Shown piece after piece: positions 1-62,917 of a DNA stretch of 62,917 nucleotides. The notes under the pieces are model-generated. The model was not told where the DNA came from and made no database searches. It worked only from the letters and a program-made list of their open reading frames with translations. Made by a program: the position numbers and the translations under genes. Positions within the stretch are counted from its first letter, which is position 1. Every line of letters starts with the position of its first letter. Source of the stretch: Gammaproteobacteria bacterium (GTDB lineage Bacteria > Pseudomonadota > Gammaproteobacteria > Arenicellales > Arenicellaceae); the NCBI GenBank assembly GCA_017854775.1, contig JAFMHC010000005.1, forward strand, positions 1-62,917. Reading direction: 5' to 3'.

Positions 1-318
1 ATTTATGTAGATAAAATATTCTCGGATAAACAAAAAAGATACTTCTTAGGACTTAATAATAAAGGCTTTAGCAATATTGCTTTAGTTCTGTTCGATAATA
101 GGGGAACGTTAATTAGAATTTTATACCATGATGAAATAGCGCAGGAATATTGCAAGCGTAGTTCTTACGTTCAAAGAGAATGGGTATCCCTCAAAGAGAG
201 CAATGTTATTTTCACATATAATGATTCAAGTCCAATGGAATTGAAGGATATAGAATTAACCTCTTGTGGCGGCGAGACGCTGTCACTTAATTCAATTTTA
301 CTGCTTCAGAAGCAGTAA
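1..318 (+). CDS. 3' end of an unidentified gene (truncated by window edge)
   Basis: Frame 1 is open from the first base to a TAA at 316-318 and gives 105 residues with no start visible, so the gene begins before the window. The peptide is rich in hydrophobic and charged residues, has a Cys-Gly-Gly motif near the end and has no recognisable domain. The last codons form a short hairpin (CTGCTTC/GAAGCAG, 301-315) over the stop. The next gene downstream is also a small protein without known family, so the two may be functionally linked, but I see no sequence similarity between them. Function unknown. Confidence 0.55.
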   Translation: MYVDKIFSDKQKRYFLGLNNKGFSNIALVLFDNRGTLIRILYHDEIAQEYCKRSSYVQREWVSLKESNVIFTYNDSSPMELKDIELTSCGGETLSLNSILLLQKQ

Positions 319-363
319 AAATAATCACACAGCACAAACTGGCGAATTCAAGTCCTAGGTGCT

Positions 364-407
364 GCTAGCCGGTATATCCCAATAACGGCTCAGTTAATTC
401 GGCTAGC
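364..407. repeat. 8-bp inverted repeat in the gap before the next gene
   Basis: GCTAGCCG at 364-371 is mirrored by CGGCTAGC at 400-407 with a 28-base spacer. It lies 48 bases upstream of the start at 455. It could be a loose hairpin in the leader or a two-half operator. There is no T-run, so it is not an obvious intrinsic terminator. Confidence 0.3.
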
Positions 408-454
408 CATGGTGTTGATCCTTTAATTGCTAGGAACTAGTTACGGGGAGCTAA

Positions 455-907
455 ATGAACATTAGAAATATTTTAGTTAAAATGGCGAAAAGTGTGGTTC
501 TGACCGCCTTAGGCTTAGTGATATTATTGTTTTTAGCGGTAAATATCTTTGATGTAGACCCTAAAGTTGAATTTACAAATAGGCACGACTCCACTGTAAA
601 TGTATCGATAAGACAGGGTCGAGGAGTCCAGATGTATGAAGTTGAATCTAGTAAATCAATCTATTTCCAACCCAACGGAGAACATATATTTGCAATTTAC
701 GCCTCATTACCAGAGGAGCATATTATGAATTGCAAGGATAACGGCGGTGAGGAGGTAGCTTTAAATGTGTTTTTAGATGACGCGTCCTGCTGTGTATTAA
801 CTCGAGAAAGCTGTGCTTTTAAGGCAAGCTTGTATTCAAAGAAGAACCAAAAAATAGAATATTTCTATAATTATGAGGAGTTAGGGCGTTTGGAGATCAA
901 AAAATAA
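455..907 (+). CDS. Small membrane-anchored protein of unknown function
   Basis: 150 residues. A basic N-terminus is followed by one hydrophobic segment (about residues 13-30, SVVLTALGLVILLFLAV), so it is either a signal anchor or an uncleaved signal peptide, with the remaining 120 residues outside the cytoplasm. The soluble part carries four cysteines, including an adjacent pair (ASCC), which could form disulfides in the periplasm. A GGGGAG ribosome site lies about 4 bases before the ATG. It reads in the same direction as the truncated gene upstream and converges on the PepSY pair. I do not recognise a family. Confidence 0.65.
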   Translation: MNIRNILVKMAKSVVLTALGLVILLFLAVNIFDVDPKVEFTNRHDSTVNVSIRQGRGVQMYEVESSKSIYFQPNGEHIFAIYASLPEEHIMNCKDNGGEEVALNVFLDDASCCVLTRESCAFKASLYSKKNQKIEYFYNYEELGRLEIKK

Positions 908-1018
908 TCAGAATCACGAGAAACATTAGCAAAACAACAGTGGATAGTAATGCCGGGCCGTCATCTATAGTTCGAATAACCATGAGGCCTGAATTCGTAT
1001 CTTTAAGGAGTTTCCGTG

Positions 1019-1723
1019 CTAACGAGTCAGTCCCCGCCAAGTAAAGTCGCGGCGCGTGAACCCTTTGACCACGAGTAGCATCCCAAAAAGTGACAGCCAA
1101 AGCGCCGCAAAGCCAACAACGATGATTTGGATATTATTGAAGCTGCCTTCTTGCACATAATCCATAAAGTGCAGCATCAGAAGAAAGTCCACCACCTTCC
1201 AATATCGATTTCGATGAGCCAGCACGCGTCCATCAACGTCCGATACATACACTCGGGTTGCCAGTGAGTCATCGAAATCAACGCGCCAGACAGGCTTCGA
1301 GCCAGGCGCTTCTGGTGACCCTTCCGCCAGACGATTGCTTGAAACGATTTTGCCTTTTCCCTGATAGCTGGCGAGCGCATTCCGCTCGGCCCAAGTTCGG
1401 GTGATCGTGACTGGCTCGCCGGTCGCCGCATTATAAATGTGTTTACTTGTCTCAACGTCGATCTGGTAAACCAATAGGTCACCGAGACGGCGCAGAGTGA
1501 TCGCTTCAAACTGATTTGAGGGAATTCCTTGTAAACGATCGATTGGAAATAGAGTGCCAACATCCCCTAGGCTTTTGGAGGCTGGTAGGGCGATCTTGGT
1601 GGTGTTTCCCGCGACAATTTGGTGATCGAGAATACTGATGATCAAGCCGCTGGTGACCCAGATAAGCACTTGTAAGCCGATTGCCAGGCCAAGCCACTTA
1701 TGGAATTTGCGCAAGGTAATCAT
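1019..1723 (-). CDS. PepSY-associated transmembrane protein (second of a tandem pair)
   Basis: About 234 residues. The N-terminus has the HKWLGLAIGLQ signature and first membrane helix of PepSY-associated TM proteins. A periplasmic region follows that includes a PepSY-like stretch with WRVDFDD, and the C-terminus has a second helix region (about residues 200-222) and a basic tail. The ATG at 1721-1723 overlaps the TGA of the upstream paralogue as ATGA; the longer in-frame start at 1741 would be TTG, so 1723 is preferred. Related proteins often accompany siderophore or iron uptake or redox functions, but no such gene is seen here, so the role is open. Confidence 0.8.
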   Translation of the reverse strand: MITLRKFHKWLGLAIGLQVLIWVTSGLIISILDHQIVAGNTTKIALPASKSLGDVGTLFPIDRLQGIPSNQFEAITLRRLGDLLVYQIDVETSKHIYNAATGEPVTITRTWAERNALASYQGKGKIVSSNRLAEGSPEAPGSKPVWRVDFDDSLATRVYVSDVDGRVLAHRNRYWKVVDFLLMLHFMDYVQEGSFNNIQIIVVGFAALWLSLFGMLLVVKGFTRRDFTWRGLTR

Positions 1724-2436
1724 GAGGCTCTGCGAAACCAATGTCGCAGATTAAGTCGAAAATACAAATACCATACTCCGCTCACAACCAGCAGAAATCC
1801 CAGTGACGAAACAATCCTTAATATCCAGTTATTCACATCTTCGCGCTCGTCGTAATCCATGATGTGCAACATCCACGCAAAATCAAACACCCGCCATAAT
1901 GCATGTCGTCGAGTGACCAGTTCACCGGTTACTGGCGAGATATAAAAAGTGGTCTGCCAAAGATCATCGAAGTCAACTCGCCAGATTGGCAGGCTGCGGC
2001 CACCTAGCTCCGGTGGTGGATTTGTCTCAATCAAGACTGACTTGATTATATCGCTGGTGCCGGTGTAATACTGCTGGGCGAGGCTTTCTGCTGTGCGAGC
2101 ATTAATCGGCGAGGAGCGCTGGCCGCTACTCGCGTCGATAGGAATGCGCTCGCCATTTGATTCAAGCAAGTAGCTAGTTTGACCTAAGAGCGAGGTTAAG
2201 GAAATGGCACTTGCATCAGGATTGGTTTTAGCCAGCAAGGTAAAGTCGTCAGTTAAATTTGCTGAGCGCATCGAGATTAAAGCCGACTTATTGGGCCTGA
2301 CTAGGTGGTCTCCATGAATAATGTCGATATCGACTACTACCATGTAGAACCCGCTTAAGGTCCAGATACAAAGCTGAAGCCCGACAATCAAACCAAGCCA
2401 TTTATGAAGTTTTTGTGCGAGTCGACTGTGCTTCAA
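1720..2436 (-). CDS. PepSY-associated transmembrane protein (first of a tandem pair)
   Basis: 238 residues with the same plan as its downstream neighbour. It starts MKHSRLAQKLHKWLGL, then has a membrane helix (about 13-35), a periplasmic part with LPIWRVDFDDLW and ISPVTGELV, a second helix and a basic C-terminus. The two proteins share HKWLGL, WRVDFDD and an LHxMDY motif, so they arose by duplication. The stop overlaps the next start by four bases, indicating one operon with coupled translation. The operon begins just downstream of the terminator of the candidate sRNA on the same strand. Confidence 0.8.
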   Translation of the reverse strand: MKHSRLAQKLHKWLGLIVGLQLCIWTLSGFYMVVVDIDIIHGDHLVRPNKSALISMRSANLTDDFTLLAKTNPDASAISLTSLLGQTSYLLESNGERIPIDASSGQRSSPINARTAESLAQQYYTGTSDIIKSVLIETNPPPELGGRSLPIWRVDFDDLWQTTFYISPVTGELVTRRHALWRVFDFAWMLHIMDYDEREDVNNWILRIVSSLGFLLVVSGVWYLYFRLNLRHWFRRAS

Positions 2437-2501
2437 AACATGTTCAGTGGGGTGAGTTGGTGATTGATTAGCGTACGTGAAGCTATGTATCGCGTCGAGT
2501 C

Positions 2502-2534
2502 AAAAAAATAGAAAGCCGCCCGTAGGCGGCTTTC
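2502..2534 (-). terminator. Intrinsic terminator of the candidate sRNA
   Basis: Perfect 10-bp stem GAAAGCCGCC/GGCGGCTTTC with a 4-base loop (2511-2534), followed on the minus strand by TA and a run of seven T (2502-2508). On the plus strand no T-run follows, so it works for minus-strand transcripts only. Confidence 0.75.
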
Positions 2535-2637
2535 AAATAACAACGCTTAGCTTCCTGCTTAAGGTGATCGTCCGTGATCAAGCGATGTCGAAATAATAGT
2601 AAGTAATCTAGCCAATCCCCGCCTCACCCAGGCGGAT
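2502..2637 (-). ncRNA. Candidate Csr/Rsm-type regulatory small RNA
   Basis: Read on the minus strand, the region gives three small hairpins and then an intrinsic terminator. Hairpin 1 has the stem CCGCCT/AGGCGG (2619-2635) followed at once by GGA. Hairpin 2 is TGATC-ACGGAC-GATCA (2565-2580), with GGA in the loop. Hairpin 3 is CTTA-GC around an AGGAA loop (2546-2563). The terminator stem is a perfect 10 bp (2511-2534) followed by seven T. CsrA/RsmA-sequestering RNAs are known to expose ANGGA in loops, as here. No protein gene on this strand would need the terminator. The length, about 130 nt, also fits RsmX/Y/Z. The assignment is inferred from structure only. Confidence 0.45.
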
Positions 2638-2641
2638 GATA

Positions 2642-2668
2642 TTTATAAAAAAACGAGGTTGATGTTAA
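2642..2668 (-). promoter_or_regulatory. Candidate sigma-70 promoter of the sRNA
   Basis: Minus strand: TTAACA (2663-2668) as -35 and TATAAA (2642-2647) as -10, with a 15-base spacer that contains a T-run. The predicted start near 2635 falls exactly at the first hairpin of the candidate sRNA. The short spacer is a weakness. Confidence 0.35.
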
Positions 2669-2778
2669 CTAGCCACCTATATTTTGGTAACCCGCCTCCA
2701 TTTTTGACCGAAATCTTAAGTCGTAGGTTCTGAGTTAGATTCTATTTCTCTTTGGTTTACCTCACTTTGCTTGTCCTA

Positions 2779-2814
2779 TATTAAGACCTTCAAGCCCTAT
2801 TAAGACCTTCAAGC
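2779..2814. repeat. Direct repeat, 17 bp, period 19
   Basis: TATTAAGACCTTCAAGC occurs at 2779-2795 and again at 2798-2814. It lies in the 563-base gap between the PepSY operon and uvrD, upstream of both the candidate sRNA and uvrD. The rest of 2669-2999 holds no gene I can support; it is AT-rich and presumably carries the uvrD promoter. Confidence 0.7.
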
Positions 2815-2999
2815 GCGGTTTAGTAAATTTATACCAATCTCATAGAGTACATAAAGATTAATCTAACGGTAGGAGGCTTGTGTAGTGATTATGTTGGCTT
2901 TCAAGTATTCTAGGCTGCTAAATAGGGCATTATTTAAGGTGAATAAGTATGTCACTATTAAATTTTTTAACTTGACCACATCAGTACCTCGGTAACTTC

Positions 3000-5174
3000 A
3001 TGGATATTTCGCATATTTTCGACGATTTAAATGACGCGCAGCGCGAAGCCGTTGCTGCGCCGCCATCGCCGCTACTAATTTTGGCCGGCGCTGGCAGTGG
3101 CAAGACGCGAGTGTTGACGTCGCGAATCGCCTATTTAGTTGAGGCGCATGGAGTGTCGCCATTGTCGATCATGGCGGTGACCTTCACCAATAAGGCCAGT
3201 CGTGAAATGCGCTCGCGAATTGAAGATATTCTTGGCTTGCCAATGGGCGGTATGTGGATTGGTACTTTCCATGGTCTGGCTCATCGCTTGCTGCGGTTTC
3301 ATTACCAAGAAGCGAATTTACCGCAAACCTTTCAAATTCTCGACAGCGATGATCAGTTGAGAATGGTTAAACGTAGCTTAAAAGAATTGGCGCTGGATGA
3401 GGCTTACTGGCCGCCTAAACAGTTGCAGTGGTTTATCAATGGTCATAAGGAAGAAGGTCGTCGCCCGGCTAATGTGCCAGTGGCAAATGACCCGCAACAA
3501 AAAACTATGCTAGCGGTATACAGCCATTATGAAGACCTATGTCAGCGTTTTGGGCTAATCGATTTTTCTGAGTTGCTGCTGCGCGCATTCGAATTGTTGA
3601 AGAACAACCAAGTGCTTAGAGAGCGTTACCAAGACCGGTTTCAGCATGTGTTGGTCGACGAGTTTCAAGATACCAACTCTATCCAATACGGCTGGTTACG
3701 CTTACTGGTGCAAAAATCACATTGCTTGTTTGCGGTTGGCGACGACGATCAAAGTATCTATGGCTGGCGCGGTGCCAAAGTAGAAAATATCCTGCAATTT
3801 GAAAAAGATTTTCCAAACACTAAAGTTGTTCGCTTAGAACAAAACTACCGTTCGACCACCAATATTTTGAACGCGGCGAATGCGGTTATTGAGAACAACA
3901 CCACTCGGCTGGGCAAAAATTTATGGACCGCTGGCGAGCAAGGTGAACCAGTCAAGTTGTACACCGCCTACAATGAGCAAGATGAAGCAAAGTTTATTAT
4001 TGGTCAAATTCAGGCGTGGGTTGAGCAAGGCGGGTTACGTAGCGAAACGGCGATTCTTTATCGTTCAAATGCACAGTCGCGCACCTTTGAAGAGCGTCTA
4101 CTTAATGTTGGTATGCCCTATAAAGTCTATGGTGGCTTGCGCTTCTTCGAGCGTGCCGAGATAAAGGATGCGCTGGCGTATTTGCGTTTGTGTGATAGTA
4201 ACGATAATGACCCGTCTTTTGAGCGTGTGGTAAATACGCCAACGCGCGGTATTGGCAATAAAACCATAGAAACTATTCGTGAATACGCGAGGCAAAACCA
4301 GCTATCAATGTGGGATGCCTCTAATCAGTTGATTGCCAGTACACAGTTAACCAGCCGCGCGCAATCCGCCTTGGCTACGTTCATTGAATTGATGCAAGAA
4401 ATTCGTTCGCAAATAGCGGACCAAGATTTGTTCCAGCAAATTGAAATCATGTTGGATTTGAGTCAGTTAATCGAGCACTTCAAAAAAGAAAAGGGCGAGA
4501 AAGGCGAAGCTCGAGTTGAAAATTTACAAGAGCTCGTTACCGCCGCGCGTGGTTATGAGATCGACGAAACTGAAGATGACTTAGCGCCGTTATCCTCTTT
4601 CTTAGCGCATGCTGCATTAGAAGCTGGCGAAGGCCAAGCCGAAGAATGGGAAGATTGTGTACAGCTAATGAGTCTGCACACCGCCAAAGGCTTAGAGTTT
4701 CCGTTGGTATTCTTAACAGGGCTAGAAGAAGGCTTGTTTCCACATCAACGTTCGCTTGAAGAAGGCGCGGGGCGTTTAGAGGAAGAGCGGCGTTTATGTT
4801 ATGTCGGAATGACCCGTGCGATGAAACAGCTCTGGCTCACTCATGCTGAGTCACGACGGCTTTACGGGTCTGAAAAGTACACCAGTCCGTCGCGTTTTCT
4901 AGGTGAGATACCGGATGAAATGGTGCAAGCAGTTCGGGTGAAACCTAAGAATGCCTATGTTGCGCCAGTACGCAAACATTCGGCTTGGGTTGATGATCAG
5001 AGTGCGCATGAAAGTGGTGTTGCAATTGGTATGAATGTCAGCCATCCTAAATTTGGCGAGGGCACCGTGGTCAACTTAGAGGGTCACGGTGAGTACGCTC
5101 GCATTCAAGTTAATTTCAGCGATGTAGGTAGCAAATGGCTAGTATTGGCCTATGCTAATTTAACTCAACTGTAA
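3000..5174 (+). CDS. uvrD: DNA helicase II (UvrD), 3'-5' SF1A helicase
   Basis: 724 residues, the usual UvrD length. Walker A AGAGSGKT is at residues 29-36, Walker B VLVDEFQDTN near 216-226, QxxR-type motif GDDDQSIYGWRG, motif IV QNYRST, motif V LMSLHTAKGLEF and motif VI YVGMTRA. The C-terminal segment has KFGEGTVVNLEG, the Tudor-like tail of UvrD/PcrA that Rep lacks. It unwinds DNA in nucleotide excision and mismatch repair. The start is an ATG close to the N-terminal helicase motif. I found no SOS box upstream. A hydrolase and an acetyltransferase follow closely on the same strand. Confidence 0.96.
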   Translation: MDISHIFDDLNDAQREAVAAPPSPLLILAGAGSGKTRVLTSRIAYLVEAHGVSPLSIMAVTFTNKASREMRSRIEDILGLPMGGMWIGTFHGLAHRLLRFHYQEANLPQTFQILDSDDQLRMVKRSLKELALDEAYWPPKQLQWFINGHKEEGRRPANVPVANDPQQKTMLAVYSHYEDLCQRFGLIDFSELLLRAFELLKNNQVLRERYQDRFQHVLVDEFQDTNSIQYGWLRLLVQKSHCLFAVGDDDQSIYGWRGAKVENILQFEKDFPNTKVVRLEQNYRSTTNILNAANAVIENNTTRLGKNLWTAGEQGEPVKLYTAYNEQDEAKFIIGQIQAWVEQGGLRSETAILYRSNAQSRTFEERLLNVGMPYKVYGGLRFFERAEIKDALAYLRLCDSNDNDPSFERVVNTPTRGIGNKTIETIREYARQNQLSMWDASNQLIASTQLTSRAQSALATFIELMQEIRSQIADQDLFQQIEIMLDLSQLIEHFKKEKGEKGEARVENLQELVTAARGYEIDETEDDLAPLSSFLAHAALEAGEGQAEEWEDCVQLMSLHTAKGLEFPLVFLTGLEEGLFPHQRSLEEGAGRLEEERRLCYVGMTRAMKQLWLTHAESRRLYGSEKYTSPSRFLGEIPDEMVQAVRVKPKNAYVAPVRKHSAWVDDQSAHESGVAIGMNVSHPKFGEGTVVNLEGHGEYARIQVNFSDVGSKWLVLAYANLTQL

Positions 5175-5187
5175 ACGGTTAACTCCC

Positions 5188-5862
5188 ATGAGCAAAAAAA
5201 ATGAGTGTGTAATTCTTCTTCACGGTTTAGGGCGAACCAAGTATTCTCTGGCCAAACTTGAGTCGGAACTGCTGCAAGATTATGGCGTAGTAAATATTAG
5301 TTACCCTTCTCGAAAACACACAATTGAAGAACTGGCTAAAATCGCGGTTGGTGGGTCATTGGCGAAATGCCTCGATAGCTACTCGAAGGTGCATTTCGTT
5401 ACGCACTCGCTAGGTGGCATTTTGGTGCGGCAATATCTGAGTGAGCATCACGTGCATAAACTCGGCAATGTGGTGATGCTTGGGCCGCCAAATAAAGGCA
5501 GTGAACTAGTCGATTTCTTTAGGAAAAGCCCATTTCTTGAGCGTCTTTTTGCCAATGTTAATGGCCCTGCTGGCAGGCAATTGAGCACTGCGGCAGACAG
5601 TATTCCCAATTTGCTCGGTGAGGTGGATTTCCCGCTTGGAGTCATTGCCGGAACGCGAAATTTTAATTTTGTCTATTGGAACATAATGCCGAAAAAGTCC
5701 GATGGTAAGGTTTCGGTCTCAAGTTCTAAGGTACACGGCATGACCGACCATTTGGTTTTACCGGTCGATCACACCTTTATGATGCGTGACCGAACGGTTA
5801 TTCGACAGGTCAAAGCGTTCATTAAAGATGGGAAGTTTGAGCGTGATCTCAAAACTCAGTAG
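5188..5862 (+). CDS. Alpha/beta-hydrolase, lipase/PGAP1-like
   Basis: 224 residues. The oxyanion-hole motif LLHGLGR is at residues 10-16 and the nucleophile elbow THSLGG has Ser74. The likely catalytic His is in the C-terminal VDHTFMM stretch. The fold and motif order match small cytoplasmic alpha/beta-hydrolases annotated as lipase or permease-like; the substrate cannot be read from sequence. It begins 13 bases after uvrD and overlaps the acetyltransferase gene, so it is probably co-transcribed with both. Confidence 0.82.
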   Translation: MSKKNECVILLHGLGRTKYSLAKLESELLQDYGVVNISYPSRKHTIEELAKIAVGGSLAKCLDSYSKVHFVTHSLGGILVRQYLSEHHVHKLGNVVMLGPPNKGSELVDFFRKSPFLERLFANVNGPAGRQLSTAADSIPNLLGEVDFPLGVIAGTRNFNFVYWNIMPKKSDGKVSVSSSKVHGMTDHLVLPVDHTFMMRDRTVIRQVKAFIKDGKFERDLKTQ

Positions 5863-6376
5863 TTTTCGGCTTGAAACCCAACGGTTGTCGATTCGGCCGG
5901 CGCTAAAGGCTGACATTCAGTCGGTCTATTTGATCCATAAAGAGCCAATAGTAAACCGTTACCTGCCCTATCAAACATGGTACAGCCTTGCCGATGCGCA
6001 GGCTTGGTATGCCCGCGTAGAACGGCGACGTAAAGATATCGCTGAACAATTCGTTATCACGGTCAAGGGTAGCGATACCTTAGTAGGAACCTGTATTGTG
6101 TTCGTTCAAGAGTCTGATAGCGCAAATTTTGAACTCGGTTATGTACTAGCAAAACAACACTGGGGAAACGGCTATATGCTTGAAGCTTTGCGTGAGTTCG
6201 TGCCAGCAATCGCTGAGAAACTTAAGCTGACTTGTCTATTTGCGGTAATTCAAAGTGACAACGCTCAGTCTTTGGCATTAATCGCCAAATTAGATTTTAG
6301 CGAATCATGCCGAAAGCACGAGGGCGATAAAGAATTGATTTACTTCGTACGTCGGTTCAATCGCCTTGAGCGCTAA
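5828..6376 (+). CDS. GNAT-family N-acetyltransferase (RimJ/RimL-like)
   Basis: About 182 residues. The N-terminal LETQRLSIRPAL is the typical opening of RimJ/RimL-like acetyltransferases, and LGYVLAKQHWGNGYMLEAL is the acetyl-CoA pyrophosphate-binding loop region (motif A). It transfers an acetyl group to an unknown amine. The reading frame extends upstream inside the hydrolase gene. ATG 5828 is used, but GTG 5843, with GGAAG 8 bases ahead, would start right before the domain and is an equally good choice. Confidence 0.85.
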   Translation: MGSLSVISKLSSFRLETQRLSIRPALKADIQSVYLIHKEPIVNRYLPYQTWYSLADAQAWYARVERRRKDIAEQFVITVKGSDTLVGTCIVFVQESDSANFELGYVLAKQHWGNGYMLEALREFVPAIAEKLKLTCLFAVIQSDNAQSLALIAKLDFSESCRKHEGDKELIYFVRRFNRLER

Positions 6377-6477
6377 ATATAGCGTTGAATCTAGTTAGAT
6401 AAGCAGAGGCAGAATGCAAGGCTTAGAGTTTATCAACTGTTAGGCTTAATCAGCTTGGGCGAATCAATGTGACTTCT

Positions 6478-7119
6478 CTAAGCTAAGGTATTTAGCATCG
6501 GAAATCGACTTGATGTTTTTCTCTGCATCGATGAATCTGGTTGTGCGATGCTGTAAATATGTTTAATTCCATGGCGTGCGGCAGACTCTAGTACTGCTTC
6601 GCTATCGTCGATGAACAGTGTTCGTTGTGGGTCGAATGCCTTGAGTTGATGCAGCTTGTGCCAAAATTCGGCATCTTCTTTTGGATGCTCAAGCTCGTGT
6701 GAGCAGAGCAATTGGTCAAAATACTGGTCGATATTAGTTTTTACGATTTTAAGCTCGAGCACTTTGCGGTGCGCGTTGGTGACCATGCGCACATCGTTAG
6801 ACTCCTGCTGGCAGCGGCGTAAAAATTCTTCGGCGGTTGGGCGATAAGCAATTTTATGCGCAACTTGGCCCTTGAGTTCCATTATATCCAGCCCTAAAGC
6901 CGTACTCCAGAAGTCCACGCAATACCAATTAAGTGTACCGCTATGTTGGTCGAGCATTCTGAATAACTTAATACGAGCATCTTCGAGCATAAAGCCGTTG
7001 CGTGTGGCCCAAATGCGCGGCATGTATTCTAGCCAGAAGTGGCTATCAAAATGCAGATCAAGCAGCGTGCCGTCCATATCAAGCAACACTGTATCTATAT
7101 TGTTCCAATCGAATTGCAT
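6478..7119 (-). CDS. yrfG: HAD-family GMP/IMP nucleotidase (YrfG-like)
   Basis: 213 residues from ATG 7119. HAD motif I DMDGT is at residues 14-18, motif II VTNAHRK in the middle and motif III FIDDSEAVL near the C-terminus. YWLEYMPRI-like and PKEDAEFW segments are characteristic of the YrfG branch, which hydrolyses purine 5'-nucleotides. Longer upstream frames run into dapF and lack family sequence, so the shorter start is chosen. It is divergent from dapF with a 37-base gap, so the two promoters must overlap. Confidence 0.82.
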   Translation of the reverse strand: MQFDWNNIDTVLLDMDGTLLDLHFDSHFWLEYMPRIWATRNGFMLEDARIKLFRMLDQHSGTLNWYCVDFWSTALGLDIMELKGQVAHKIAYRPTAEEFLRRCQQESNDVRMVTNAHRKVLELKIVKTNIDQYFDQLLCSHELEHPKEDAEFWHKLHQLKAFDPQRTLFIDDSEAVLESAARHGIKHIYSIAQPDSSMQRKTSSRFPMLNTLA

Positions 7120-7156
7120 GCGAGAGATTATAGCAAAATTGTGATTAAATACGGCT

Positions 7157-7990
7157 ATGGAATTAACCTTTACTAAAATGCATGGCCTTGGCAATGACTT
7201 CGTGGTGTTCGACTTCACTAAGCAAGTAGTGGCCTTGAGCAAAGCCCAGGCCGCGCATATTGCTGACCGTCATTTCGGTGTCGGCTGTGACCAAATTTTA
7301 ATCGTTGAGCGCTCAACTCGTACCGATATCGATTTTAAATATCGCATCTTAAATGCCGATGGCAGCGAAGTCGGGCAATGTGGCAATGGGGCACGGTGTT
7401 TTGTGCGATACGTTCATGAAAAGGGCTTGTCTGACAAGAACCCAATTACGGTTGAAACATCAACAGGCCAAATGATCTTGTTTGAAGATGAGACGACTAA
7501 TCTCGTCACTGTCGATATGGGGGCGCCTCGCTTTGAGCCTAAGGACATTCCGCTCAAGGCCGATCTACGGCAAGCTAAATATCACTTAGAGCATGACGGT
7601 AAGACGATTTTGTTCTCAGCGCTTTCTATGGGTAACCCCCACGCCGTGTTAATTGTTGATGATCTTGGTTCTGCGCCAGTACTAGAGCTTGGTGCAAGCC
7701 TTGAGTGCCACTCAGTTTTTCCTGAGCGAGCCAATATTGGCTTTATGAAAATTAATGATCGAGCGGATATTTCGCTTAGAGTGTTCGAACGTGGTGCTGG
7801 CGAAACCATTGCTTGTGGTTCAGGTACCTGTGCGGCCGTAGTTGCGGGCATTCAAGATGGCTTATTGGATAATAAAGTAATTGCACACTTAACCGCGGGT
7901 GATTTAACTATTGAGTGGCAAGGTGAGGGTCATAGTGTAATGATGACTGGCGCGGCGGAAACTTCGTTTGAAGGTGTATTAAAACTATGA
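7157..7990 (+). CDS. dapF: Diaminopimelate epimerase
   Basis: 277 residues, normal length. It converts LL- to meso-diaminopimelate in the lysine and peptidoglycan pathways. The two catalytic cysteines are in GQCGNGARC (Cys75) and IACGSGTCA (Cys220). The N-terminal FTKMHGLGNDFVV is diagnostic. Its TGA overlaps the ATG of the DUF484 gene (ATGA), and the order dapF-DUF484-xerC is conserved in gammaproteobacteria. Confidence 0.97.
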   Translation: MELTFTKMHGLGNDFVVFDFTKQVVALSKAQAAHIADRHFGVGCDQILIVERSTRTDIDFKYRILNADGSEVGQCGNGARCFVRYVHEKGLSDKNPITVETSTGQMILFEDETTNLVTVDMGAPRFEPKDIPLKADLRQAKYHLEHDGKTILFSALSMGNPHAVLIVDDLGSAPVLELGASLECHSVFPERANIGFMKINDRADISLRVFERGAGETIACGSGTCAAVVAGIQDGLLDNKVIAHLTAGDLTIEWQGEGHSVMMTGAAETSFEGVLKL

Positions 7991-8667
7991 CAATTGAAAT
8001 TCAAAAACAACAGGATGCCGAGTTTACTAAAGCCGACTTGGTTGGCTATCTTCAGCAAAACCCAAATATTTTTCAACAGCATCCAGAGTTGTTAGAACTG
8101 GTTACCTTGTCGGACAGCCGTGGCACAGCATCACTGTTAGAGCGGCAGATGGGGATGCTGAAAGAACGTTTAAAAGAGCACAAATCTCAACAATCTCAGT
8201 ATATGCAGATGGCGCGCGAAAACGAGCAAATCAGCGATAGTTTTTCTCAGGTGATTTGTCAGATGATTGGCTTCACTAATTTGTCTCAGTTTGCCACTGA
8301 GTTCCCTACCGAACTGAGAAACACCTTTAATATTGATGAGGTCTCCTTTAAAACTGGGCAGGCCGCTGCTAGGCGTCCCAGCGACAATCAAGGCTACGAG
8401 GATGCGGTAAGGCGAATGGTTAATAATCGAGCTGTTTGCGACAATCGCTGGCCCAGCAATATAATGAATTTGTTTTTCTCGCCAGCGATTAAATCAGCCG
8501 CATTGATTCCCATGCGTAAACCCGACAGTAGCGAGTCGCTCGGAATACTAGCCTTGGGCTCACAAGACCCTGAGCGATATACCAACGACTTAGGCACGTC
8601 ACACCTGGATAGGCTTGGGTTGATGTCAGGTCTTTGTTTAGCACGTTTACAACCCAGTGAAAGCTGA
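7987..8667 (+). CDS. DUF484 family protein (GAF-like)
   Basis: 226 residues. The N-terminal VGYLQQNPNIFQQHPELL is the DUF484 signature, followed by a coiled region (about 50-85) and a GAF-like C-terminal half with ESLGILALGSQD. The biochemical function is unknown in the family. It is encoded between dapF and xerC as in Pseudomonas and Escherichia and is translationally coupled to dapF. Confidence 0.9.
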   Translation: MTIEIQKQQDAEFTKADLVGYLQQNPNIFQQHPELLELVTLSDSRGTASLLERQMGMLKERLKEHKSQQSQYMQMARENEQISDSFSQVICQMIGFTNLSQFATEFPTELRNTFNIDEVSFKTGQAAARRPSDNQGYEDAVRRMVNNRAVCDNRWPSNIMNLFFSPAIKSAALIPMRKPDSSESLGILALGSQDPERYTNDLGTSHLDRLGLMSGLCLARLQPSES

Positions 8668-8718
8668 AGGTTGTTCGAGCTCCTGATAGAGCGGTTGTGA
8701 GCCAGTTATGAGTCAACT

Positions 8719-9642
8719 ATGAGCCAGGGCGCATTGCAAGATATCGATGCTTATTTGCAGGTATTGTCGGTCGAGCGCCGTTTATCCCAGCACACTATAA
8801 AGGCCTATCGGCGAGACCTAAATAAGCTGATCTTGTTTTGTGATGGACGCGGATTATTGTTATGGCAGGGCCTGAACAACCATGTGGCACGGCTCTTTTC
8901 AGCTAGTCTCAATGCGCATGGAATGCATGCCAAAAGTATTCAAAGAATTTTGTCTGCTTGCCGAGGGATGAGCGCCTATTTGATCCAAAAAGGCGAACTC
9001 AGTACCAATCCATTCGATGACGTACGAGCGCCCAAGGCTGAGAAGCGTTTACCTAAGACATTGAGTGTCGACCAAATCACGTCTCTGGTTGAAATTAGTT
9101 TAGACGACCCGTTAAGTTATCGCGACAAAGCAATTTTAGAGTTGTTTTATTCCTCTGGCTTGCGCTTGTCTGAGCTATGTTCGTTAGACTTGAATGATCT
9201 CAATCTTCCCCAAAAAATGCTAAGAGTAACCGGCAAGGGCGATAGAATGCGCGACTTACCGATAGGCCGCCAAGCAGATCAGGCGATTCGTAATTGGTTG
9301 TTACAGCGCAATTCTCTTGCGCTTAAGGACTATCAAGCATTGTTCGTTAGTAAGCACGGCAATCGTATCAGTGTGCGAAATATACAGGCACGAGTGAAGC
9401 ACTGGGCGGCAAAGCAAGGCATTGAGGTATCGGTAAGCCCACATATGTTGCGCCATTCATTTGCGACTCATCTGCTTGAGTCCAGTGGTGAGCTAAGGTC
9501 GGTTCAAGAGCTGCTCGGTCACGCTAATATAAGCACCACACAAATCTATACGCATCTGGATTTTCAGCATCTTGCTCAGGTCTATGATGATGCGCATCCT
9601 CGCGCTAAGAAAAAGTCTAAGACAGACGGTGAAAAACAATGA
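8719..9642 (+). CDS. xerC: Site-specific tyrosine recombinase XerC
   Basis: 307 residues. It resolves chromosome dimers at dif together with XerD. The catalytic set is present: Arg149 (SGLRLSEL), Lys173 (TGKGDR), His242 and Arg245 (PHMLRHSF), His268 (LLGHANI) and Tyr277 (TTQIYTH). The N-terminal SAM-like core-binding domain spans about 5-95. The ATG at 8707 upstream meets a stop four codons later, so 8719 is the start. It overlaps the next gene by ATGA. This is the housekeeping recombinase, not an integrase of a mobile element. Confidence 0.95.
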   Translation: MSQGALQDIDAYLQVLSVERRLSQHTIKAYRRDLNKLILFCDGRGLLLWQGLNNHVARLFSASLNAHGMHAKSIQRILSACRGMSAYLIQKGELSTNPFDDVRAPKAEKRLPKTLSVDQITSLVEISLDDPLSYRDKAILELFYSSGLRLSELCSLDLNDLNLPQKMLRVTGKGDRMRDLPIGRQADQAIRNWLLQRNSLALKDYQALFVSKHGNRISVRNIQARVKHWAAKQGIEVSVSPHMLRHSFATHLLESSGELRSVQELLGHANISTTQIYTHLDFQHLAQVYDDAHPRAKKKSKTDGEKQ

Positions 9643-10817
9643 AACAATATTCAACCATTTCGAAATTTCTGCATTGGAGTGTTGCTGGTTTAATTGTGGC
9701 CCAATATGTTTTAGCCGAGCTCGCTGAAAATGCCAAGCATAACGATAAAATTCTTGAGCAGCTGGCGCTATTGGCGAATCATAAATCCATTGGCATTACT
9801 ATTTTACTGCTGGCTGTTGTTCGGCTAATTTATAGGCTGCGAAGCCCTGCTCCGAGTTTACCAACCTCAATGGTTAAATGGCAGGTTAGCGCATCGAAGG
9901 CATCGCATTTTCTGCTCTATGGCCTGTTGTTTGCTTTGCCGATTAGCGGTTGGTTAATGTCGTCGGCAAAAGCCTATACGGTTAGTTGGTTTAATCTTGT
10001 CTCGCTGCCTGATTTAGTGGCGCCAAGTAAGTCTCTCGCCGACCTATTGCACCTAACACATCACTATTTAGGCGAAGCACTATTTGTTGTTGCCTTGATT
10101 CATATTCTAGCCGCGTTGAAACATCATTTTATTGATAAAGACGAGGTCTTGACTCGCATGTCTAGTAAGTTTAGCTGGCTGCTTTTCGTGATCATAATTG
10201 TGCTTGTTGTTGCTGTGTTTGGGCGATTTTTTAAGACAGAGTCGGTGAACACCAATAAACCTCAAGTTCAGCAAGCTCTTGGGCTAGAATCATTGGAGGC
10301 CCCAGCCGTATCGCAAAGTGACCTTCCGCTATGGCAGATCGACTACCAACAAAGCACGATCAGATTTATCGGTGATCAGGCGGGAGCGAGCTTCACAGGG
10401 GAATGGCAGCGTTGGTCGGCGGAGATTCAATTTGACGCCAAGCGATTAGACGAGGCTCGATTTAATGTCGAAATCGATACCGCCTCTGGGTTCTCTAACG
10501 ATCAAGAGCGTGACGATACTATTCGCTCGAACGATTTTTTTGCTGTAGAGTCTTTTCCCCAAGCTGGTTATCGCGCGGATAAATTCTTGCAAACGGAAGA
10601 CGGTTATCAAAGCATGGGCAAACTTTCTATCAAAGCCATTTCGGCTGATGTGGTACTGAGGTTTAACGTTGTTGATGATGGTGAATTTAAAGTATTGACT
10701 GGTACTGCCGTGCTTGATCGGCTGCTATGGAATGTCGGTACTGGCGACTGGGCCGATACTACATGGGTAGGCCAGAGCGTGAAAGTTGAAGTACGAGTTG
10801 TTGCTAAAGCCGATTGA
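9639..10817 (+). CDS. Cytochrome b561 fused to a YceI-like lipid-binding domain
   Basis: 392 residues. The N-terminal part (about 1-195) is a four-helix di-haem cytochrome b561 with candidate haem ligands His12, His48, His141/142 and His155. An extra hydrophobic segment (about 178-196, LLFVIIIVLVVAVFG) leads into a C-terminal YceI domain (about 230-392, IDYQQSTIRFIGDQAGASF). YceI proteins bind isoprenoid chains in a lipocalin-like barrel, and b561 exchanges electrons with quinol, so this may pass electrons to or from a polyprenoid in the periplasm. The start overlaps xerC by ATGA. The two families are more often encoded as separate neighbours. Confidence 0.9.
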   Translation: MKQYSTISKFLHWSVAGLIVAQYVLAELAENAKHNDKILEQLALLANHKSIGITILLLAVVRLIYRLRSPAPSLPTSMVKWQVSASKASHFLLYGLLFALPISGWLMSSAKAYTVSWFNLVSLPDLVAPSKSLADLLHLTHHYLGEALFVVALIHILAALKHHFIDKDEVLTRMSSKFSWLLFVIIIVLVVAVFGRFFKTESVNTNKPQVQQALGLESLEAPAVSQSDLPLWQIDYQQSTIRFIGDQAGASFTGEWQRWSAEIQFDAKRLDEARFNVEIDTASGFSNDQERDDTIRSNDFFAVESFPQAGYRADKFLQTEDGYQSMGKLSIKAISADVVLRFNVVDDGEFKVLTGTAVLDRLLWNVGTGDWADTTWVGQSVKVEVRVVAKAD

Positions 10818-10882
10818 TTTAGATAGCTGGCCTAGCTTCAGAAGAGTTGCAAAGCTAAGATCCAAATTACAGGAAAACAATT

Positions 10883-11146
10883 GTGAGCATAGAATTACTC
10901 GCCAATATTATTGGCATGGTCGGCACTTTATTTGTGGTCGGTTCTTATTTTTTAATGCAGCTAAATAAGTTAGACCCAAAAGGCTTACGATTTAATCTGA
11001 TAAATCTGTTGGGCGCTATTTTTCTATTGCTAAGCCTATTGGTACATTTCAATTTAGCAAGTTTCGTGATTGAACTGTTCTGGATTGCCGCTTCAATTAT
11101 AGGTATCTATAACCATTGGCAGAAAACGCCACCGAGCACGGCATAG
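10883..11146 (+). CDS. Small integral membrane protein (CBU_0592 family)
   Basis: 87 residues, GTG start at 10883 with AGGAAA ahead. It has three hydrophobic segments and the pattern GTLFVVGSYFLMQ...FNLINLLGA...IGIYNHW found in the small CBU_0592-type membrane protein family. The function is unknown. It lies 65 bases after the b561-YceI gene on the same strand and could be the last gene of that operon. Confidence 0.75.
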   Translation: MSIELLANIIGMVGTLFVVGSYFLMQLNKLDPKGLRFNLINLLGAIFLLLSLLVHFNLASFVIELFWIAASIIGIYNHWQKTPPSTA

Positions 11147-11196
11147 TAGAGGGCGGGTCTCAAATGCTTGTTATCGATAAAGCGGTAACCCTTACT

Positions 11197-11862
11197 TTAG
11201 AAGCGCGGTAGCACGGCCAATTCAACTTGGCCGTCGATCAAGGTGATATTACTTATGGATAGATACTTTATCGCTAAGTCAGTGGTATTGGCGAGTTCGA
11301 CCTTTGCGCCCAGTTGGCGTAATGAGCTATTTGAAATTGGGATAGCGCCAACCTTTATGTGAAAATCATCTTTAATCGCGAGGTTGCCATTACGGACAAT
11401 TGGCGTGCCGTAGACCGTTAGGGCCACTCTAGAGTCGTTCAAGAACGGGAAAATACGGTCTAATTTTTCAACTGCTTTGCGTGCTTTTGGATCAATTTTT
11501 TCAACTTTGTCTAAATTAATGATCGCGCTTAATTCCAACTGATCCTTATTGATGAAGGCTTTAACTGCGTCGCTGACGGCGAGTAATTTTTGGCCATCTT
11601 CGTCTGCTTTTAAGCTAGCCAACATAATCGCGTTAAATTCGACTTCGCTGAAGGTTACTTTTCCATTTAGAATTTGATCAACTTTGTTGCCGAGAAATTT
11701 TGATATCCCTTGTTTTTCGATTTTCTGACTTAGCGCTTCGGCGGCTTGATCTTGTTGCGAACTCTCTTGGCTATACCATTTAGGTAGAGACTGCGCTGAA
11801 TACCAAACATAGCCAGTGACAGCAACTGCAAGCAGAAATAAAAAAGCTAAAAATCTAAGCAT
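11197..11862 (-). CDS. Membrane-anchored periplasmic protein of unknown function
   Basis: 221 residues. One N-terminal hydrophobic segment (LAFLFLLAVAVTGYVWY, about 4-20) anchors a predicted beta-rich periplasmic domain with a repeated pattern of hydrophobic strands in the last 120 residues (VALTVYGTPIVRNGNLAI, VELAVLPRF). It resembles YpmS/DUF2140-like or Asm-related single-domain proteins only in general shape, so no function is assigned. It is the second gene after the thioesterase on the minus strand. Confidence 0.7.
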   Translation of the reverse strand: MLRFLAFLFLLAVAVTGYVWYSAQSLPKWYSQESSQQDQAAEALSQKIEKQGISKFLGNKVDQILNGKVTFSEVEFNAIMLASLKADEDGQKLLAVSDAVKAFINKDQLELSAIINLDKVEKIDPKARKAVEKLDRIFPFLNDSRVALTVYGTPIVRNGNLAIKDDFHIKVGAIPISNSSLRQLGAKVELANTTDLAIKYLSISNITLIDGQVELAVLPRF

Positions 11863-11933
11863 TGTGAAAACTCGGAAATATAAATAGTGATGGCAATTTT
11901 TTGCCTGGTAGTGATAACTCGTAGCTAAGTAAC

Positions 11934-12296
11934 TTACTTGGCGATTTTTATACTGGTTTTGGCACCACTCTTGTCCACACAGACAAAAGTAATATTGTTT
12001 TCAAACAGGGTTGCTTCAGACTCGGTATTGTAGCGAGCGCCGTAGACTTTGACGTTATAGGTGATCGAGGTATTGCCTATGCGAGTCTTGCTACAATGAA
12101 AGCGTAATATTTGCCCTTCTCGGATTGGGTTTCTAAATTCCACATTATCCAAACCGATAGTAACAAAGTGTTGACCTGGAAAGTCTAAACTGACACGAAT
12201 GTAGGCGATTTCATCAACCCACTTGAGCAAGGTGCCGCCAAATAAACTGCCGTAGTCGTTTAAGTCGGCAGGAAGGACTATCTTGTAATGTTCCAT
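11934..12296 (-). CDS. Hotdog-fold acyl-CoA thioesterase
   Basis: About 120 residues, a single hotdog domain. DYGSLFGGTLLKWVDEIAY carries the acyl-CoA thioesterase catalytic region (Asn/Asp before the GG and a Trp-Xaa-Asp on the hot-dog helix). VEFRNPIREGQIL and the N..T/S YNV strands follow as in YciA/ACOT-type enzymes. It hydrolyses acyl-CoA of unknown chain length in the cytoplasm. ATG 12296 is preferred, since the longer frame would need a TTG at 12305. Confidence 0.85.
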   Translation of the reverse strand: MEHYKIVLPADLNDYGSLFGGTLLKWVDEIAYIRVSLDFPGQHFVTIGLDNVEFRNPIREGQILRFHCSKTRIGNTSITYNVKVYGARYNTESEATLFENNITFVCVDKSGAKTSIKIAK

Positions 12297-12427
12297 AAAT
12301 GGCAATTTGGTCGCTGTTTAAGTCTCAAAATAACATGATTTTTGTGCAAGTGCTTATGTGCTTAAGCAATAGAGGCTATACTTGAATGATAAATAATAAA
12401 GGCCTCATATTGATTGTGAGCGCCTAA

Positions 12428-12472
12428 ATTGCTAGTGCTTAGCTGCTAGTACTTAAGTTGCTAATATCTATG
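12428..12472. repeat. Degenerate tandem repeat, 15 bp x 3, ending on a start codon
   Basis: ATTGCTAGTGCTTAG, CTGCTAGTACTTAAG and TTGCTAATATCTATG follow one another at 12428-12442, 12443-12457 and 12458-12472. The last unit ends with the ATG of the DUF971 gene, so the leader of that gene is made of the repeat. It explains why a TTG at 12458 looks like an alternative start. Confidence 0.7.
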
Positions 12473-12847
12473 AATATAACACCAACCGACATTCGCCTTC
12501 ACAGTAAATCTAGGCTGCTTGAAATTGTCTTTAAAGAAGAGACATTCATGTTGCCATGTGAATATTTGCGAGTTAATTCACCGTCGGCTGAAGTCAAAGG
12601 TCACGGCCCCGGGCAAGAAGTGTTGCAGCTCAATAAAGAAGCGGTAAACATTGTTTCTATTGAACCCGTCGGCCACTATGCTGTTCGTTTGATCTACAGT
12701 GATTCACATAGTTCAGGTCTTTATACTTGGGACTACCTATATGAGTTAGGTAACAACCGCTATTGCAAATGGCAAGACTATTTAGCCCAGCTTAAAGATG
12801 CAGGTGAACAGCGCGAGCCTCAAGAAAACGATCAATATTTAGTGTAA
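12470..12847 (+). CDS. DUF971 protein (gamma-butyrobetaine hydroxylase N-terminal-like)
   Basis: 125 residues from ATG 12470. PTDIRLHSKSRLLEIVF...LPCEYLRVNSPSAEV and YAVRLIYSDSHSSGLYTWDYL define the DUF971 fold, which is the N-terminal domain of gamma-butyrobetaine hydroxylases but here stands alone. Family members are found near iron-sulfur or ubiquinone genes. It sits 18 bases ahead of ubiE, so co-transcription with the ubiquinone genes is likely. Confidence 0.88.
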   Translation: MNITPTDIRLHSKSRLLEIVFKEETFMLPCEYLRVNSPSAEVKGHGPGQEVLQLNKEAVNIVSIEPVGHYAVRLIYSDSHSSGLYTWDYLYELGNNRYCKWQDYLAQLKDAGEQREPQENDQYLV

Positions 12848-12865
12848 TTACTTAAGACTATAACT

Positions 12866-13618
12866 ATGTCAGATACTCAAAATAAAACTCACTTCGGCTT
12901 CCAAGAAGTTGATGAGAACGATAAACAAGGCATGGTCAAGGGCGTGTTCCGGGCGGTGGCTGATAATTACGACGTTATGAACGATGCAATGTCGATGGGT
13001 GTTCATCGCGCTTGGAAGTGGTTCGCGGTGGCACAAAGCGGCGTTCAAGCCGGTGATCGAGTTCTCGACTTAGCTGCAGGTAGCGGAGACCTGTCACTTA
13101 AATTTGCTCAAAAAGTAGGTGATCAAGGACAGGTTATTGTCACCGACATCAACGAAGCTATGCTTGAGCAAGGTCGCAAACGTCTGACTGATGCGGGTGT
13201 CGCCGGTAATGTTAATTACTGTTTAGTTAATGCCGAGAACTTGCCCTTTGAGGATAATACCTTTGATTGTATTTCTATCAGTTTTGGCTTGCGTAATGTG
13301 ACACGCAAAGAAGTCGCGTTGGCATCGATGCAGCGATGCCTAAAGCCTGGCGGCAGGGTTATCATCCTAGAGTTTTCTCAGCCAACTAATGAAACTTTTC
13401 GAAAATTCTATGACGCCTACTCGTTTAACGTTATACCCAAATTAGGCGAGATTATTTCCAATGATAGAGATAGTTATCAATATCTTGTCGAATCAATTCG
13501 CAAGCATCCTCCGCAAGAAGAGCTCAAGCAAATGATGTTAGACGCTGGCTTTGATCGAGTGCGCTATCACAACTTAACTGGCGGAATCGTTGCTCTGCAT
13601 ATCGGCTATAAGTATTAG
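12866..13618 (+). CDS. ubiE: Ubiquinone/menaquinone C-methyltransferase UbiE
   Basis: 250 residues. It is a class I SAM-dependent methyltransferase that adds the C-methyl group to the quinone ring. It shows the SAM motif [16 protein letters not shown], the UbiE signature [17 protein letters not shown] and [15 protein letters not shown] at the C-terminus. It is followed after a few bases by ubiJ and ubiB, the standard gammaproteobacterial order. Confidence 0.97.
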
Positions 13619-13626
13619 GTTTGTTA

Positions 13627-14220
13627 ATGCTGTTAGATTTATTTGAATTAGCCAGCAACAAATCGCTGGAGCATGACCCGCAAACGCTAGAGCGTTTAGC
13701 AAAGTTGCAAGGTAAGACGATGACCTTGAAGATTAAGTCAATCGGCCAGTCGGTGTCGGTAACGCCTTACCCTGAAGGTTTGGAGTTCAGTCATGATGCA
13801 CCGCAAAAAGTTGATGTGACCTTGAGTGCCACCTTAGGCGCAATGATTAAGATATCGCGCTATGGAATGGACAACGCCGAGCTGGAACCAGGCGAGTTAG
13901 AAATTGCTGGAGACCCTATTGTCGGCCAACGTTTCGCGCAGGTTATCTCCGATCTAAATATTGATTGGGAAGCTCTTCTCGCCGAGCATTTTGGTGAATC
14001 ACCCGCTAAGGCGATTACCTTTGCGGCTGGACAGGCGAAGGTCTTTGCTGATGAGTCGAAAATAAGGCTTAAGGAGTTTCTTAATACCTTGATCAAAAAC
14101 GATATGGCACTGGTGGCCGACAAAACCGAGGTTGAAGTCTACCTTGACGAAGTTGACACCCTGCGTGCCGATGTAGATCGTCTGAGTGCTCGGCTCGAGC
14201 GCTTAAAAACTAAGATTTAG
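13627..14220 (+). CDS. ubiJ: Ubiquinone biosynthesis accessory factor UbiJ (SCP2 domain)
   Basis: 197 residues from ATG 13627 (six bases after a possible TTG). An N-terminal SCP2-like lipid-binding domain (about 25-110, with VDVTLSATLGAMI and LEIAGDPIVGQRFA) is followed by a C-terminal coiled coil (about 165-197, VDTLRADVDRLSARLERL). UbiJ binds the hydrophobic quinone intermediates within the soluble Ubi complex. Its position between ubiE and ubiB supports the call. Confidence 0.93.
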   Translation: MLLDLFELASNKSLEHDPQTLERLAKLQGKTMTLKIKSIGQSVSVTPYPEGLEFSHDAPQKVDVTLSATLGAMIKISRYGMDNAELEPGELEIAGDPIVGQRFAQVISDLNIDWEALLAEHFGESPAKAITFAAGQAKVFADESKIRLKEFLNTLIKNDMALVADKTEVEVYLDEVDTLRADVDRLSARLERLKTKI

Positions 14221-14235
14221 GTAGATACGATTTAG

Positions 14236-15903
14236 ATGCAAAAAATAAGCTCTCCAATCGCCCGATTGTGGCAAATTCGTCGTGTTGTTAAAAAATACGG
14301 TTTGGCTTCACTGCTGAACGAGCTTAATCTCACCAAGCCTGCGAGGCTCGCTGTTCGCGCCACATTAGGGCGTAGCCCAGAGCTTGCTGACCCGAGAGGC
14401 ATTCGCATTCGCCAAGCGTTAGAAGAGCTGGGGCCAGTGTTCGTCAAGCTAGGTCAAACGCTGTCAACACGGCCAGATTTGCTACCGCCAGATATTGCTA
14501 TCGAGTTGACCAAATTACAAGATCAAGTGCCTGCATTTCCGGCCGAACAGTCGATGGATATTATTCGTCGGGCGTATGGCGACGAGTTTGACGCTATATT
14601 TGAATCCGTCGAGCAGCAACCTCTGGCATCGGCGTCGGTTGCCCAAGTGCATGCCGCAACGTTGAAAGAAGGTCTATCAATCGTAGGCCAGAATGGTGTT
14701 AGTAACCGCAACGTCATTATAAAAGTATTGCGCCCCGGTATTGAGGCTGTCATTGAGAGCGACCTCAAAGTAATGTACACCTTTGCCGGTTTGTTGCAAA
14801 AACATTGGTCGCGAGGTAAGCAATTTCGACCTCTCGATGTGATAAAAGAATACGATCACACGATTCACGGTGAGCTAGACCTTCGAGTTGAGGCCGCTAA
14901 TGGTGCTCGCATGGGTGCTAACTTTGAAGACAGTGATTTAATTTACGTGCCTAGAATTTACTGGGACTTCACCAAGCGTAATGTTCTGGTGATGGAGCGT
15001 ATATACGGCACGTCGATTCGCGAAATAGCCCTATTGAAAGAGAAAGGCTATAGCATGAAGTCGCTTGGTGAAGACGGTGTTGAAACCTTTTTTAAACAAG
15101 CATTCGAAGATAATTTTTTCCACGCCGATATGCACGCCGGTAATATTTTTGTCTCCGACGCGGGTAAGTGGATTGCCATAGATTTTGGCATCATGGGCAC
15201 ACTTGACGAACAAGATAAGCAATATCTTGGGCAGATGCTATTAGGCTTTTTCAATCGAGACTATGCCACCATTGTACAGGCCCATTTGCGAGCTGGTTGG
15301 GTACCGGCCGATACTAATGCGATAGAGTTCGAGCAGGCTATTCGAGTGGTATGTGAGCCTATTTTTGCTAAGCCGATTAGTGAGATATCATTTGGTAATG
15401 TGTTGATGCAGTTGTTTCAAACTGTACGACGTTTTGAAATGCCGGTACAGCCTCAGCTAGTGTTGCTTTATAAAACGCTGCTTAATATCGAAGGCCTCGG
15501 CCGGCAGTTGTACCCCGACTTAAACTTGTGGGATACCGCTAAGCCATTTTTAGAAAATTGGATGAAACAGCAGCTGTCGCCTAAGGGCTTGATCGAAGAG
15601 TTGCAGCGAGAGTGGCCTCAGATGCGAGCACTGTTGCCGGAACTTCCTATGTTGTTGAAAGCGACTATAGAGCGACAGAAAGAAGAACAGAAAGAACGAC
15701 AGAGAAATGGGCTAACGTCATCGGTGGCAGAGGCATCCAGCTTACAAACAAAGTTGGGTATGGCAGCAACCGTTCTGGGTACCTTTCATAGCATTATCTC
15801 GCAACACCCGTCGCTAGCCGATGCGCCGTTCGCAAGTGCTGGGCCATGGGTAGCCGGTGTCGGTGTTATCTTGGTGTTGTTGACGCGCCAAAAGAGCCCT
15901 TGA
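14236..15903 (+). CDS. ubiB: Ubiquinone biosynthesis ATPase/kinase-like UbiB
   Basis: 555 residues. ABC1/ADCK atypical kinase-like protein needed for ubiquinone synthesis. The KxGQ-type motif KLGQTLSTRPDLLP is at residues 71-84 and the A-rich loop SASVAQVHAA follows. The catalytic HADMHAGN and the DFG-like IDFGIMG are in the middle. Two hydrophobic segments close to the C-terminus (about 505-555) anchor it to the inner membrane. It is the last gene of the ubiEJB operon and converges on ftsX. Confidence 0.96.
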   Translation: MQKISSPIARLWQIRRVVKKYGLASLLNELNLTKPARLAVRATLGRSPELADPRGIRIRQALEELGPVFVKLGQTLSTRPDLLPPDIAIELTKLQDQVPAFPAEQSMDIIRRAYGDEFDAIFESVEQQPLASASVAQVHAATLKEGLSIVGQNGVSNRNVIIKVLRPGIEAVIESDLKVMYTFAGLLQKHWSRGKQFRPLDVIKEYDHTIHGELDLRVEAANGARMGANFEDSDLIYVPRIYWDFTKRNVLVMERIYGTSIREIALLKEKGYSMKSLGEDGVETFFKQAFEDNFFHADMHAGNIFVSDAGKWIAIDFGIMGTLDEQDKQYLGQMLLGFFNRDYATIVQAHLRAGWVPADTNAIEFEQAIRVVCEPIFAKPISEISFGNVLMQLFQTVRRFEMPVQPQLVLLYKTLLNIEGLGRQLYPDLNLWDTAKPFLENWMKQQLSPKGLIEELQREWPQMRALLPELPMLLKATIERQKEEQKERQRNGLTSSVAEASSLQTKLGMAATVLGTFHSIISQHPSLADAPFASAGPWVAGVGVILVLLTRQKSP

Positions 15904-15931
15904 GTGGCCCTCTTGTGAAGCTAAGCATAAT

Positions 15932-16858
15932 TTATTTCGGCTGAATGTTGCGCAGGTGTTGTGCGACTGACCATCGAGCCGCCAACCAACCAAGAAACGT
16001 ACCGATGGCAATTAAGGCAAAAACCTCGCTAAGCGTAACTCGATGAATTAAGGCGTCGCTACTATAGAGAGTGGCCAGATCTGACATTGGTTGATGGGTT
16101 AGTTCAGCGGCGATTAATAGCAGGCCTAGAGAAATAAGCGCGCCGAGAAGCCCAAATAAAGCGCCGTAGTAAAGAAATGGTCGTCTAACGAAGGAATCGG
16201 TGCCGCCGACTAGTTTTGTTATCTCAATTTCTTGCTTGCGGTTGAAAATTAGCAGCTTGATGGTATTGCCTACGATCAATACTAAGGCCAGTGCTAGTAA
16301 TGCGCTTAACAATAGCGATACTCGGCTAAAAACCAGCAGTATGGCGTTAAATCGGTCAGTCCAGTCTAAGTCTAGTCTGACGGTGTCGATACCGTCAAAT
16401 TGAGTTAACTGGTCTTTGAGAGCCATCAAACTTTCTGATTTTGCCGATGCTTTGTCGGGCATTACCACGATTGATGCCGGTAAAGGGTTGCCACCCAAAA
16501 AAGTAAGCTCTTGTTCAAGGCTTACATTATCGTCAGAGAGAAGTCTAAATTCGGCTAATGCTTGCTCTGGCGTTATAAATTCAGCCAGTTCTATAGATGG
16601 GTGCAGTTGAATTTCTTCAAAAATCAGTTCAGCGGCGCTGTCACTGAGGTCTTTTTGCAGAAAAATACTGATCTGTGGGCGACCTTCCCAGTTACTGCTT
16701 AAGCTCTGTGCGCTTTTTATGCCAACGTAAAGCAGGCTTGGCAGTAGTAAGGTTATAGCAATAATCAGCAGCGTGTTAATGCTTGTCATCGGTGTGCGCC
16801 GCATGTCACCAAGGGTGGCGAACAATACCTGTAGATGTCGGCTTAGATAAGTGATCAT
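15932..16858 (-). CDS. ftsX: Cell division protein FtsX
   Basis: 308 residues. The permease-like partner of FtsE controls septal peptidoglycan hydrolases. It has a cytoplasmic N-terminus, TM1 (about 27-48, INTLLIIAITLLLPSLLYVG), a periplasmic domain (about 50-170) and three C-terminal helices. Its ATG overlaps the end of ftsE by four bases. In many relatives rpoH follows ftsX; here the gene end faces ubiB instead. Confidence 0.95.
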   Translation of the reverse strand: MITYLSRHLQVLFATLGDMRRTPMTSINTLLIIAITLLLPSLLYVGIKSAQSLSSNWEGRPQISIFLQKDLSDSAAELIFEEIQLHPSIELAEFITPEQALAEFRLLSDDNVSLEQELTFLGGNPLPASIVVMPDKASAKSESLMALKDQLTQFDGIDTVRLDLDWTDRFNAILLVFSRVSLLLSALLALALVLIVGNTIKLLIFNRKQEIEITKLVGGTDSFVRRPFLYYGALFGLLGALISLGLLLIAAELTHQPMSDLATLYSSDALIHRVTLSEVFALIAIGTFLGWLAARWSVAQHLRNIQPK

Positions 16859-17556
16859 TGATGATCACCACTGGTGAGATCATCTCCGCTAAAGGTTGGG
16901 TTAGGCTGAACTAATGCGCCGTTATTTAGTTGTAATGTACGCTTGCCTAGTCGCCCAACTTGGCGTAGGTCATGGGTGGCGATTAATACGGTGACACCAA
17001 CTCGGTTGAAGTCAGAGAAGATATCAATGATTTCGTCGGACAGTGCTTCGTCGAGATTGCCGGTTGGCTCATCCGCCAACAAGATATTGGGGCGATTTAT
17101 AACCGCTCGGGCAATGCCGACTCGCTGTTGTTCACCGCCGGAAAGCGTAATTGGTGATTGATTTTCTTTGCCGGATAAACCGACTTTACTTAGTGCTGCG
17201 CGCACCCTTTTTTTGATTTCGTCATGTGGCATGCCGATAACAATTAGCGGCAGCGCAACGTTATCAAAAACAGATCGATCGAAAAGTAGTTTATGGTCCT
17301 GAAATATGACCCCTATCTCGCGCCTCAATGCCGGAATCTTAGCGGGTTTCATTCGGCTTAAATTCTGATTATCGACAATTATTTGGCCGGATGTTGGTTT
17401 CTCAATACGCGTGATTAACTTAAATAAGGTGCTTTTTCCGGCACCCGAATGGCCCGATATAAAGGCCATTTCACCCGCAGCTAATTCGAAGCTCACATCT
17501 TTCAATGCTTCGTGTCCATTAGGGTAGCGTTTGTTGACGTGGCTCAGTCTTATCAT
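16855..17556 (-). CDS. ftsE: Cell division ATP-binding protein FtsE
   Basis: 233 residues. ABC-type ATPase: Walker A SGHSGAGKST, signature LSGGEQQRVGIARA, Walker B ILLADEPTGNLD and H-loop ATHD. The N-terminal MIRLSHVNKRYPNGHEAL is typical of FtsE. It lies between ftsY and ftsX, so the order ftsY-ftsE-ftsX is the conventional one. Confidence 0.96.
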   Translation of the reverse strand: MIRLSHVNKRYPNGHEALKDVSFELAAGEMAFISGHSGAGKSTLFKLITRIEKPTSGQIIVDNQNLSRMKPAKIPALRREIGVIFQDHKLLFDRSVFDNVALPLIVIGMPHDEIKKRVRAALSKVGLSGKENQSPITLSGGEQQRVGIARAVINRPNILLADEPTGNLDEALSDEIIDIFSDFNRVGVTVLIATHDLRQVGRLGKRTLQLNNGALVQPNPTFSGDDLTSGDHQ

Positions 17557-17621
17557 CTCAGTTCTATTATATTAGTCTTATTTTCTTAGCTTTATCATCA
17601 AGTTTGTATCTAATCCGTTGT

Positions 17622-18680
17622 TCAGGCCGGGTCAGCTTTCAGCTGATCTAAGTCAGGTATTAATGCATCGGCAAAGGCATTGGCGTCAAACGGCTTTAGG
17701 TCCATATAGCCTTCGCCAACACCGATATAACGAATCGGCAGTTTGTATTTTTGTGTTAGTGAAATTGCCAAGCCGCCTTTGGCTGAGCCATCTAATTTTG
17801 TTAGGCAAATACTGGTAACTCCAACGGCTTTTTGGAAGTGCTCTAATTGTGATAAGGCATTTTGCCCTGTGCCGGCATCGAGTATCTGCATCACTTCATG
17901 TGGCATAGAGGGGTCTAAATTGCCTAGTACACGGTTAATTTTTTGCAGCTGTTCCATCAGGTCAGATTGCGTATGTAGGCGACCAGCGGTGTCGATAATC
18001 AGCACTTGCGTGCCCTTAACGATCGCTGAGCTCAATGCATCATGAGCCACCGCAGCCGCATCTGCGCCATGCGCTTGTGCTACTACTGGGATGTCCATAC
18101 GCCGACCCCATTCTTGCAATTGCTCAACCGCCGCGGCACGAAATGTATCAGCCGCAGCGAGCACTACCGTCTTGCCTTGATCTCGAAATTGCTTAGCAAT
18201 TTTAGCCGTAGTGGTGGTTTTGCCGACACCATTTACGCCAACCATTAGCATTACATAAGGGCGTTGATGGAGTACGTTCCAAGGTTGTTCGGCCGGTTTC
18301 AGCATGGTGGCTATCTCGGCTTTTAAACCAGCTACTACGCCAGCCGCATCTTGAATTTTCTCGGCTTGAACTCGTTGGCGAAGCTTTTCGACTAATTCAA
18401 GGCTTGCCTCAAGGCCGATATCACTGGTGATGAGTACTTCTTCAAGGTCGTCGAAAAGCTCGTCATCAATATCGAATGAGCCTTTAAAAACATCACCGAT
18501 TTTGCCCATAAGGCTGCTACGGCTTTTGTCTAAGCCTTCTTCAACCGTTATTGGTTCTGGCGTGGCTTGCTCATCTTGATCTTTGTCGCGACCGAAAAAG
18601 CGAGCAAAGCCCGACCGTTTCTTTTGTTCTGGCTGCTGGTCGCTAGATTTAGGGTCTTGAGGTGTATTAGTTTCGGTCAT
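17622..18680 (-). CDS. ftsY: Signal recognition particle receptor FtsY
   Basis: 352 residues. An acidic N-terminal A domain (about 1-60) precedes the NG GTPase. Motifs include GVNGVGKTTTTAKIA, DTFRAAAVEQL, DTAGRLHTQ, TKLDGSAKGG and the closing GVGEGYMDLKPF. It receives ribosome-SRP complexes at the inner membrane. The gene is divergent from rsmD across a 79-base gap, as in many gammaproteobacteria. Confidence 0.97.
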   Translation of the reverse strand: MTETNTPQDPKSSDQQPEQKKRSGFARFFGRDKDQDEQATPEPITVEEGLDKSRSSLMGKIGDVFKGSFDIDDELFDDLEEVLITSDIGLEASLELVEKLRQRVQAEKIQDAAGVVAGLKAEIATMLKPAEQPWNVLHQRPYVMLMVGVNGVGKTTTTAKIAKQFRDQGKTVVLAAADTFRAAAVEQLQEWGRRMDIPVVAQAHGADAAAVAHDALSSAIVKGTQVLIIDTAGRLHTQSDLMEQLQKINRVLGNLDPSMPHEVMQILDAGTGQNALSQLEHFQKAVGVTSICLTKLDGSAKGGLAISLTQKYKLPIRYIGVGEGYMDLKPFDANAFADALIPDLDQLKADPA

Positions 18681-18759
18681 TCTATTGTAAGGCTATGGTA
18701 TTGTCTGGCTTGGTCGCCATCCGATTAACCGTATTGTAGGGATTGTCCCAGAAATCACA

Positions 18760-19350
18760 ATGAAACCACGTGCTAAAACAAACTCGATTCGCATAATTGC
18801 CGGTCAATGGCGTGGCCGTCGGCTACCAGTGCTTGATATAGACGGCTTAAGGCCAAGTACTGACCGGGTTCGAGAGACTCTTTTTAATTGGTTGATGTAC
18901 GATATTGCTGGCGCTCGCTGCTTGGACCTATTTGCCGGCAGTGGAGCCTTGGGGTTAGAGTGTCTATCTCGAGGTGCCTCCAACGCGGTATTTGTCGAGT
19001 CGGACAAACGTATAGCGTCACAATTACAGCAAAATTTACAAACCTTGAATTGCTTAGAGGGTGGCGACGTGGTGGTGCAAAGCGCAATTAATTTTCTGCG
19101 TCACCCAGCGACAAACAAGTTCGACTTGGTATTCTTAGATCCGCCATTTGACTCAGATCTGTTAGCGCAAGCCATGCCGCTGTTAGTAGAGAACGGTTGG
19201 TTAGCTGATGGAGCTTTAGTATACGTTGAGCAGGCGTCTAAGAAAGACCCCGAGCAGCCACCAAAAAGCTGGCAAGTCTATAAAGAGGGTAAAGCTGGCT
19301 ATTGTCGATATACGGTCTACAAAACATCGAGTGAGACCTCAGAGCAGTAA
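18760..19350 (+). CDS. rsmD: 16S rRNA (guanine(966)-N2)-methyltransferase RsmD
   Basis: 196 residues. The SAM-binding LDLFAGSGALGLECLSRGA and the catalytic LDPPFDSDLL (DPPF) motifs are present, along with the N-terminal IIAGQWRGRRLPV. It methylates G966 of 16S rRNA. The stop codon TAA lies inside the first unit of a 16-bp tandem repeat. Confidence 0.95.
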   Translation: MKPRAKTNSIRIIAGQWRGRRLPVLDIDGLRPSTDRVRETLFNWLMYDIAGARCLDLFAGSGALGLECLSRGASNAVFVESDKRIASQLQQNLQTLNCLEGGDVVVQSAINFLRHPATNKFDLVFLDPPFDSDLLAQAMPLLVENGWLADGALVYVEQASKKDPEQPPKSWQVYKEGKAGYCRYTVYKTSSETSEQ

Positions 19351-19421
19351 TAAACCAGAGCAGCAATAAACCAGAGTGACTATAAGCTGGTACGGCGATA
19401 AACTAGAATTGTTATAAACCA
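19342..19421. repeat. Degenerate tandem repeat, 16 bp x 5, starting on the rsmD stop
   Basis: Five units lie head to tail: GAGCAGTAATAAACCA (19342), GAGCAGCAATAAACCA, GAGTGACTATAAGCTG, GTACGGCGATAAACTA and GAATTGTTATAAACCA (ends 19421). The first unit includes the last codons and stop of rsmD, so the array was probably produced by tandem copying of the gene end. It fills the gap before coaD. Confidence 0.8.
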
Positions 19422-19466
19422 GTTAAGCCTAGACGCCATGCGATGTTGCAGTGTTATACTAAGCGA

Positions 19467-19970
19467 ATGACGAAAAAAGTAGCCATTTATCCCGGAACCT
19501 TCGACCCTATTACTAATGGGCACTTAGATTTAGTGGAGCGAGCCGAACAGATTTTTGATGAAGTGATAATCGCTGTATCCGATAATTCACGCAAAAACCC
19601 TCTATTTTCTACCGCAGAACGTGTCGCGCTAGTAAATCAGGCAACTAAAGACATTCCTCATGTGCGAGCTGAGAGCTTTGATGATCTACTGGTCAACTTC
19701 GTCTCAAACAATAATGCTAAGTTCGTGATACGTGGGCTGCGAGCGGTTTCTGATTTCGAGTATGAATTTCAATTGGCTTCTGCAAACCGGCGTTTGGATA
19801 ACAATGTCGAGACAATTTTCTTAACGCCATTAGAAGCGAATTACTTTATTTCGTCTTCGTTAGTGCGAGAAATTTCCTATTATCAAGGCGATATTAGCAG
19901 TTTTGTGCCTGAACATGTCGCGATAGCGCTGGCGGAAAAATGGGCATCAAAGAGGAATGAAGACGTCTAG
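19467..19970 (+). CDS. coaD: Phosphopantetheine adenylyltransferase
   Basis: 167 residues from ATG 19467. It makes dephospho-CoA from 4'-phosphopantetheine and ATP. The nucleotidyltransferase motif YPGTFDPITNGHLD is at the N-terminus and the second ATP motif YFISSSLVREI near 125-135. The longer in-frame start at 19443 adds eight residues with no family match and is rejected. rsmD-coaD-ferredoxin is a conserved order. Confidence 0.96.
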   Translation: MTKKVAIYPGTFDPITNGHLDLVERAEQIFDEVIIAVSDNSRKNPLFSTAERVALVNQATKDIPHVRAESFDDLLVNFVSNNNAKFVIRGLRAVSDFEYEFQLASANRRLDNNVETIFLTPLEANYFISSSLVREISYYQGDISSFVPEHVAIALAEKWASKRNEDV

Positions 19971-20072
19971 TTTCATCTTATTGATCCTCGCGAACGTTGT
20001 GCTATTTTAATCCGCTCGTTTACATATCTTAGGTCTCTAACTATCTCGTTCACTATTTATTCTACTGTGTGA

Positions 20073-20354
<282 letters not shown>

Positions 20355-20374
20355 CGATCTGAGTGCTTGGTTTA

Positions 20375-20397
20375 AATAGGCTTATTCGCCTATTTTT
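20375..20397 (+). terminator. Intrinsic terminator after the ferredoxin gene
   Basis: AATAGGC (20375-20381) pairs with GCCTATT (20388-20394) around a 6-base loop and is followed by a T-run to 20397. The convergent lipoprotein gene ends inside the loop (stop at 20382), so terminator and coding end overlap. Confidence 0.75.
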
Positions 20398-20750
20398 TGC
20401 ATCTCGATTTCTACTGAATCTGCAGCTGCTAGCGCCGCTTTTAAATTTCGCGCGCGCATGTCCAACCAGAACGATGATGTTTTCTCGTAATAGCCGGCTT
20501 TTTTTAGCTTTACAATAATGGTTTTGCGATTGCCGTTGCCATTCTTCCAGCGGTATGTCATTGGTGTGGTGCCGATAACGCTTCCGTCGTCTGCGCTGAT
20601 CACTTGTGCGCCAGATGGCGACGAGACTATTTTCGCCGCGCCGTAATAACTTGCGCATGCGGATAGACTAAGTGCTAACGTTAGGCACATCAGTGACCTC
20701 AGCGTCTTCTGGAGCACAGCGAATTTATTTGCAATAAGTCTCTTAGGCAT
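20382..20750 (-). CDS. Small lipoprotein with a PEGA-like domain
   Basis: About 122 residues from ATG 20750. A signal peptide with lipobox LSAC (LTLALSLSACASYYG) predicts an acylated protein. The mature part has the PEGA pattern VSSPSGAQVISADDGSVIGTTPM and a lysine-rich strand. PEGA domains occur on surface-anchored proteins, but the function is unknown. ATG 20762 is nearly as good a start, and the frame stays open up to 20864. It precedes nothing co-directional of known role; the dynamin-like gene is 160 bases upstream on the same strand. Confidence 0.75.
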   Translation of the reverse strand: MPKRLIANKFAVLQKTLRSLMCLTLALSLSACASYYGAAKIVSSPSGAQVISADDGSVIGTTPMTYRWKNGNGNRKTIIVKLKKAGYYEKTSSFWLDMRARNLKAALAAADSVEIEMQKIGE

Positions 20751-20912
20751 GGAATTTGGCATCTTGGTTAAAATCACAGGCGGATGGCTTATAAATACTA
20801 ACACTGCTGGCCGACGAATCAACATTAAGGCGCCATCAAAATGCTTGAAATTGACTAAATGCAAACCTTATTTGGCCGTGACCACATACTTCAAAAGCCT
20901 AATTTCAATCAG

Positions 20913-22937
20913 TTAGAAATTAACTTTATGTTCCCAATATAGAACATTGGCGCGACTGTCTTCGAGCTCCGGAGGCGTATTAGCTACTTCTGCTTCTATC
21001 AACAAATTTACCAACACGTTCTGTCGACGCGTAAACTCATCATGCTGGCTCAAAAGCTGTGTTTGCATTGTAGAGAGTTCTTCTAATCGCTGTTCAACCG
21101 TATCCGAGGCTTTGTGGATTCGCTTAACGCTTTCTAGCCGGCGGCGAAGCTGAGTATGATGTTCCCGAACGTAGGTCTCCATAGGCACCATTAGATTGTT
21201 GTTCCAATCAGTGGCGTCTCGTAGCGCTCTTGAGAAAATCTTGCGTGATACCGTACACACCGAGTCATAGAAGCGGTTGGTAATTGACATTTGCTCGCGA
21301 AAGAACAAAGTGCGGGTTTGTTTTAGGCTGCTGTGTTTGGCTTCTAGGCGGCTAATCTCTTGTTTGAATTTTTCTAAGCGCAATCGACGCACCCGAAAAT
21401 TAGCAATACCATGATCGTGTTCAAAATCTCGAGTAATGCCTTCGGATAAGGTTGCGATTTCATTGGCTTGCGCAATCGCCGAATCAATGTAGTGATTTAC
21501 GCGTTCAAAATATTTTGAAATAGTTTTCTGTAGAGTGATCGATGTCGCGCACCGAGCCATATTATGTTTGGTGATAGCGACTAATTTTTCTAAACGCTCT
21601 GGGCTTAAAATCTTTATCAACTTCTTGGTTTCTTTTGCATAGACAGCGCGTAATGCCTGGTAGCGTTGCATATCCTTTTCAAGCGACGATTTCTCAGACT
21701 GTACCTTTAGCATTATATGCGATATTACGTCGGTATTTTTACTGCTCAGCTGCTTGAGCTCAGCAATATGGTCATCAGCATCTTTCAAGCGGTTATCAAG
21801 AACTGAGCCTGCAGAACCAAGGATTTCTTCTAGCGACCCTCGTACCTTCTCGACCACTATTTTGCGCTTTTCCGGAATTAATTTATCGGCAATGGCGTGC
21901 TCTAGTGCTTCTATGTTGCTACGTTTGAGTAGCTCTTGATCACCTGACAGCTTTGCCAGTAGACCTTTTTGGGCCGATACTGGGTAAATATTTTCGGGAT
22001 CCAAATTGAGCGTTTTAGCGGTCAGCATTACTTGCTGAATGATTTCGTTTTCGATCTCTTGATCGGTACGAATTCCGTCCCAGAGGGCATCAATTTTATT
22101 AAGGGCAACCAGTTTTCGCTGGTTTTTATCGGCACTCGAGCTTCGCTCGCCACCTAAATGCTTTTCCCACAAATCGAGATCGGTGGACGTCACGCCGGTG
22201 TCATGAGATAAAATAAAGACCACAGTATGCGCTGTCGACAGTTGGTTGATGGTTAGCTCTGGCTCGGCACCGATTGCATTTAAGCCTGGTGTATCGAGAA
22301 TAACCAAGCCTTGCTTTAATAAAGGGTGGGGAAGATTAATAATCGCATGACGCCAGCTTGGAATCTCAACTTCATCATATTCGTTAACAGGTAGGCCGAT
22401 TGCTGAATTGTCATTCTCAATTAGGTCGAATTTTAGTCGTGCTGCATATGATTTGCTGACCAGTTTGTTTTCGGTCATGCCATGCATCGCGGCACTGATG
22501 CTGTTGACATCATCGGCATCAAACTCAATATGGTGCCAGAGATCATCATCTTTTTTTAACTCGAAAAGAGGACGCTCGTCCTGACGAGCCTCAATTGGCA
22601 GCAAACGAATGCCGATCGGCTGATTGGCGTCATACATTAATTCGGTCGGACACATCGTGGTGCGGCCGGTGCCTGAGGGTAAGATGCGCTTTTTATAATT
22701 GCCAAAAAAGATGGTGTTGATCATCTCCGACTTGCCGCGAGAAAACTCGGCAACGAAAGCGACTGAAAGATTGTCATCAGCCAGTGCGCCAAGCACCGTT
22801 TCAAACTGATGATGGGTGCGCAGATCAGTGATGTTGTTAGACTTCAAAAATGTACTCAGGCCTTGTACTGCGCTGCTTACATTTTGGCGCCATTTCGAGT
22901 ACTGCTCGATTTCAATGTTAAGTATTTGATCTGTCAC
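20913..22937 (-). CDS. Dynamin-like GTPase
   Basis: 674 residues. The GTPase domain is at about 55-330: P-loop AEFSRGKSEMIN, switch residues RTTMCPTEL, G3 DTPGLN and G4 ALNKIDAL. A long alpha-helical stalk region with coiled-coil character fills about 370-660 and no transmembrane segment is seen. Bacterial dynamin-like proteins remodel or protect membranes; the specific role here is unknown. The first P-loop Gly is Ala, which I have seen in this subfamily and do not take as inactivation. It stands alone, not paired with a second dynamin gene. Confidence 0.85.
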   Translation of the reverse strand: MTDQILNIEIEQYSKWRQNVSSAVQGLSTFLKSNNITDLRTHHQFETVLGALADDNLSVAFVAEFSRGKSEMINTIFFGNYKKRILPSGTGRTTMCPTELMYDANQPIGIRLLPIEARQDERPLFELKKDDDLWHHIEFDADDVNSISAAMHGMTENKLVSKSYAARLKFDLIENDNSAIGLPVNEYDEVEIPSWRHAIINLPHPLLKQGLVILDTPGLNAIGAEPELTINQLSTAHTVVFILSHDTGVTSTDLDLWEKHLGGERSSSADKNQRKLVALNKIDALWDGIRTDQEIENEIIQQVMLTAKTLNLDPENIYPVSAQKGLLAKLSGDQELLKRSNIEALEHAIADKLIPEKRKIVVEKVRGSLEEILGSAGSVLDNRLKDADDHIAELKQLSSKNTDVISHIMLKVQSEKSSLEKDMQRYQALRAVYAKETKKLIKILSPERLEKLVAITKHNMARCATSITLQKTISKYFERVNHYIDSAIAQANEIATLSEGITRDFEHDHGIANFRVRRLRLEKFKQEISRLEAKHSSLKQTRTLFFREQMSITNRFYDSVCTVSRKIFSRALRDATDWNNNLMVPMETYVREHHTQLRRRLESVKRIHKASDTVEQRLEELSTMQTQLLSQHDEFTRRQNVLVNLLIEAEVANTPPELEDSRANVLYWEHKVNF

Positions 22938-23331
22938 GGTTATTTAGTCAAGTCGAGTGAATGTCGGTTGCTTTCTAAGCCTTCAAAACCAAGCTGCGTA
23001 GCTTTTAAGCCCTGTATTTATGATCACTTTGTGCATAGATAATAGCTGAGCGGTTACTCAAATGTCAAAGAAAATTAAAGTGATTTACTATGAATCTCTG
23101 ATATCCTATTGTTATTTATATGTATTATTATAATTTGATAGGCAAGCGATGGGTCGACAGTTAAAACCAAGTTAGCTAATTATGATGCTGTGCTGAAGTA
23201 TGTTTTACTACGGCAATAATTAGTTAGCATGTAGGCACAAAGCTAAACCGCTAATTTCATCAGACCTCAGCATAATTCCCGATAGAAAAAAGCCGAATGG
23301 TGATTTTCAGAGCACCTCCCAATTAAATTTA
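22938..23331. other. AT-rich divergent intergenic region (394 bp)
   Basis: The region between the dynamin-like gene and mrcB must hold both promoters. It has an AT-rich core (about 23105-23140) suited to -10/UP elements, but I cannot fix one promoter with confidence. No tRNA-like or small-gene structure is seen. Confidence 0.5.
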
Positions 23332-25881
23332 ATGGCGACCAAGAAAACGAGCAAAAAAAGCACTAGCAAGAAGTCTACTAAAAAAGTGACTAGTAAGGCG
23401 GTTGGCAATAATGCTAAGCGAATTAGTAAAAAAGCTGGGTCTAAAAAACGTACTACGACGCTTAGCAGTAGTAAAAAAACGCCGCGTAACCATCGCGCTT
23501 CGAGTACCAAACAATCTAAAAAACGAAGATTTTTACTGTTTACTCGTTTTTGGGTGGTTCGTTTAGGTCTCATTGCGCTGGTACCCACGTTGGCCTACAC
23601 GGTTTATCTAGACGTCACGATTCGTAAGCAATTTGAGGGTCAGAAGTGGGCCTTGCCGGCACACGTGTACACTCGCCCGCTTGAACTATATCTTGGGCAG
23701 AAGTTTGACCGCGCGTTAGTGCAAGCAGAGTTGGACGAGCTAGGGTACGTCGATAGGCCATCTTTAGATCGAGTTGGCAGCTTCAGGCTTAGCCAAAATG
23801 AATTGGCCATCTATCAGCGTGAGTTTCGTTTCTGGGATGACCTACGACCGCAACAAAAAATACGTTTGCAGTTAAGTGAGGGTCTAATTCAATCTATTAG
23901 CGTCGAATCTAACAGTGGCGCGCTGAGTGAGACAGAAATTGTCCGCTTAGAGCCGAGGCTATTTGGCAGCGTGTCTCCACTAAGTCACGAAGACCGAACC
24001 TTGGTTAAGCTTGAGGACATACCGCAGTCTTTAGTCGACGGTCTACTGGCCAACGAAGATAGGAAATTCTATTCTCACTTTGGCGTTAACCCTATGGGGA
24101 TAGCTCGAGCGATGATTAGCAATTTGCGAGCAGGGCGTGTTGTGCAAGGTGGTAGCACTCTGACTCAGCAGTTGGTCAAGAACTACTATTTGACCTCTGA
24201 CGTTACTCTGAGTCGTAAGTTTACTGAGATGATAATGGCGATGTTGTTAGAGTTTCACTATACCAAGGATGAAATTCTTCAAGCCTACTTCAATGAAGTG
24301 TATATGGGCCAAGCCGGTAATCGCGCGATCCATGGTTTTGGCTTAGCCAGTCAGTATTTCTTTGGTAGGCCGCTTCACGAACTCGATCTGCATCAGTTAG
24401 CTGTGCTGATTGCGGTTAATAATGGGCCAAGTTTTTATAATCCTATCAGGCACCCAAAACGCTCACTTAAGCGGCGCGACCTGGTGCTTAGCACAATGCT
24501 CGAACAGGGGGTTATTGAACAGCCGGACTATCAACAAGCGATTAACGCCCCATTATCGATAAGCCCCACTGCCGCAAGCGCAGCAACCTTGTCGTATCCG
24601 AGCTTTATGGGCTTGGTTCGTAAGGACTTACAGGCCGACTATCAGCAGGATGATTTGCTGAGTCATGGTTTGCAAATACACACAACGCTTAATCCGCGGA
24701 TACAGGAAACCCTAGAAAAGGCGATGCGCTCTGAGTTGGCGGCTATCGAGAAGCGAAAGAGCATTAAGACCGGTAGTTTACAGGTTGCTGCGGTGGTAAT
24801 TCGAACCGATAACGGTGAAGTGGCGGCCATGTTGGGTGACCGAAATCCCAGTTTTTCAGGTTATAACCGAGCGTTGAATGCACGTCGGCCAGTTGGGTCT
24901 TTATTGAAGCCCTTTGTATACCTTACCGCCTTAGAAAGCCCCGAACACTATTCATTAGCGTCGCTGGTCCGCGATGAGCCGATCAGCGTGTCGCAAAAAG
25001 GCAGTCCAGATTGGCGACCGCAAAACTATGACGGCTTGCCGCATGGCCAGGTAATGATGATTGATGCCTTGTCTCGATCCTATAACCTGGCGACTGTTAA
25101 CCTTGGTATGGAACTGGGTGTTGAGAACGTCTCAAGCACTATCCGTCGGGTCGGTTATCACCAGAAATTTAGTCAGTTACCGTCAGTATTGTTAGGCGCT
25201 GTACCAATGTCGGTAGTAGAGGTTAGTCAACTCTATCTCACCTTGGCTGCGGGTGGTTTTAAAACGCCAGTTAAGGGTATTCGCTCAGTACTTAGCAGCG
25301 ATAATGAGCCGATAAGTCACTATTCGCTGGATATCGAACAGGTTATTGAACCTCAATTTGTCTCGTTAATTAATTATGCATTGCAGGATGTGGTGCGCAA
25401 TGGCACGGCACGTAACGTGTTAACCGGCTTCAAATATGACTACGGCCTAGCGGGTAAAACCGGTACAACTGATGATTACAGAGATAGCTGGTTTGCGGGT
25501 TTCAGTGGCAACTATCTAACCGTGGTATGGGTTGGGCGTGATGACAATAAGCCAACTAAGCTTACCGGAGCCAGCGGAGCCGCGAAGATCTGGGCTAAGG
25601 CAATGCAGCAGATGCCGTTGCAGCGCTTGGAATTGGCCTATAACGATTTGGTGCTACGCCGAGAGGTATTTTATTCTCAAGATCCGCTAGCGCAAGACTG
25701 TAGTTTGTCTCGTACATTGCCAATGCTGATCGAGTCGTTAGCGATAGAAAACGTTCCTTGCGCAGATCGATTGAAGTATGATTTAGACTATGATGATGAA
25801 TTACAGCATTTCGAGCCGTTGCCAGGCGACCCTATCCCTAGAGTTAAGAAGAAGTCGTGGTGGGAGCGAGTGTTTGGCTAA
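23332..25881 (+). CDS. mrcB: Penicillin-binding protein 1B (bifunctional peptidoglycan synthase)
   Basis: 849 residues. A very basic tail of about 65 residues (repeated KKS/TKK units) precedes TM about 75-95. A UB2H-like region is at about 105-200. The GT51 glycosyltransferase has ANEDRKFYSHFG (Glu242) and GGSTLTQQLVKNYYL. The transpeptidase has SLLKP (Ser523), a YNLATVN (SxN) motif and GKTGTTDDYRDSW. It polymerises and crosslinks murein. The Lys/Ser/Thr-rich tail is unusually long and histone H1-like in composition. A TPR lipoprotein gene overlaps its end. Confidence 0.96.
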   Translation: MATKKTSKKSTSKKSTKKVTSKAVGNNAKRISKKAGSKKRTTTLSSSKKTPRNHRASSTKQSKKRRFLLFTRFWVVRLGLIALVPTLAYTVYLDVTIRKQFEGQKWALPAHVYTRPLELYLGQKFDRALVQAELDELGYVDRPSLDRVGSFRLSQNELAIYQREFRFWDDLRPQQKIRLQLSEGLIQSISVESNSGALSETEIVRLEPRLFGSVSPLSHEDRTLVKLEDIPQSLVDGLLANEDRKFYSHFGVNPMGIARAMISNLRAGRVVQGGSTLTQQLVKNYYLTSDVTLSRKFTEMIMAMLLEFHYTKDEILQAYFNEVYMGQAGNRAIHGFGLASQYFFGRPLHELDLHQLAVLIAVNNGPSFYNPIRHPKRSLKRRDLVLSTMLEQGVIEQPDYQQAINAPLSISPTAASAATLSYPSFMGLVRKDLQADYQQDDLLSHGLQIHTTLNPRIQETLEKAMRSELAAIEKRKSIKTGSLQVAAVVIRTDNGEVAAMLGDRNPSFSGYNRALNARRPVGSLLKPFVYLTALESPEHYSLASLVRDEPISVSQKGSPDWRPQNYDGLPHGQVMMIDALSRSYNLATVNLGMELGVENVSSTIRRVGYHQKFSQLPSVLLGAVPMSVVEVSQLYLTLAAGGFKTPVKGIRSVLSSDNEPISHYSLDIEQVIEPQFVSLINYALQDVVRNGTARNVLTGFKYDYGLAGKTGTTDDYRDSWFAGFSGNYLTVVWVGRDDNKPTKLTGASGAAKIWAKAMQQMPLQRLELAYNDLVLRREVFYSQDPLAQDCSLSRTLPMLIESLAIENVPCADRLKYDLDYDDELQHFEPLPGDPIPRVKKKSWWERVFG

Positions 25882-26461
25882 ATTTTCTAGCAAGCTGCTG
25901 CCTAAAGCAATCAACGCCGTTGGGCTTGCCAAACTTCTTTTATTATTGGCCAAGCCGGGTTTATTAATCGCCTTAGCACTCTCTTTAAGCGGCTGTATTA
26001 GCACGTCTACCATTGATGTGCCGTCGCAAGATCCGGCTGAAGTAGAAGATAGGGCGGTGGTGAACGGCCAGCCTTTGCCGTTGCCTGAACAAAACGTGTT
26101 TACCGCAGAACCTTTGAGCGGCGATGCGCCAATGTCCCCGGTAGTTATGCGCTTAGTGGCAATCGCAGGTGATCAGCGGCGGGTTGGTAATTGGGCTAGT
26201 GCGGCCAGCTCACTTGAGCGAGCCCTAAGAATTGAACCTAGAAATGGGCGTTTATGGTCTCGGCTGGCTCAGGTTCGGTATGACCAAAAGGAGTGGTTAA
26301 AAGCGGTTCAGCTGGCCGCTAAATCCAATACATTGTCTGGTGGAAACTTTAATTTGCTGAGACAAAACTGGGTGCTGATGGCTAATTCTTATGATGCCCT
26401 AGGCGATTCGGTCTTGGCTGATAAGTATCGGGCAAAACTAACCGAGCCTTACTTGAACTAA
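25874..26461 (+). CDS. TPR lipoprotein, candidate PBP1B activator
   Basis: About 195 residues if translation starts at TTG 25874, eight bases inside mrcB, with GGGAG ahead. The signal peptide ends in lipobox LSGC (LALSLSGCISTST). A Pro/Gln-rich linker (about 50-85) is followed by TPR units (NWASAASSLERALRIEPRNGRLW and DQKEWLKAVQLAAKS). LpoP, a TPR lipoprotein, activates PBP1B in Pseudomonas; position and architecture here suggest the same role, but this is inferred. Confidence 0.78.
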   Translation: MAKFSSKLLPKAINAVGLAKLLLLLAKPGLLIALALSLSGCISTSTIDVPSQDPAEVEDRAVVNGQPLPLPEQNVFTAEPLSGDAPMSPVVMRLVAIAGDQRRVGNWASAASSLERALRIEPRNGRLWSRLAQVRYDQKEWLKAVQLAAKSNTLSGGNFNLLRQNWVLMANSYDALGDSVLADKYRAKLTEPYLN

Positions 26462-26462
26462 C

Positions 26463-26481
26463 GCTGAGCTTTTTGCTCAGC
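26463..26481. terminator. Convergent hairpin between the TPR lipoprotein and tspO
   Basis: GCTGAGC (26463-26469), TTTTT loop, GCTCAGC (26475-26481). It lies between two gene ends (26461 and 26490) and probably stops or separates both transcripts. No clear T-run follows on either strand, so termination strength is uncertain. Confidence 0.5.
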
Positions 26482-26489
26482 CCAGAAAT

Positions 26490-26957
26490 TCAGTTCGTTA
26501 GCAGAATATAGGTATTTAAGCTGGTCGCTAACAACAGCCAAATTATATACGGAGTGAGTAACAGGCTAGACATCGCCAGCCCAGCACGTCTGCTTTTTAA
26601 TATTAGGTTAATCACTAAAATATCTATAAATACAATATTCAGTAAGGCAAAGGCCACCCAGTGTTGGCCAAAAAACACCCAAGACCACAGCCCGTTGAGA
26701 ATCAGCTGGCTTGCCCAAAGCGTTCTCAGGGTTGAGTTGCCTTGGTGGTATATTTGCCAGCCAGCAATCGCGATAAATACATATAAGAATGTCCATACGA
26801 TCGGGAATGCTATATTGGGTGGGCTCCAAGGTGCTCGGTTTAGCGCTAAGTACCACTCGCCAGGCCTAAAGAGGCCGCCGAAACTAAACACCGCTAAGCA
26901 AATTAAAAGAAAGACTATTAAGCTGGGCCATTTTTCTTGAAGTTTAAGTGATTTCAC
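26490..26957 (-). CDS. tspO: TspO/MBR family membrane protein
   Basis: 155 residues with five hydrophobic helices. Family hallmarks are PGEWYLALNRAPWSPPNIAFPIVWTFLY-type sequence (residues about 31-59), the LNGLWSWVFFGQ helix and the ALLNIVF helix. TspO proteins bind porphyrins and affect tetrapyrrole and stress responses. The start overlaps the end of the gamma-carbonic anhydrase gene (ATGA), so both are made from one transcript. Confidence 0.93.
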   Translation of the reverse strand: MKSLKLQEKWPSLIVFLLICLAVFSFGGLFRPGEWYLALNRAPWSPPNIAFPIVWTFLYVFIAIAGWQIYHQGNSTLRTLWASQLILNGLWSWVFFGQHWVAFALLNIVFIDILVINLILKSRRAGLAMSSLLLTPYIIWLLLATSLNTYILLTN

Positions 26958-27508
26958 CTATCGCCCCCGTATTGTTCAACTCTGTATTCGTGTGCAAGAC
27001 GTTCGTAACGCTGACGATTAACCTCGAAAAAGTCCAAATCTTGCTGATTTATATCGCGCAGTTTTTTTGCTGGGCGGCCAGCCCAGACTTCGTTAGCTTT
27101 GACGACTTTACCGGGAGTAACTAGCGCGCCAGCGGCGACCATTGCGCCTGCTTCTACGATGCAATCATCCATTACGCATGACTGTATACCAATGAATGCC
27201 TTATTTTCAATTGAGCATGCGTGCAAAACAGCAGAGTGGCCTACGGTTATATCATCGCCGAGATAGGTTCCCTGGCCGCGCTCGGCGCAGTGAATCATCG
27301 TCAGATCTTGGATGTTAGTGCGTTGGCCAATACGAATTTCGTTGACGTCGCCGCGTATTACGCAGCCATACCAAATGCCTGACCCAGCGCCTATTTCTAC
27401 ATCGCCAATTATGGTTGCGTTTTGCGCCACGAACGCAGTGTCACTAACTTTGGGTAGTTTGCCTCTATAAGGAAGTAAATATGGGTGACTAATTAGAGTA
27501 TTACTCAT
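26954..27508 (-). CDS. Gamma-carbonic anhydrase family protein (YrdA-like)
   Basis: About 184 residues from ATG 27508 (two codons after a possible TTG). Left-handed beta-helix hexapeptide repeats run from about 25 to 150 (ATIIGDVEIGAGSGIWYG, IRGDVNEIRIGQ). Metal-ligand histidines are in MIHCAE, TVGHSAVLH. The closing WAGRPAKKLRDI is typical. Family members bind zinc or iron, but catalytic activity is often not proven. It is the first gene of a two-gene unit with tspO. Confidence 0.9.
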   Translation of the reverse strand: MSNTLISHPYLLPYRGKLPKVSDTAFVAQNATIIGDVEIGAGSGIWYGCVIRGDVNEIRIGQRTNIQDLTMIHCAERGQGTYLGDDITVGHSAVLHACSIENKAFIGIQSCVMDDCIVEAGAMVAAGALVTPGKVVKANEVWAGRPAKKLRDINQQDLDFFEVNRQRYERLAHEYRVEQYGGDR

Positions 27509-27595
27509 CTTCAAATTCGATCATAAATGCTAATACGATATACGGTAAACTCAAACCTCCTAAATAGCAAACACGCCTAAACTACAGCTTATATA

Positions 27596-28696
27596 ATGCC
27601 TGATACGCCACTTTCTCGTTATCGCCAAGATTTACTCAGTCCTGACTTTGAGGCCGATCACGCGCAGCAGCTCGCGGTTGAAAACTTACAAAGGTTATAC
27701 GATGAGTTGAGTAGTCAGCTCAAGCCTAAGGTCGGCTTGTTTGAGCGCCTAGGGATAACCTCTGCAAAGCCAAAGGAGCCGGTTCGCGGTTTGTACTTTT
27801 GGGGCGGCGTGGGGCGCGGAAAAACGTATTTAGTTGACACGTTTTACGAATGCCTGCCATTTGAAAACAAGCTGCGCATGCATTTTCACCGCTTTATGCG
27901 ACGGGTTCATAACGAACGCAAGTTACTCAAAGACCAAGCTGATCCACTGCTTATTGTTGGTAAGAAACTGGCCAGTGAAGCGCGTGTCTTGTGCTTTGAT
28001 GAGTTCGTGGTCAACGATGTAGCTGACGCGGTTATCCTAGTTAAGCTAATGCGGGTGTTATTTGACGAAGGTGTCACCTTGGTGGCAACCAGCAATGTTG
28101 AGCCTAAAAACCTATACCTTGGCGGCTTGCAGAGAGATTTATTCATCCCTGCGATTGATATGATTTACCAATACTGCGAGGTAATAAATATTGATTCTGG
28201 GATTGATTATCGACTTCGGTTTTTAGACAAAGCGGAAACTTTCTTTAGCCCTATTAATCAGGCTTCTGACGACGGCATGGAAAACAATTTCAAACATCTT
28301 GCGCCCGATGCAGGTAAGAACAATGCGACTATTGATGTTGAGGGCCGAGAGCTGAATTCTATTCGCCGATCCGATGGCGTAATTTGGTTTGAGTTTGACG
28401 AGCTATGCGATGGACCTCGTTCGCAAAATGACTACATAGAGTTGGCGCGTTGTTTTCATTCAATTTTGCTCTCAAATGTACCAGTCATGAACCGCCTTAA
28501 AGAAGATCAGGCAAGGCGTTTCATTAACCTTGTAGACGTATTCTATGACCACAATGTAAAGCTAATTGTGTCCGCCGAGGCACCGGCAACTGAACTTTAC
28601 GTTGGCACGCGTGTTGCGTTTGAATTCCAGCGAACCATAAGCCGGCTACAAGAAATGCAGTCGCATGATTACCTTGCTCTAAGCCATAAAACCTAG
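27596..28696 (+). CDS. zapE: Cell division ATPase ZapE (AFG1-like)
   Basis: 366 residues. AAA+-like ATPase with Walker A GGVGRGKTYL, the LRMHFHRFMRRVH segment typical of ZapE/AFG1, Walker B LCFDEFVVND and sensor ATSNVEPKNLY. ZapE associates with the Z ring late in division. The last codons and stop lie within the first unit of a 14-bp tandem repeat. Confidence 0.95.
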   Translation: MPDTPLSRYRQDLLSPDFEADHAQQLAVENLQRLYDELSSQLKPKVGLFERLGITSAKPKEPVRGLYFWGGVGRGKTYLVDTFYECLPFENKLRMHFHRFMRRVHNERKLLKDQADPLLIVGKKLASEARVLCFDEFVVNDVADAVILVKLMRVLFDEGVTLVATSNVEPKNLYLGGLQRDLFIPAIDMIYQYCEVINIDSGIDYRLRFLDKAETFFSPINQASDDGMENNFKHLAPDAGKNNATIDVEGRELNSIRRSDGVIWFEFDELCDGPRSQNDYIELARCFHSILLSNVPVMNRLKEDQARRFINLVDVFYDHNVKLIVSAEAPATELYVGTRVAFEFQRTISRLQEMQSHDYLALSHKT

Positions 28697-28739
28697 GCCA
28701 TAAAGCCCCGGCCATAAAACCCAAGCCATAAAATCAAGC
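28684..28739. repeat. Degenerate tandem repeat, 14 bp x 4, starting on the zapE stop
   Basis: CCATAAAACCTAGG (28684), CCATAAAGCCCCGG (28698), CCATAAAACCCAAG (28712) and CCATAAAATCAAGC (28726). The first unit contains the end of zapE (His-Lys-Thr-stop). Confidence 0.8.
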
Positions 28740-28787
28740 TCGGGCGGTAAATTTTAGACGCGAGCAATCGAAATAGTTTTAATTAAA

Positions 28788-28855
28788 TCCCTTATAGGCT
28801 AATTGAGACTATCGGCTAAATGAAACTAAGGGCTAAATGAAACTAAGGGGTTATT
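28788..28855. repeat. Degenerate tandem repeat, 17 bp x 4, ending on the stop of the minus-strand gene
   Basis: Units at 28788-28804, 28805-28821, 28822-28838 and 28839-28855 share the core CTAxGGGCTAAAT; the last unit covers the stop codon (28851-28853) of the secreted protein gene on the minus strand. Confidence 0.7.
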
Positions 28856-29321
28856 CGCAAAACCAAGATTTTGCTTTCTCGCCACGCTCGTGGTCACCAA
28901 CAGGGTACCATCCAAACCCCTCTGATAGCTCGGTTGTTGGGGTTGGTTCTTTGTCTCGGTAAAAGCTCATCAGTGATTCAGAATTGCAGCTCTTTTTTGA
29001 GTACACACGACAAACTTTATATTGAAATTGCACCACGCGGTGAAGCCGTGCTTTACGCATAAAATTATGGCAGCCGGGTGTACGCGCTTTCTTCGCGGTG
29101 AAGCGCAATGATTGGGTGATATCGTCTTTGTTGATCTTGTAAAAGCGAATGTTTTGCCGCTCGTTAGCCATACTTGGAGCACTGACCGAGGCGATCACCA
29201 CCATCACACAAGCAAGCTTTATGACTTGTTCAGCTGCGCTTGCCGCCAATCGCGTTGCGCCTGCGGCTAAAAGGGTCTCGCCCGAGGCTAATAGCTTCGT
29301 TACCAAGAGCCTAATTTCCAC
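28851..29321 (-). CDS. Secreted cysteine-containing protein of unknown function
   Basis: 156 residues. A long N-terminal region ends in a hydrophobic stretch and likely signal cleavage (LACVMVVIASVSAPSMA, about 36-52). The mature 104 residues are basic, with cysteines in GCHNF, KVCRV, SCNSE and WFCE, an even number that suggests disulfides in the periplasm. It overlaps the DUF2782 gene by 22 bases and follows it on the same strand, so the two are coupled. I do not recognise a domain. Confidence 0.7.
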   Translation of the reverse strand: MEIRLLVTKLLASGETLLAAGATRLAASAAEQVIKLACVMVVIASVSAPSMANERQNIRFYKINKDDITQSLRFTAKKARTPGCHNFMRKARLHRVVQFQYKVCRVYSKKSCNSESLMSFYRDKEPTPTTELSEGFGWYPVGDHERGEKAKSWFCE

Positions 29322-29701
29322 TTTGGTAGATTCGGTGTTTCTTCAAGATCGTTTGACGTAGATTCGATATTGCCATCTGAGTCGGTTTCCTCGATGTACT
29401 GGGTCGGGGCATTTGAATGTTGCAACTCAATTGAGTAGACCTGACCACTTTCACGGCGCGATTCGACAACAGTCGATGTGCCCAGAACGCTGTTTTTTTT
29501 GCCCTCAGGCTTTTTATCCTTGGCCTTCGACGTAGCTTTGCTCTGGGCGCTTTGCTCTTCAATCGCAGGAGTGCCTTTGGTCTCTTCACCGAGCGTTGGT
29601 GGCGGTGCTGTCTGTGCATGACTCGCGCCAACAAACAATACAGCGCAAATTGCCATCGGCAAAATGCTAATCTTAGTAAGGTCGGATAAAGACATATTCA
29701 T
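29300..29701 (-). CDS. DUF2782 family secreted protein
   Basis: About 133 residues from ATG 29701, preceded by GAGAGAG. The signal peptide is about residues 1-28 (ending SHAQ). A low-complexity Lys/Ala/Pro stretch follows, and the C-terminal DUF2782-like part has VYSIELQH, YIEETDSDGNIE and PKWKLGSW. A DUF2782 gene beside polA is a known arrangement in Pseudomonas. The function is unknown. Longer starts up to 29767 are possible but lack a signal peptide. Confidence 0.78.
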   Translation of the reverse strand: MNMSLSDLTKISILPMAICAVLFVGASHAQTAPPPTLGEETKGTPAIEEQSAQSKATSKAKDKKPEGKKNSVLGTSTVVESRRESGQVYSIELQHSNAPTQYIEETDSDGNIESTSNDLEETPNLPKWKLGSW

Positions 29702-29767
29702 GGCGCACTCTCTCTGAGTCGGATTAAAGCTCATGCTATCATAAACCAAATTTAGAGAAGATCGCAT

Positions 29768-29836
29768 AGTCTTAACGTTTAATAACTCAAAGTCTTAACG
29801 TGTACTAATTCAAAGTCTTAACGTTTACTAATCTTA
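29768..29836. repeat. Tandem repeat, 23 bp x 3, in the divergent DUF2782/polA region
   Basis: Three units (29768-29790, 29791-29813, 29814-29836), each beginning AGTCTTAACGT and differing at a few positions. They lie upstream of both the DUF2782 gene and polA and could affect either promoter. Confidence 0.8.
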
Positions 29837-29958
29837 GAAGGTCGAAATATGGCTATAGCGTTAGTATTACGCTAATTTGTATTGCCCTTATATCAAGAAA
29901 AAACGAGAAAAAACTCTCCCAGCCAACTCCAACTCTCACTTACTACAGTAGCGCACAC

Positions 29959-32664
29959 ATGAAGCAACCCCAACTAATTCTAATCGATGGTTCATCGTAC
30001 CTTTATCGCGCATTTTATGTGCCTCAGTTGAAGCGCATGCAAACCACTAGCGGCCAGCCGACAGGCGCTGTGTTTGGGGTAATCAACATGATTAAGAGCT
30101 TAAACAGCGAATACCCAGATTCAAATATTGTCGCCATCTTTGATGCTAAGGGTAAAAATTTCAGACATGAGTTGTATCAAGAGTACAAAGCCAATAGGTC
30201 TTCAATGCCAGACGAGCTACGTAGCCAAATTGAGTATGTACATGCAGCGGTTAAAGCGCTTGGTTTGCCGTTGGTTGCGGTGCCGGGTGTCGAGGCTGAT
30301 GACGTAATCGGCACTTACGCCAAACAGGCGAGTGAGGCTGGCCAAACCGTGCTTGTTGCCAGTGGTGACAAAGATCTAGCGCAGATTGTAAATGACAAAG
30401 TAGCCCTGATCGACACCATGAAGAAGGTGATTCTTGATGAAGCTGGGGTGGTCGAAAAGTTTGGTGTGCGGCCAGATCAGATTATCGATTATTTAGCCTT
30501 AATGGGTGATACCTCGGACAATATTCCCGGTGTTCCCAAAGTTGGTCCTAAGACAGCGGTAAAATGGATTGCTGAATATGGCAGCTTAGATGGAGTGATC
30601 GAAAACGCCGACAAAATTGGTGGCAAAGTGGGTGAGAATCTACGTGAATTTATCCCGCAACTACCGTTGTCAAAAGATTTGGTTACCATTCGTTGCGAGT
30701 TAGAGCTCCAGCCACTGCTCGCTGAGCTTAAACAAACTGAGCAAGATAAAGATTCGTTGATTGAAATCTATCAAACCTTGCAATTTAAAAAGTGGCTTGC
30801 CGAACTCGGTGCCGATGCTTTAGCGAGTGTAGCCACAGAAGCAATTGCTGAATTTAAAGCCGGCGAATATCAAACAATTTTCGAAAAAGAAGAATTTCTT
30901 GCCTGGGTTGGCCGCTTAGGTGACAGCGAAGGCTTCGCCTTTGATACTGAGACAACCTCGGTAAACGCTCAAGAGGCCGAGTTAGTTGGCGTGTCGTTTG
31001 CCATAAACGCTGGGGAAGCAGCTTACGTGCCAGTAGCGCATAGTTATATGGGGGCGCCTGAGCAGCTTGATCGCGCTTGGGTATTAGAGCAATTAAAGCC
31101 GTTACTGGAAAACCCTGTGCTACCAAAAATTGGTCAGAATCTTAAATACGATATGAGCGTTTTGGCGAATTACAACATAGCCTTAAAAGGGGTTGCTTTC
31201 GACACCATGTTGCAGTCGTACATCCTCGACAGCGTCAGCTCTCGACACGATATGGATACCTTATCGAAGAACCATTTAGGACATACCCCTGTGCCTTTCA
31301 GTGAAATAGCTGGCAAAGGTAAGGCGCAATTAACCTTCGATCAGGTCGATATCGATCTGGCTGGCCACTATGCTGCAGAAGATGCCGACGTGACATTGCG
31401 TTTGCATAATGTACTGATGCCGAAATTAACACGCCAACCGAACTTGCATCGCATCTATACCGAGTTAGAAATGCCTTTGGTCTCAGTATTATCTAGGATT
31501 GAGGACAACGGCGTATTGATTGATGACTCCATGTTGCTCGAGCAAAGTCAAGAATTAGCGATGAGTATGCAAGAGGCCGAGAAAACAGCTTACCAATTGG
31601 CTGATGGCGAATTTAACTTAGCGTCTCCAAAGCAGATTCAAGAGATTTTATACGACAAAATGGGCTTGCCGGTACTGAAGAAAACCCCTAAAGGTGCGCC
31701 ATCTACCGCCGAGGAGGTATTGCAAGAGCTTGCTGTGGATCATGATTTACCTCGGCTAATTTTAGAACACCGTAGCTTGGGTAAATTAAAGTCGACCTAC
31801 ACTGATAAGTTGCCCACCATGATTAACCGTAAAACCGGTCGTGTGCATACCTCGTATCACCAAGCTGTCACCGCAACTGGGCGGCTCTCGTCGAGTGATC
31901 CTAACTTGCAAAATATCCCGGTTCGAACTCAAGAGGGACGCCGCATTCGAGAGGCGTTTATCGCTGAGGATGGATATAAGATTATGGCGGCTGATTACTC
32001 TCAAATTGAGCTGCGAATCATGGCCCATTTGTCCGGTGATGAAACCTTAGTGCATGCCTTTAAAAATGGTTTAGATATTCACCGAGCTACGGCTTCTGAG
32101 ATTTTCTCAACCAAACTAGAAGAGGTAACAGATGAGCAACGACGACATTCCAAGGCGGTCAATTTTGGTTTGATTTACGGTATGTCGGCGTTCGGCTTAG
32201 CCAAGCAGTTACGGGTTCCACGCAAGCAGGCGCAAGCGTATATTGATCAATATTTTGAGCAATATCCTGGCGTTAAAGACTACATGGAGACGACTCGCGA
32301 GTTCGCCCGCGAAAACGGTTACGTCGAAACTGTATTTGGGCGCCGACTCTATCTGCCCGACATTAATGCTAAGAATCACAATATGCGCCAATACGCCGAA
32401 CGCACGGCCATCAACGCACCTATGCAGGGCACGGCTGCTGATATCATAAAGCTTGCCATGATCTCAGTTGATTCTTGGCTTGCCAAGCGTACTGATATTA
32501 AAATGGTGATGCAGGTTCACGATGAATTAGTGTTTGAAGTTGAAGAGTCTGTGTTAACGGCAAGCACGAGTGAGCTTTGTCGAATTATGCAAGACATAGC
32601 GGAGCTCAAAGTTCCTTTAGTTGTTGATACGGGTAGCGGTAAAAACTGGGCGTTAGCGCATTAA
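29959..32664 (+). CDS. polA: DNA polymerase I
   Basis: 901 residues. The 5'-3' exonuclease/FEN domain is at about 1-285 (LIDGSSYLYRAF, VASGDKDLAQIV, GVPKVGPKTA). The 3'-5' exonuclease domain follows (FDTETTS with the DxE pair). The polymerase domain has motif A DYSQIELRIMAHLSGD, motif B RRHSKAVNFGLIYGM and motif C QVHDELVFEV. All three activities appear intact. It fills repair gaps and removes Okazaki primers. Confidence 0.98.
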   Translation: MKQPQLILIDGSSYLYRAFYVPQLKRMQTTSGQPTGAVFGVINMIKSLNSEYPDSNIVAIFDAKGKNFRHELYQEYKANRSSMPDELRSQIEYVHAAVKALGLPLVAVPGVEADDVIGTYAKQASEAGQTVLVASGDKDLAQIVNDKVALIDTMKKVILDEAGVVEKFGVRPDQIIDYLALMGDTSDNIPGVPKVGPKTAVKWIAEYGSLDGVIENADKIGGKVGENLREFIPQLPLSKDLVTIRCELELQPLLAELKQTEQDKDSLIEIYQTLQFKKWLAELGADALASVATEAIAEFKAGEYQTIFEKEEFLAWVGRLGDSEGFAFDTETTSVNAQEAELVGVSFAINAGEAAYVPVAHSYMGAPEQLDRAWVLEQLKPLLENPVLPKIGQNLKYDMSVLANYNIALKGVAFDTMLQSYILDSVSSRHDMDTLSKNHLGHTPVPFSEIAGKGKAQLTFDQVDIDLAGHYAAEDADVTLRLHNVLMPKLTRQPNLHRIYTELEMPLVSVLSRIEDNGVLIDDSMLLEQSQELAMSMQEAEKTAYQLADGEFNLASPKQIQEILYDKMGLPVLKKTPKGAPSTAEEVLQELAVDHDLPRLILEHRSLGKLKSTYTDKLPTMINRKTGRVHTSYHQAVTATGRLSSSDPNLQNIPVRTQEGRRIREAFIAEDGYKIMAADYSQIELRIMAHLSGDETLVHAFKNGLDIHRATASEIFSTKLEEVTDEQRRHSKAVNFGLIYGMSAFGLAKQLRVPRKQAQAYIDQYFEQYPGVKDYMETTREFARENGYVETVFGRRLYLPDINAKNHNMRQYAERTAINAPMQGTAADIIKLAMISVDSWLAKRTDIKMVMQVHDELVFEVEESVLTASTSELCRIMQDIAELKVPLVVDTGSGKNWALAH

Positions 32665-32805
32665 ACGGTTGTTGTCACGAAAGCTATCGACGTCATATCG
32701 ATTTGATTAGTCCCAATTACACCGATTCGCTGAGTTTAAGTGGGACTTTACGCTACGGTCTTTGGGCTTATCGGCTTTAAGGCTAATGGCTTAAGTCCAC
32801 AGACT

Positions 32806-32837
32806 CTTCAGGGGTAATGCTTTAACATTGCCTGAAG
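32806..32837. other. Stem-loop downstream of polA
   Basis: CTTCAGG (32806-32812) pairs with CCTGAAG (32831-32837), with an inner AATG/CATT stem. No T-run follows on the plus strand. It could be a weak terminator or a leader element of the next gene, which starts 57 bases downstream. Confidence 0.4.
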
Positions 32838-32893
32838 ACCATCATACATGCTTATAACTATGCTGGCTGAACGGCTAATCGCTTGCGATAATA

Positions 32894-34384
32894 ATGAATA
32901 AATTTCCTATAAAAATTACCTTGGTCGCACTGGTGTTGCTAATAATGTCGCTTTGGCTATTATTTCCGCGAGATGCAACTCGGGATAACGCCAGCGATAA
33001 CCAGGGTTCTGCAACTGGTGCTGCAACTGGTGCTGCAACTATAGTCTCCGCTATTCAGCCTATTTCTGCAGCCAGCGCTAACGCTAGCAATACTTTGAGT
33101 GAGCTAGGTATTGCCTCTGGCCCAATAAATTATCGCGAGGGCGTAAAGGTTAACTCTCTGTCTACAGACGAGTTAGCATCACTGTCACGCCGCTTTGATG
33201 ACGCTAATGAAGCAATTGAGCGTGGCGATATTGACGCAGGCTTAAAAGGCCTCGAAGCATTAATTACAGAGTATCCAAGCGTTATCGAGCCGTACTTAAA
33301 TGTAGCGTCTGTATACGCCGAGCGAGAGGATCTAGAGAAGGCTCGAGCAACCTTATTAAGTGGGTTTTCTGCCAACCCGAAAGCGGGCATGTTATTTGAT
33401 CATCTAAAAAAAGTTCATGGTGCTTTAGCTGCGAGCTCGTACCGCCAAGCCCTGGAGACAGATTCACCTAAAGCGGCAAACATAAAGCTTATTTTGGCGC
33501 GCGCATCAAGTATTTCGACCCAGCTTGATCAAAGCAAGCAGATCGCAGCATTGCAAAAGATGCTGCAAGAAAGCCAAAATCAAGGCCAAAATCAAAACCA
33601 AGTCGCCGAACCGGAAAATCCATTGCAAGCTGAAAAAGTAGCTGCTTTAGAGTCAAGTCTTAGAGATCTTGAAGCCGGTAAACTGGTGGATCAATCTATC
33701 TACGAGCGGGAATTGGGTGGCTTAAAAAAACAAATAGACGAGCAATCGCAGGCGTTGTTGCTCAGCCAAATAGCTGAGCGAGATGCATTAAATCAATTAG
33801 CTGAAATCACAGAGCAGCTTGAATCTCAGAAAGCCGTGGTCGTGCCGGCGCGAGCCTCAAGCAGCGAGCTGGCGATTACATTAGCAAAGTCTCAGCAACA
33901 AGCGCAAGCATATGCCGTATTAGAAGCAGAAAACAGTAAACTCAGGGAGGAGAATGAGAAACTGGCTCAGGCTGCTGTCGCAGATGAAAGTGTAATATTC
34001 GGCGCCAGTTTAATGCAAAAAACGCGGCAGCAAAATGCTATTGACTTAGTCCATAGTTGGGCCAAAGCATGGTCTGAGCAGGACGTGTCTGCTTATGTCG
34101 AGCACTACGGCGAAAACTATTCATCAAGTCGATCACTGAGTCGAGCGCAATGGTTGGAGCAGCGCGAAGTACGTCTGACAAACAAAAGCTTTATTAGTTT
34201 TGAAGTTAGCAACTTTGAGGTTGAAGACATGGGCCCTCAGTTTTCAGTGATATTTTCGCAGTATTACCGCTCGAATACGGTCGATGATAGGGTCACTAAA
34301 CGCTTAATTTTTAACAAGATTGGCGATGATTGGAGCCAATCGAAAATTTTAGAAGAGCAAGTGGTATCAGGCTCGCCGGAATGA
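32894..34384 (+). CDS. Membrane-anchored coiled-coil protein with a Cds6-like domain
   Basis: 496 residues. An N-terminal anchor (about 7-24, ITLVALVLLIMSLWLLF) is followed by a low-complexity Ala/Thr/Gly part with an ATGAATGAAT repeat, a TPR-like region (about 95-160), a Gln-rich coiled coil (about 200-355) and a C-terminal SnoaL/Cds6-like domain (about 375-490: DLVHSWAKAWSEQDVSAYVEHY). The last domain is also at the end of the L,D-transpeptidase encoded ten bases downstream, so the two are probably partners in the same periplasmic process. The exact function is unknown. Confidence 0.82.
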   Translation: MNKFPIKITLVALVLLIMSLWLLFPRDATRDNASDNQGSATGAATGAATIVSAIQPISAASANASNTLSELGIASGPINYREGVKVNSLSTDELASLSRRFDDANEAIERGDIDAGLKGLEALITEYPSVIEPYLNVASVYAEREDLEKARATLLSGFSANPKAGMLFDHLKKVHGALAASSYRQALETDSPKAANIKLILARASSISTQLDQSKQIAALQKMLQESQNQGQNQNQVAEPENPLQAEKVAALESSLRDLEAGKLVDQSIYERELGGLKKQIDEQSQALLLSQIAERDALNQLAEITEQLESQKAVVVPARASSSELAITLAKSQQQAQAYAVLEAENSKLREENEKLAQAAVADESVIFGASLMQKTRQQNAIDLVHSWAKAWSEQDVSAYVEHYGENYSSSRSLSRAQWLEQREVRLTNKSFISFEVSNFEVEDMGPQFSVIFSQYYRSNTVDDRVTKRLIFNKIGDDWSQSKILEEQVVSGSPE

Positions 34385-34393
34385 CGATTGCTT

Positions 34394-35650
34394 ATGATGT
34401 CAAAACTAAATAGCGTTATTCTCATCGGCTTTTTGTTGTTGCAAACATCAAACGTTGTTGCTCAGTCAAATTCAGAAGCTGATACCAAGGCTGGCTTGCT
34501 CGACGCTAGAGAGGCTGAGCTGCATGCAAGCCAGGCTAATGGTGACTATGAATCATCGGTACTGCGTATCATTAATTCAATTCAAACGGGCGAATTGGAG
34601 CAAGCGGTTGAAAAGGCTGATGCTCACCTAGAAAAATTCCCTAACAGCCAAGTTGCACATTTACTCAGGGCGGATGCGCTAAGTGCACTTACCGGGCCGT
34701 TAGACACTGTGGCCGCTAATGCGAATTTGCCAGAGTTAAGTGTTGATGGTTTAACCCATCAAATACGAAATCGTTGGAGGCATCAAACTGATCATGCCGC
34801 GATCGTACATGGAAAGGTTCCCGCTAGCCTATTAGATATGGGTAATCATCCCTATGTAATCGTCGCCGATATGTCACAAGGGCGCCTGTATCTGTATCAA
34901 AATGACTCAGGCAAGCCAAGGCTGCTGCACGACTACTATATGTCGGTCGGATCCGCTGGTTACGGAAAGCAGGTCAGCGGAGACAATAAGACGCCGGTTG
35001 GTGTGTATGCTATCACCCGCTACATTGAAGGTAGTGCGCTGCCAGATTTATACGGTAAAGGTGCGTTTCCAGTCAATTATCCTAATCGTTATGATCGCTA
35101 TTTGAAGCGAACAGGCTATGGAATCTGGTTGCATGGCACTCCATCGAACACCTACGCTCGATCGCCTTGGTCTAGTGAAGGTTGCTTTGTACTGAGTAAT
35201 GATGACCTACTTGATATCGCTAAGTTCATAAGCGCGGAACAACGCACACCGGTTGTTTTGGCTGACAGCATCGAATGGCTTGCATTGGACAAGCTCGAGA
35301 CTCGCAAAAGATCGTTGCTCGATGTCATTGAGCAGTGGCAGCGCGACTGGGAGAGTCTCGACACGAATGCCTACATCTCGCATTATCAGGTTGATGATTT
35401 TAACTTAGGTAAAGGTGATTACGCAGCGTGGAAGAAACGAAAGAAGGTTGTTAATGAGGCGAAAACATTTGTTCAGATCGATCTCGAGATTAACAGTCTA
35501 TTTGCTTACCCAGGCGTTGGCGACATGTTTGTGGTGAAATACAAGCAGCGTTACCTAAGCGACAATTACTCTAGCGAATCAGAAAAAGAACAACTCTGGA
35601 AGCTTGATAAGCACGGCCGTTGGCGCATCATTTACGAAGGCGAAGCATGA
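34394..35650 (+). CDS. L,D-transpeptidase (YkuD) with a C-terminal Cds6-like domain
   Basis: About 418 residues from ATG 34394. The signal peptide (about 1-22) ends in VVAQ. A TPR-like segment (about 45-110) precedes the YkuD domain (about 150-290) with IWLHGTPSNTYARSPWSSEG and the catalytic Cys in SSEGC. A C-terminal SnoaL/Cds6-like domain follows (about 310-418, WQRDWESLDTNAYISHY). It links peptidoglycan stems by 3-3 bonds or tethers outer-membrane proteins. It belongs to the YafK/Ldt branch with extra domains. Confidence 0.9.
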   Translation: MMSKLNSVILIGFLLLQTSNVVAQSNSEADTKAGLLDAREAELHASQANGDYESSVLRIINSIQTGELEQAVEKADAHLEKFPNSQVAHLLRADALSALTGPLDTVAANANLPELSVDGLTHQIRNRWRHQTDHAAIVHGKVPASLLDMGNHPYVIVADMSQGRLYLYQNDSGKPRLLHDYYMSVGSAGYGKQVSGDNKTPVGVYAITRYIEGSALPDLYGKGAFPVNYPNRYDRYLKRTGYGIWLHGTPSNTYARSPWSSEGCFVLSNDDLLDIAKFISAEQRTPVVLADSIEWLALDKLETRKRSLLDVIEQWQRDWESLDTNAYISHYQVDDFNLGKGDYAAWKKRKKVVNEAKTFVQIDLEINSLFAYPGVGDMFVVKYKQRYLSDNYSSESEKEQLWKLDKHGRWRIIYEGEA

Positions 35651-36270
35651 GGCAGGTCAGATGTTTTGAGCCAACTGACTATATCTTGCCAAATTCTAGT
35701 GCTCTCGTATGTACTCAGAATTATTCACCAATGCGGCAGCTCTAAAGTAATAATGCTGTTTTCCTAAGCTTTTATTTTTCTCAGCGTTTAGGGACCCTGT
35801 TCAAGAACAATGACAAGAGCAATGAATAGAAATCAACAACGCCATACGGCGAGTAAGTGTAGATGTTTGCGTGTGGTTTAAAGCTATCAAATTCACCGGT
35901 TAGCCATTGGGCATGAAACCCACTAGAGGCGATTTCTCTTAGGTGCTTGTTGGGTATTGTTAGGTGCTTGTTGGGTATTGATTGCTGTTGCTCAGTTCGA
36001 AATAAGCTGTTGCTCAGTTCGAAATAGAAAAGTATCTTTAAAAAGATAAAGATGCCTAGGACAGGCGAAATACCGTGTGTGAGGTATTTCAAGGGATGTC
36101 GTTTGGGGGGACTGCCCGCCCTAGGCAATTCTTTCGCTAGAAAAACGATTTGTTACTTTCACTCTGTAAATGAAATCACTTTCTAGAATTCAGTGTGTTA
36201 AGTGATAAGAACGGTAATCCAAATAAGTTAGGAATACAAGATTTTTTATCTAAAAAGATCTAAAAAATAG
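35651..36270. other. 620-bp gap with two pairs of direct repeats
   Basis: This is the longest gene-poor stretch inside the window. It holds a direct repeat pair of about 20 bp (35940-35959 and 35961-35980, TAGGTGCTTGTTGGGTATTG) followed by a second pair of 21 bp (35984-36004 and 36006-36026, starting GCTGTTGCTCAG). A minus-strand reading frame at 35781-36128 spans the repeats but has no RBS or family match and is not called. Confidence 0.7.
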
Positions 36271-36921
36271 TTAACCGTTAACCCACTCAGCTAATTGCGT
36301 ACGCATTTCACTGACGCCCAAGTAGCTTTCAGACGAAAACGGCTCTACTGCAAACTGGCCTGGTACTTTACTTAATTGCTTCTCTACATTAAGAACGGTC
36401 GAGAGCACTTTTCCGCGCTTAAATTTATCAGCTTTGGTTAACAAAATCTGTGTCGGTAGATCAGAGTCGCTTGCCCAATTGACCATTTGCCAATCTAGGT
36501 CGGTCAACGGGTGGCGAATGTCCATCAACAAAACTAATACTCTTAAATTTTCGCGATCGGCTAGGTATTTGTGAATAGTATCCTGCCATTTCTTCTTTAC
36601 TGATAGAGGCACTTGGGCAAAACCGTAGCCAGGTAAATCCGCCAGACGAGCAGTCTCTCCCATGGAAAAAAAGTTTATTTGCTGAGTTCTGCCAGGTAAT
36701 TTACTGGTGCGAGCGAGCTTGCGACGGTTGCAGATAGCGTTTATAGCGCTTGATTTACCTACGTTTGAGCGCCCAGCGAAAGCGATTTCAATAAGATCGT
36801 CGTTGGGAAATTGATGTGGCTCAGCGGCACCGAGTAAGAACTCTGGACTGCGGAGTATCTCGGGTAATTGAGCCTTAGAGTCGCCGACATTGCTGCTTGG
36901 CGTATTTTTATTATCTGACAT
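36271..36921 (-). CDS. engB: Ribosome biogenesis GTPase EngB (YihA/YsxC)
   Basis: About 216 residues from ATG 36921. TRAFAC GTPase: G1 GRSNVGKSSAINA, G2 region GRTQQINFF, G3 DLPGYGFA and G4 LLTKADKF. It is needed for 50S subunit assembly. A longer start at 36948 adds nine residues without match. It is divergent from cytochrome c4, a common gammaproteobacterial arrangement. Confidence 0.95.
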   Translation of the reverse strand: MSDNKNTPSSNVGDSKAQLPEILRSPEFLLGAAEPHQFPNDDLIEIAFAGRSNVGKSSAINAICNRRKLARTSKLPGRTQQINFFSMGETARLADLPGYGFAQVPLSVKKKWQDTIHKYLADRENLRVLVLLMDIRHPLTDLDWQMVNWASDSDLPTQILLTKADKFKRGKVLSTVLNVEKQLSKVPGQFAVEPFSSESYLGVSEMRTQLAEWVNG

Positions 36922-37091
36922 ATGGCGATTGTAGCAAAAAAGCGGCACCCTAGTATGCTATATACTGATTCAGTGTAGAGCCTAAATTTTGCGAAAACGC
37001 TCACCTGGACTTGAGAGACATGGGTTAGCATGATATAAAACCGACCACAGAGAAATACATCTCTTCGAGCTCATTTTTGGAGGCTCCAAAC

Positions 37092-37712
37092 ATGTTTAAA
37101 AAATTATTATTATCTGTCGCCGTATTAGTTTCTAGCGTTGCTACCAGCAATATTGCATTTGCTGCTGGAGATGCTGAAGCTGGTGAACTCAAGTCGGTTG
37201 TTTGTGCTGCGTGCCATGGCGTGAAAGGTATCAGTATGGTGCCGATTAACCCAAACTTAGCGGGTCAAGTTCCGGGCTATATTGCCTCTCAGTTAGCCGC
37301 GTTTAAGTCTGGTGAGCGAGCCAATGCAATTATGGCTGGGCAATCGGTTGGCCTATCGGCCGAAGATATGGCTGATCTAGACGCTTACTATTCTTCATTG
37401 GTGCCTAATATTGAAGTTAAGTTAACGGAAGAAGACAAACAGCTTGCTGAGGCTGGTGCCAAAATTTATCGTGGTGGTTTCGCCGATCGCGGTATTGCTG
37501 CTTGCATGGCTTGCCATGGACCAAGTGGCCACGGTATACCTAAGAATTATCCGCGCGTTTCGGCTCAACATAAAGAGTATTTAGAACAATCTCTGTTAGC
37601 CTACAAAAAAGGTGAGCGTAAAGGTTATAACGGTATTATGTACAGCATTGCCTTTGGCCTATCAGAGTTACAGATAAAGCAACTTTCGGCCTACATGGCA
37701 GGTTTAAATTAG
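37092..37712 (+). CDS. Di-haem cytochrome c4
   Basis: 206 residues from ATG 37092, with GGAGG nine bases ahead. The signal peptide is about 1-25 (ending AFA). Two haem c sites, CAACH and CMACH, each lie in one half of a duplicated class I cytochrome fold, with distal methionines in VGxxAMAG-like and NGIMYSIA segments. It shuttles electrons in the periplasm from bc1 to terminal oxidases. It is followed by a strong bidirectional terminator. Confidence 0.94.
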   Translation: MFKKLLLSVAVLVSSVATSNIAFAAGDAEAGELKSVVCAACHGVKGISMVPINPNLAGQVPGYIASQLAAFKSGERANAIMAGQSVGLSAEDMADLDAYYSSLVPNIEVKLTEEDKQLAEAGAKIYRGGFADRGIAACMACHGPSGHGIPKNYPRVSAQHKEYLEQSLLAYKKGERKGYNGIMYSIAFGLSELQIKQLSAYMAGLN

Positions 37713-37786
37713 AGCCTTATTCATTAGGGCTTACGTTTAAGCACCTTAAGGTTGCGCCAATCTGCCAGCGTCAGTGCTCGGCAAAT

Positions 37787-37823
37787 AAAAAGACCGCAAG
37801 CCAATTGGCTGCGGTCTTTTTTT
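37787..37823. terminator. Bidirectional intrinsic terminator
   Basis: The stem GACCGC/GCGGTC (37792-37816) encloses the perfect palindrome AGCCAATTGGCT (37799-37810). Five A lie before and seven T after, so it can stop the cytochrome transcript on the plus strand and the MFS transcript on the minus strand. Confidence 0.88.
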
Positions 37824-37888
37824 GCTCTACTTATTTATTTTAGTTGAATTATCGGTGCTTAATTATTGGTGCTAAGGCGCCGATTTAT

Positions 37889-39235
37889 TCAGGACGGCGT
37901 TGCCTTGACCTTACCCGCCATTCTTTCGTTGCGTGCTTCGGCCTCAGCCCAATCTTTAGGCAGAGTTTTAGCGGCCCAGAAGAATGCAGCAATAGATATA
38001 ACATATGGAACAACCAAGGATGTAATGGACAGTCGTAGAGCATGAACCTCTCCATACTGTTCGGTCAAAGCCGAGCTTGCTAGACCAATATAGGTTGGTC
38101 CTCCGCCAAGAGCGATCAGATTTAAGATTAAAAAGAATAGTGCGGTAGACATTGCGCGCATATTAATTGGCGCTAGTGTTTGAGCTGCTGCAAAACTTGG
38201 GCCTAGGTATACGCCAGCGGAGACTAGATAAACAGTCAGCAGTGCCAAGTGTGTAAATATATTTTGAACCCAAAATGCGGCGATTAAAGCGGGCACACCA
38301 ACCAGCAACACTGCGCCTGGTAGCCACCCGTAGGCGCTGATATTTTTTTTCGCCAATTTTTCGGTAATGACGGCTCCAAAATAGGTGCCTGCGCCATAGC
38401 CGACAAGGTGGATAAGACCAAGCATTAGCATTAACCAGCGAAACTTCCCATTGCCTAGACCCGGCGCGTATTCTGGTAGAAAACGAACGATATAGTCGAC
38501 CCCCCAGTTAGCAACCGCATAACCTCCAAAGCTTACCCATGCGATGCCCATACACATGGCCCACCAGCTCGGGATTTTAGCTAGCGTTTTGATTGACTCG
38601 CTAATACCAACAGGCTCTAAGTCAATGTTTTCGCCTTCCATTTGGCCGCGTTTTGGTTCGTGAACCACTAGCGCTATAATCAATGCTAAAACGATTCCAG
38701 CAATACCAAGTGAAATAAGAGTGCCTCGCCAACCAAGAGTCTCAACCAGCATGCCGGCTAAGATATACGAAAATGCAATGCCAATTGGAATGCCTAGCGA
38801 GTAGATACCAAGTGCGCTGGCACGTTGCTCCTTTGGATATAAGTCTGAAATTATCGAGTGAGAGGGCGGCGAGCCGCCAGCTTCACCAATGCCAACCCCT
38901 GTTCTGGCAATAAGCATGGTTGTAAAGCTATTAGCCATGCCGGTAAGCGCGGTAAATAAGCTCCAGAAAAAGACTGAAAAACTAATGATCTTTTTGCGGC
39001 TATAACGGTCGGCTAGCCACGCTATTGGTATGCCAACGGTGGTATAAAGTAAAGCGAACCCAAAACCTTTGAGCAGGCCTAATTGCCAATCTTCAAAACC
39101 AAGGTCGGCTTTAATACTCGGTGATAATGCGCCCATAATCTGGCGATCTATAAAGCTAAATATGTAGGCTAGCGTTAATAGCCATAATACAAACGTACGG
39201 TAATTACTTGTCTCGGCCATATTGGACTGACTCAT
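37889..39235 (-). CDS. MFS transporter (spinster-like group)
   Basis: 448 residues, about 12 hydrophobic helices. The MFS loop 2-3 motif reads GIPIAWLADRYSRKKII and the N-terminal helix FSFIDRQIMGALSPSIKADLG is characteristic of the spinster-like group of proton-coupled symporters. The start is preceded by AGGAGAG. The substrate is not predictable. It is downstream of the Crp/Fnr gene on the same strand, separated by a 352-base gap with hairpins. Confidence 0.88.
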   Translation of the reverse strand: MSQSNMAETSNYRTFVLWLLTLAYIFSFIDRQIMGALSPSIKADLGFEDWQLGLLKGFGFALLYTTVGIPIAWLADRYSRKKIISFSVFFWSLFTALTGMANSFTTMLIARTGVGIGEAGGSPPSHSIISDLYPKEQRASALGIYSLGIPIGIAFSYILAGMLVETLGWRGTLISLGIAGIVLALIIALVVHEPKRGQMEGENIDLEPVGISESIKTLAKIPSWWAMCMGIAWVSFGGYAVANWGVDYIVRFLPEYAPGLGNGKFRWLMLMLGLIHLVGYGAGTYFGAVITEKLAKKNISAYGWLPGAVLLVGVPALIAAFWVQNIFTHLALLTVYLVSAGVYLGPSFAAAQTLAPINMRAMSTALFFLILNLIALGGGPTYIGLASSALTEQYGEVHALRLSITSLVVPYVISIAAFFWAAKTLPKDWAEAEARNERMAGKVKATPS

Positions 39236-39587
39236 ACACTCTCCTATGTTTTTACGGTCTGTTTTTCAGACACTTTTTATTTGAGGTCTTTCTTTACTTT
39301 AATAATTCTTTTACAACGTTCCTGATCGATGAGGATATCAGGTATAAGTTAAAAGAAAGATGATTTTGAATTTGCTGAAAAACGCAGGTCAGCGTTTTTA
39401 AGATTGAATGGCGAGCCGGTAGTGAGCTTATTGTTACCAGCCAGTAGACAGCGTGAGACAAGCAACTTGAATTTGAAGTCGAGGTCTAAGACGTAGACCT
39501 GCAGTAGTCGCCTCACTGAGGCTAATTGGCTCGTAACTAGTGAGCCAACGAAGCGCTGGGGTTCGATCTTACTTGAACGAGTCTTAC
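39236..39587. other. 352-bp gap with a cluster of three hairpins
   Basis: Three inverted repeats lie close together: AGGTCTA/TAGACCT (39482-39500), CCTC/GAGG (39511-39521) and TTGGCTC/GAGCCAA (39526-39548). They sit between the end of the Crp/Fnr gene and the MFS gene (both minus strand) and could be a structured leader, attenuator or small RNA. No terminator T-run is seen. Confidence 0.45.
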
Positions 39588-40301
39588 TTAAGCGCTTTCG
39601 CGAGCATTGACTTCTGCATGCAAGGCGTCTAAATCATGCACCAAATATCGGCCGTCTTGTTTGGTGATAGTGCCAACGCAGGACCAGGTTCGAAATATCT
39701 TGTTGACGCGTTGCCGTGATCCGCCGCTCATAAGGGCGATGTCTGATTGAGAGAAATCGAGCGGCAGCTTTATACCTTCTGGCGTTTCTTCTCCAATTAA
39801 GTTTACTAGGTGTAAAACTTTGGCAGCAACGCGAGCCTGTAGTGTTTTAAACAATAGCAGTTCCACCAAGTGGTATAGCTGCTGTGTGCGGCCAATCATG
39901 TCGTGTAAAATATTTTTATAAAATACAGTGTGGTTGTCTAATGCTGACTCGATCACATCGATCGGGATTATTAACACTTTTGTATTCGCGGCGGCCGATG
40001 CTTCCACTGGCATCACAGAACTTTCATGCAATGCGCCCTCGCCAAACCAATTGCCCGTTTCCCATATGGTTAGAGGAAAAATATCGCCTTCATCGCCGAT
40101 TAGTGAAATGCTAATTAACCCTTCAATAATGCAGTATAGATATTTTTGTGTGTCGCCAACGGTATAAAGGACCTCATCGGTCGCGTATGTGGTTAATCGA
40201 GAAAGCTCTACTAACCTTGTGGTTTCTTCGTCATTTAGTCCAATAAACCATCCTTGATTTGTGACTACTCTTAGTACCTGCTGTTTTTCTAAATCGGTCA
40301 T
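39588..40301 (-). CDS. Crp/Fnr-family transcription regulator
   Basis: 237 residues. A cyclic-nucleotide-binding-like domain (about 20-140; GDTQKYLYCIIEGLISI and GNWFGEGALHESSVMPVEASA) is followed by a dimerisation helix and a winged helix domain (SQSDIALMSGGSRQRVNKIF). No Fnr-type cysteine cluster is present, so the signal is probably a small molecule. It may control the MFS transporter downstream. Confidence 0.87.
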   Translation of the reverse strand: MTDLEKQQVLRVVTNQGWFIGLNDEETTRLVELSRLTTYATDEVLYTVGDTQKYLYCIIEGLISISLIGDEGDIFPLTIWETGNWFGEGALHESSVMPVEASAAANTKVLIIPIDVIESALDNHTVFYKNILHDMIGRTQQLYHLVELLLFKTLQARVAAKVLHLVNLIGEETPEGIKLPLDFSQSDIALMSGGSRQRVNKIFRTWSCVGTITKQDGRYLVHDLDALHAEVNARESA

Positions 40302-40589
40302 ATTAGGTTTTGACTAAGTATAAATTGGAAAATTTTCGATCGCTTATTTTATGCTCTTACGTTATGTAAAAGTGGCGTGGTTCTTGATTGAGGTTTCGCC
40401 ACCTATTGCAGTTGCGTCACAAGCACAATAGCTAGTATGGAGCCTGCCGATAACGCGAGCGGGTTGGTTTATAAATGTAACTTGTGTGACATTAACACGA
40501 AGAGTCCCAGCGAACCGAGTTTTACTGTGAACATTAGTAAATAGTAAGGTCAATCTTTAGATTTACCCACTTTTAGGGCTCTAATTGAT

Positions 40590-41198
40590 CTAGTTGTGGC
40601 CTTGTGAGTCACGATTGGCGTCGCTGAAGCTTATAAAATCCAGGCTTAATAATTTTTGTTTACGCATCTCTAAAATTATCACCAATACAGTGCCGCCAAT
40701 CAAGCCAGCAAAATGTGCTTCGGGAACAGCTGGCCACGCTAGCGTTGAGAATATCGACAGCCCAGAAAAGTATTCGACTGCAATTTTAGCTAATGACAGA
40801 GCTAGCGTAACCACGCTGGCGACTTTGTAATCGGCGAGTTGATATAAAAAGTAGAGGGCAATCAATAGCATAGAGTTCAGCGCTCCCGATAAACCAGCGT
40901 AGGCATCGAGCGTAAACAGGCTTGCCAGGTAAAAGTTAACGCCGACCACACCGGCGGCTAGCGCTAGCCCGAGTACTTTTCGCGAGGTCTGCTCAATAAT
41001 GCTACCAAGGATGATAAAGGCGACAACATTCCAAGTTAAATGCTCGATGCTTATGTGCGCGAAATGGGCACTAAGCCATTGCCAAATTCTAGTGCCTTCG
41101 CCATTGTGCCAAATAAGGTGGTCGGGTATTGCCCCACCTAGGAAAAACACGCATATAGTCGTCAAAGCAATGCTTATAGTTACAATCGGTAATCGCAT
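40590..41198 (-). CDS. rrtA: Rhombosortase (rhomboid-like GlyGly-CTERM protease)
   Basis: 202 residues with six hydrophobic helices. The catalytic Ser is in YAGLSGALN and the His in HFAGLIGG, as in the rhombosortase branch of rhomboid proteases. Rhombosortases cut GlyGly-CTERM tails of secreted proteins. The gene directly follows one for a protein with exactly such a tail (41278-43422), which supports the call. Confidence 0.87.
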   Translation of the reverse strand: MRLPIVTISIALTTICVFFLGGAIPDHLIWHNGEGTRIWQWLSAHFAHISIEHLTWNVVAFIILGSIIEQTSRKVLGLALAAGVVGVNFYLASLFTLDAYAGLSGALNSMLLIALYFLYQLADYKVASVVTLALSLAKIAVEYFSGLSIFSTLAWPAVPEAHFAGLIGGTVLVIILEMRKQKLLSLDFISFSDANRDSQGHN

Positions 41199-41225
41199 AG
41201 TGGTGCTCCGCTAAGGAAAGTCAGA

Positions 41226-41257
41226 AGAGTTGCTTCGCTGGTGAGTGAAGCAACTCT
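41226..41257. other. 11-bp stem-loop between substrate and rhombosortase genes
   Basis: AGAGTTGCTTC (41226-41236) pairs perfectly with GAAGCAACTCT (41247-41257), with a 10-base loop. On the minus strand it follows the substrate gene by 20 bases. No T-run follows, so it may be an mRNA stabiliser or partial terminator that lowers protease relative to substrate. Confidence 0.6.
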
Positions 41258-41277
41258 AATGGATTATGGTTTATCGG

Positions 41278-43422
41278 TTATTGAGCCTTATTGCTAATAA
41301 TTCGACGTCGTAACCAAGCGAAAGCGATTGGCATCATCAGCAATAAGGTCAGCGGACTGATAGCTCCGCCACCGCCACCACCGCTATAACTTGGGCGTTT
41401 AGTGGGGAACGCAGGCGTGTTTTGGTCGACTTGTTGCTGACTTACCGGCGACCCGGCGCGCTTGTTTTGAGCGGCTAGTTCTGATTCGCGACGCTCTCGG
41501 TTGTTACGCTTAATACCGTTGGCCTTAAATTGCTCGTCGGTCATGACAATCATCGAGGTGTAGTCGGTGACTAAACCATATTCGATTGCGGTGCTGATAA
41601 TCGCCGATGAGTCATCCTCTAGTTTTGTTCCAAGATAATTCGATTTATCTTTTAGCTGCGCGATGGTCGCGTACGCCCAGAGACGTTCTATTTCAGGGTT
41701 GCTGGTAGCCTGTTTTGGGAAAGAAAACTTAGTTTTATATTGTTTATCTTGGCCCGAAATCTTCGCATTTAGAACCGCCAGCGCTTGGCCATCACCGTAA
41801 TAATGACCAAAGATAACCATTTGTTGACCGCGATAAAGGGTTGCTGTTTTACTCGACACTAAGTCAGACGTTTTTATGCCCTTTATGTCCAGACTAACGT
41901 CGTGCATTGCCTGATACTTAACTTTTTCAATCGCACTCAGCATGACGCCCATAATGTCATCGCTATTTGAAACGCTAGTAGCGAAACCCTTAGAAGCCTT
42001 GGTCATTGCTTCAAGCATAGGTCGGTTGGCGCCATTGCCCATGATGGCGGTAAACAAACGCACATCTTGCTTGCTCATCAAGTCTAGAAAATGGTGTTTC
42101 TCTGTTTTACCAACGTTGGCAACACCATCGGTAATTAAGACGATGCTTGAAGTGCGGTCGCTGTCTAGCTGACTGATCGCCTTGTGCAAACCCTTATAGA
42201 GATCAGTGCCGCCGCGTGGCGACGAATTATCTAGGGCCTTGGTGATCTTGGCGACTGAAACGTCGCTGGCATTGATCCAGCCAGTGCCGAGCTCTTCAAC
42301 GCGGTCATCAAAAAGCAGTACACGAAAACGATCTTGATCTGAAAGTTTGCTTAGCGCTTGGCTGGTAGCATCCATAAGCGTTTGATACTTACCTGACATT
42401 GAGCCAGAGCGGTCAAGCACAAATACCCAGTCGCGGCCTTCTGTGATCGGTTGAAGGTCAACACCAGGGGTAACCGTTAGCATGAATGTGCCGCGGCGTT
42501 TGCCCGGCTCTCGATGAGCAACTAATTCTATCGCGCCTGGCAAGTCTTGCTGCAACCGCCAGTAAACGACCACGTCTTGATCGAGTGAACTTACCGGCCT
42601 ACCATGACTACCGATTTCAGCGCTAGCAAATTCGGCGATACGCTGATCTTCTCGGTTATCTATGTCAGTGCTATTCGGCTCAGCAACTATTGGTGCTGAA
42701 ACGGCTGTCCCATTGTTGCTGATTGCGAGCTGCCAATTCTGAGAGTCGGTCTTTAGTATCGTGGCGTGGCTATGAGCCGGCGCACGAACAGCATCAATCG
42801 GAAAGCCAGAACGAAGCTTCAGATCGAAATTGAAGCTACTACTGACCTTACTATCGGTTTGCCAGAAATCGATCTTGGCCTGGTCTGTGCTGCCGTCCTC
42901 TAACGGGTAAACATAGCGGCCAATACCGCCTTCTACATCGGCTGCTTGCATATACACCAAGCGTGTTTTGGTTGTTTGCTGAGGTCGCACTGGCGATATG
43001 CTCGATTGAAAACGAAAGAATGATTTTTTCTCGGTTAAACCCGCGTCTCGCCCAGCGGCCTTCTCTGTTTCATAGAGCTGCTTGGCGCGTTGTTTCTCGA
43101 CGACTTCACCAATAATTGGCTTATTGTCGATCCACACGGTGAATTCCGCTACTGAGCCATTCTCTGGAACGGGGAACTCGTAAACAGCTTCGAGTTCACT
43201 GCTTGATGGGTTGAAAAAGGTATTTTCAACTGTGGTGATGGCGTAGCCATCTTCAATCGTCACCGAGACGATGTGATCTTGAATTTGTAATTGAGTATTA
43301 CTGCCTTTGGGCGTGAGAAGGCCACTGGCATTTACTTGAGTAATACCTATTAATAAGCAACCGATCAGTAAGTAGCCTAAGGTGATAGCCGATGATTTAA
43401 CTTGGTTTACTAACGTATTCAT
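41278..43422 (-). CDS. VIT and vWA domain protein with a GlyGly-CTERM tail
   Basis: 714 residues. Signal peptide (about 10-32), VIT domain (about 45-170; YEFPVPENGSVAEFTVWID), vWA domain (about 330-500) with MIDAS LDRSGSMS, and a C-terminal tail of glycines, one hydrophobic helix and basic residues (GGGGGGAISPLTLLLMM then RRR). This architecture is that of the marine proteobacterial sortase target family, but the tail is of the rhombosortase type. It is probably moved to or released from the outer membrane after cleavage. The ligand is unknown. Confidence 0.9.
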   Translation of the reverse strand: MNTLVNQVKSSAITLGYLLIGCLLIGITQVNASGLLTPKGSNTQLQIQDHIVSVTIEDGYAITTVENTFFNPSSSELEAVYEFPVPENGSVAEFTVWIDNKPIIGEVVEKQRAKQLYETEKAAGRDAGLTEKKSFFRFQSSISPVRPQQTTKTRLVYMQAADVEGGIGRYVYPLEDGSTDQAKIDFWQTDSKVSSSFNFDLKLRSGFPIDAVRAPAHSHATILKTDSQNWQLAISNNGTAVSAPIVAEPNSTDIDNREDQRIAEFASAEIGSHGRPVSSLDQDVVVYWRLQQDLPGAIELVAHREPGKRRGTFMLTVTPGVDLQPITEGRDWVFVLDRSGSMSGKYQTLMDATSQALSKLSDQDRFRVLLFDDRVEELGTGWINASDVSVAKITKALDNSSPRGGTDLYKGLHKAISQLDSDRTSSIVLITDGVANVGKTEKHHFLDLMSKQDVRLFTAIMGNGANRPMLEAMTKASKGFATSVSNSDDIMGVMLSAIEKVKYQAMHDVSLDIKGIKTSDLVSSKTATLYRGQQMVIFGHYYGDGQALAVLNAKISGQDKQYKTKFSFPKQATSNPEIERLWAYATIAQLKDKSNYLGTKLEDDSSAIISTAIEYGLVTDYTSMIVMTDEQFKANGIKRNNRERRESELAAQNKRAGSPVSQQQVDQNTPAFPTKRPSYSGGGGGGAISPLTLLLMMPIAFAWLRRRIISNKAQ

Positions 43423-43523
43423 TTTTAGCTCCTACACTCAATGAGTGTCTGTGTTGACCAATGCCGTTATGCGCTGGCTTGAATAGTAGAAAGCTGACAA
43501 TGAGTAATGGTGGTGTAATTGTA

Positions 43524-43580
43524 AACTTTAACCTTTAAAGTTCGAATTACTGATCTTGGGGTTCAGTATTATTGAACTTT
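43524..43580. promoter_or_regulatory. Nested inverted repeats in a divergent promoter region
   Basis: AACTTTAA (43524-43531) is mirrored by TTAAAGTT (43535-43542), GTTCA (43561-43565) by TGAAC (43573-43577), and AAAGTTC (43537-43543) by GAACTTT (43574-43580). They lie between the VIT/vWA gene and the regulator gene and look like operators, possibly for the regulator itself. Confidence 0.45.
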
Positions 43581-43689
43581 ATGATTATTGCTTACTTCTT
43601 TGTAAGGCTTATTTAATTATCGCCAAGCATCCTTATTGACGGAAAATTAACGCAATAATCATATTAGTGGGGGATTCTTCGATCTGGAG

Positions 43690-46182
43690 TTGAAACCGAA
43701 CGAATCCTTAGCGTGCTCGTTGATAGCATCAGATCGAGTAAATCAGGAAATGTTGGTATCGCGATGGGCAATGATTGTCTATTTGACGGGTGTAAATGAG
43801 ATTGTTACTATGCAGACCAGTACAGAAATCACTAGAAAACCTTATAGCCTAGTAGGTTGTGGCTTTGCTGTAGGCATTAAAAGGGGCTTAGGAGCTGAAC
43901 GTTTGACTATTCAACCGAATGTAACTGAGCAAATTGCCTGCAGCTTTTTCTTGCTCGGACCGTTCGCCGTAATTGATCGGCAAGGCAATGTAATTACGCC
44001 CAAGGCTCAAAAGACCTGCGCCATGCTGGCGATGTTAATTCTCTCCCCGCGTGCTACCAGAACCCGTGTATGGCTTCGCGATAAACTTTGGAGTGACCGC
44101 TCAGAGGGGCAAGGGGCTGCGAGCCTCCGCCAAGCACTACTGGATGCTAGGCGGTCGCTAGGCGAGTTAGGTTGTGAGGTAATTCTCGCCGATAAGAAAT
44201 CGATTTCTTTGGATTTAACTAAAATCACACTCGATACCGATGGTCTGCTATCGAGTGAGCACCAGCTGACGTCTGATCGCGAGGAATTGGAGCGTGCACT
44301 CAATGAAGACTTGCTTGAGGGTATGGATATCCGCGACCCCGAATTCGAAGACTGGCTAACGCTGGAGCGGCAAGTATGGCAGCGACGCGTTACTCAACAG
44401 CTCGAGTCAGAGAGTACGGTGGTGCCATTTGTTGATCAGCAATCTGAGCTACGGAACACCGGTCAAAAAATAGTTACCACGACGCTGATTATTCGCTTAG
44501 GCAATAATCAGCGGCCTACAAGTGGCGCTCAAGTTAACGATTGCATAGCCCGAGTTCGTGACGCCTGCGTTGATAGCGGCGGTCGAATATTTGATATACA
44601 ACAACAGCATGTATCGATGGAGTTTCAACGCCCGCATGATGCGGTGCGTTTCGCGATGATGGTATCTAGGAGCTTGAATGAGCTTCTGGAGTCGCCATTG
44701 AGTATCGGAATTGGTATCAATAGCGGCTTGGTTTACCGAGATCACAATAGACTTTACGGTACCGAGGTTGATATTGCGTTTGCAGCCAGCAATAACGCTC
44801 AGCAACACACCGTGATGATTACTGAGGCGACAGCGACCTTAGTGCAAGGCAAGATTGACTATCAACTAAGCTTTGATCAAGAGTGTTCAGTAAGTGATAT
44901 GGCTGGCCCTATTCGCTTATTCGCGGTGACCGATGGTGCCGCTAAGCAAGTGTCCTCTGAGCTAGAACAAGCGATGAACAGCAGTTTTTCCGGCACGGAC
45001 GGGCCGTCGATCGGTGTTCTACCGTTTCGAGTCGCTGACGACTCTGTTCACGAATACATGAGTGAAGGCTTAGCCGACGATATAATTTTAGCCTTATCGA
45101 ATAATCATTGGCTCAATGTAATCTCACGTAACTCTAGTTTTTCCTATCAGTACGATTCGGCTAATTCGAAAATGGTAGCTAACCAGCTCAAGGTTAACTA
45201 CATCGTCGGTGGCACCGTTAAAGTTTTAAATTCGGTGATAACTATCATCGTGACGCTCGAGAGTGTGACCTCTAATTGTATAATTTGGTCAGAATCATTT
45301 TCGGTAAAAATGACAGAAATAATGCATTTACAAGAGCGTATTGCGACCAAGGTTACCGCGCATTTGTTACAGGAGCTTGGTAAGCATGAACAGGTTCGTG
45401 CGTATGAAAGCCGCATCGATGATTTGACCACTTGGCAGTTAGTACACCGAGGCCATTGGCATATGGCAAGGCGAACATCAACCGGCGTCGCGCGAGCAAA
45501 GAATCTGTACCAGCGTGCACTGGACCGTGACGAGTATCAATCGGATGCCTTGGTTGCATTAGCATGGTGGCATTTTTGGAAGGCTTGGTCTGAGCATGGT
45601 ATTGGCGAAACCGACTATGATTTAGACCAGTCGATGCGTTTATGCCGTCGGGCATTGTTAATGGATCGCTCTGATGGCCGCGTTCATGCATACCTAGGTG
45701 CGATTGCCATTATGCGCAATCAAGCGAGCAACGCAGTTGGCTTCTTTGATGAAGCAATACGCCTTAATCCGAGTTTGTCGTTTGCCTATTCGTCTCGAGG
45801 TAGTGCAAATTTGTTACTCGGTAAGCCTGAGCTGGCCCCGACCGATATTCGTAATGCGTTGGCCTTGAACCCAGCTGATTATTATCGTTTTCACAGCTTG
45901 TCAGAATTGGCCGCCGCCTATTACTTTTCATCTGATTTGGATAAAGCGATCGAGGCCGCTGAAAGCTCATCGTTTTTAGCGCCAAGATACTGGTATGCCC
46001 GTTTGATCAAAATTGCTTGTCTGATTACCCGAGATAACGCTGGAGATCGACAAGCCGCAGCAAAGGAAAAGGTCGAAATCACTAATCGGGATATTAATGT
46101 GAGTGATGAAAAAATTCGAGCAATCCCATTTATTAACCGTCAATACAATCAGCGGCTGATCGAAATTTACAAGGAGGTTTAG
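43690..46182 (+). CDS. SARP-like/cyclase-like/TolB-like/TPR regulator
   Basis: 830 residues as drawn. A winged-helix, SARP/OmpR-like domain (about 86-180; RVWLRDKLWSD, ASLRQALLDARRSL) and a BTAD-like helical segment (about 190-240) come first. Next is a class III cyclase-like domain (about 263-415; SIGIGINSGLVYRDHNRLYG) that lacks clear metal-binding aspartates, then a TolB/FlgO-like segment (about 440-535; IGVLPFRVADD, YIVGGTV) and TPRs (about 580-790). It is likely a DNA-binding sensor. The TTG at 43690 is uncertain: ATG 43750 and ATG 43810 are alternatives. It is two bases from the next gene. Confidence 0.82.
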   Translation: MKPNESLACSLIASDRVNQEMLVSRWAMIVYLTGVNEIVTMQTSTEITRKPYSLVGCGFAVGIKRGLGAERLTIQPNVTEQIACSFFLLGPFAVIDRQGNVITPKAQKTCAMLAMLILSPRATRTRVWLRDKLWSDRSEGQGAASLRQALLDARRSLGELGCEVILADKKSISLDLTKITLDTDGLLSSEHQLTSDREELERALNEDLLEGMDIRDPEFEDWLTLERQVWQRRVTQQLESESTVVPFVDQQSELRNTGQKIVTTTLIIRLGNNQRPTSGAQVNDCIARVRDACVDSGGRIFDIQQQHVSMEFQRPHDAVRFAMMVSRSLNELLESPLSIGIGINSGLVYRDHNRLYGTEVDIAFAASNNAQQHTVMITEATATLVQGKIDYQLSFDQECSVSDMAGPIRLFAVTDGAAKQVSSELEQAMNSSFSGTDGPSIGVLPFRVADDSVHEYMSEGLADDIILALSNNHWLNVISRNSSFSYQYDSANSKMVANQLKVNYIVGGTVKVLNSVITIIVTLESVTSNCIIWSESFSVKMTEIMHLQERIATKVTAHLLQELGKHEQVRAYESRIDDLTTWQLVHRGHWHMARRTSTGVARAKNLYQRALDRDEYQSDALVALAWWHFWKAWSEHGIGETDYDLDQSMRLCRRALLMDRSDGRVHAYLGAIAIMRNQASNAVGFFDEAIRLNPSLSFAYSSRGSANLLLGKPELAPTDIRNALALNPADYYRFHSLSELAAAYYFSSDLDKAIEAAESSSFLAPRYWYARLIKIACLITRDNAGDRQAAAKEKVEITNRDINVSDEKIRAIPFINRQYNQRLIEIYKEV

Positions 46183-46184
46183 CC

Positions 46185-49100
46185 ATGCCGAAGGTAAAAT
46201 ATTACGACCGGGTCGACGATCTAAAGTCGACCAATCTTGAGTCAAGCTTACCGCCGTTTGATATTGAAAAATTACGTAGCAAAGGGTTTCTTGCTAAGAC
46301 CTTAGCGCCACTCTTTAGAACCCCGTTAACCTTGCTCAAGCTATTGCGCTGGGGGTGCCCTACATTTTGTGTTGGCCGTATTGTGCTAGTAACTCGCGCT
46401 GACGATGTTCGAGAAGTGCTAACCAACACTAAAGTGTTTCACGTACCCTTTGGCATTGAGATGAAAGTGGTCAGTGGTGGTGGCGACTTTATTCTTGGAA
46501 CCAATGACGGTGCTGTATACCGAGCACAAAAAAAGGTCATTTTGAAAGCCTTTCCGCCTGACGAAATGACTGATCTTATCACCGAAATTACAAGTCACGC
46601 TGCAGAGCAGAGCATACGTACGATGTCATCGACGATGAACCCGGTCGATGTTCTTTTTAAACCGGCTGCACTGGCGGTGTGTGAACAATACTTCGGCTTA
46701 ATCATCGGTAACAAAGAGCGGTTTTATCAATCGTCGTTAGCGGTTAGTTCGCTATTGTTCGCCGATATGTCCGGTAGTGCCTCAGTGCGTGAGCTGGCGA
46801 TGAGTGGTGCGCAAACAATGTTAGAGGTCATCGACCACTCGATACGCCAAGCAAAGGGTTCTACTGATGTTCCGAAATCAGCATTAGCCAAGCTGCTTGA
46901 GGCGCATAAATCGAACCCTGACGATGTTCCGTTAAAAGATATTCGCGCCATTATGATGGGCATGATCCTCGGTTTTCTGCCGACCACTATGTTGGCATTA
47001 GGCAATGTGCTCGAAGTGATACTAGGCAAGGAGGAGGCACACGCAGCGGTATTAGCGGCGATCAACGAGGGTGACGACACTTTGTTATGCTCGGTAGTCG
47101 GCGAAGCAATGAGATTCAACCCAATTCAGATTGGGCCGTTTAGGGTTTGCCAGCAAGACTATGTTATTGCTGAGTCGACCAAGCGCAAAAAGAAAATTGC
47201 CAAGGGATCGTTGGTTATACCTTCGACGCTCTCGGCGATGTTTGATCCAACAAATATTGATCAGCCAGACGAGTTTCGGCCAAACCGCGAAGCCCGCGAT
47301 TCTATGATCTTCGGTTACGGTTTACACAGTTGTATTGGCGCACCAATGGCCAGAGCCTTTTCAACCCAAGCGGTTAAAGCGCTATTTGAGCTACCAGGCT
47401 TAAGGCGCGATCATGGTAAAGCGGGAAAGTTGACCCGAATTGGTATTTTCCCCGAGTCGATCAGCATGAGTTGGAAGCAACTGGATAAGGTCGGCGATCA
47501 ACAACAATGGTTTTCCACCGTTTGTATGCCAATCAAGAATACTGAGGCGCTTTCGGCCCTAGAGTCAGCGCTTGAGTCCTTGGGAAACGTCGCTTGCGGC
47601 TCGCCCGAGATAGAGTCTGGTAATCAATTATTGGTTGAGGCACTCAAGCTGTCTGATGTTATACATTTTGCCAGTGGCTGTATTAGTGCTGCCCATTTTG
47701 AAGGCAATGCCGACCAGGAAAAGGTCGTCGAGCCAGCGCATCTTTTATTTGAAATTTCGGGTGATTTGCCGGAACATTTATTGCTTGATCATTTTGCCAG
47801 CATTGCCGATCCAATACTCGGTAATGAGATAAAGGCCGCGGGTGACTACGCCCTTAGCAAGAAATTAGTCTCGGTTCTGATGGCAAACCGGCTACGCAAT
47901 GTCGACCCACTCAGTCTTAACCTAGGGCTAAATTTTAACGGCACGCCGGGGCATAGTGTTAAACGCATCAAGAAGGAAGCTGAGCTGTCAAAATTGATCT
48001 ACCAATTGGTGCTCAATGAAACTCAAACATCAGCAAGTAATTCGCTTGAGCGATTGAAGCAAATTCGTCAACAAGTTGCCTCTCAAGGAGACTTTAACTG
48101 GGCGTTTACCTCGGTGAGAAATCGTCTGTCTGAAGGAGAAAAAGGCCTATTAAAATATTTATTTGATTACCTTCGCCAACCTTGGTCACTGGCGCCAGTG
48201 ATCACCATCGCGTTTTTTATCTTAATAAATTTTCAAATTCTGGGCGGAGCCCAGTCTGGCTGGTGGGCAAATATCGGTCGTGTTGGTGCCGCAATCAGCA
48301 TGACGGTTATTGGTGCGGTGTTGCTCATCGGGTCAATTGCCAGCGCTGTTGTGGCCTATTTGCGTCGCTTGGAAACCCGTGATCCAGCAGACTTGATAGT
48401 GCCCGAGCAGGCCAACTATGACCAAGTAACCTTGAGAGAAAATCAGCTAAGGCATAATCATATGTTTTCCGTCTCGCGAATAAAAAATAGCTTTATGCGC
48501 TCGCTATTATTGAGAGGCGTTCTCTGGTCGATAAAGCTATCGGCAGGATATAAAAATTCACCCGGCGTTGTCTCGGTTATCAATTCAATACACTTTGCTC
48601 GCTGGGTGCGAATTCCGGGCACACGCCAACTGGTTTTTTTTAGTAATTATGGCGGTAGTTGGGAGTCCTATTTGGAGGACTTCATTACCAAGGCATCGGC
48701 CGGCCTAACCAGCATTTGGAGTAATACTGTTGGCTTTCCACGCACTCGATACCTCGCTCAAAGTGGTGCTAAATTAAGTGAGCCATTTAAATATTGGGCG
48801 AGGCAACAACAAAGGCCAACGCCATTTTGGTATGTGGCATACCCTAATGTGACTACCAAGGATATTCGCAAGAACGCGATGATACGTCAGGGCTTTGCCG
48901 GTATCAACGACGTGCGTGAGGCTGATCAATGGTTCTCGCTGTTTGGTTCTTCCTATCGCCCGCGCGCCAGTTTGGATAAGTCGAATATTCAATCTTTGTT
49001 ATTTGGTGGTATGGGTAAGCGCTTACCGCATAGCAAACTGTTGTTTATTTCGTTGGCTGAAAAAGGCAATCGAGCCGAGGTTAAAGCGCTATTGGCACAT

Positions 49101-50393
49101 ATAGTTGAGCAAGTTAATTTTGGTGAAAAGGCTTATAGCAATCCGGTCTGGCAAGTGGCATTCAGTTACCGAGGTTTACAACGCTTAGGCTTGTCTGATG
49201 AAACCGAACCTAATCGAATTTTTCCGAACGTATTTTGTCAAGGCGTAGATAGTGTTACGCGCTCACAAATTCTTGGTGATCGGGGGATGAGTCACCCCGA
49301 TAAATGGCGGTGGGGCAGCGGCGAAAATAGAGCCGACCTAGTGTTGATGTGCTACTTCGAAGAGCAAGCTCAGGCCGAGCCTAATCTGCGAAAATTAGGA
49401 GCATTAATTGATGCCGCAGAGGCTAAAATTGTTTGGCAGCAAGATTGTCAGGTAGAAATTAATGATCAAGGTAAGGCGGTTGAGCCGTTTGGTTATGTCG
49501 ATGGCATTTCGCAGCCAATCATCAAGGGCACGAGTCGCAGCCAGTACAGTGATCAGCAGGATCACTTGATCGCCCCTGGGGAAATTCTATGCGGATACCC
49601 TGATCAGCGCGACAATATTTCGCCCTCGCCGGTAGTCGGATTTGCCAAAGATATTGCCAATGTGCTGCCGCAAGAGCCATTTCAATCTAGGCCCGATGCG
49701 CGTAAAGATTTTGGCTTTAATGGCAGCTATCTGGTGATTCGTCAGTTGCAACAAAACGTCGATGCCTTTAACTCGTTTTGCGAAAGCAAATCTGAGGAGC
49801 TTAAACAGAGTAAAAAAATAGACTCGGCTAGTGCGGAATCGATCAGTGCTGACTGGATTGGCGCAAAAATGCTTGGGCGCTGGAAAGATGGTCGACCGCT
49901 GGTAAGGTTTCCGTCTGAGAATATGCTCGGTGAGGCGGGCAATAACTTTCGCTACCGTAAAGAAGATCCACAAGGTCTGCAATGCCCGCTTGGTTCACAT
50001 ATCCGCAGAGCAAATCCTCGAGATAGTTTGGGTGACGATACTGAAACTCAAATAGGCCTATCGAATCGGCATCGAATTTTACGCGTAGGGCGTTCGTATC
50101 AGCGAGATAATGGCAAGGAAAAAGGCTTGATGTTCATGTGTTTGAACGCCGACATTGAGCGCCAGTTCGAGTTCATACAGCAAACTTGGTTGGGTAATTC
50201 AGGCTTTCATGATCTGATGGGCGAAACCGACTCGATTACCGTCGGCCAATGCCCAATGAACAATAAGTTTACCATTCCATCGTATCAGGGCAGTACCACA
50301 CTGACCGGCCTGCAATCATTTGTGACCACCAAAGGCAGCGGCTATTTCTTTATGCCTGGGCGTCAGGCACTTAACTTTTTACTTAATTTATAG
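46185..50393 (+). CDS. Cytochrome P450 fused to a membrane hairpin and DyP-type peroxidase
   Basis: 1402 residues with a perfect AAGGAGG ribosome site inside the end of the regulator gene. The P450 domain (about 30-430) has EAMR (307-310) and the haem loop FGYGLHSCIG (Cys383). A ferredoxin-like linker domain (about 440-600) follows, then two membrane helices (about 667-686, 697-726). A second related segment (about 795-900) shares IHFA with the first. The DyP peroxidase (about 940-1402) has FGYVDGISQP (Asp1106), the proximal His in SHIRRANPR (His1272) and HRILRVGRSY. No signal peptide is seen, and the helix pair puts both haem domains on the same side, presumably the cytoplasm. The substrate is unknown. 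Confidence 0.92.
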   Translation: MPKVKYYDRVDDLKSTNLESSLPPFDIEKLRSKGFLAKTLAPLFRTPLTLLKLLRWGCPTFCVGRIVLVTRADDVREVLTNTKVFHVPFGIEMKVVSGGGDFILGTNDGAVYRAQKKVILKAFPPDEMTDLITEITSHAAEQSIRTMSSTMNPVDVLFKPAALAVCEQYFGLIIGNKERFYQSSLAVSSLLFADMSGSASVRELAMSGAQTMLEVIDHSIRQAKGSTDVPKSALAKLLEAHKSNPDDVPLKDIRAIMMGMILGFLPTTMLALGNVLEVILGKEEAHAAVLAAINEGDDTLLCSVVGEAMRFNPIQIGPFRVCQQDYVIAESTKRKKKIAKGSLVIPSTLSAMFDPTNIDQPDEFRPNREARDSMIFGYGLHSCIGAPMARAFSTQAVKALFELPGLRRDHGKAGKLTRIGIFPESISMSWKQLDKVGDQQQWFSTVCMPIKNTEALSALESALESLGNVACGSPEIESGNQLLVEALKLSDVIHFASGCISAAHFEGNADQEKVVEPAHLLFEISGDLPEHLLLDHFASIADPILGNEIKAAGDYALSKKLVSVLMANRLRNVDPLSLNLGLNFNGTPGHSVKRIKKEAELSKLIYQLVLNETQTSASNSLERLKQIRQQVASQGDFNWAFTSVRNRLSEGEKGLLKYLFDYLRQPWSLAPVITIAFFILINFQILGGAQSGWWANIGRVGAAISMTVIGAVLLIGSIASAVVAYLRRLETRDPADLIVPEQANYDQVTLRENQLRHNHMFSVSRIKNSFMRSLLLRGVLWSIKLSAGYKNSPGVVSVINSIHFARWVRIPGTRQLVFFSNYGGSWESYLEDFITKASAGLTSIWSNTVGFPRTRYLAQSGAKLSEPFKYWARQQQRPTPFWYVAYPNVTTKDIRKNAMIRQGFAGINDVREADQWFSLFGSSYRPRASLDKSNIQSLLFGGMGKRLPHSKLLFISLAEKGNRAEVKALLAHIVEQVNFGEKAYSNPVWQVAFSYRGLQRLGLSDETEPNRIFPNVFCQGVDSVTRSQILGDRGMSHPDKWRWGSGENRADLVLMCYFEEQAQAEPNLRKLGALIDAAEAKIVWQQDCQVEINDQGKAVEPFGYVDGISQPIIKGTSRSQYSDQQDHLIAPGEILCGYPDQRDNISPSPVVGFAKDIANVLPQEPFQSRPDARKDFGFNGSYLVIRQLQQNVDAFNSFCESKSEELKQSKKIDSASAESISADWIGAKMLGRWKDGRPLVRFPSENMLGEAGNNFRYRKEDPQGLQCPLGSHIRRANPRDSLGDDTETQIGLSNRHRILRVGRSYQRDNGKEKGLMFMCLNADIERQFEFIQQTWLGNSGFHDLMGETDSITVGQCPMNNKFTIPSYQGSTTLTGLQSFVTTKGSGYFFMPGRQALNFLLNL

Positions 50394-50473
50394 CTGTTTG
50401 CCCTGTTGTTATTTGACTTGTTATTTGAATCGTCACTTGAGTCGTAATTTCAACCGCTATTACAGCTTGTAGT

Positions 50474-51379
50474 TTAGTTGCTAAGCGCATTCGCGGCCTT
50501 AGATTGATTGACCCGGTTTAAACGCTTGGAAATAAAATTTCCAGTATCAACAATCGACTCCAGGTTTACCCCAGTCTCAATGCCTAAGCCGTTTAATAAG
50601 TACAACACATCTTCAGTTGCGACATTGCCCGAGGCACCCTTGGCATACGGGCAGCCGCCGAGTCCGGCGACCGAGCTGTCAATGGTTGAGATACCTGCCT
50701 CAAGTGCGGCGACGATGTTGGCGACTGCTTGACCATAGGTATCGTGGCAATGAATCGCTAATCTGTCTACCGCCACCCGGCTTTTGACCGCTTCGATCAT
50801 GGCTCTCACATTGTTTGCAGTGCCTACTCCAATAGTATCGCCTAAGGATATTTCATAGCAGCCTAAATTAATTAGCTGCTGACTTACCTTAGCAACTTGT
50901 TGTGGTGAAATTGCGCCGTCATATGGGCAGGCTATTACGCAAGAAACATATCCCCTAACTCGAATATTATTATGTCGAGCCTTTTCTACAACAGCCTCAA
51001 AGCGAGCGAGACTTTGTTCAATACTGCAATTAATGTTTTTTTGTGAAAAACCTTCGGATGCAGCTGCGAATACGGCGATTTCATCAACACCTGATGCAAT
51101 CGCGCTGTCTAAGCCTTGAAGGTTTGGGGTCAGAGCTGAATAGGTGATACCAGTCTGACGGTTTATCTGCTGAAACAGCTGGTCAGAACTTGCCATTTGA
51201 GGCACCCATTTGGGCGACACAAAACTGCCAGCCTCAATGTTCGTCAAGCCTGATTGGGATAAGCGATTAACCAATTCTACTTTATCTTTGACTGATAAAA
51301 GCTCGGCTTCGTTTTGTAGGCCGTCACGCGGGCCTACTTCAAATATTCTGGCCGATGTCGGCAGGCTGACATTACTCAT
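50474..51379 (-). CDS. liuE: Hydroxymethylglutaryl-CoA lyase
   Basis: 301 residues. It cleaves HMG-CoA to acetoacetate and acetyl-CoA, the last step of leucine breakdown. The TIM barrel start EVGPRDGLQNE, the metal ligands CHDTYGQA and the catalytic cysteine loop GLGGCPYAKGASGN are present. The start overlaps the MccA stop by one base (TGATG). It ends the liuABCDE operon. Confidence 0.96.
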   Translation of the reverse strand: MSNVSLPTSARIFEVGPRDGLQNEAELLSVKDKVELVNRLSQSGLTNIEAGSFVSPKWVPQMASSDQLFQQINRQTGITYSALTPNLQGLDSAIASGVDEIAVFAAASEGFSQKNINCSIEQSLARFEAVVEKARHNNIRVRGYVSCVIACPYDGAISPQQVAKVSQQLINLGCYEISLGDTIGVGTANNVRAMIEAVKSRVAVDRLAIHCHDTYGQAVANIVAALEAGISTIDSSVAGLGGCPYAKGASGNVATEDVLYLLNGLGIETGVNLESIVDTGNFISKRLNRVNQSKAANALSN

Positions 51380-53367
51380 CAGGGCTTCTCATCACTGGCA
51401 GTATCTGTTGTAAAAGTAAGTAGTTCAGAGCCGCCATCGACCAGCTCTCCTTTAGCGTAAAATACGTCAACGATACAGCCACCACTAGGCGCTTTAATGG
51501 CATGCTGCATTTTCATCGCCTCCATAATAATTAAGCTGTCGCCCTCTTTTACTCGGCTGCCAGCTTCGACTAGTACATCAACGACGGTGCCGTTCATCGG
51601 CGCATTAAAATGACTATTTGAGGTGGCATCTTGAGCATCGCCATAATCGCGCTGGGCGATATCAAAGGCGATCGTTTGACCGTCGATAAATAAGCTATAG
51701 CCGACAAGGCTCTTAAGTATTGTTACGCGTTGGTTATGGCCATTGACAGTGGCTTGAAGTTCGCCGTCAACGTATCTGCCAGCAACATCATAGCTATTGT
51801 CGTCAACGTTAATTCGGTAGCTCTGAGTGCTTGGCTTATGTTCTATTTCAGCGATGTAATCTTGCTGATCAATAGACAGTGTTAATCGCTGAGTATTACT
51901 TTGATTCAACCGCCAGGTATTTATTTTTGTCCACGGCGTATCGGCTTTGCTTTTATTTAAGATCAAAAATAGACTGACCAAAGGCAATACCACGTAAGAG
52001 TCGATGGTCGGCTTTTGGAATAAGTCATCAGCATGTTTTTCGATAAAACCAGTATCCAGTTCGGCATTAGCAAAAGCGGTATGACTGGCTAATGTGCGCA
52101 GAAACGAAACGTTACTGGTGATGCCGCTAATGTTGTATTGATCTAAAGCCGTCACCAATTTATTCAACGCCAGTGCTCGAGTCTCAGCCCAAACTACCAG
52201 CTTAGAAATCATCGGGTCGTAGAAAGGGCTAACCTCGTCGCCAGCAACGACTCCTGTGTCGATGCGAACTGTTTTATTGGTTTCAGGTAGCTTCAAGCCG
52301 ATCAGTTTGCCAGCGGTAGGTAGAAAATCGTTATATGGATCTTCGGCGTAAACACGTGCCTCGAAGGCATGCCCGTGAATTTTCAAGTCGGCTTGTTTGG
52401 CGGGTAATCGCTCACCGGCTGCGACTAATAGTTGCCACTCGACTAAATCTTGGCCGGTGATCATTTCGGTAACGGGGTGTTCTACCTGAAGGCGCGTGTT
52501 CATTTCCATAAAGTAGAAAGAGCCATCTTGGTCTAATAGAAACTCAACGGTACCGGCTCCTTGATAATCGATTGCCTGCGCAGCTCGAACTGCAGCGTCG
52601 CCCATTTTTTCACGAAGTTGCGCTGAGAAATTAGGCGCAGGAGCTTCTTCAATTACTTTCTGATGTCGCCGTTGTACCGTGCAATCGCGCTCAAATAAAT
52701 GTAGGGCATTGCCATGTGAATCACAGAATACTTGAAATTCGACGTGGCGGGGTGCGGTTAAATATTTTTCGACCAACATGTCGTCGTTGCCAAAACTAGA
52801 GAGTGCTTCTCGTTTTGCCGCATCTAACTCGTTATCAAACTCGGCTTCAGACCATACCTGACGCATGCCTTTGCCGCCACCGCCGGCAATTGCTTTTAGT
52901 AGCACCGGATAGCCCATGTCGTTTGCAGCATTCTTTAAAATCTGAGGGCTAGGGTCTTCGCCATGGTATCCGGGTACTAGCGGTACACCGGCTTTTTCCA
53001 TGATCGTTTTAGCGGCTGATTTTGAACCCATCGCTTTGATTGCAGGAATAGGTGGGCCGATAAATACCAGTTTATTATCATGGCATGCTTGCGCGAACTT
53101 GGCATTCTCGGATAGAAAACCATAGCCCGGATGAATCGCCTGAGCGCCTGTTTTTAAGGCGGCGGCTATGATTTTTTCAATAACTAAATACGATTCACTG
53201 GAAGCTGCTGGCCCGATGTGAATCGCTTCATCGGCCAATTTTACGTGTAAAGAATTTCGGTCTGCTTCAGAATAGACGGCCACGGTTTTAACACCAAGCC
53301 GCTTGGCTGTGTTAATAACTCGACAAGCAATTTCGCCTCGATTGGCAATAAGTATTTTATTAAACAT
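51379..53367 (-). CDS. liuD: 3-methylcrotonyl-CoA carboxylase, biotin-carrying alpha subunit
   Basis: About 662 residues from ATG 53367. The biotin carboxylase half (about 1-450; ILIANRGEIACRV, the ATP-grasp loop GGGGKGMRQVW, and EMNTRLQVEHPV) is followed by a BT-like linker domain and a C-terminal biotinyl domain with the lysine in EAMKMQH. It works with LiuB. The frame opens upstream to 53424 but the family start is MFNKILIANRGE. Confidence 0.96.
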   Translation of the reverse strand: MFNKILIANRGEIACRVINTAKRLGVKTVAVYSEADRNSLHVKLADEAIHIGPAASSESYLVIEKIIAAALKTGAQAIHPGYGFLSENAKFAQACHDNKLVFIGPPIPAIKAMGSKSAAKTIMEKAGVPLVPGYHGEDPSPQILKNAANDMGYPVLLKAIAGGGGKGMRQVWSEAEFDNELDAAKREALSSFGNDDMLVEKYLTAPRHVEFQVFCDSHGNALHLFERDCTVQRRHQKVIEEAPAPNFSAQLREKMGDAAVRAAQAIDYQGAGTVEFLLDQDGSFYFMEMNTRLQVEHPVTEMITGQDLVEWQLLVAAGERLPAKQADLKIHGHAFEARVYAEDPYNDFLPTAGKLIGLKLPETNKTVRIDTGVVAGDEVSPFYDPMISKLVVWAETRALALNKLVTALDQYNISGITSNVSFLRTLASHTAFANAELDTGFIEKHADDLFQKPTIDSYVVLPLVSLFLILNKSKADTPWTKINTWRLNQSNTQRLTLSIDQQDYIAEIEHKPSTQSYRINVDDNSYDVAGRYVDGELQATVNGHNQRVTILKSLVGYSLFIDGQTIAFDIAQRDYGDAQDATSNSHFNAPMNGTVVDVLVEAGSRVKEGDSLIIMEAMKMQHAIKAPSGGCIVDVFYAKGELVDGGSELLTFTTDTASDEKP

Positions 53368-53371
53368 AGCG

Positions 53372-54205
53372 TTACTCAGGTGAATTTTGTTGCCAAGACG
53401 GTGAGCGTTTTTCAAAGAACGCATTCAGCCCTTCTTGCCCTTGCTCTGATGCTCGCAGCCGGGCGATAACGTCGCTAGTCTCATTCATTAGCTGCTCATC
53501 AATACTGCAATGCGCAACTTGGCTAATCAATTGTTTAGAAATCTTAATTGCGTTGGGGCTATTGGCTAATAGCGCAACAATAAATTTCTCAAGAATATCG
53601 TCTAACTGTTCAAGTGCGGTAACTTCGCTTACCAAGCCTAGAGATCGGGCGGTATCGGCTGAGAAACGCTCGGCAGTAAGAAAATATCGACGGCATGCGC
53701 GTGCGCCAATGGCGGCAATAACGTAGGGCGAAATAGTCGCCGGCGCGATGCCAACCTTCACTTCGCTTAGGCAAAAGCTGGCGTTATCACTGGCGACCAC
53801 CATGTCGCAGCAACTCGCCAGACCGACCGCACCCCCATAGGCAGCACCTTGCACGCGCGCGATTGTCGGTACACTGAGCGTATTCAAGGTTTGCAGCATA
53901 ACTGCTAGTTTTCTTGCGTCGGCCAGGTTCTCTTGATACGAGAAATCAACCATGCGCTTCATCCAATTTAGATCACCACCAGCGGAAAAATTTTTACCGT
54001 TTGCAGCCAACACCATCAGCTTGACGTTCTGATCTTGATTGATCTGAGTGAATAAACTCGTCAGCTGGGCGATGATGACATCATCAAAGGCATTGTGTTT
54101 TTCTGGGTTATTCAAGGTGACAGTAGCGACCCCGCGTTGGTCTAGTTGATAGAGCACTGGCTCACTTACAACTTCTGAATTACTCATGTCTGTTGAATCA
54201 CTCAT
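53372..54205 (-). CDS. liuC: Methylglutaconyl-CoA hydratase
   Basis: 277 residues. Crotonase fold: NNPEKHNAFDD, the oxyanion loops KNFSAGGDLNWM and GAAYGGAVGLASCCDMVVA, and SEVKVGIAPATISPYV, where the acid residues lie. It hydrates 3-methylglutaconyl-CoA to HMG-CoA. It sits between liuB (gap 2 bases) and liuD (gap 4 bases). An alternative start is 54187. Confidence 0.94.
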   Translation of the reverse strand: MSDSTDMSNSEVVSEPVLYQLDQRGVATVTLNNPEKHNAFDDVIIAQLTSLFTQINQDQNVKLMVLAANGKNFSAGGDLNWMKRMVDFSYQENLADARKLAVMLQTLNTLSVPTIARVQGAAYGGAVGLASCCDMVVASDNASFCLSEVKVGIAPATISPYVIAAIGARACRRYFLTAERFSADTARSLGLVSEVTALEQLDDILEKFIVALLANSPNAIKISKQLISQVAHCSIDEQLMNETSDVIARLRASEQGQEGLNAFFEKRSPSWQQNSPE

Positions 54206-54207
54206 AG

Positions 54208-55827
54208 CTACATCCTGAACACGCCATAGCGTGTCTCTTCAATTTCTTTATTAAGTGAGGCCGAGATAGCTAACCCCAGCACTTGGCGAGTATCGGCAGG
54301 GTCGATAACGCCGTCATCCCAAAGTCGTGCAGAGGCATAATGTGCATGGGCTTGAGCTTCGTACTCATCAATAATGGGTTGCTTGAATGCGGTTTCGTCT
54401 TCGGCACTCCAGTGTTCACCAGACTTTTCTTTCTGGGCGCGTTTTACTTGAGATAAAACGCCGGCCGCTTGCTCGCCACCCATCACTGAGATGCGGGCGT
54501 TTGGCCACATGAACAAGAAGTTAGGGTCATAGGCGCGACCACACATCCCGTAATTTCCGGCGCCATACGAGTTACCTATCAGAACGGTGAATTTTGGAAC
54601 TTTGGCACAGGCCACAGCCATCACCATTTTTGCACCGTGCTTAGCAATGCCACCAGCTTCGTATTGCTTGCCGACCATAAAGCCGGTAATGTTTTGTAGA
54701 AACACCAAGGGAATTTTTCGTTGCGCACATAGCTCAATAAAATGAGCGCCTTTCTGTGCTGATTCGCTAAACAAGATACCATTATTGGCGACTATACCAA
54801 TAGGGTAACCCATAAGGCGGGCGAAGCCGCAGACTAGCGTAGTACCAAATAATGCTTTGAATTCATCAAACTCAGAGCCATCAACGATGCGCGCAATTAC
54901 CTCGCGCACATCAAAGGGCTGACGCTTGTCTTTAGGAATAATGCCGTACAATTCTTTACTGTCGTAGAGCGGTTCGACACTGTCTTTAACGTCTAATTGA
55001 TTGGGCTTAATGCGATTCAACCTGGCGATCGATTGGCGTGCTAGTTGTAGCGCATGACTATCGTTTTGAGCGTAGTGGTCAGACACCCCAGATTGGCGGC
55101 AATGCACATCGGCACCTCCCAATTCTTCGGCACTAACTACTTCACCTGTGGCCGCTTTTACCAGTGGCGGGCCAGCTAAAAAAATGGTCGCCTGATTAGC
55201 AACAATGATGGATTCATCAGCCATTGCAGGCACATAGGCACCACCTGCGGTACACGAGCCCATGACCACGGCAATCTGTGGAATATTTTGTGCTGACATA
55301 TTGGCTTGATTGAAGAATATACGACCAAAATGTTCTCGATCAGGGAACACTTCGTCTTGCCTAGGTAGATTGGCGCCACCCGAATCAACTAGGTAAATAC
55401 ACGGCAAGTGGTTTTGCTCGGCAATAGCCTGCGCGCGTAAATGTTTTTTAACCGTAAGCGGGTAGTAGCTGCCGCCTTTGACCGTCGCGTCATTGGCAAC
55501 AATCATACATTCTTGTCCGGCGACCACGCCAACGCCAGCAACGACTCCGGCACTGGCGACTTCTTCTCCGTCATAGACTTCATGAGCGGCTAATTGCGAT
55601 ATTTCTAAAAATGCCGAGCCCTCATCAATCAATTGATCGACACGATCCCGCGCCAAAAGTTTGCCGCGAGATTGATGCCGAGCTTGTCGGCTCTCACCAC
55701 CCCCCAATTTTATATGCTCAATTAGCGCATACAATTTATCCAGATGCGTTTGCATGTACTCGGCATTGGCAATGAAATCTTCAGAGCGTGTATTGATCTT
55801 GCTTTTAAGTTGGTTCATGGTGAGCAT
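54208..55827 (-). CDS. liuB: 3-methylcrotonyl-CoA carboxylase beta subunit
   Basis: 539 residues. Carboxyltransferase of the AccD/PccB class: [48 protein letters not shown] and [18 protein letters not shown]. It carboxylates 3-methylcrotonyl-CoA with the LiuD biotin. ATG 55818 is an alternative start with equally weak RBS context. Confidence 0.96.
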
Positions 55828-55865
55828 CTACTAATAATTTCTAATCATGGCTGGTTTACCCAATC

Positions 55866-55913
55866 TGCTGCTACTTAGGTCTGCTACTACGTTAGTCCGC
55901 TACTACTTAGTTT
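55866..55913. repeat. Degenerate tandem repeat, 16 bp x 3, ending on the liuA stop
   Basis: TGCTGCTACTTAGGTC (55866), TGCTACTACGTTAGTC (55882) and CGCTACTACTTAGTTT (55898-55913). The last unit includes the stop codon of liuA (55903-55905, minus strand), so the repeat extends downstream from the stop. Confidence 0.78.
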
Positions 55914-57072
55914 CGGCAAATAGTTCTCGGCCAATCAGCATGCGCCGAACTTCTGATGTGCCAGCCCCAATTTCGTATAGTTTAGCGTCACGAAGTAGCC
56001 GCCCTGTAGGGTATTCATTAACATAGCCGTTGCCACCCAGTGTTTGGATTGCTTGCAATGCCATTTGAGTCGCTTGCTCTGCGGTATAAAGAATCACCGC
56101 CGCCGCATCTTTACGGCTTTCGAGTCCGAGGTCACATGCTCTCGCGACCGCATACAGATACGCTCGGCTGGCACTTAAGGAGGTGTACATGTCGGCGATC
56201 TTGCCTTGCATTAATTGAAATTCGCCAATGCTCTTATCGAATTGTTTGCGCTCATGAATGTAAGGAACAACGACATCCATACAGGCCTGCATAATGCCCA
56301 CAGGGCCACCTGATAAGACCGTTCTTTCATAGTCTAAGCCCGACATCAAAACGCGTACGCCACCACCTTCAAAGCCCAAAATATTTTCTTCTGGAACCAA
56401 GCAGTCTTGAAAGACTAATTCGCAGGTATTGGAGCCGCGCATACCCAATTTGTCGAGCTTTTGCGCTTGGCTGAAACCAGTAAAGTCACGCTCGACAATA
56501 AACGCTGTGATGCCGCGTGAGCCACCGCTTATATCTGTTTTTGCATAGACAACATAGGTGTCGGCGTCGGGGCCATTGGTGATCCACATTTTATTACCAT
56601 TGAGCACATAATGATCGCCTTTTTTATCGGCTCTAAGCTTCATGCTTACCACATCTGAGCCAGCGTTCGGTTCTGACATTGCCAATGCGCCAACATGCTC
56701 GCCTGAGCAAAGCTTTGGCAGATATTTTTGTTTCTGTGCTTCGCTGCCGTTCTTATTTATTTGGTTCAGACATAGGTTTGAGTGTGCGCCGTATGACAAA
56801 CCGACTGACGCTGATGCTCTACTGATTTCTTCCATTGCCACGCAATGCGCCAAGTAACCCATATTGCTACCGCCATAGGCTTCATCGACGGTAATGCCTA
56901 GTAAGCCGAGGTCACCAAACTTGCGCCACAAGTCCATTGGGAATTCATTTTCCGAATCTATTTGTGCCGCTCTCGGGGCTATTTCCGCTTGCGCGAACTG
57001 GTAAGTCATATCACGCAACATATCAATCTCTTCACCGAGGTTGTGTTGCAAAGTTGGGTAAGAAACGGTCAT
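55903..57072 (-). CDS. liuA: Isovaleryl-CoA dehydrogenase
   Basis: 389 residues, FAD acyl-CoA dehydrogenase. The family signatures [30 protein letters not shown] and the C-terminal [21 protein letters not shown] are present; the catalytic Glu of this subgroup lies near [11 protein letters not shown]. It oxidises isovaleryl-CoA in leucine catabolism. It is the first enzyme gene after liuR, with an 86-base gap. Confidence 0.96.
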
Positions 57073-57158
57073 GGGTTCTCCGAGGCTATGGTGCCTTAGG
57101 TTTTTAATTGCTTAGCGTTTTACTTATTTAACCCTTTATTTTATCAGGCTAAAATTAC

Positions 57159-57602
57159 TTAATGAATTCTACTTAGCGATTCGGAGCAGCGCTGTTCAGC
57201 GGCTTCGAGATCTAAGAGGGTGAGTTCGAGGTCTTTCTGCTGCTGCTCTAACTGCAAACGTTTATCTTGAATTTTATCGATCAAACTCAGTATTTGCTTG
57301 CTGTTAGTACCTACCGGGTCGTACATCAAAATGATCTCAGCGCTCTCGTCTAGGCTGAGACCTAAACGCTTACCGCGCAGTATCAACTTGAGACGCGTTC
57401 GATCAGCCATAGTGTAAACACGCGTTTGGCCCGAGCGACTAGGGTTTAGTAAACCTTTCTCTTCGTAAAAACGCAGAGTTCGAGTGGTAACGTCGAATTC
57501 TTTGGCGAGTTCGCGAATAGAGTAGTCTTGTTTCATCTTGTCGACTTTTCTATCGAGTTGTTTATCGGGCTTTTTGCCAGACTGTTTATCTAGCTTAGAC
57601 AT
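57159..57602 (-). CDS. liuR: MerR-family regulator of the liu operon (LiuR)
   Basis: 147 residues as drawn. The winged-helix MerR domain begins YSIRELAKEFDVTTRTLRFY, followed by a dimerisation coiled coil (about 100-140). The first 22 residues are a Lys/Asp-rich degenerate repeat (KQSGKKPDKQLDRKVDK); ATG 57536 would remove them and give 125 residues. LiuR represses branched-chain amino acid catabolism genes in gammaproteobacteria. A matching palindrome is upstream at 57655-57670. Confidence 0.9.
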   Translation of the reverse strand: MSKLDKQSGKKPDKQLDRKVDKMKQDYSIRELAKEFDVTTRTLRFYEEKGLLNPSRSGQTRVYTMADRTRLKLILRGKRLGLSLDESAEIILMYDPVGTNSKQILSLIDKIQDKRLQLEQQQKDLELTLLDLEAAEQRCSESLSRIH

Positions 57603-57654
57603 CGTTTTGTTTGATCATCAGCAGTTAACATCATTGACGCTACTTTAAATTACG

Positions 57655-57670
57655 TTTACGTTAACGTCAA
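57655..57670. promoter_or_regulatory. Candidate LiuR operator
   Basis: TTTACGTTAACGTCAA is a near-perfect 16-bp palindrome (one mismatch) 53 bases upstream of liuR. The ACGTTAACGT core resembles, as I recall it, the LiuR site consensus in gammaproteobacteria. It would give autoregulation and control of liuABCDE. Confidence 0.65.
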
Positions 57671-57841
57671 CTTTAAAGATGGCGATTGTCCGTTTGATGT
57701 AATGAGTTCAACTGATCTGCCTGAGTTGAGCTAAGCGCTTTTTATCAGTTTTTTCGCACTGGATTATGATCAAATATAGCTAGTAACATTGGCTACAATA
57801 CTGCTAATGTTGTGCTTTATGAATAACCGTCAGAGTTAGTA

Positions 57842-58402
57842 ATGGCTATAACGACAGCACAAAAATGGATTTTTTCGGTTTGTGTCTTGGTGTTTACGGC
57901 TCTGGCAATTATCGCCTTATTAATGTTCCAGCCTCGACTAGAGACAATCCAAAACGATATTGAAAACGACTATCAATCAGTTTCGCATATCAGTGCGTCT
58001 GAATTTTCTGAATTAGATGTTAATAAGGTTGTGGTGTTTGACGTCCGAGAGCCTGAAGAATTTGCCGTGAGCCACATAGCCGGGGCAATTCAAGTTATGC
58101 CTAATATTGACCCAAGCGAATTTATTCAAGACTATGGTGACTTGCTTGAAGGCAAGCAAGTGGTGTTCTATTGCTCGGTTGGTCGGCGATCATCCGAATT
58201 GGCTAATAGGCTCGGTGATGCTCCGTTGGAACACGGTGCAGTCTCATCGAAAAACCTGATTGGTGGTGTGTTTTCATGGGTCAATCAGAGTCGTCTTTTG
58301 CGTAACTCAAACCAAGATACCACCAATTTAGTGCACCCATATAATAAATACTGGGGGCGGCTAGTAGCCGACCCCAATAAGCTCAGCCTTACACCTCAAT
58401 AG
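57842..58402 (+). CDS. Membrane-anchored rhodanese-domain protein
   Basis: 186 residues. One N-terminal helix (about 9-30, IFSVCVLVFTALAIIALLMF) anchors a rhodanese domain (about 50-160): VVFDVREPEEFAVSHIAGAI and the active loop FYCSVGRRSSELA with Cys. It probably transfers sulfane sulfur or senses redox state in the periplasm; the substrate is unknown. It is divergent from liuR but shares no evident pathway with it. Confidence 0.88.
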   Translation: MAITTAQKWIFSVCVLVFTALAIIALLMFQPRLETIQNDIENDYQSVSHISASEFSELDVNKVVVFDVREPEEFAVSHIAGAIQVMPNIDPSEFIQDYGDLLEGKQVVFYCSVGRRSSELANRLGDAPLEHGAVSSKNLIGGVFSWVNQSRLLRNSNQDTTNLVHPYNKYWGRLVADPNKLSLTPQ

Positions 58403-58481
58403 TTGGAGATGGTAGTCTCGGGCAACTTGTCTTTGCGCTCATAGCTTGGTTACTCACAAATGTAATCTTATTCAGCTATCC

Positions 58482-58521
58482 TAGTGCTTCGCCGATACTA
58501 TGGTAGTGCTCCGCCGATACT
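58482..58521. repeat. Direct repeat, 18 bp, period 22
   Basis: TAGTGCTTCGCCGATACT (58482-58499) and TAGTGCTCCGCCGATACT (58504-58521), one mismatch, in the gap upstream of the DUF7282 gene. Confidence 0.7.
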
Positions 58522-58579
58522 TGCCATCCTACGATAGGCTATGCACAATGATTGAAACAGCATTGTTTACTTATGGAGC

Positions 58580-59095
58580 ATGAGCATGATTAAATTTGTA
58601 ACTGAAATAGTAGTAGCGGCAACCTGCCTTGCATTTGCCAGTTACGCCGATGCCGAAGACCAGTATGCCAAGGCTCAAGATACAACAGTCAAAGCGATCG
58701 ACAATGAGGCCCCCGCTGCTGAAAAAATCAGTCTGGCGAATGGTAAGAAAAATTGGATTATTGTCGACGGCGTTACCCGAGATGATAAAACGCTGACGTT
58801 TGCTGAAGTTCACATCGATGGAAATGGCTGGTTAGTGATGCATCCTTTTGAGGGTGGAAAGCCTAATGGTGACAAATATGTCGCCGCGTCATATGTTCAA
58901 AGCGGTAACAATAATAATGTTGAGATTAAAGTTCACAAAGGCGTCGAGGCCGGTGACATGTTTATCGTTATGCTACATCGAGATGTGAACCAAAATAAAG
59001 TACTGGATTTTGTGTTTACCAGTGATACAGGCGTGATGGACGAAGCCGTTTTTGAAGGCAGTACCATGGTTGCTCATGTTGTATCGGCTCCATAA
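58580..59095 (+). CDS. Secreted DUF7282-like protein
   Basis: 171 residues. The signal peptide is about 1-25 (AATCLAFASYADA). The mature protein has a repeated pattern typical of DUF7282: VHIDGNGWLVMHPFEGGKP, VEIKVHKGVEAGDMFIVMLH and VLDFVFTSDTG. It is periplasmic or outer-surface, function unknown. GGAGC precedes the ATG at 58580 (58586 also possible). A phosphatase gene follows 91 bases later. Confidence 0.75.
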   Translation: MSMIKFVTEIVVAATCLAFASYADAEDQYAKAQDTTVKAIDNEAPAAEKISLANGKKNWIIVDGVTRDDKTLTFAEVHIDGNGWLVMHPFEGGKPNGDKYVAASYVQSGNNNNVEIKVHKGVEAGDMFIVMLHRDVNQNKVLDFVFTSDTGVMDEAVFEGSTMVAHVVSAP

Positions 59096-59188
59096 AGTTC
59101 TTTGCTAAGCGGTTCTTTAGTAAGATGTTTTTAGCTTTGCTTTGAAACTAAAGCAGTTTTAAGATTAATAATTAAATAGAAAGTAGTG

Positions 59189-60316
59189 ATGAAAAAAATA
59201 ATTGCAGTACTCCTCCTATCAGTCAGCGTAATGGCGTGTTCTGGTGACGACGAGCAGAAAACAACGGCTAATGTAAACGCTGATCAGACGCCAGTTAAGA
59301 ACGTTATTTTTCTAATTGGCGATGGCATGGGCCTAGCGCAAGTATCTAAGGCAATGCAGACACGTGATGAACCGCTAAACCTTGAAAAAGCAAACTACGT
59401 TGGCTTGATGAAAACTAGTAGCTCTAAGGAAGTGATCACCGATTCAGCCGCCGGTGCTACCGCTTTTTCTATCGGGGTTAAAACATTCAACGGTGCGATT
59501 GGTCTAGACGGTAATGGACGCTCAAAGAAAACCTTACTAGAAATGCTCGCTGCTGATGGTTACTCTACTGGTCTTATTGCTACGTCCGGTATTACTCATG
59601 CCACGCCAGCCAGTTTTTATGCTCACGTCGAAAGTCGTGAAGACTACTACTCGATTGCGCAAGCATTGGTAAATGCACCGGTCAACCTCTTCATCGGTGG
59701 CGGCGAAGATCATTTCGATAAACGCAGCAATGAAAAACGAGGCAAGCCTGATGATCGCAATTTAGTAAAAGAGATGGAAGACAAGGGCGTTACCTTGATT
59801 AACAACTTGGGTGCATTAGAAAAAGCCACCGGCCGAGTTGGCTACTTCACCGCAGGCCAACACCCTGAATCAGTGATTAAAGGGCGTGGTGACTATTTAC
59901 CTAAGTCGATAAAACCAAGCATCGACTTTTTACAAAAAGAGACTAAGAAAGGCTTTTTCTTAGTAGTAGAAGGTTCTCAAATCGATTGGGGTGGTCACGC
60001 CAATGATCTTAATTACACCATGACTGAGCTCTACGACTTTGATAAAGCGGTTGGCGCTGCGATGAAATTTGCCGAGAAAGACGGCAACACATTAGTGCTG
60101 ATAACCGCCGATCACGAAACCGGTGGGCTAACGTTACCAACTTCCGATATCGAAAGTGACGAGCCATATAGCGAAGCGGGTCATGCGTACTCAACCATTG
60201 GCCATACCTCAGCAATGGTGCCAGTCTATGCTTACGGCAAAGGCGCCGAGAAGTTTACTGGTGTCTATGAGAACACAGCGATTTATCACAAGTTGCTGAG
60301 TGTTTTAGGTAAGTAG
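59189..60316 (+). CDS. phoA: Alkaline phosphatase lipoprotein
   Basis: About 375 residues from ATG 59189 (GTG one codon earlier). The lipobox VMAC predicts lipidation. Alkaline phosphatase motifs are present: IFLIGDGMGLAQV (metal Asp), TDSAAGATAFSIG (nucleophile Ser), HATPASFYAHVESR, EGSQIDWGGHANDL and TADHETGG. It releases phosphate from monoesters outside the cytoplasm. I see no clear Pho box in the 91-base gap upstream. Confidence 0.93.
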   Translation: MKKIIAVLLLSVSVMACSGDDEQKTTANVNADQTPVKNVIFLIGDGMGLAQVSKAMQTRDEPLNLEKANYVGLMKTSSSKEVITDSAAGATAFSIGVKTFNGAIGLDGNGRSKKTLLEMLAADGYSTGLIATSGITHATPASFYAHVESREDYYSIAQALVNAPVNLFIGGGEDHFDKRSNEKRGKPDDRNLVKEMEDKGVTLINNLGALEKATGRVGYFTAGQHPESVIKGRGDYLPKSIKPSIDFLQKETKKGFFLVVEGSQIDWGGHANDLNYTMTELYDFDKAVGAAMKFAEKDGNTLVLITADHETGGLTLPTSDIESDEPYSEAGHAYSTIGHTSAMVPVYAYGKGAEKFTGVYENTAIYHKLLSVLGK

Positions 60317-60331
60317 CATCAACTATAAATC

Positions 60332-60362
60332 GAGCCTCGTTTTGATAAGCGAGGCTCTTTTA
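60332..60362 (+). terminator. Intrinsic terminator after alkaline phosphatase
   Basis: GAGCCTCG (60332-60339) pairs with CGAGGCTC (60350-60357) with a 10-base loop, followed by a T-run. Confidence 0.75.
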
Positions 60363-60424
60363 AACGTTGAGACTCTTTCTATTATTTGAGACTCTTTTAA
60401 TAAGCAAACCTAGGTCAGTTTATT

Positions 60425-60925
60425 TTAATAAGCACCGTCGCTGTAAACTAGCTCATAACTATGGCTGTATATTTCTAGAATATTGCCAAATGGGTCTTCC
60501 ATGTAAATCATGCGATACGGCTTTTCGCCTGGGTAATAGTATCGCGGTTTCTCCATTCGTTTTTTGCCACCAGCTTCAACGATCCTTTCTGCCAGTTGTT
60601 CCAAATTAGGATCTTGAACACAGAAGTGAAATACACCGGTTTTCCAGTATTCAAAATTATCTTCTGGGTTAACTTGGTTCTTGAACTCAAACAGCTCGAC
60701 ACCAATGCGATCACCGGTTGAGAGATGAGCGATTCGAAATTTATCCCAATTGGCACCAAATACATCGGTACACATTACGCCTATTGGGCTGTCATCTTCG
60801 ACAACGTTGGTCGGCTTCATTATCAAATACCAGCCCATTACTTCAGTATAGAATTTAACCGCTTGGTCCAAGTCGGGCACCGAAATTCCAATATGTGAAA
60901 AGTTACGTGGATATACATTGCTCAT
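60425..60925 (-). CDS. VOC-family (glyoxalase/dioxygenase-like) protein
   Basis: 166 residues. Two beta-alpha-beta units of the VOC fold: HIGISVPDLDQAVKFYTEVM with a metal His, GVFHFCVQDPNLEQLAERI in the middle and MIYMEDPFGNILEIYSHS with a metal Glu at the end. It is a metalloenzyme of unknown substrate (lactoylglutathione lyase-like annotation is common). AAGGAG lies ahead of the ATG. It is divergent from the LysR gene, which is the likely regulator. Confidence 0.87.
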   Translation of the reverse strand: MSNVYPRNFSHIGISVPDLDQAVKFYTEVMGWYLIMKPTNVVEDDSPIGVMCTDVFGANWDKFRIAHLSTGDRIGVELFEFKNQVNPEDNFEYWKTGVFHFCVQDPNLEQLAERIVEAGGKKRMEKPRYYYPGEKPYRMIYMEDPFGNILEIYSHSYELVYSDGAY

Positions 60926-61020
60926 AGTGTTTTGCTCCTTAATTTAACGTGAGACAAGGTTATATTCGATCAATAATTATGTAAAATTATCATTTATAAT
61001 AATTATGAGTAGGTTATGTG

Positions 61021-61911
61021 ATGATTAATCTTATCTGGTTACGTACTTTTTGTACTCTCGTTGAAGTCTCGCACTTCACCCGTACGGCTGAGCAGCTAAA
61101 CATGACACAATCTGGGGTTAGCCAGCACATACAAAAGCTTGAAGATTACCTAGGGTTTCCCTTACTGCTAAGGCAAGGCAAGGGGTTTACACTTACTGAT
61201 GCTGGAGAAAACTTATATCGAGATGGCAAGAAAGTGATAAGCGCCTTATCTGATATTGAGATGCAGGTCGGAGCCAACCCAACTCACGAGGGAGTGGTTA
61301 GAGTTGCTTCGCCGGGAAGTATGGGGCTCAAACTATATCGGCATCTACTAACCGTGCAACAACAATACCCCAAGCTGGTGATCGATTATCGCTTCGCGCC
61401 TAACGCGGCCGTTGAGAAATTAGTCGCCGAAAATAAGGTTGATATAGGCTTTATGACTAGGCCGTCAACCCTAGCCGAAATCACTTGTAATCCTGTTGCC
61501 AAAGAAGAGCTACTGCTGGTTACTCCGGCAGGTATAAACGAGCCCAGTTGGCAGCAACTAGTATCGCTTGGTTTTATAGATCATCCTGATGGTGCTTATC
61601 ACGCCGGCCTGCTTCTAAGTGCTAATTATCCTGAATTTGAGCATGCTAAGCAGTTTAATCCGGCAGGTTTTTCAAACCAAATTAACTTAATACTTGAACC
61701 AGTAAGTATGGGCTTGGGTTTCACGGTGTTGCCTACTTATGCTGTTGGGGCGTTTGAAAATTCGACCAGTGTTAAAGTACATCGGCTAGCTAAGCAAGTC
61801 AGTGAAACACTCTACCTTGGAATAAATCGCAGCAAAGTCTTAGCTAATAGAGTTAATACCGTAATTAACGAGGCAAAGGATTGCCTTGCGCAAGACTTTA
61901 TAGAACAGTAA
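61021..61911 (+). CDS. LysR-family transcription regulator
   Basis: 296 residues from ATG 61021 (GTG 61018 also possible). N-terminal winged helix (FCTLVEVSHFTRTAEQLN, TQSGVSQHIQKLEDYLG) and a C-terminal substrate-binding domain with two lobes (about 90-290). Divergent placement 95 bases from the VOC gene suggests it controls that gene in response to a small-molecule inducer. Confidence 0.92.
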   Translation: MINLIWLRTFCTLVEVSHFTRTAEQLNMTQSGVSQHIQKLEDYLGFPLLLRQGKGFTLTDAGENLYRDGKKVISALSDIEMQVGANPTHEGVVRVASPGSMGLKLYRHLLTVQQQYPKLVIDYRFAPNAAVEKLVAENKVDIGFMTRPSTLAEITCNPVAKEELLLVTPAGINEPSWQQLVSLGFIDHPDGAYHAGLLLSANYPEFEHAKQFNPAGFSNQINLILEPVSMGLGFTVLPTYAVGAFENSTSVKVHRLAKQVSETLYLGINRSKVLANRVNTVINEAKDCLAQDFIEQ

Positions 61912-62387
61912 CTAATGTCTAGAGGCTTAAACTCAATCTGGCGCAATGAAAACGGGTGTAAATCCTAACCCGATAAAGATAACTTTTTTCGGCACCAATA
62001 CTATATCCACATAGCCGCATCTTTCTACGAATTGACTCGATAGACGGATTTATCCTACTCATTTTTGACTATTCCAATAACTGCATGCATATACAGTGTA
62101 TATTTAAAAGTCGACGAAACCAATCACTTTACCCTACTGGATGCTGCGCGTTTAGCAACCAAGAAATTATTTTTCTATATATAAAACAATGGCTTATGAT
62201 TTTTTTGAGAATAGCTAACCACGCTGCTATTCTACAAAGTGAGCATGCTCACTTTGACACCATAGAAAAGAACCTAGATGATAAAAAGAATAGATAATAT
62301 AGAAGGTTACGGCCGATTCGTTAAAACGAATCTAGCTGGAAAACGCGCATGCATACTAATAAGCTGTTAGATTTACCAGAGGCCACA
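61912..62387. other. 476-bp gap with a perfect palindrome and an SOS-like box
   Basis: A 22-bp perfect palindrome is at 62235-62256 (left half CAAAGTGAGCA), and CTGCATGCATATACAG at 62081-62096 fits CTG-N10-CAG. A 70-codon frame at 62085-62297 covers both but has no RBS and no family match, so I treat the region as non-coding. Confidence 0.55.
62235..62256. promoter_or_regulatory. 22-bp perfect palindrome, candidate operator
   Basis: CAAAGTGAGCA is followed directly by its reverse complement, with no spacer. It is 131 bases upstream of the lipoprotein gene. It may be a dimeric regulator site or a hairpin in a long leader. Confidence 0.5.
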
Positions 62388-62855
62388 ATGAGAACATCAT
62401 TCATCATAATTATCACCTTACTAGTAACTTCTTGCGTTCCAGTGACTGAACGGTCAATTCCTGCTGGCTATGAAGGACCAAGAGCAGTTATTAAAAGCAC
62501 CTCCAAAGCCTATTCAGGGTCGGAAGCAACTTTGTTCTACCTAAAAGAAGTCGACGGTCGTTTGATTAATAACGCTCTTTTGAGAGCTGAAGTACTGTCA
62601 AATGCAACTAACTCGCACTTGATTGCAGACCCTGAAAAAACTCAAGTTCGTACCGGCCCCATAAAACTAAAACTAGTTGCAACAAGGGTGATCGCTACTC
62701 CACCGGGGTTTTCCTTGAAAACCCAAGAGCTCGGCTTTAAAGAATTAGTTGTAAATATCGAGTCCGATAAAATTTATATGGTAAAAGGTGAAGAACAATC
62801 AGGTACAGCTCGTCTCTGGCTTGAAAATTCTATTACTAGTGAAACCTTTGAGTAA
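62388..62855 (+). CDS. Small lipoprotein of unknown function
   Basis: 155 residues from ATG 62388 (an ATG at 62349 would add 13 residues before the signal peptide). The signal peptide ends in the lipobox LVTSC. The mature part (about 135 residues) is predicted beta-rich, with GPRAVIKSTSKAYSGSEATLFYLKEVDG. No domain is recognised. A hairpin follows at 62872-62902. Confidence 0.75.
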   Translation: MRTSFIIIITLLVTSCVPVTERSIPAGYEGPRAVIKSTSKAYSGSEATLFYLKEVDGRLINNALLRAEVLSNATNSHLIADPEKTQVRTGPIKLKLVATRVIATPPGFSLKTQELGFKELVVNIESDKIYMVKGEEQSGTARLWLENSITSETFE

Positions 62856-62871
62856 GAAATCTAACGAATAA

Positions 62872-62902
62872 GGATAAGTCGTGCGCAGCCACGACTTTAT
62901 CC
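62872..62902 (+). terminator. Stem-loop after the last gene
   Basis: GGATAA-GTCGTG (62872-62883) pairs with CACGAC-TTTATCC (62890-62902) around a 6-base loop and one bulge. No long T-run follows, so it is only a probable terminator. Confidence 0.5.
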
Positions 62903-62917
62903 AATTGTTGAACAAGC

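Follow-up and report, generated by a model that had tools for sequence, protein, structure and literature searches.

The gene studied here, which lies in a window of 62,917 nucleotides from an Arenicella genome (Gammaproteobacteria), raises the question of whether one bacterial protein can combine a cytochrome P450 with a DyP peroxidase, and what such a protein would do. A single open reading frame (46185-50393; all coordinates are positions in the window, on the + strand) starts with ATG, has no internal stops and encodes 1402 amino acids. The P450 takes up residues 1-435 and the DyP peroxidase residues 945-1402; between them lies a region that contains a membrane hairpin (667-727). The identical single-chain layout was found in three more genomes of Arenicella and in no fewer than ten further genomes or plasmids, among them plasmid pNL2 of Novosphingobium aromaticivorans. 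The N. aromaticivorans protein is SARO_RS19865. A frameshift or an assembly mis-join of two genes was rejected, since the fusion stays in a single uninterrupted frame in 14 separate assemblies, complete plasmids included; the original prediction of one chain and not two genes was thus borne out. The fusion is a real protein, conserved across several bacterial families with marine and soil hosts. A search of phages gave no match. The fused P450s form one clade (tree support 99/100), with the DyP halves clustering likewise, and have one origin. Directly upstream, an 830-residue regulator-like protein (43690-46182), assigned from weak HilA/SARP-like and cyclase-like signals and TPR repeats, ends 2 nt 5' of the fusion ATG; a TPR-type regulator precedes most fused genes, and the two make up one conserved operon-like arrangement. 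No recurrent neighbour genes that would name a substrate were seen around the loci from the genome scan.

Both haem domains proved intact, with their motifs where they had been predicted. The P450 domain (46185-47489) matches Pfam p450 over residues 66-391 (E 4e-13), its AF2 model has a pLDDT of 85, and VIA matches its fold to that of P450BioI (Z 35.5). Besides the P450 fold it carries the ExxR motif (E307-R310, 47103-47114) and the ligand loop FGxGxHxCxG, here FGYGLHSCIG, in which alignment identifies Cys383 (47331-47333) as the haem-thiolate ligand. The DyP domain (49017-50393, including the stop codon) matches Pfam Dyp_perox_C over residues 1178-1346 (E 5e-8), DyPs of the PDB (E 2e-36) and NCBIfam TIGR01413 over residues 1083-1395 (E 9e-26, under that model's own curated cut-off). 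In addition to the DyP fold it has a GxxDG motif with the distal Asp1106 (G1103-D1106-G1107, 49491-49505), the proximal haem ligand His1272 (49998-50000) and a distal Arg1300 (50082-50084); the first two align with the GxxDG Asp and His308 of Bjerkandera DyP (2d3q), and the last, by eye, with its Arg329. All DyP catalytic residues are conserved over 47 alignment rows, and Cys383, E307-R310, G1103-D1106-G1107 and His1272 are invariant in the four Arenicella orthologues. Fold family and catalytic residues are common to the DyP half and to the known enzymes (8re3, the closest in the PDB; the ancestral D-type 7anv; 2d3q; DyP2, 4g2c); unlike these, the DyP of the fusion is the C-terminal part of a membrane chain, neither free-standing nor secreted.

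The two haem domains had been predicted to be joined by a membrane hairpin. Two adjacent hydrophobic segments (residues 667-690 and 697-727, 48183-48365) were indeed identified by a hydropathy scan and are conserved in orthologues, but the linker is also a third folded module, hereafter MID (residues 436-940, 47490-49004), which has replaced a plain hairpin as the sole content between the haem domains. Its homologues and fold model show two homologous ABM-like ferredoxin-fold units around the hairpin, the latter corresponding in the MID model to helices 234-250 and 258-297. The fold is a tandem ferredoxin-like dimeric alpha/beta barrel of the ABM type (VIA Z 12.7 over 225 residues and 11.3 over 200), as assigned on a model of moderate confidence (pLDDT 74); Foldseek alone was weak and the VIA re-alignment informative. 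The tandem barrel of the ABM/SchA-like proteins WhiE-ORFI (9lmn) and AbxO (9ltx) matches both MID halves with these Z values, whereas in MID the hairpin splits the two units and the sequence has no significant match in Pfam, NCBIfam or the PDB. Judging from hydropathy, the chain is probably anchored in the inner membrane by the hairpin, and both haem domains probably face the cytosol.

Architecturally, the fusion is therefore a two-haem, three-module enzyme that is probably membrane-tethered, and we give slightly less than an even chance to the reading that it runs a peroxide or hydroperoxide cascade on a hydrophobic, perhaps fatty-acid, substrate. This reading draws on the I-helix of the P450. 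Of the classical monooxygenase acid-alcohol pair, [A/G]Gx[D/E]T, the fused P450s keep the Thr alone: in the alignment Pro266 (46980-46982, motif GFLPTT) stands at the site of the conserved acid, and the acid is replaced by Pro in all 14 fused P450s (GFxPT[T/N]). The acid is missing in 25 of 28 DyP-linked P450s and present in six of seven ordinary P450s and in all six RoxA-linked ones, which have E at this position. Loss of the acid-alcohol pair, with Arg-Pro instead, marks the CYP152 peroxygenases (PMC5818669). The fused P450s resemble these in the replacement of the acid, with peroxide use as a predicted consequence, but they have Pro-Thr where CYP152 has Arg-Pro, and CYP152 has no fused partner. 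The structural neighbours listed for the P450 domain include neither CYP152 nor CYP74, an absence that rules nothing out.

Alternatively, the P450 could be an ordinary NAD(P)H/ferredoxin monooxygenase fused to a DyP that scavenges the H2O2 from P450 uncoupling. The closest folds are those of ordinary bacterial class I P450s, the fused forms retain the Thr, and three adjacent-gene (unfused) P450s have a normal IDTT, all of which agree with such a monooxygenase; the latter two observations, together with the local nature of the motif argument, also weigh against a cascade. However, the I-helix acid is gone from every fused form, Pfam detected no reductase or ferredoxin in the chain, and no such gene was seen beside any locus examined. 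The P450 could draw on a ferredoxin encoded at another site in the genome. If the P450 were instead catalytically dead, with a structural or substrate-binding role, the degenerate I-helix (GGPPQP in some relatives) and the changes in the C-helix would find an explanation, and a precedent exists, as the P450-like part fused in the fungal 10R-DOX-1 lacks the thiolate (PMC13049297). Against this, the haem Cys and ExxR are retained in 14 of 14 fused proteins across large divergence, and we regard a dead P450 as highly improbable.

No published DyP-P450 fusion was found in the open-access literature searched, in agreement with the original prediction that the layout is undescribed; it is not unique, however, as the fusion of the window exemplifies, in fused form, an association of P450, MID and DyP that is widespread. 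In other bacteria MID is a separate gene adjoining DyP, an unfused P450 gene lies 5' or 3' of MID-DyP or DyP in many arrangements, and such side-by-side genes recur independently. In a phylum survey with a profile of MID-DyP columns only, the third partner at 25 loci was a P450 in 15, a catalase-like protein in five and a RoxA-like di-haem protein in one, with nothing found in four; P450 and catalase-like protein never occurred together in one locus. The catalase-like partner had no match in a single-sequence PDB search, and two of its divergent homologues match Pfam Catalase. That catalase-like proteins fill the slot of the P450 would suit the scavenging of H2O2; yet where MID-DyP is paired with such a protein and no P450 is present, P450 leakage cannot explain the DyP, and an ordinary monooxygenase with a scavenging DyP is in our view rather unlikely.

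The partners also bear on whether the two haem centres act in sequence. In a division of labour as might be imagined from CYP152, a P450 peroxygenase and the DyP would each use H2O2 on separate substrates and be merely co-localised at the membrane, with neither channelling nor a sequential reaction. The missing acid, the ability of both haem types to use peroxide and the adjacent unfused genes elsewhere are compatible with this, but the fused P450s do not have the Arg-Pro carboxylate motif that CYP152 carries, and the repeated partner-specific association and co-inherited halves suggest a shared pathway; separate reactions thus appear unlikely. RoxA-like proteins adjoin the nearest non-DyP relatives of the fusion P450 and, in one locus, DyP. 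Hydroperoxide-metabolising members are known in the superfamilies of all three alternative third partners, the P450s, the RoxA-like proteins (PMC4496055) and the catalase-related proteins (PMC5617202).

For a sequential cascade, we propose that the DyP half would carry out a peroxide-driven oxidation or oxygenation of a hydrophobic, probably unsaturated lipid-like substrate, which the MID barrel would present at the membrane, and that the P450 half would need no NAD(P)H and would convert the DyP product as a hydroperoxide isomerase or lyase, or as a peroxygenase; at other loci, a catalase-like or RoxA-like haem protein would take the third position held here by the P450. We know of no DyP that is a demonstrated fatty-acid dioxygenase. 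DyPs are capable of alkene cleavage (PMC7181223). The substrate might also be aromatic or a polymer (lignin-like, isoprenoid) and not a lipid signal or fatty acid: dyes and lignin models are known DyP substrates, rubber oxygenases are among the RoxA-like partners, and one fusion host, Novosphingobium aromaticivorans, is a known aromatics degrader. No sign of export was seen, however, and with both domains of the membrane-tethered chain on the probable cytosolic side, as hydropathy suggests, the protein would not reach an extracellular polymer; we consider such a substrate quite unlikely.

With a lipid-like substrate, animal COX to TXS/PGIS and the fungal DOX-CYP fusions would be functional analogues of the cascade. 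The fusion is best read as resembling the fungal DOX-CYP enzymes (PpoA, linoleate diol synthases, 8/9-DOX-AOS) in its probable working without being one of them, and the predicted likeness to the psi-factor oxygenases is strengthened because the fused P450s lack the I-helix acid. Both carry on one chain a P450 and a domain of a haem peroxidase type, with a P450 that is self-sufficient in the fungal enzymes and may be so in the bacterial fusion; both have a HxCxG Cys loop, the fungal enzymes are membrane-associated, as the bacterial fusion probably is, and the xPT[T/N] of the bacterial fusion resembles the published I-helix motif of fungal 9S-AOS, (V/A)PxT (PMC13049297). In contrast, the bacterial peroxidase is a C-terminal DyP and not of the animal/COX type, the P450 comes first, an ABM-type barrel with hairpin lies between the haem domains, and Pfam gave no match to the COX-like domain (an animal haem peroxidase with a catalytic Tyr) that the fungal enzymes have at their N terminus. 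The oleate 10S-DOX/diol synthase of P. aeruginosa (PA2077/PA2078, RoxA-like FadCcp) is likewise a bacterial two-step haem oxylipin route, but with c-type di-haem proteins on separate chains and without P450 or DyP. It is conceivable, if rather doubtful, that there is a bacterial DyP-based oxylipin-type system in which DyP and its membrane ABM partner make a lipid hydroperoxide and one of several interchangeable haem enzymes (a P450, a catalase-like or a RoxA-like protein) converts it as the third component, and that the Arenicella, rhizobial, Sulfitobacter and Novosphingobium proteins place all steps on one chain, as an independent invention of the fungal dioxygenase-P450 fusion.

Peroxidase-P450 enzymes, fused or paired, produce lipid mediators in animals and fungi and have few bacterial counterparts. 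The fusions make up a conserved bacterial family in which the peroxidase has another fold and the P450 paired with it no longer has the monooxygenase acid. As fusion hosts include the cultivable Novosphingobium aromaticivorans DSM 12444, Sulfitobacter and Pararhizobium, the idea of a bacterial peroxidase-P450 cascade, whether independent or ancestral, can be put directly to the test, and a physiological partner and a possible role are suggested for a group of bacterial DyPs.

The window translation carries a single ORF of 1402 residues with an ATG start (46185-50393, forward strand), and domain searches matched both haem families in it: Pfam p450 at residues 66-391 (E 4e-13), Pfam Dyp_perox_C at residues 1178-1346 (E 5e-8), the NCBIfam DyP superfamily model over residues 1083-1395 (E 9e-26, slightly under the model's own cut-off) and solved DyP structures in a PDB sequence search (E 2e-36). 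The haem-loop Cys383 (in FGYGLHSCIG), the ExxR, and the GxxDG with Asp1106 and His1272 of the DyP domain all lie where the original prediction had placed them. In the alignment with Bjerkandera DyP (2d3q), His308 pairs with His1272 and the GxxDG motifs superpose; reading onward by eye from His308, Arg1300, kept in 47 of 47 aligned DyPs, would be the counterpart of Arg329. By the features tested, the protein is both a P450 and a DyP.

The same single chain was identified in three further Arenicella genomes (63-70% identity; 4 of the 18 genomes of the genus carry the fusion), in a Phyllobacteriaceae MAG (40% identity), in six additional genomes from three other families (G508, G618, G641, G644, G732, and G825, placed only as another class of the same phylum), and on three complete plasmids, namely Pararhizobium qamdonense p2 (1423 aa, annotated 'cytochrome P450'), Sulfitobacter pSpoCB-1 (1620 aa), and Novosphingobium aromaticivorans DSM 12444 pNL2 (SARO_RS19865, 1443 aa, annotated 'Dyp-type peroxidase domain-containing protein'). 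This recurrence in separate genomes and complete plasmids rules out that a frameshift or assembly mis-join created the frame. Searches of open-access papers turned up no description of a fusion between DyP and P450, and within that scope the layout is, as predicted, without earlier description. All 14 fused domains cluster together in the P450 tree (support 99/100), the RoxA-linked rows make up a second group (100/97), and both stand apart from ordinary P450s. The DyP tree requires two changes for the fused rows, either one gain and one loss or two gains, and since the fused DyPs fall into the same subgroups as the fused P450s, the two halves have been co-inherited. The MID-DyP proteins of a sister clade are now paired with different P450s from this wider group, or with none found.

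The proposed membrane hairpin was recovered as two hydrophobic segments (residues 667-690 and 697-727), which sit inside a third folded module, MID (residues 436-940), that matched nothing by sequence in Pfam, NCBIfam, or PDB. In other bacteria MID is a separate protein of ~430-540 aa, encoded just 5' of a free DyP gene. The module is built from two units that are homologous to each other (profile-profile E 4e-8), with the hairpin between them; at further loci each unit has a gene of its own (~200 aa), which in most cases lacks a membrane segment. The AlphaFold2 model (pLDDT 74) shows a pair of ferredoxin-like units together with two long helices, and its fold is that of tandem ABM/SchA-like proteins in VIA-align (WhiE-ORFI, Z 12.7, 4.3 Å over 225 residues; AbxO, Z 11.3 over 200 residues; unrelated rows score ~6). 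Because the positive residues mostly flank the hairpin on the outside, the sequence suggests that both chain ends, and hence both haem domains, are cytosolic. The genome that holds the window encodes a second DyP (contig C174, L070:6067-8051, 493 aa), preceded by a single-unit 154-aa ABM-like partner without membrane segment or P450.

The fusion ATG lies two bases past the stop of an 830-aa regulator-like ORF (43690-46182) with a SARP/HilA-like start, a degenerate cyclase-like part, and TPRs, the HilA/SARP-like and cyclase-like signals being weak in Pfam and NCBIfam. Homologues directly precede the fusion in Arenicella, Pararhizobium, Sulfitobacter, Novosphingobium, G508, G732, and G825, thus in more than one class. 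Since they lie 5' of most fusions and none was seen beside the unfused loci tabulated, the fused enzyme is mostly a two-gene unit with this regulator. Convergent with the fusion lies a leucine/isovalerate- or acyclic-terpene-type catabolic cluster by NCBIfam (50474-57072, reverse strand; HMG-CoA lyase, biotin carboxylase subunit, enoyl-CoA hydratase, carboxyltransferase, and acyl-CoA dehydrogenase), which was not seen at other fusion loci and was given no functional weight. A VIT and VWA protein (41278-43422, reverse strand) resembles the marine proteobacterial sortase target family TIGR03788, under cut-off. In other Arenicella, a SnoaL-like gene of 160-165 aa, recognized by eye only, lies just 3' of the fusion (L031:12594-13076 and L032:12635-13132); the window lacks it.

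Unfused P450 genes lie directly 5' of a MID-DyP gene in an Acidobacteria MAG, Phenylobacterium, Novosphingobium chloroacetimidivorans, Parvularcula, and Sphingobium, as does a divergent P450 gene in Hellea, and 3' of DyP in G420, G687, G717, and a Skermanella plasmid. A survey of Pseudomonadota with a profile of the MID-DyP columns only matched 25 genomes, with the fusion in 7, an adjacent P450 in 8, a catalase-like partner in 5, a RoxA-like di-haem protein in 1, and none of these within the stretch read in 4. P450 and catalase-like partners occurred together in 0 of 42 tabulated loci. In genome G828, a 900-aa ORF (L108:7188-9890) joins DyP to a catalase-like domain, so that DyP fusions come in two kinds, this one bringing in a third haem family as partner. 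The catalase-like partners are mostly under Pfam detection, and two divergent homologues pass the Catalase cut-off. In their main group (L059, L060, L068, and L116) Asn seems to take the place of the usual distal His in the HAK motif (RGGNTKT), and such proteins are probably not true catalases; those of L118 and L123 retain His. Beside the nearest DyP-less P450 relatives, the sister group, in several Gammaproteobacteria (L061-L065 and L071; genomes G392, G240, G170, G155, G150, and G070), RoxA-like di-haem cytochromes c adjoin in 6/6 loci, with two CXXCH each or split across two ORFs. Rubber dioxygenases belong to the RoxA-like family, as do the oleate 10S-dioxygenase and the diol synthase of P. 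aeruginosa (PMC4496055), and the six P450 loci may be P450-containing counterparts of the P. aeruginosa oleate diol synthase route.

Structure prediction of the P450 half gave an ordinary bacterial P450 fold (pLDDT 85), whose tied best matches include P450BioI in complex with fatty-acyl carrier protein (Z 35.5) and CYP109E1 (Z 35.4). All fused forms share the I-helix motif GF[L/T/V/A/I/G]PT[T/N], with Pro at the position of Asp/Glu in monooxygenases. Among 41 aligned P450s the acid is absent in 25 of 28 DyP-linked (two of these 28, L039 and L112, have very long branches, so that their I-helix alignment is unsure), 0 of 6 RoxA-linked, and 1 of 7 ordinary ones. None of the loci examined showed a neighbouring gene for a ferredoxin or reductase. 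CYP152 peroxygenases are marked by loss of this acid-alcohol pair, carrying Arg-Pro instead (PMC5818669), whereas the fused P450s lack Arg-Pro and are thus not CYP152. In animals, plants, and fungi, the self-sufficient P450s acting in hydroperoxide rearrangement use other I-helix residues; the motif reported for fungal 9S-AOS, (V/A)PxT (PMC13049297), is fitted by the fused sequence, a short-motif resemblance that serves as a lead and not as proof.

Beyond the observed architecture, haem ligands, association, conservation, and loss of the acid, we propose that the chain would be tethered at the membrane, where the DyP, using peroxide, would act on a hydrophobic substrate, and the P450 would convert the resulting (hydro)peroxide without NAD(P)H electrons. 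DyPs are able to cleave alkenes (PMC7181223). The strongest support for such a sequential route comes from the third partner being drawn from three superfamilies, each of which includes enzymes of fatty-acid hydroperoxide metabolism, while the substrate is its weakest step. The predicted likeness to psi-factor oxygenases, the fungal DOX-CYP fusions, holds for the pairing and extends to a short resemblance in the I-helix motif, but not to membership, as the peroxidase is of a different family and the domain order is opposite. The fusion is best called a variant form of peroxidase-P450 pairing.
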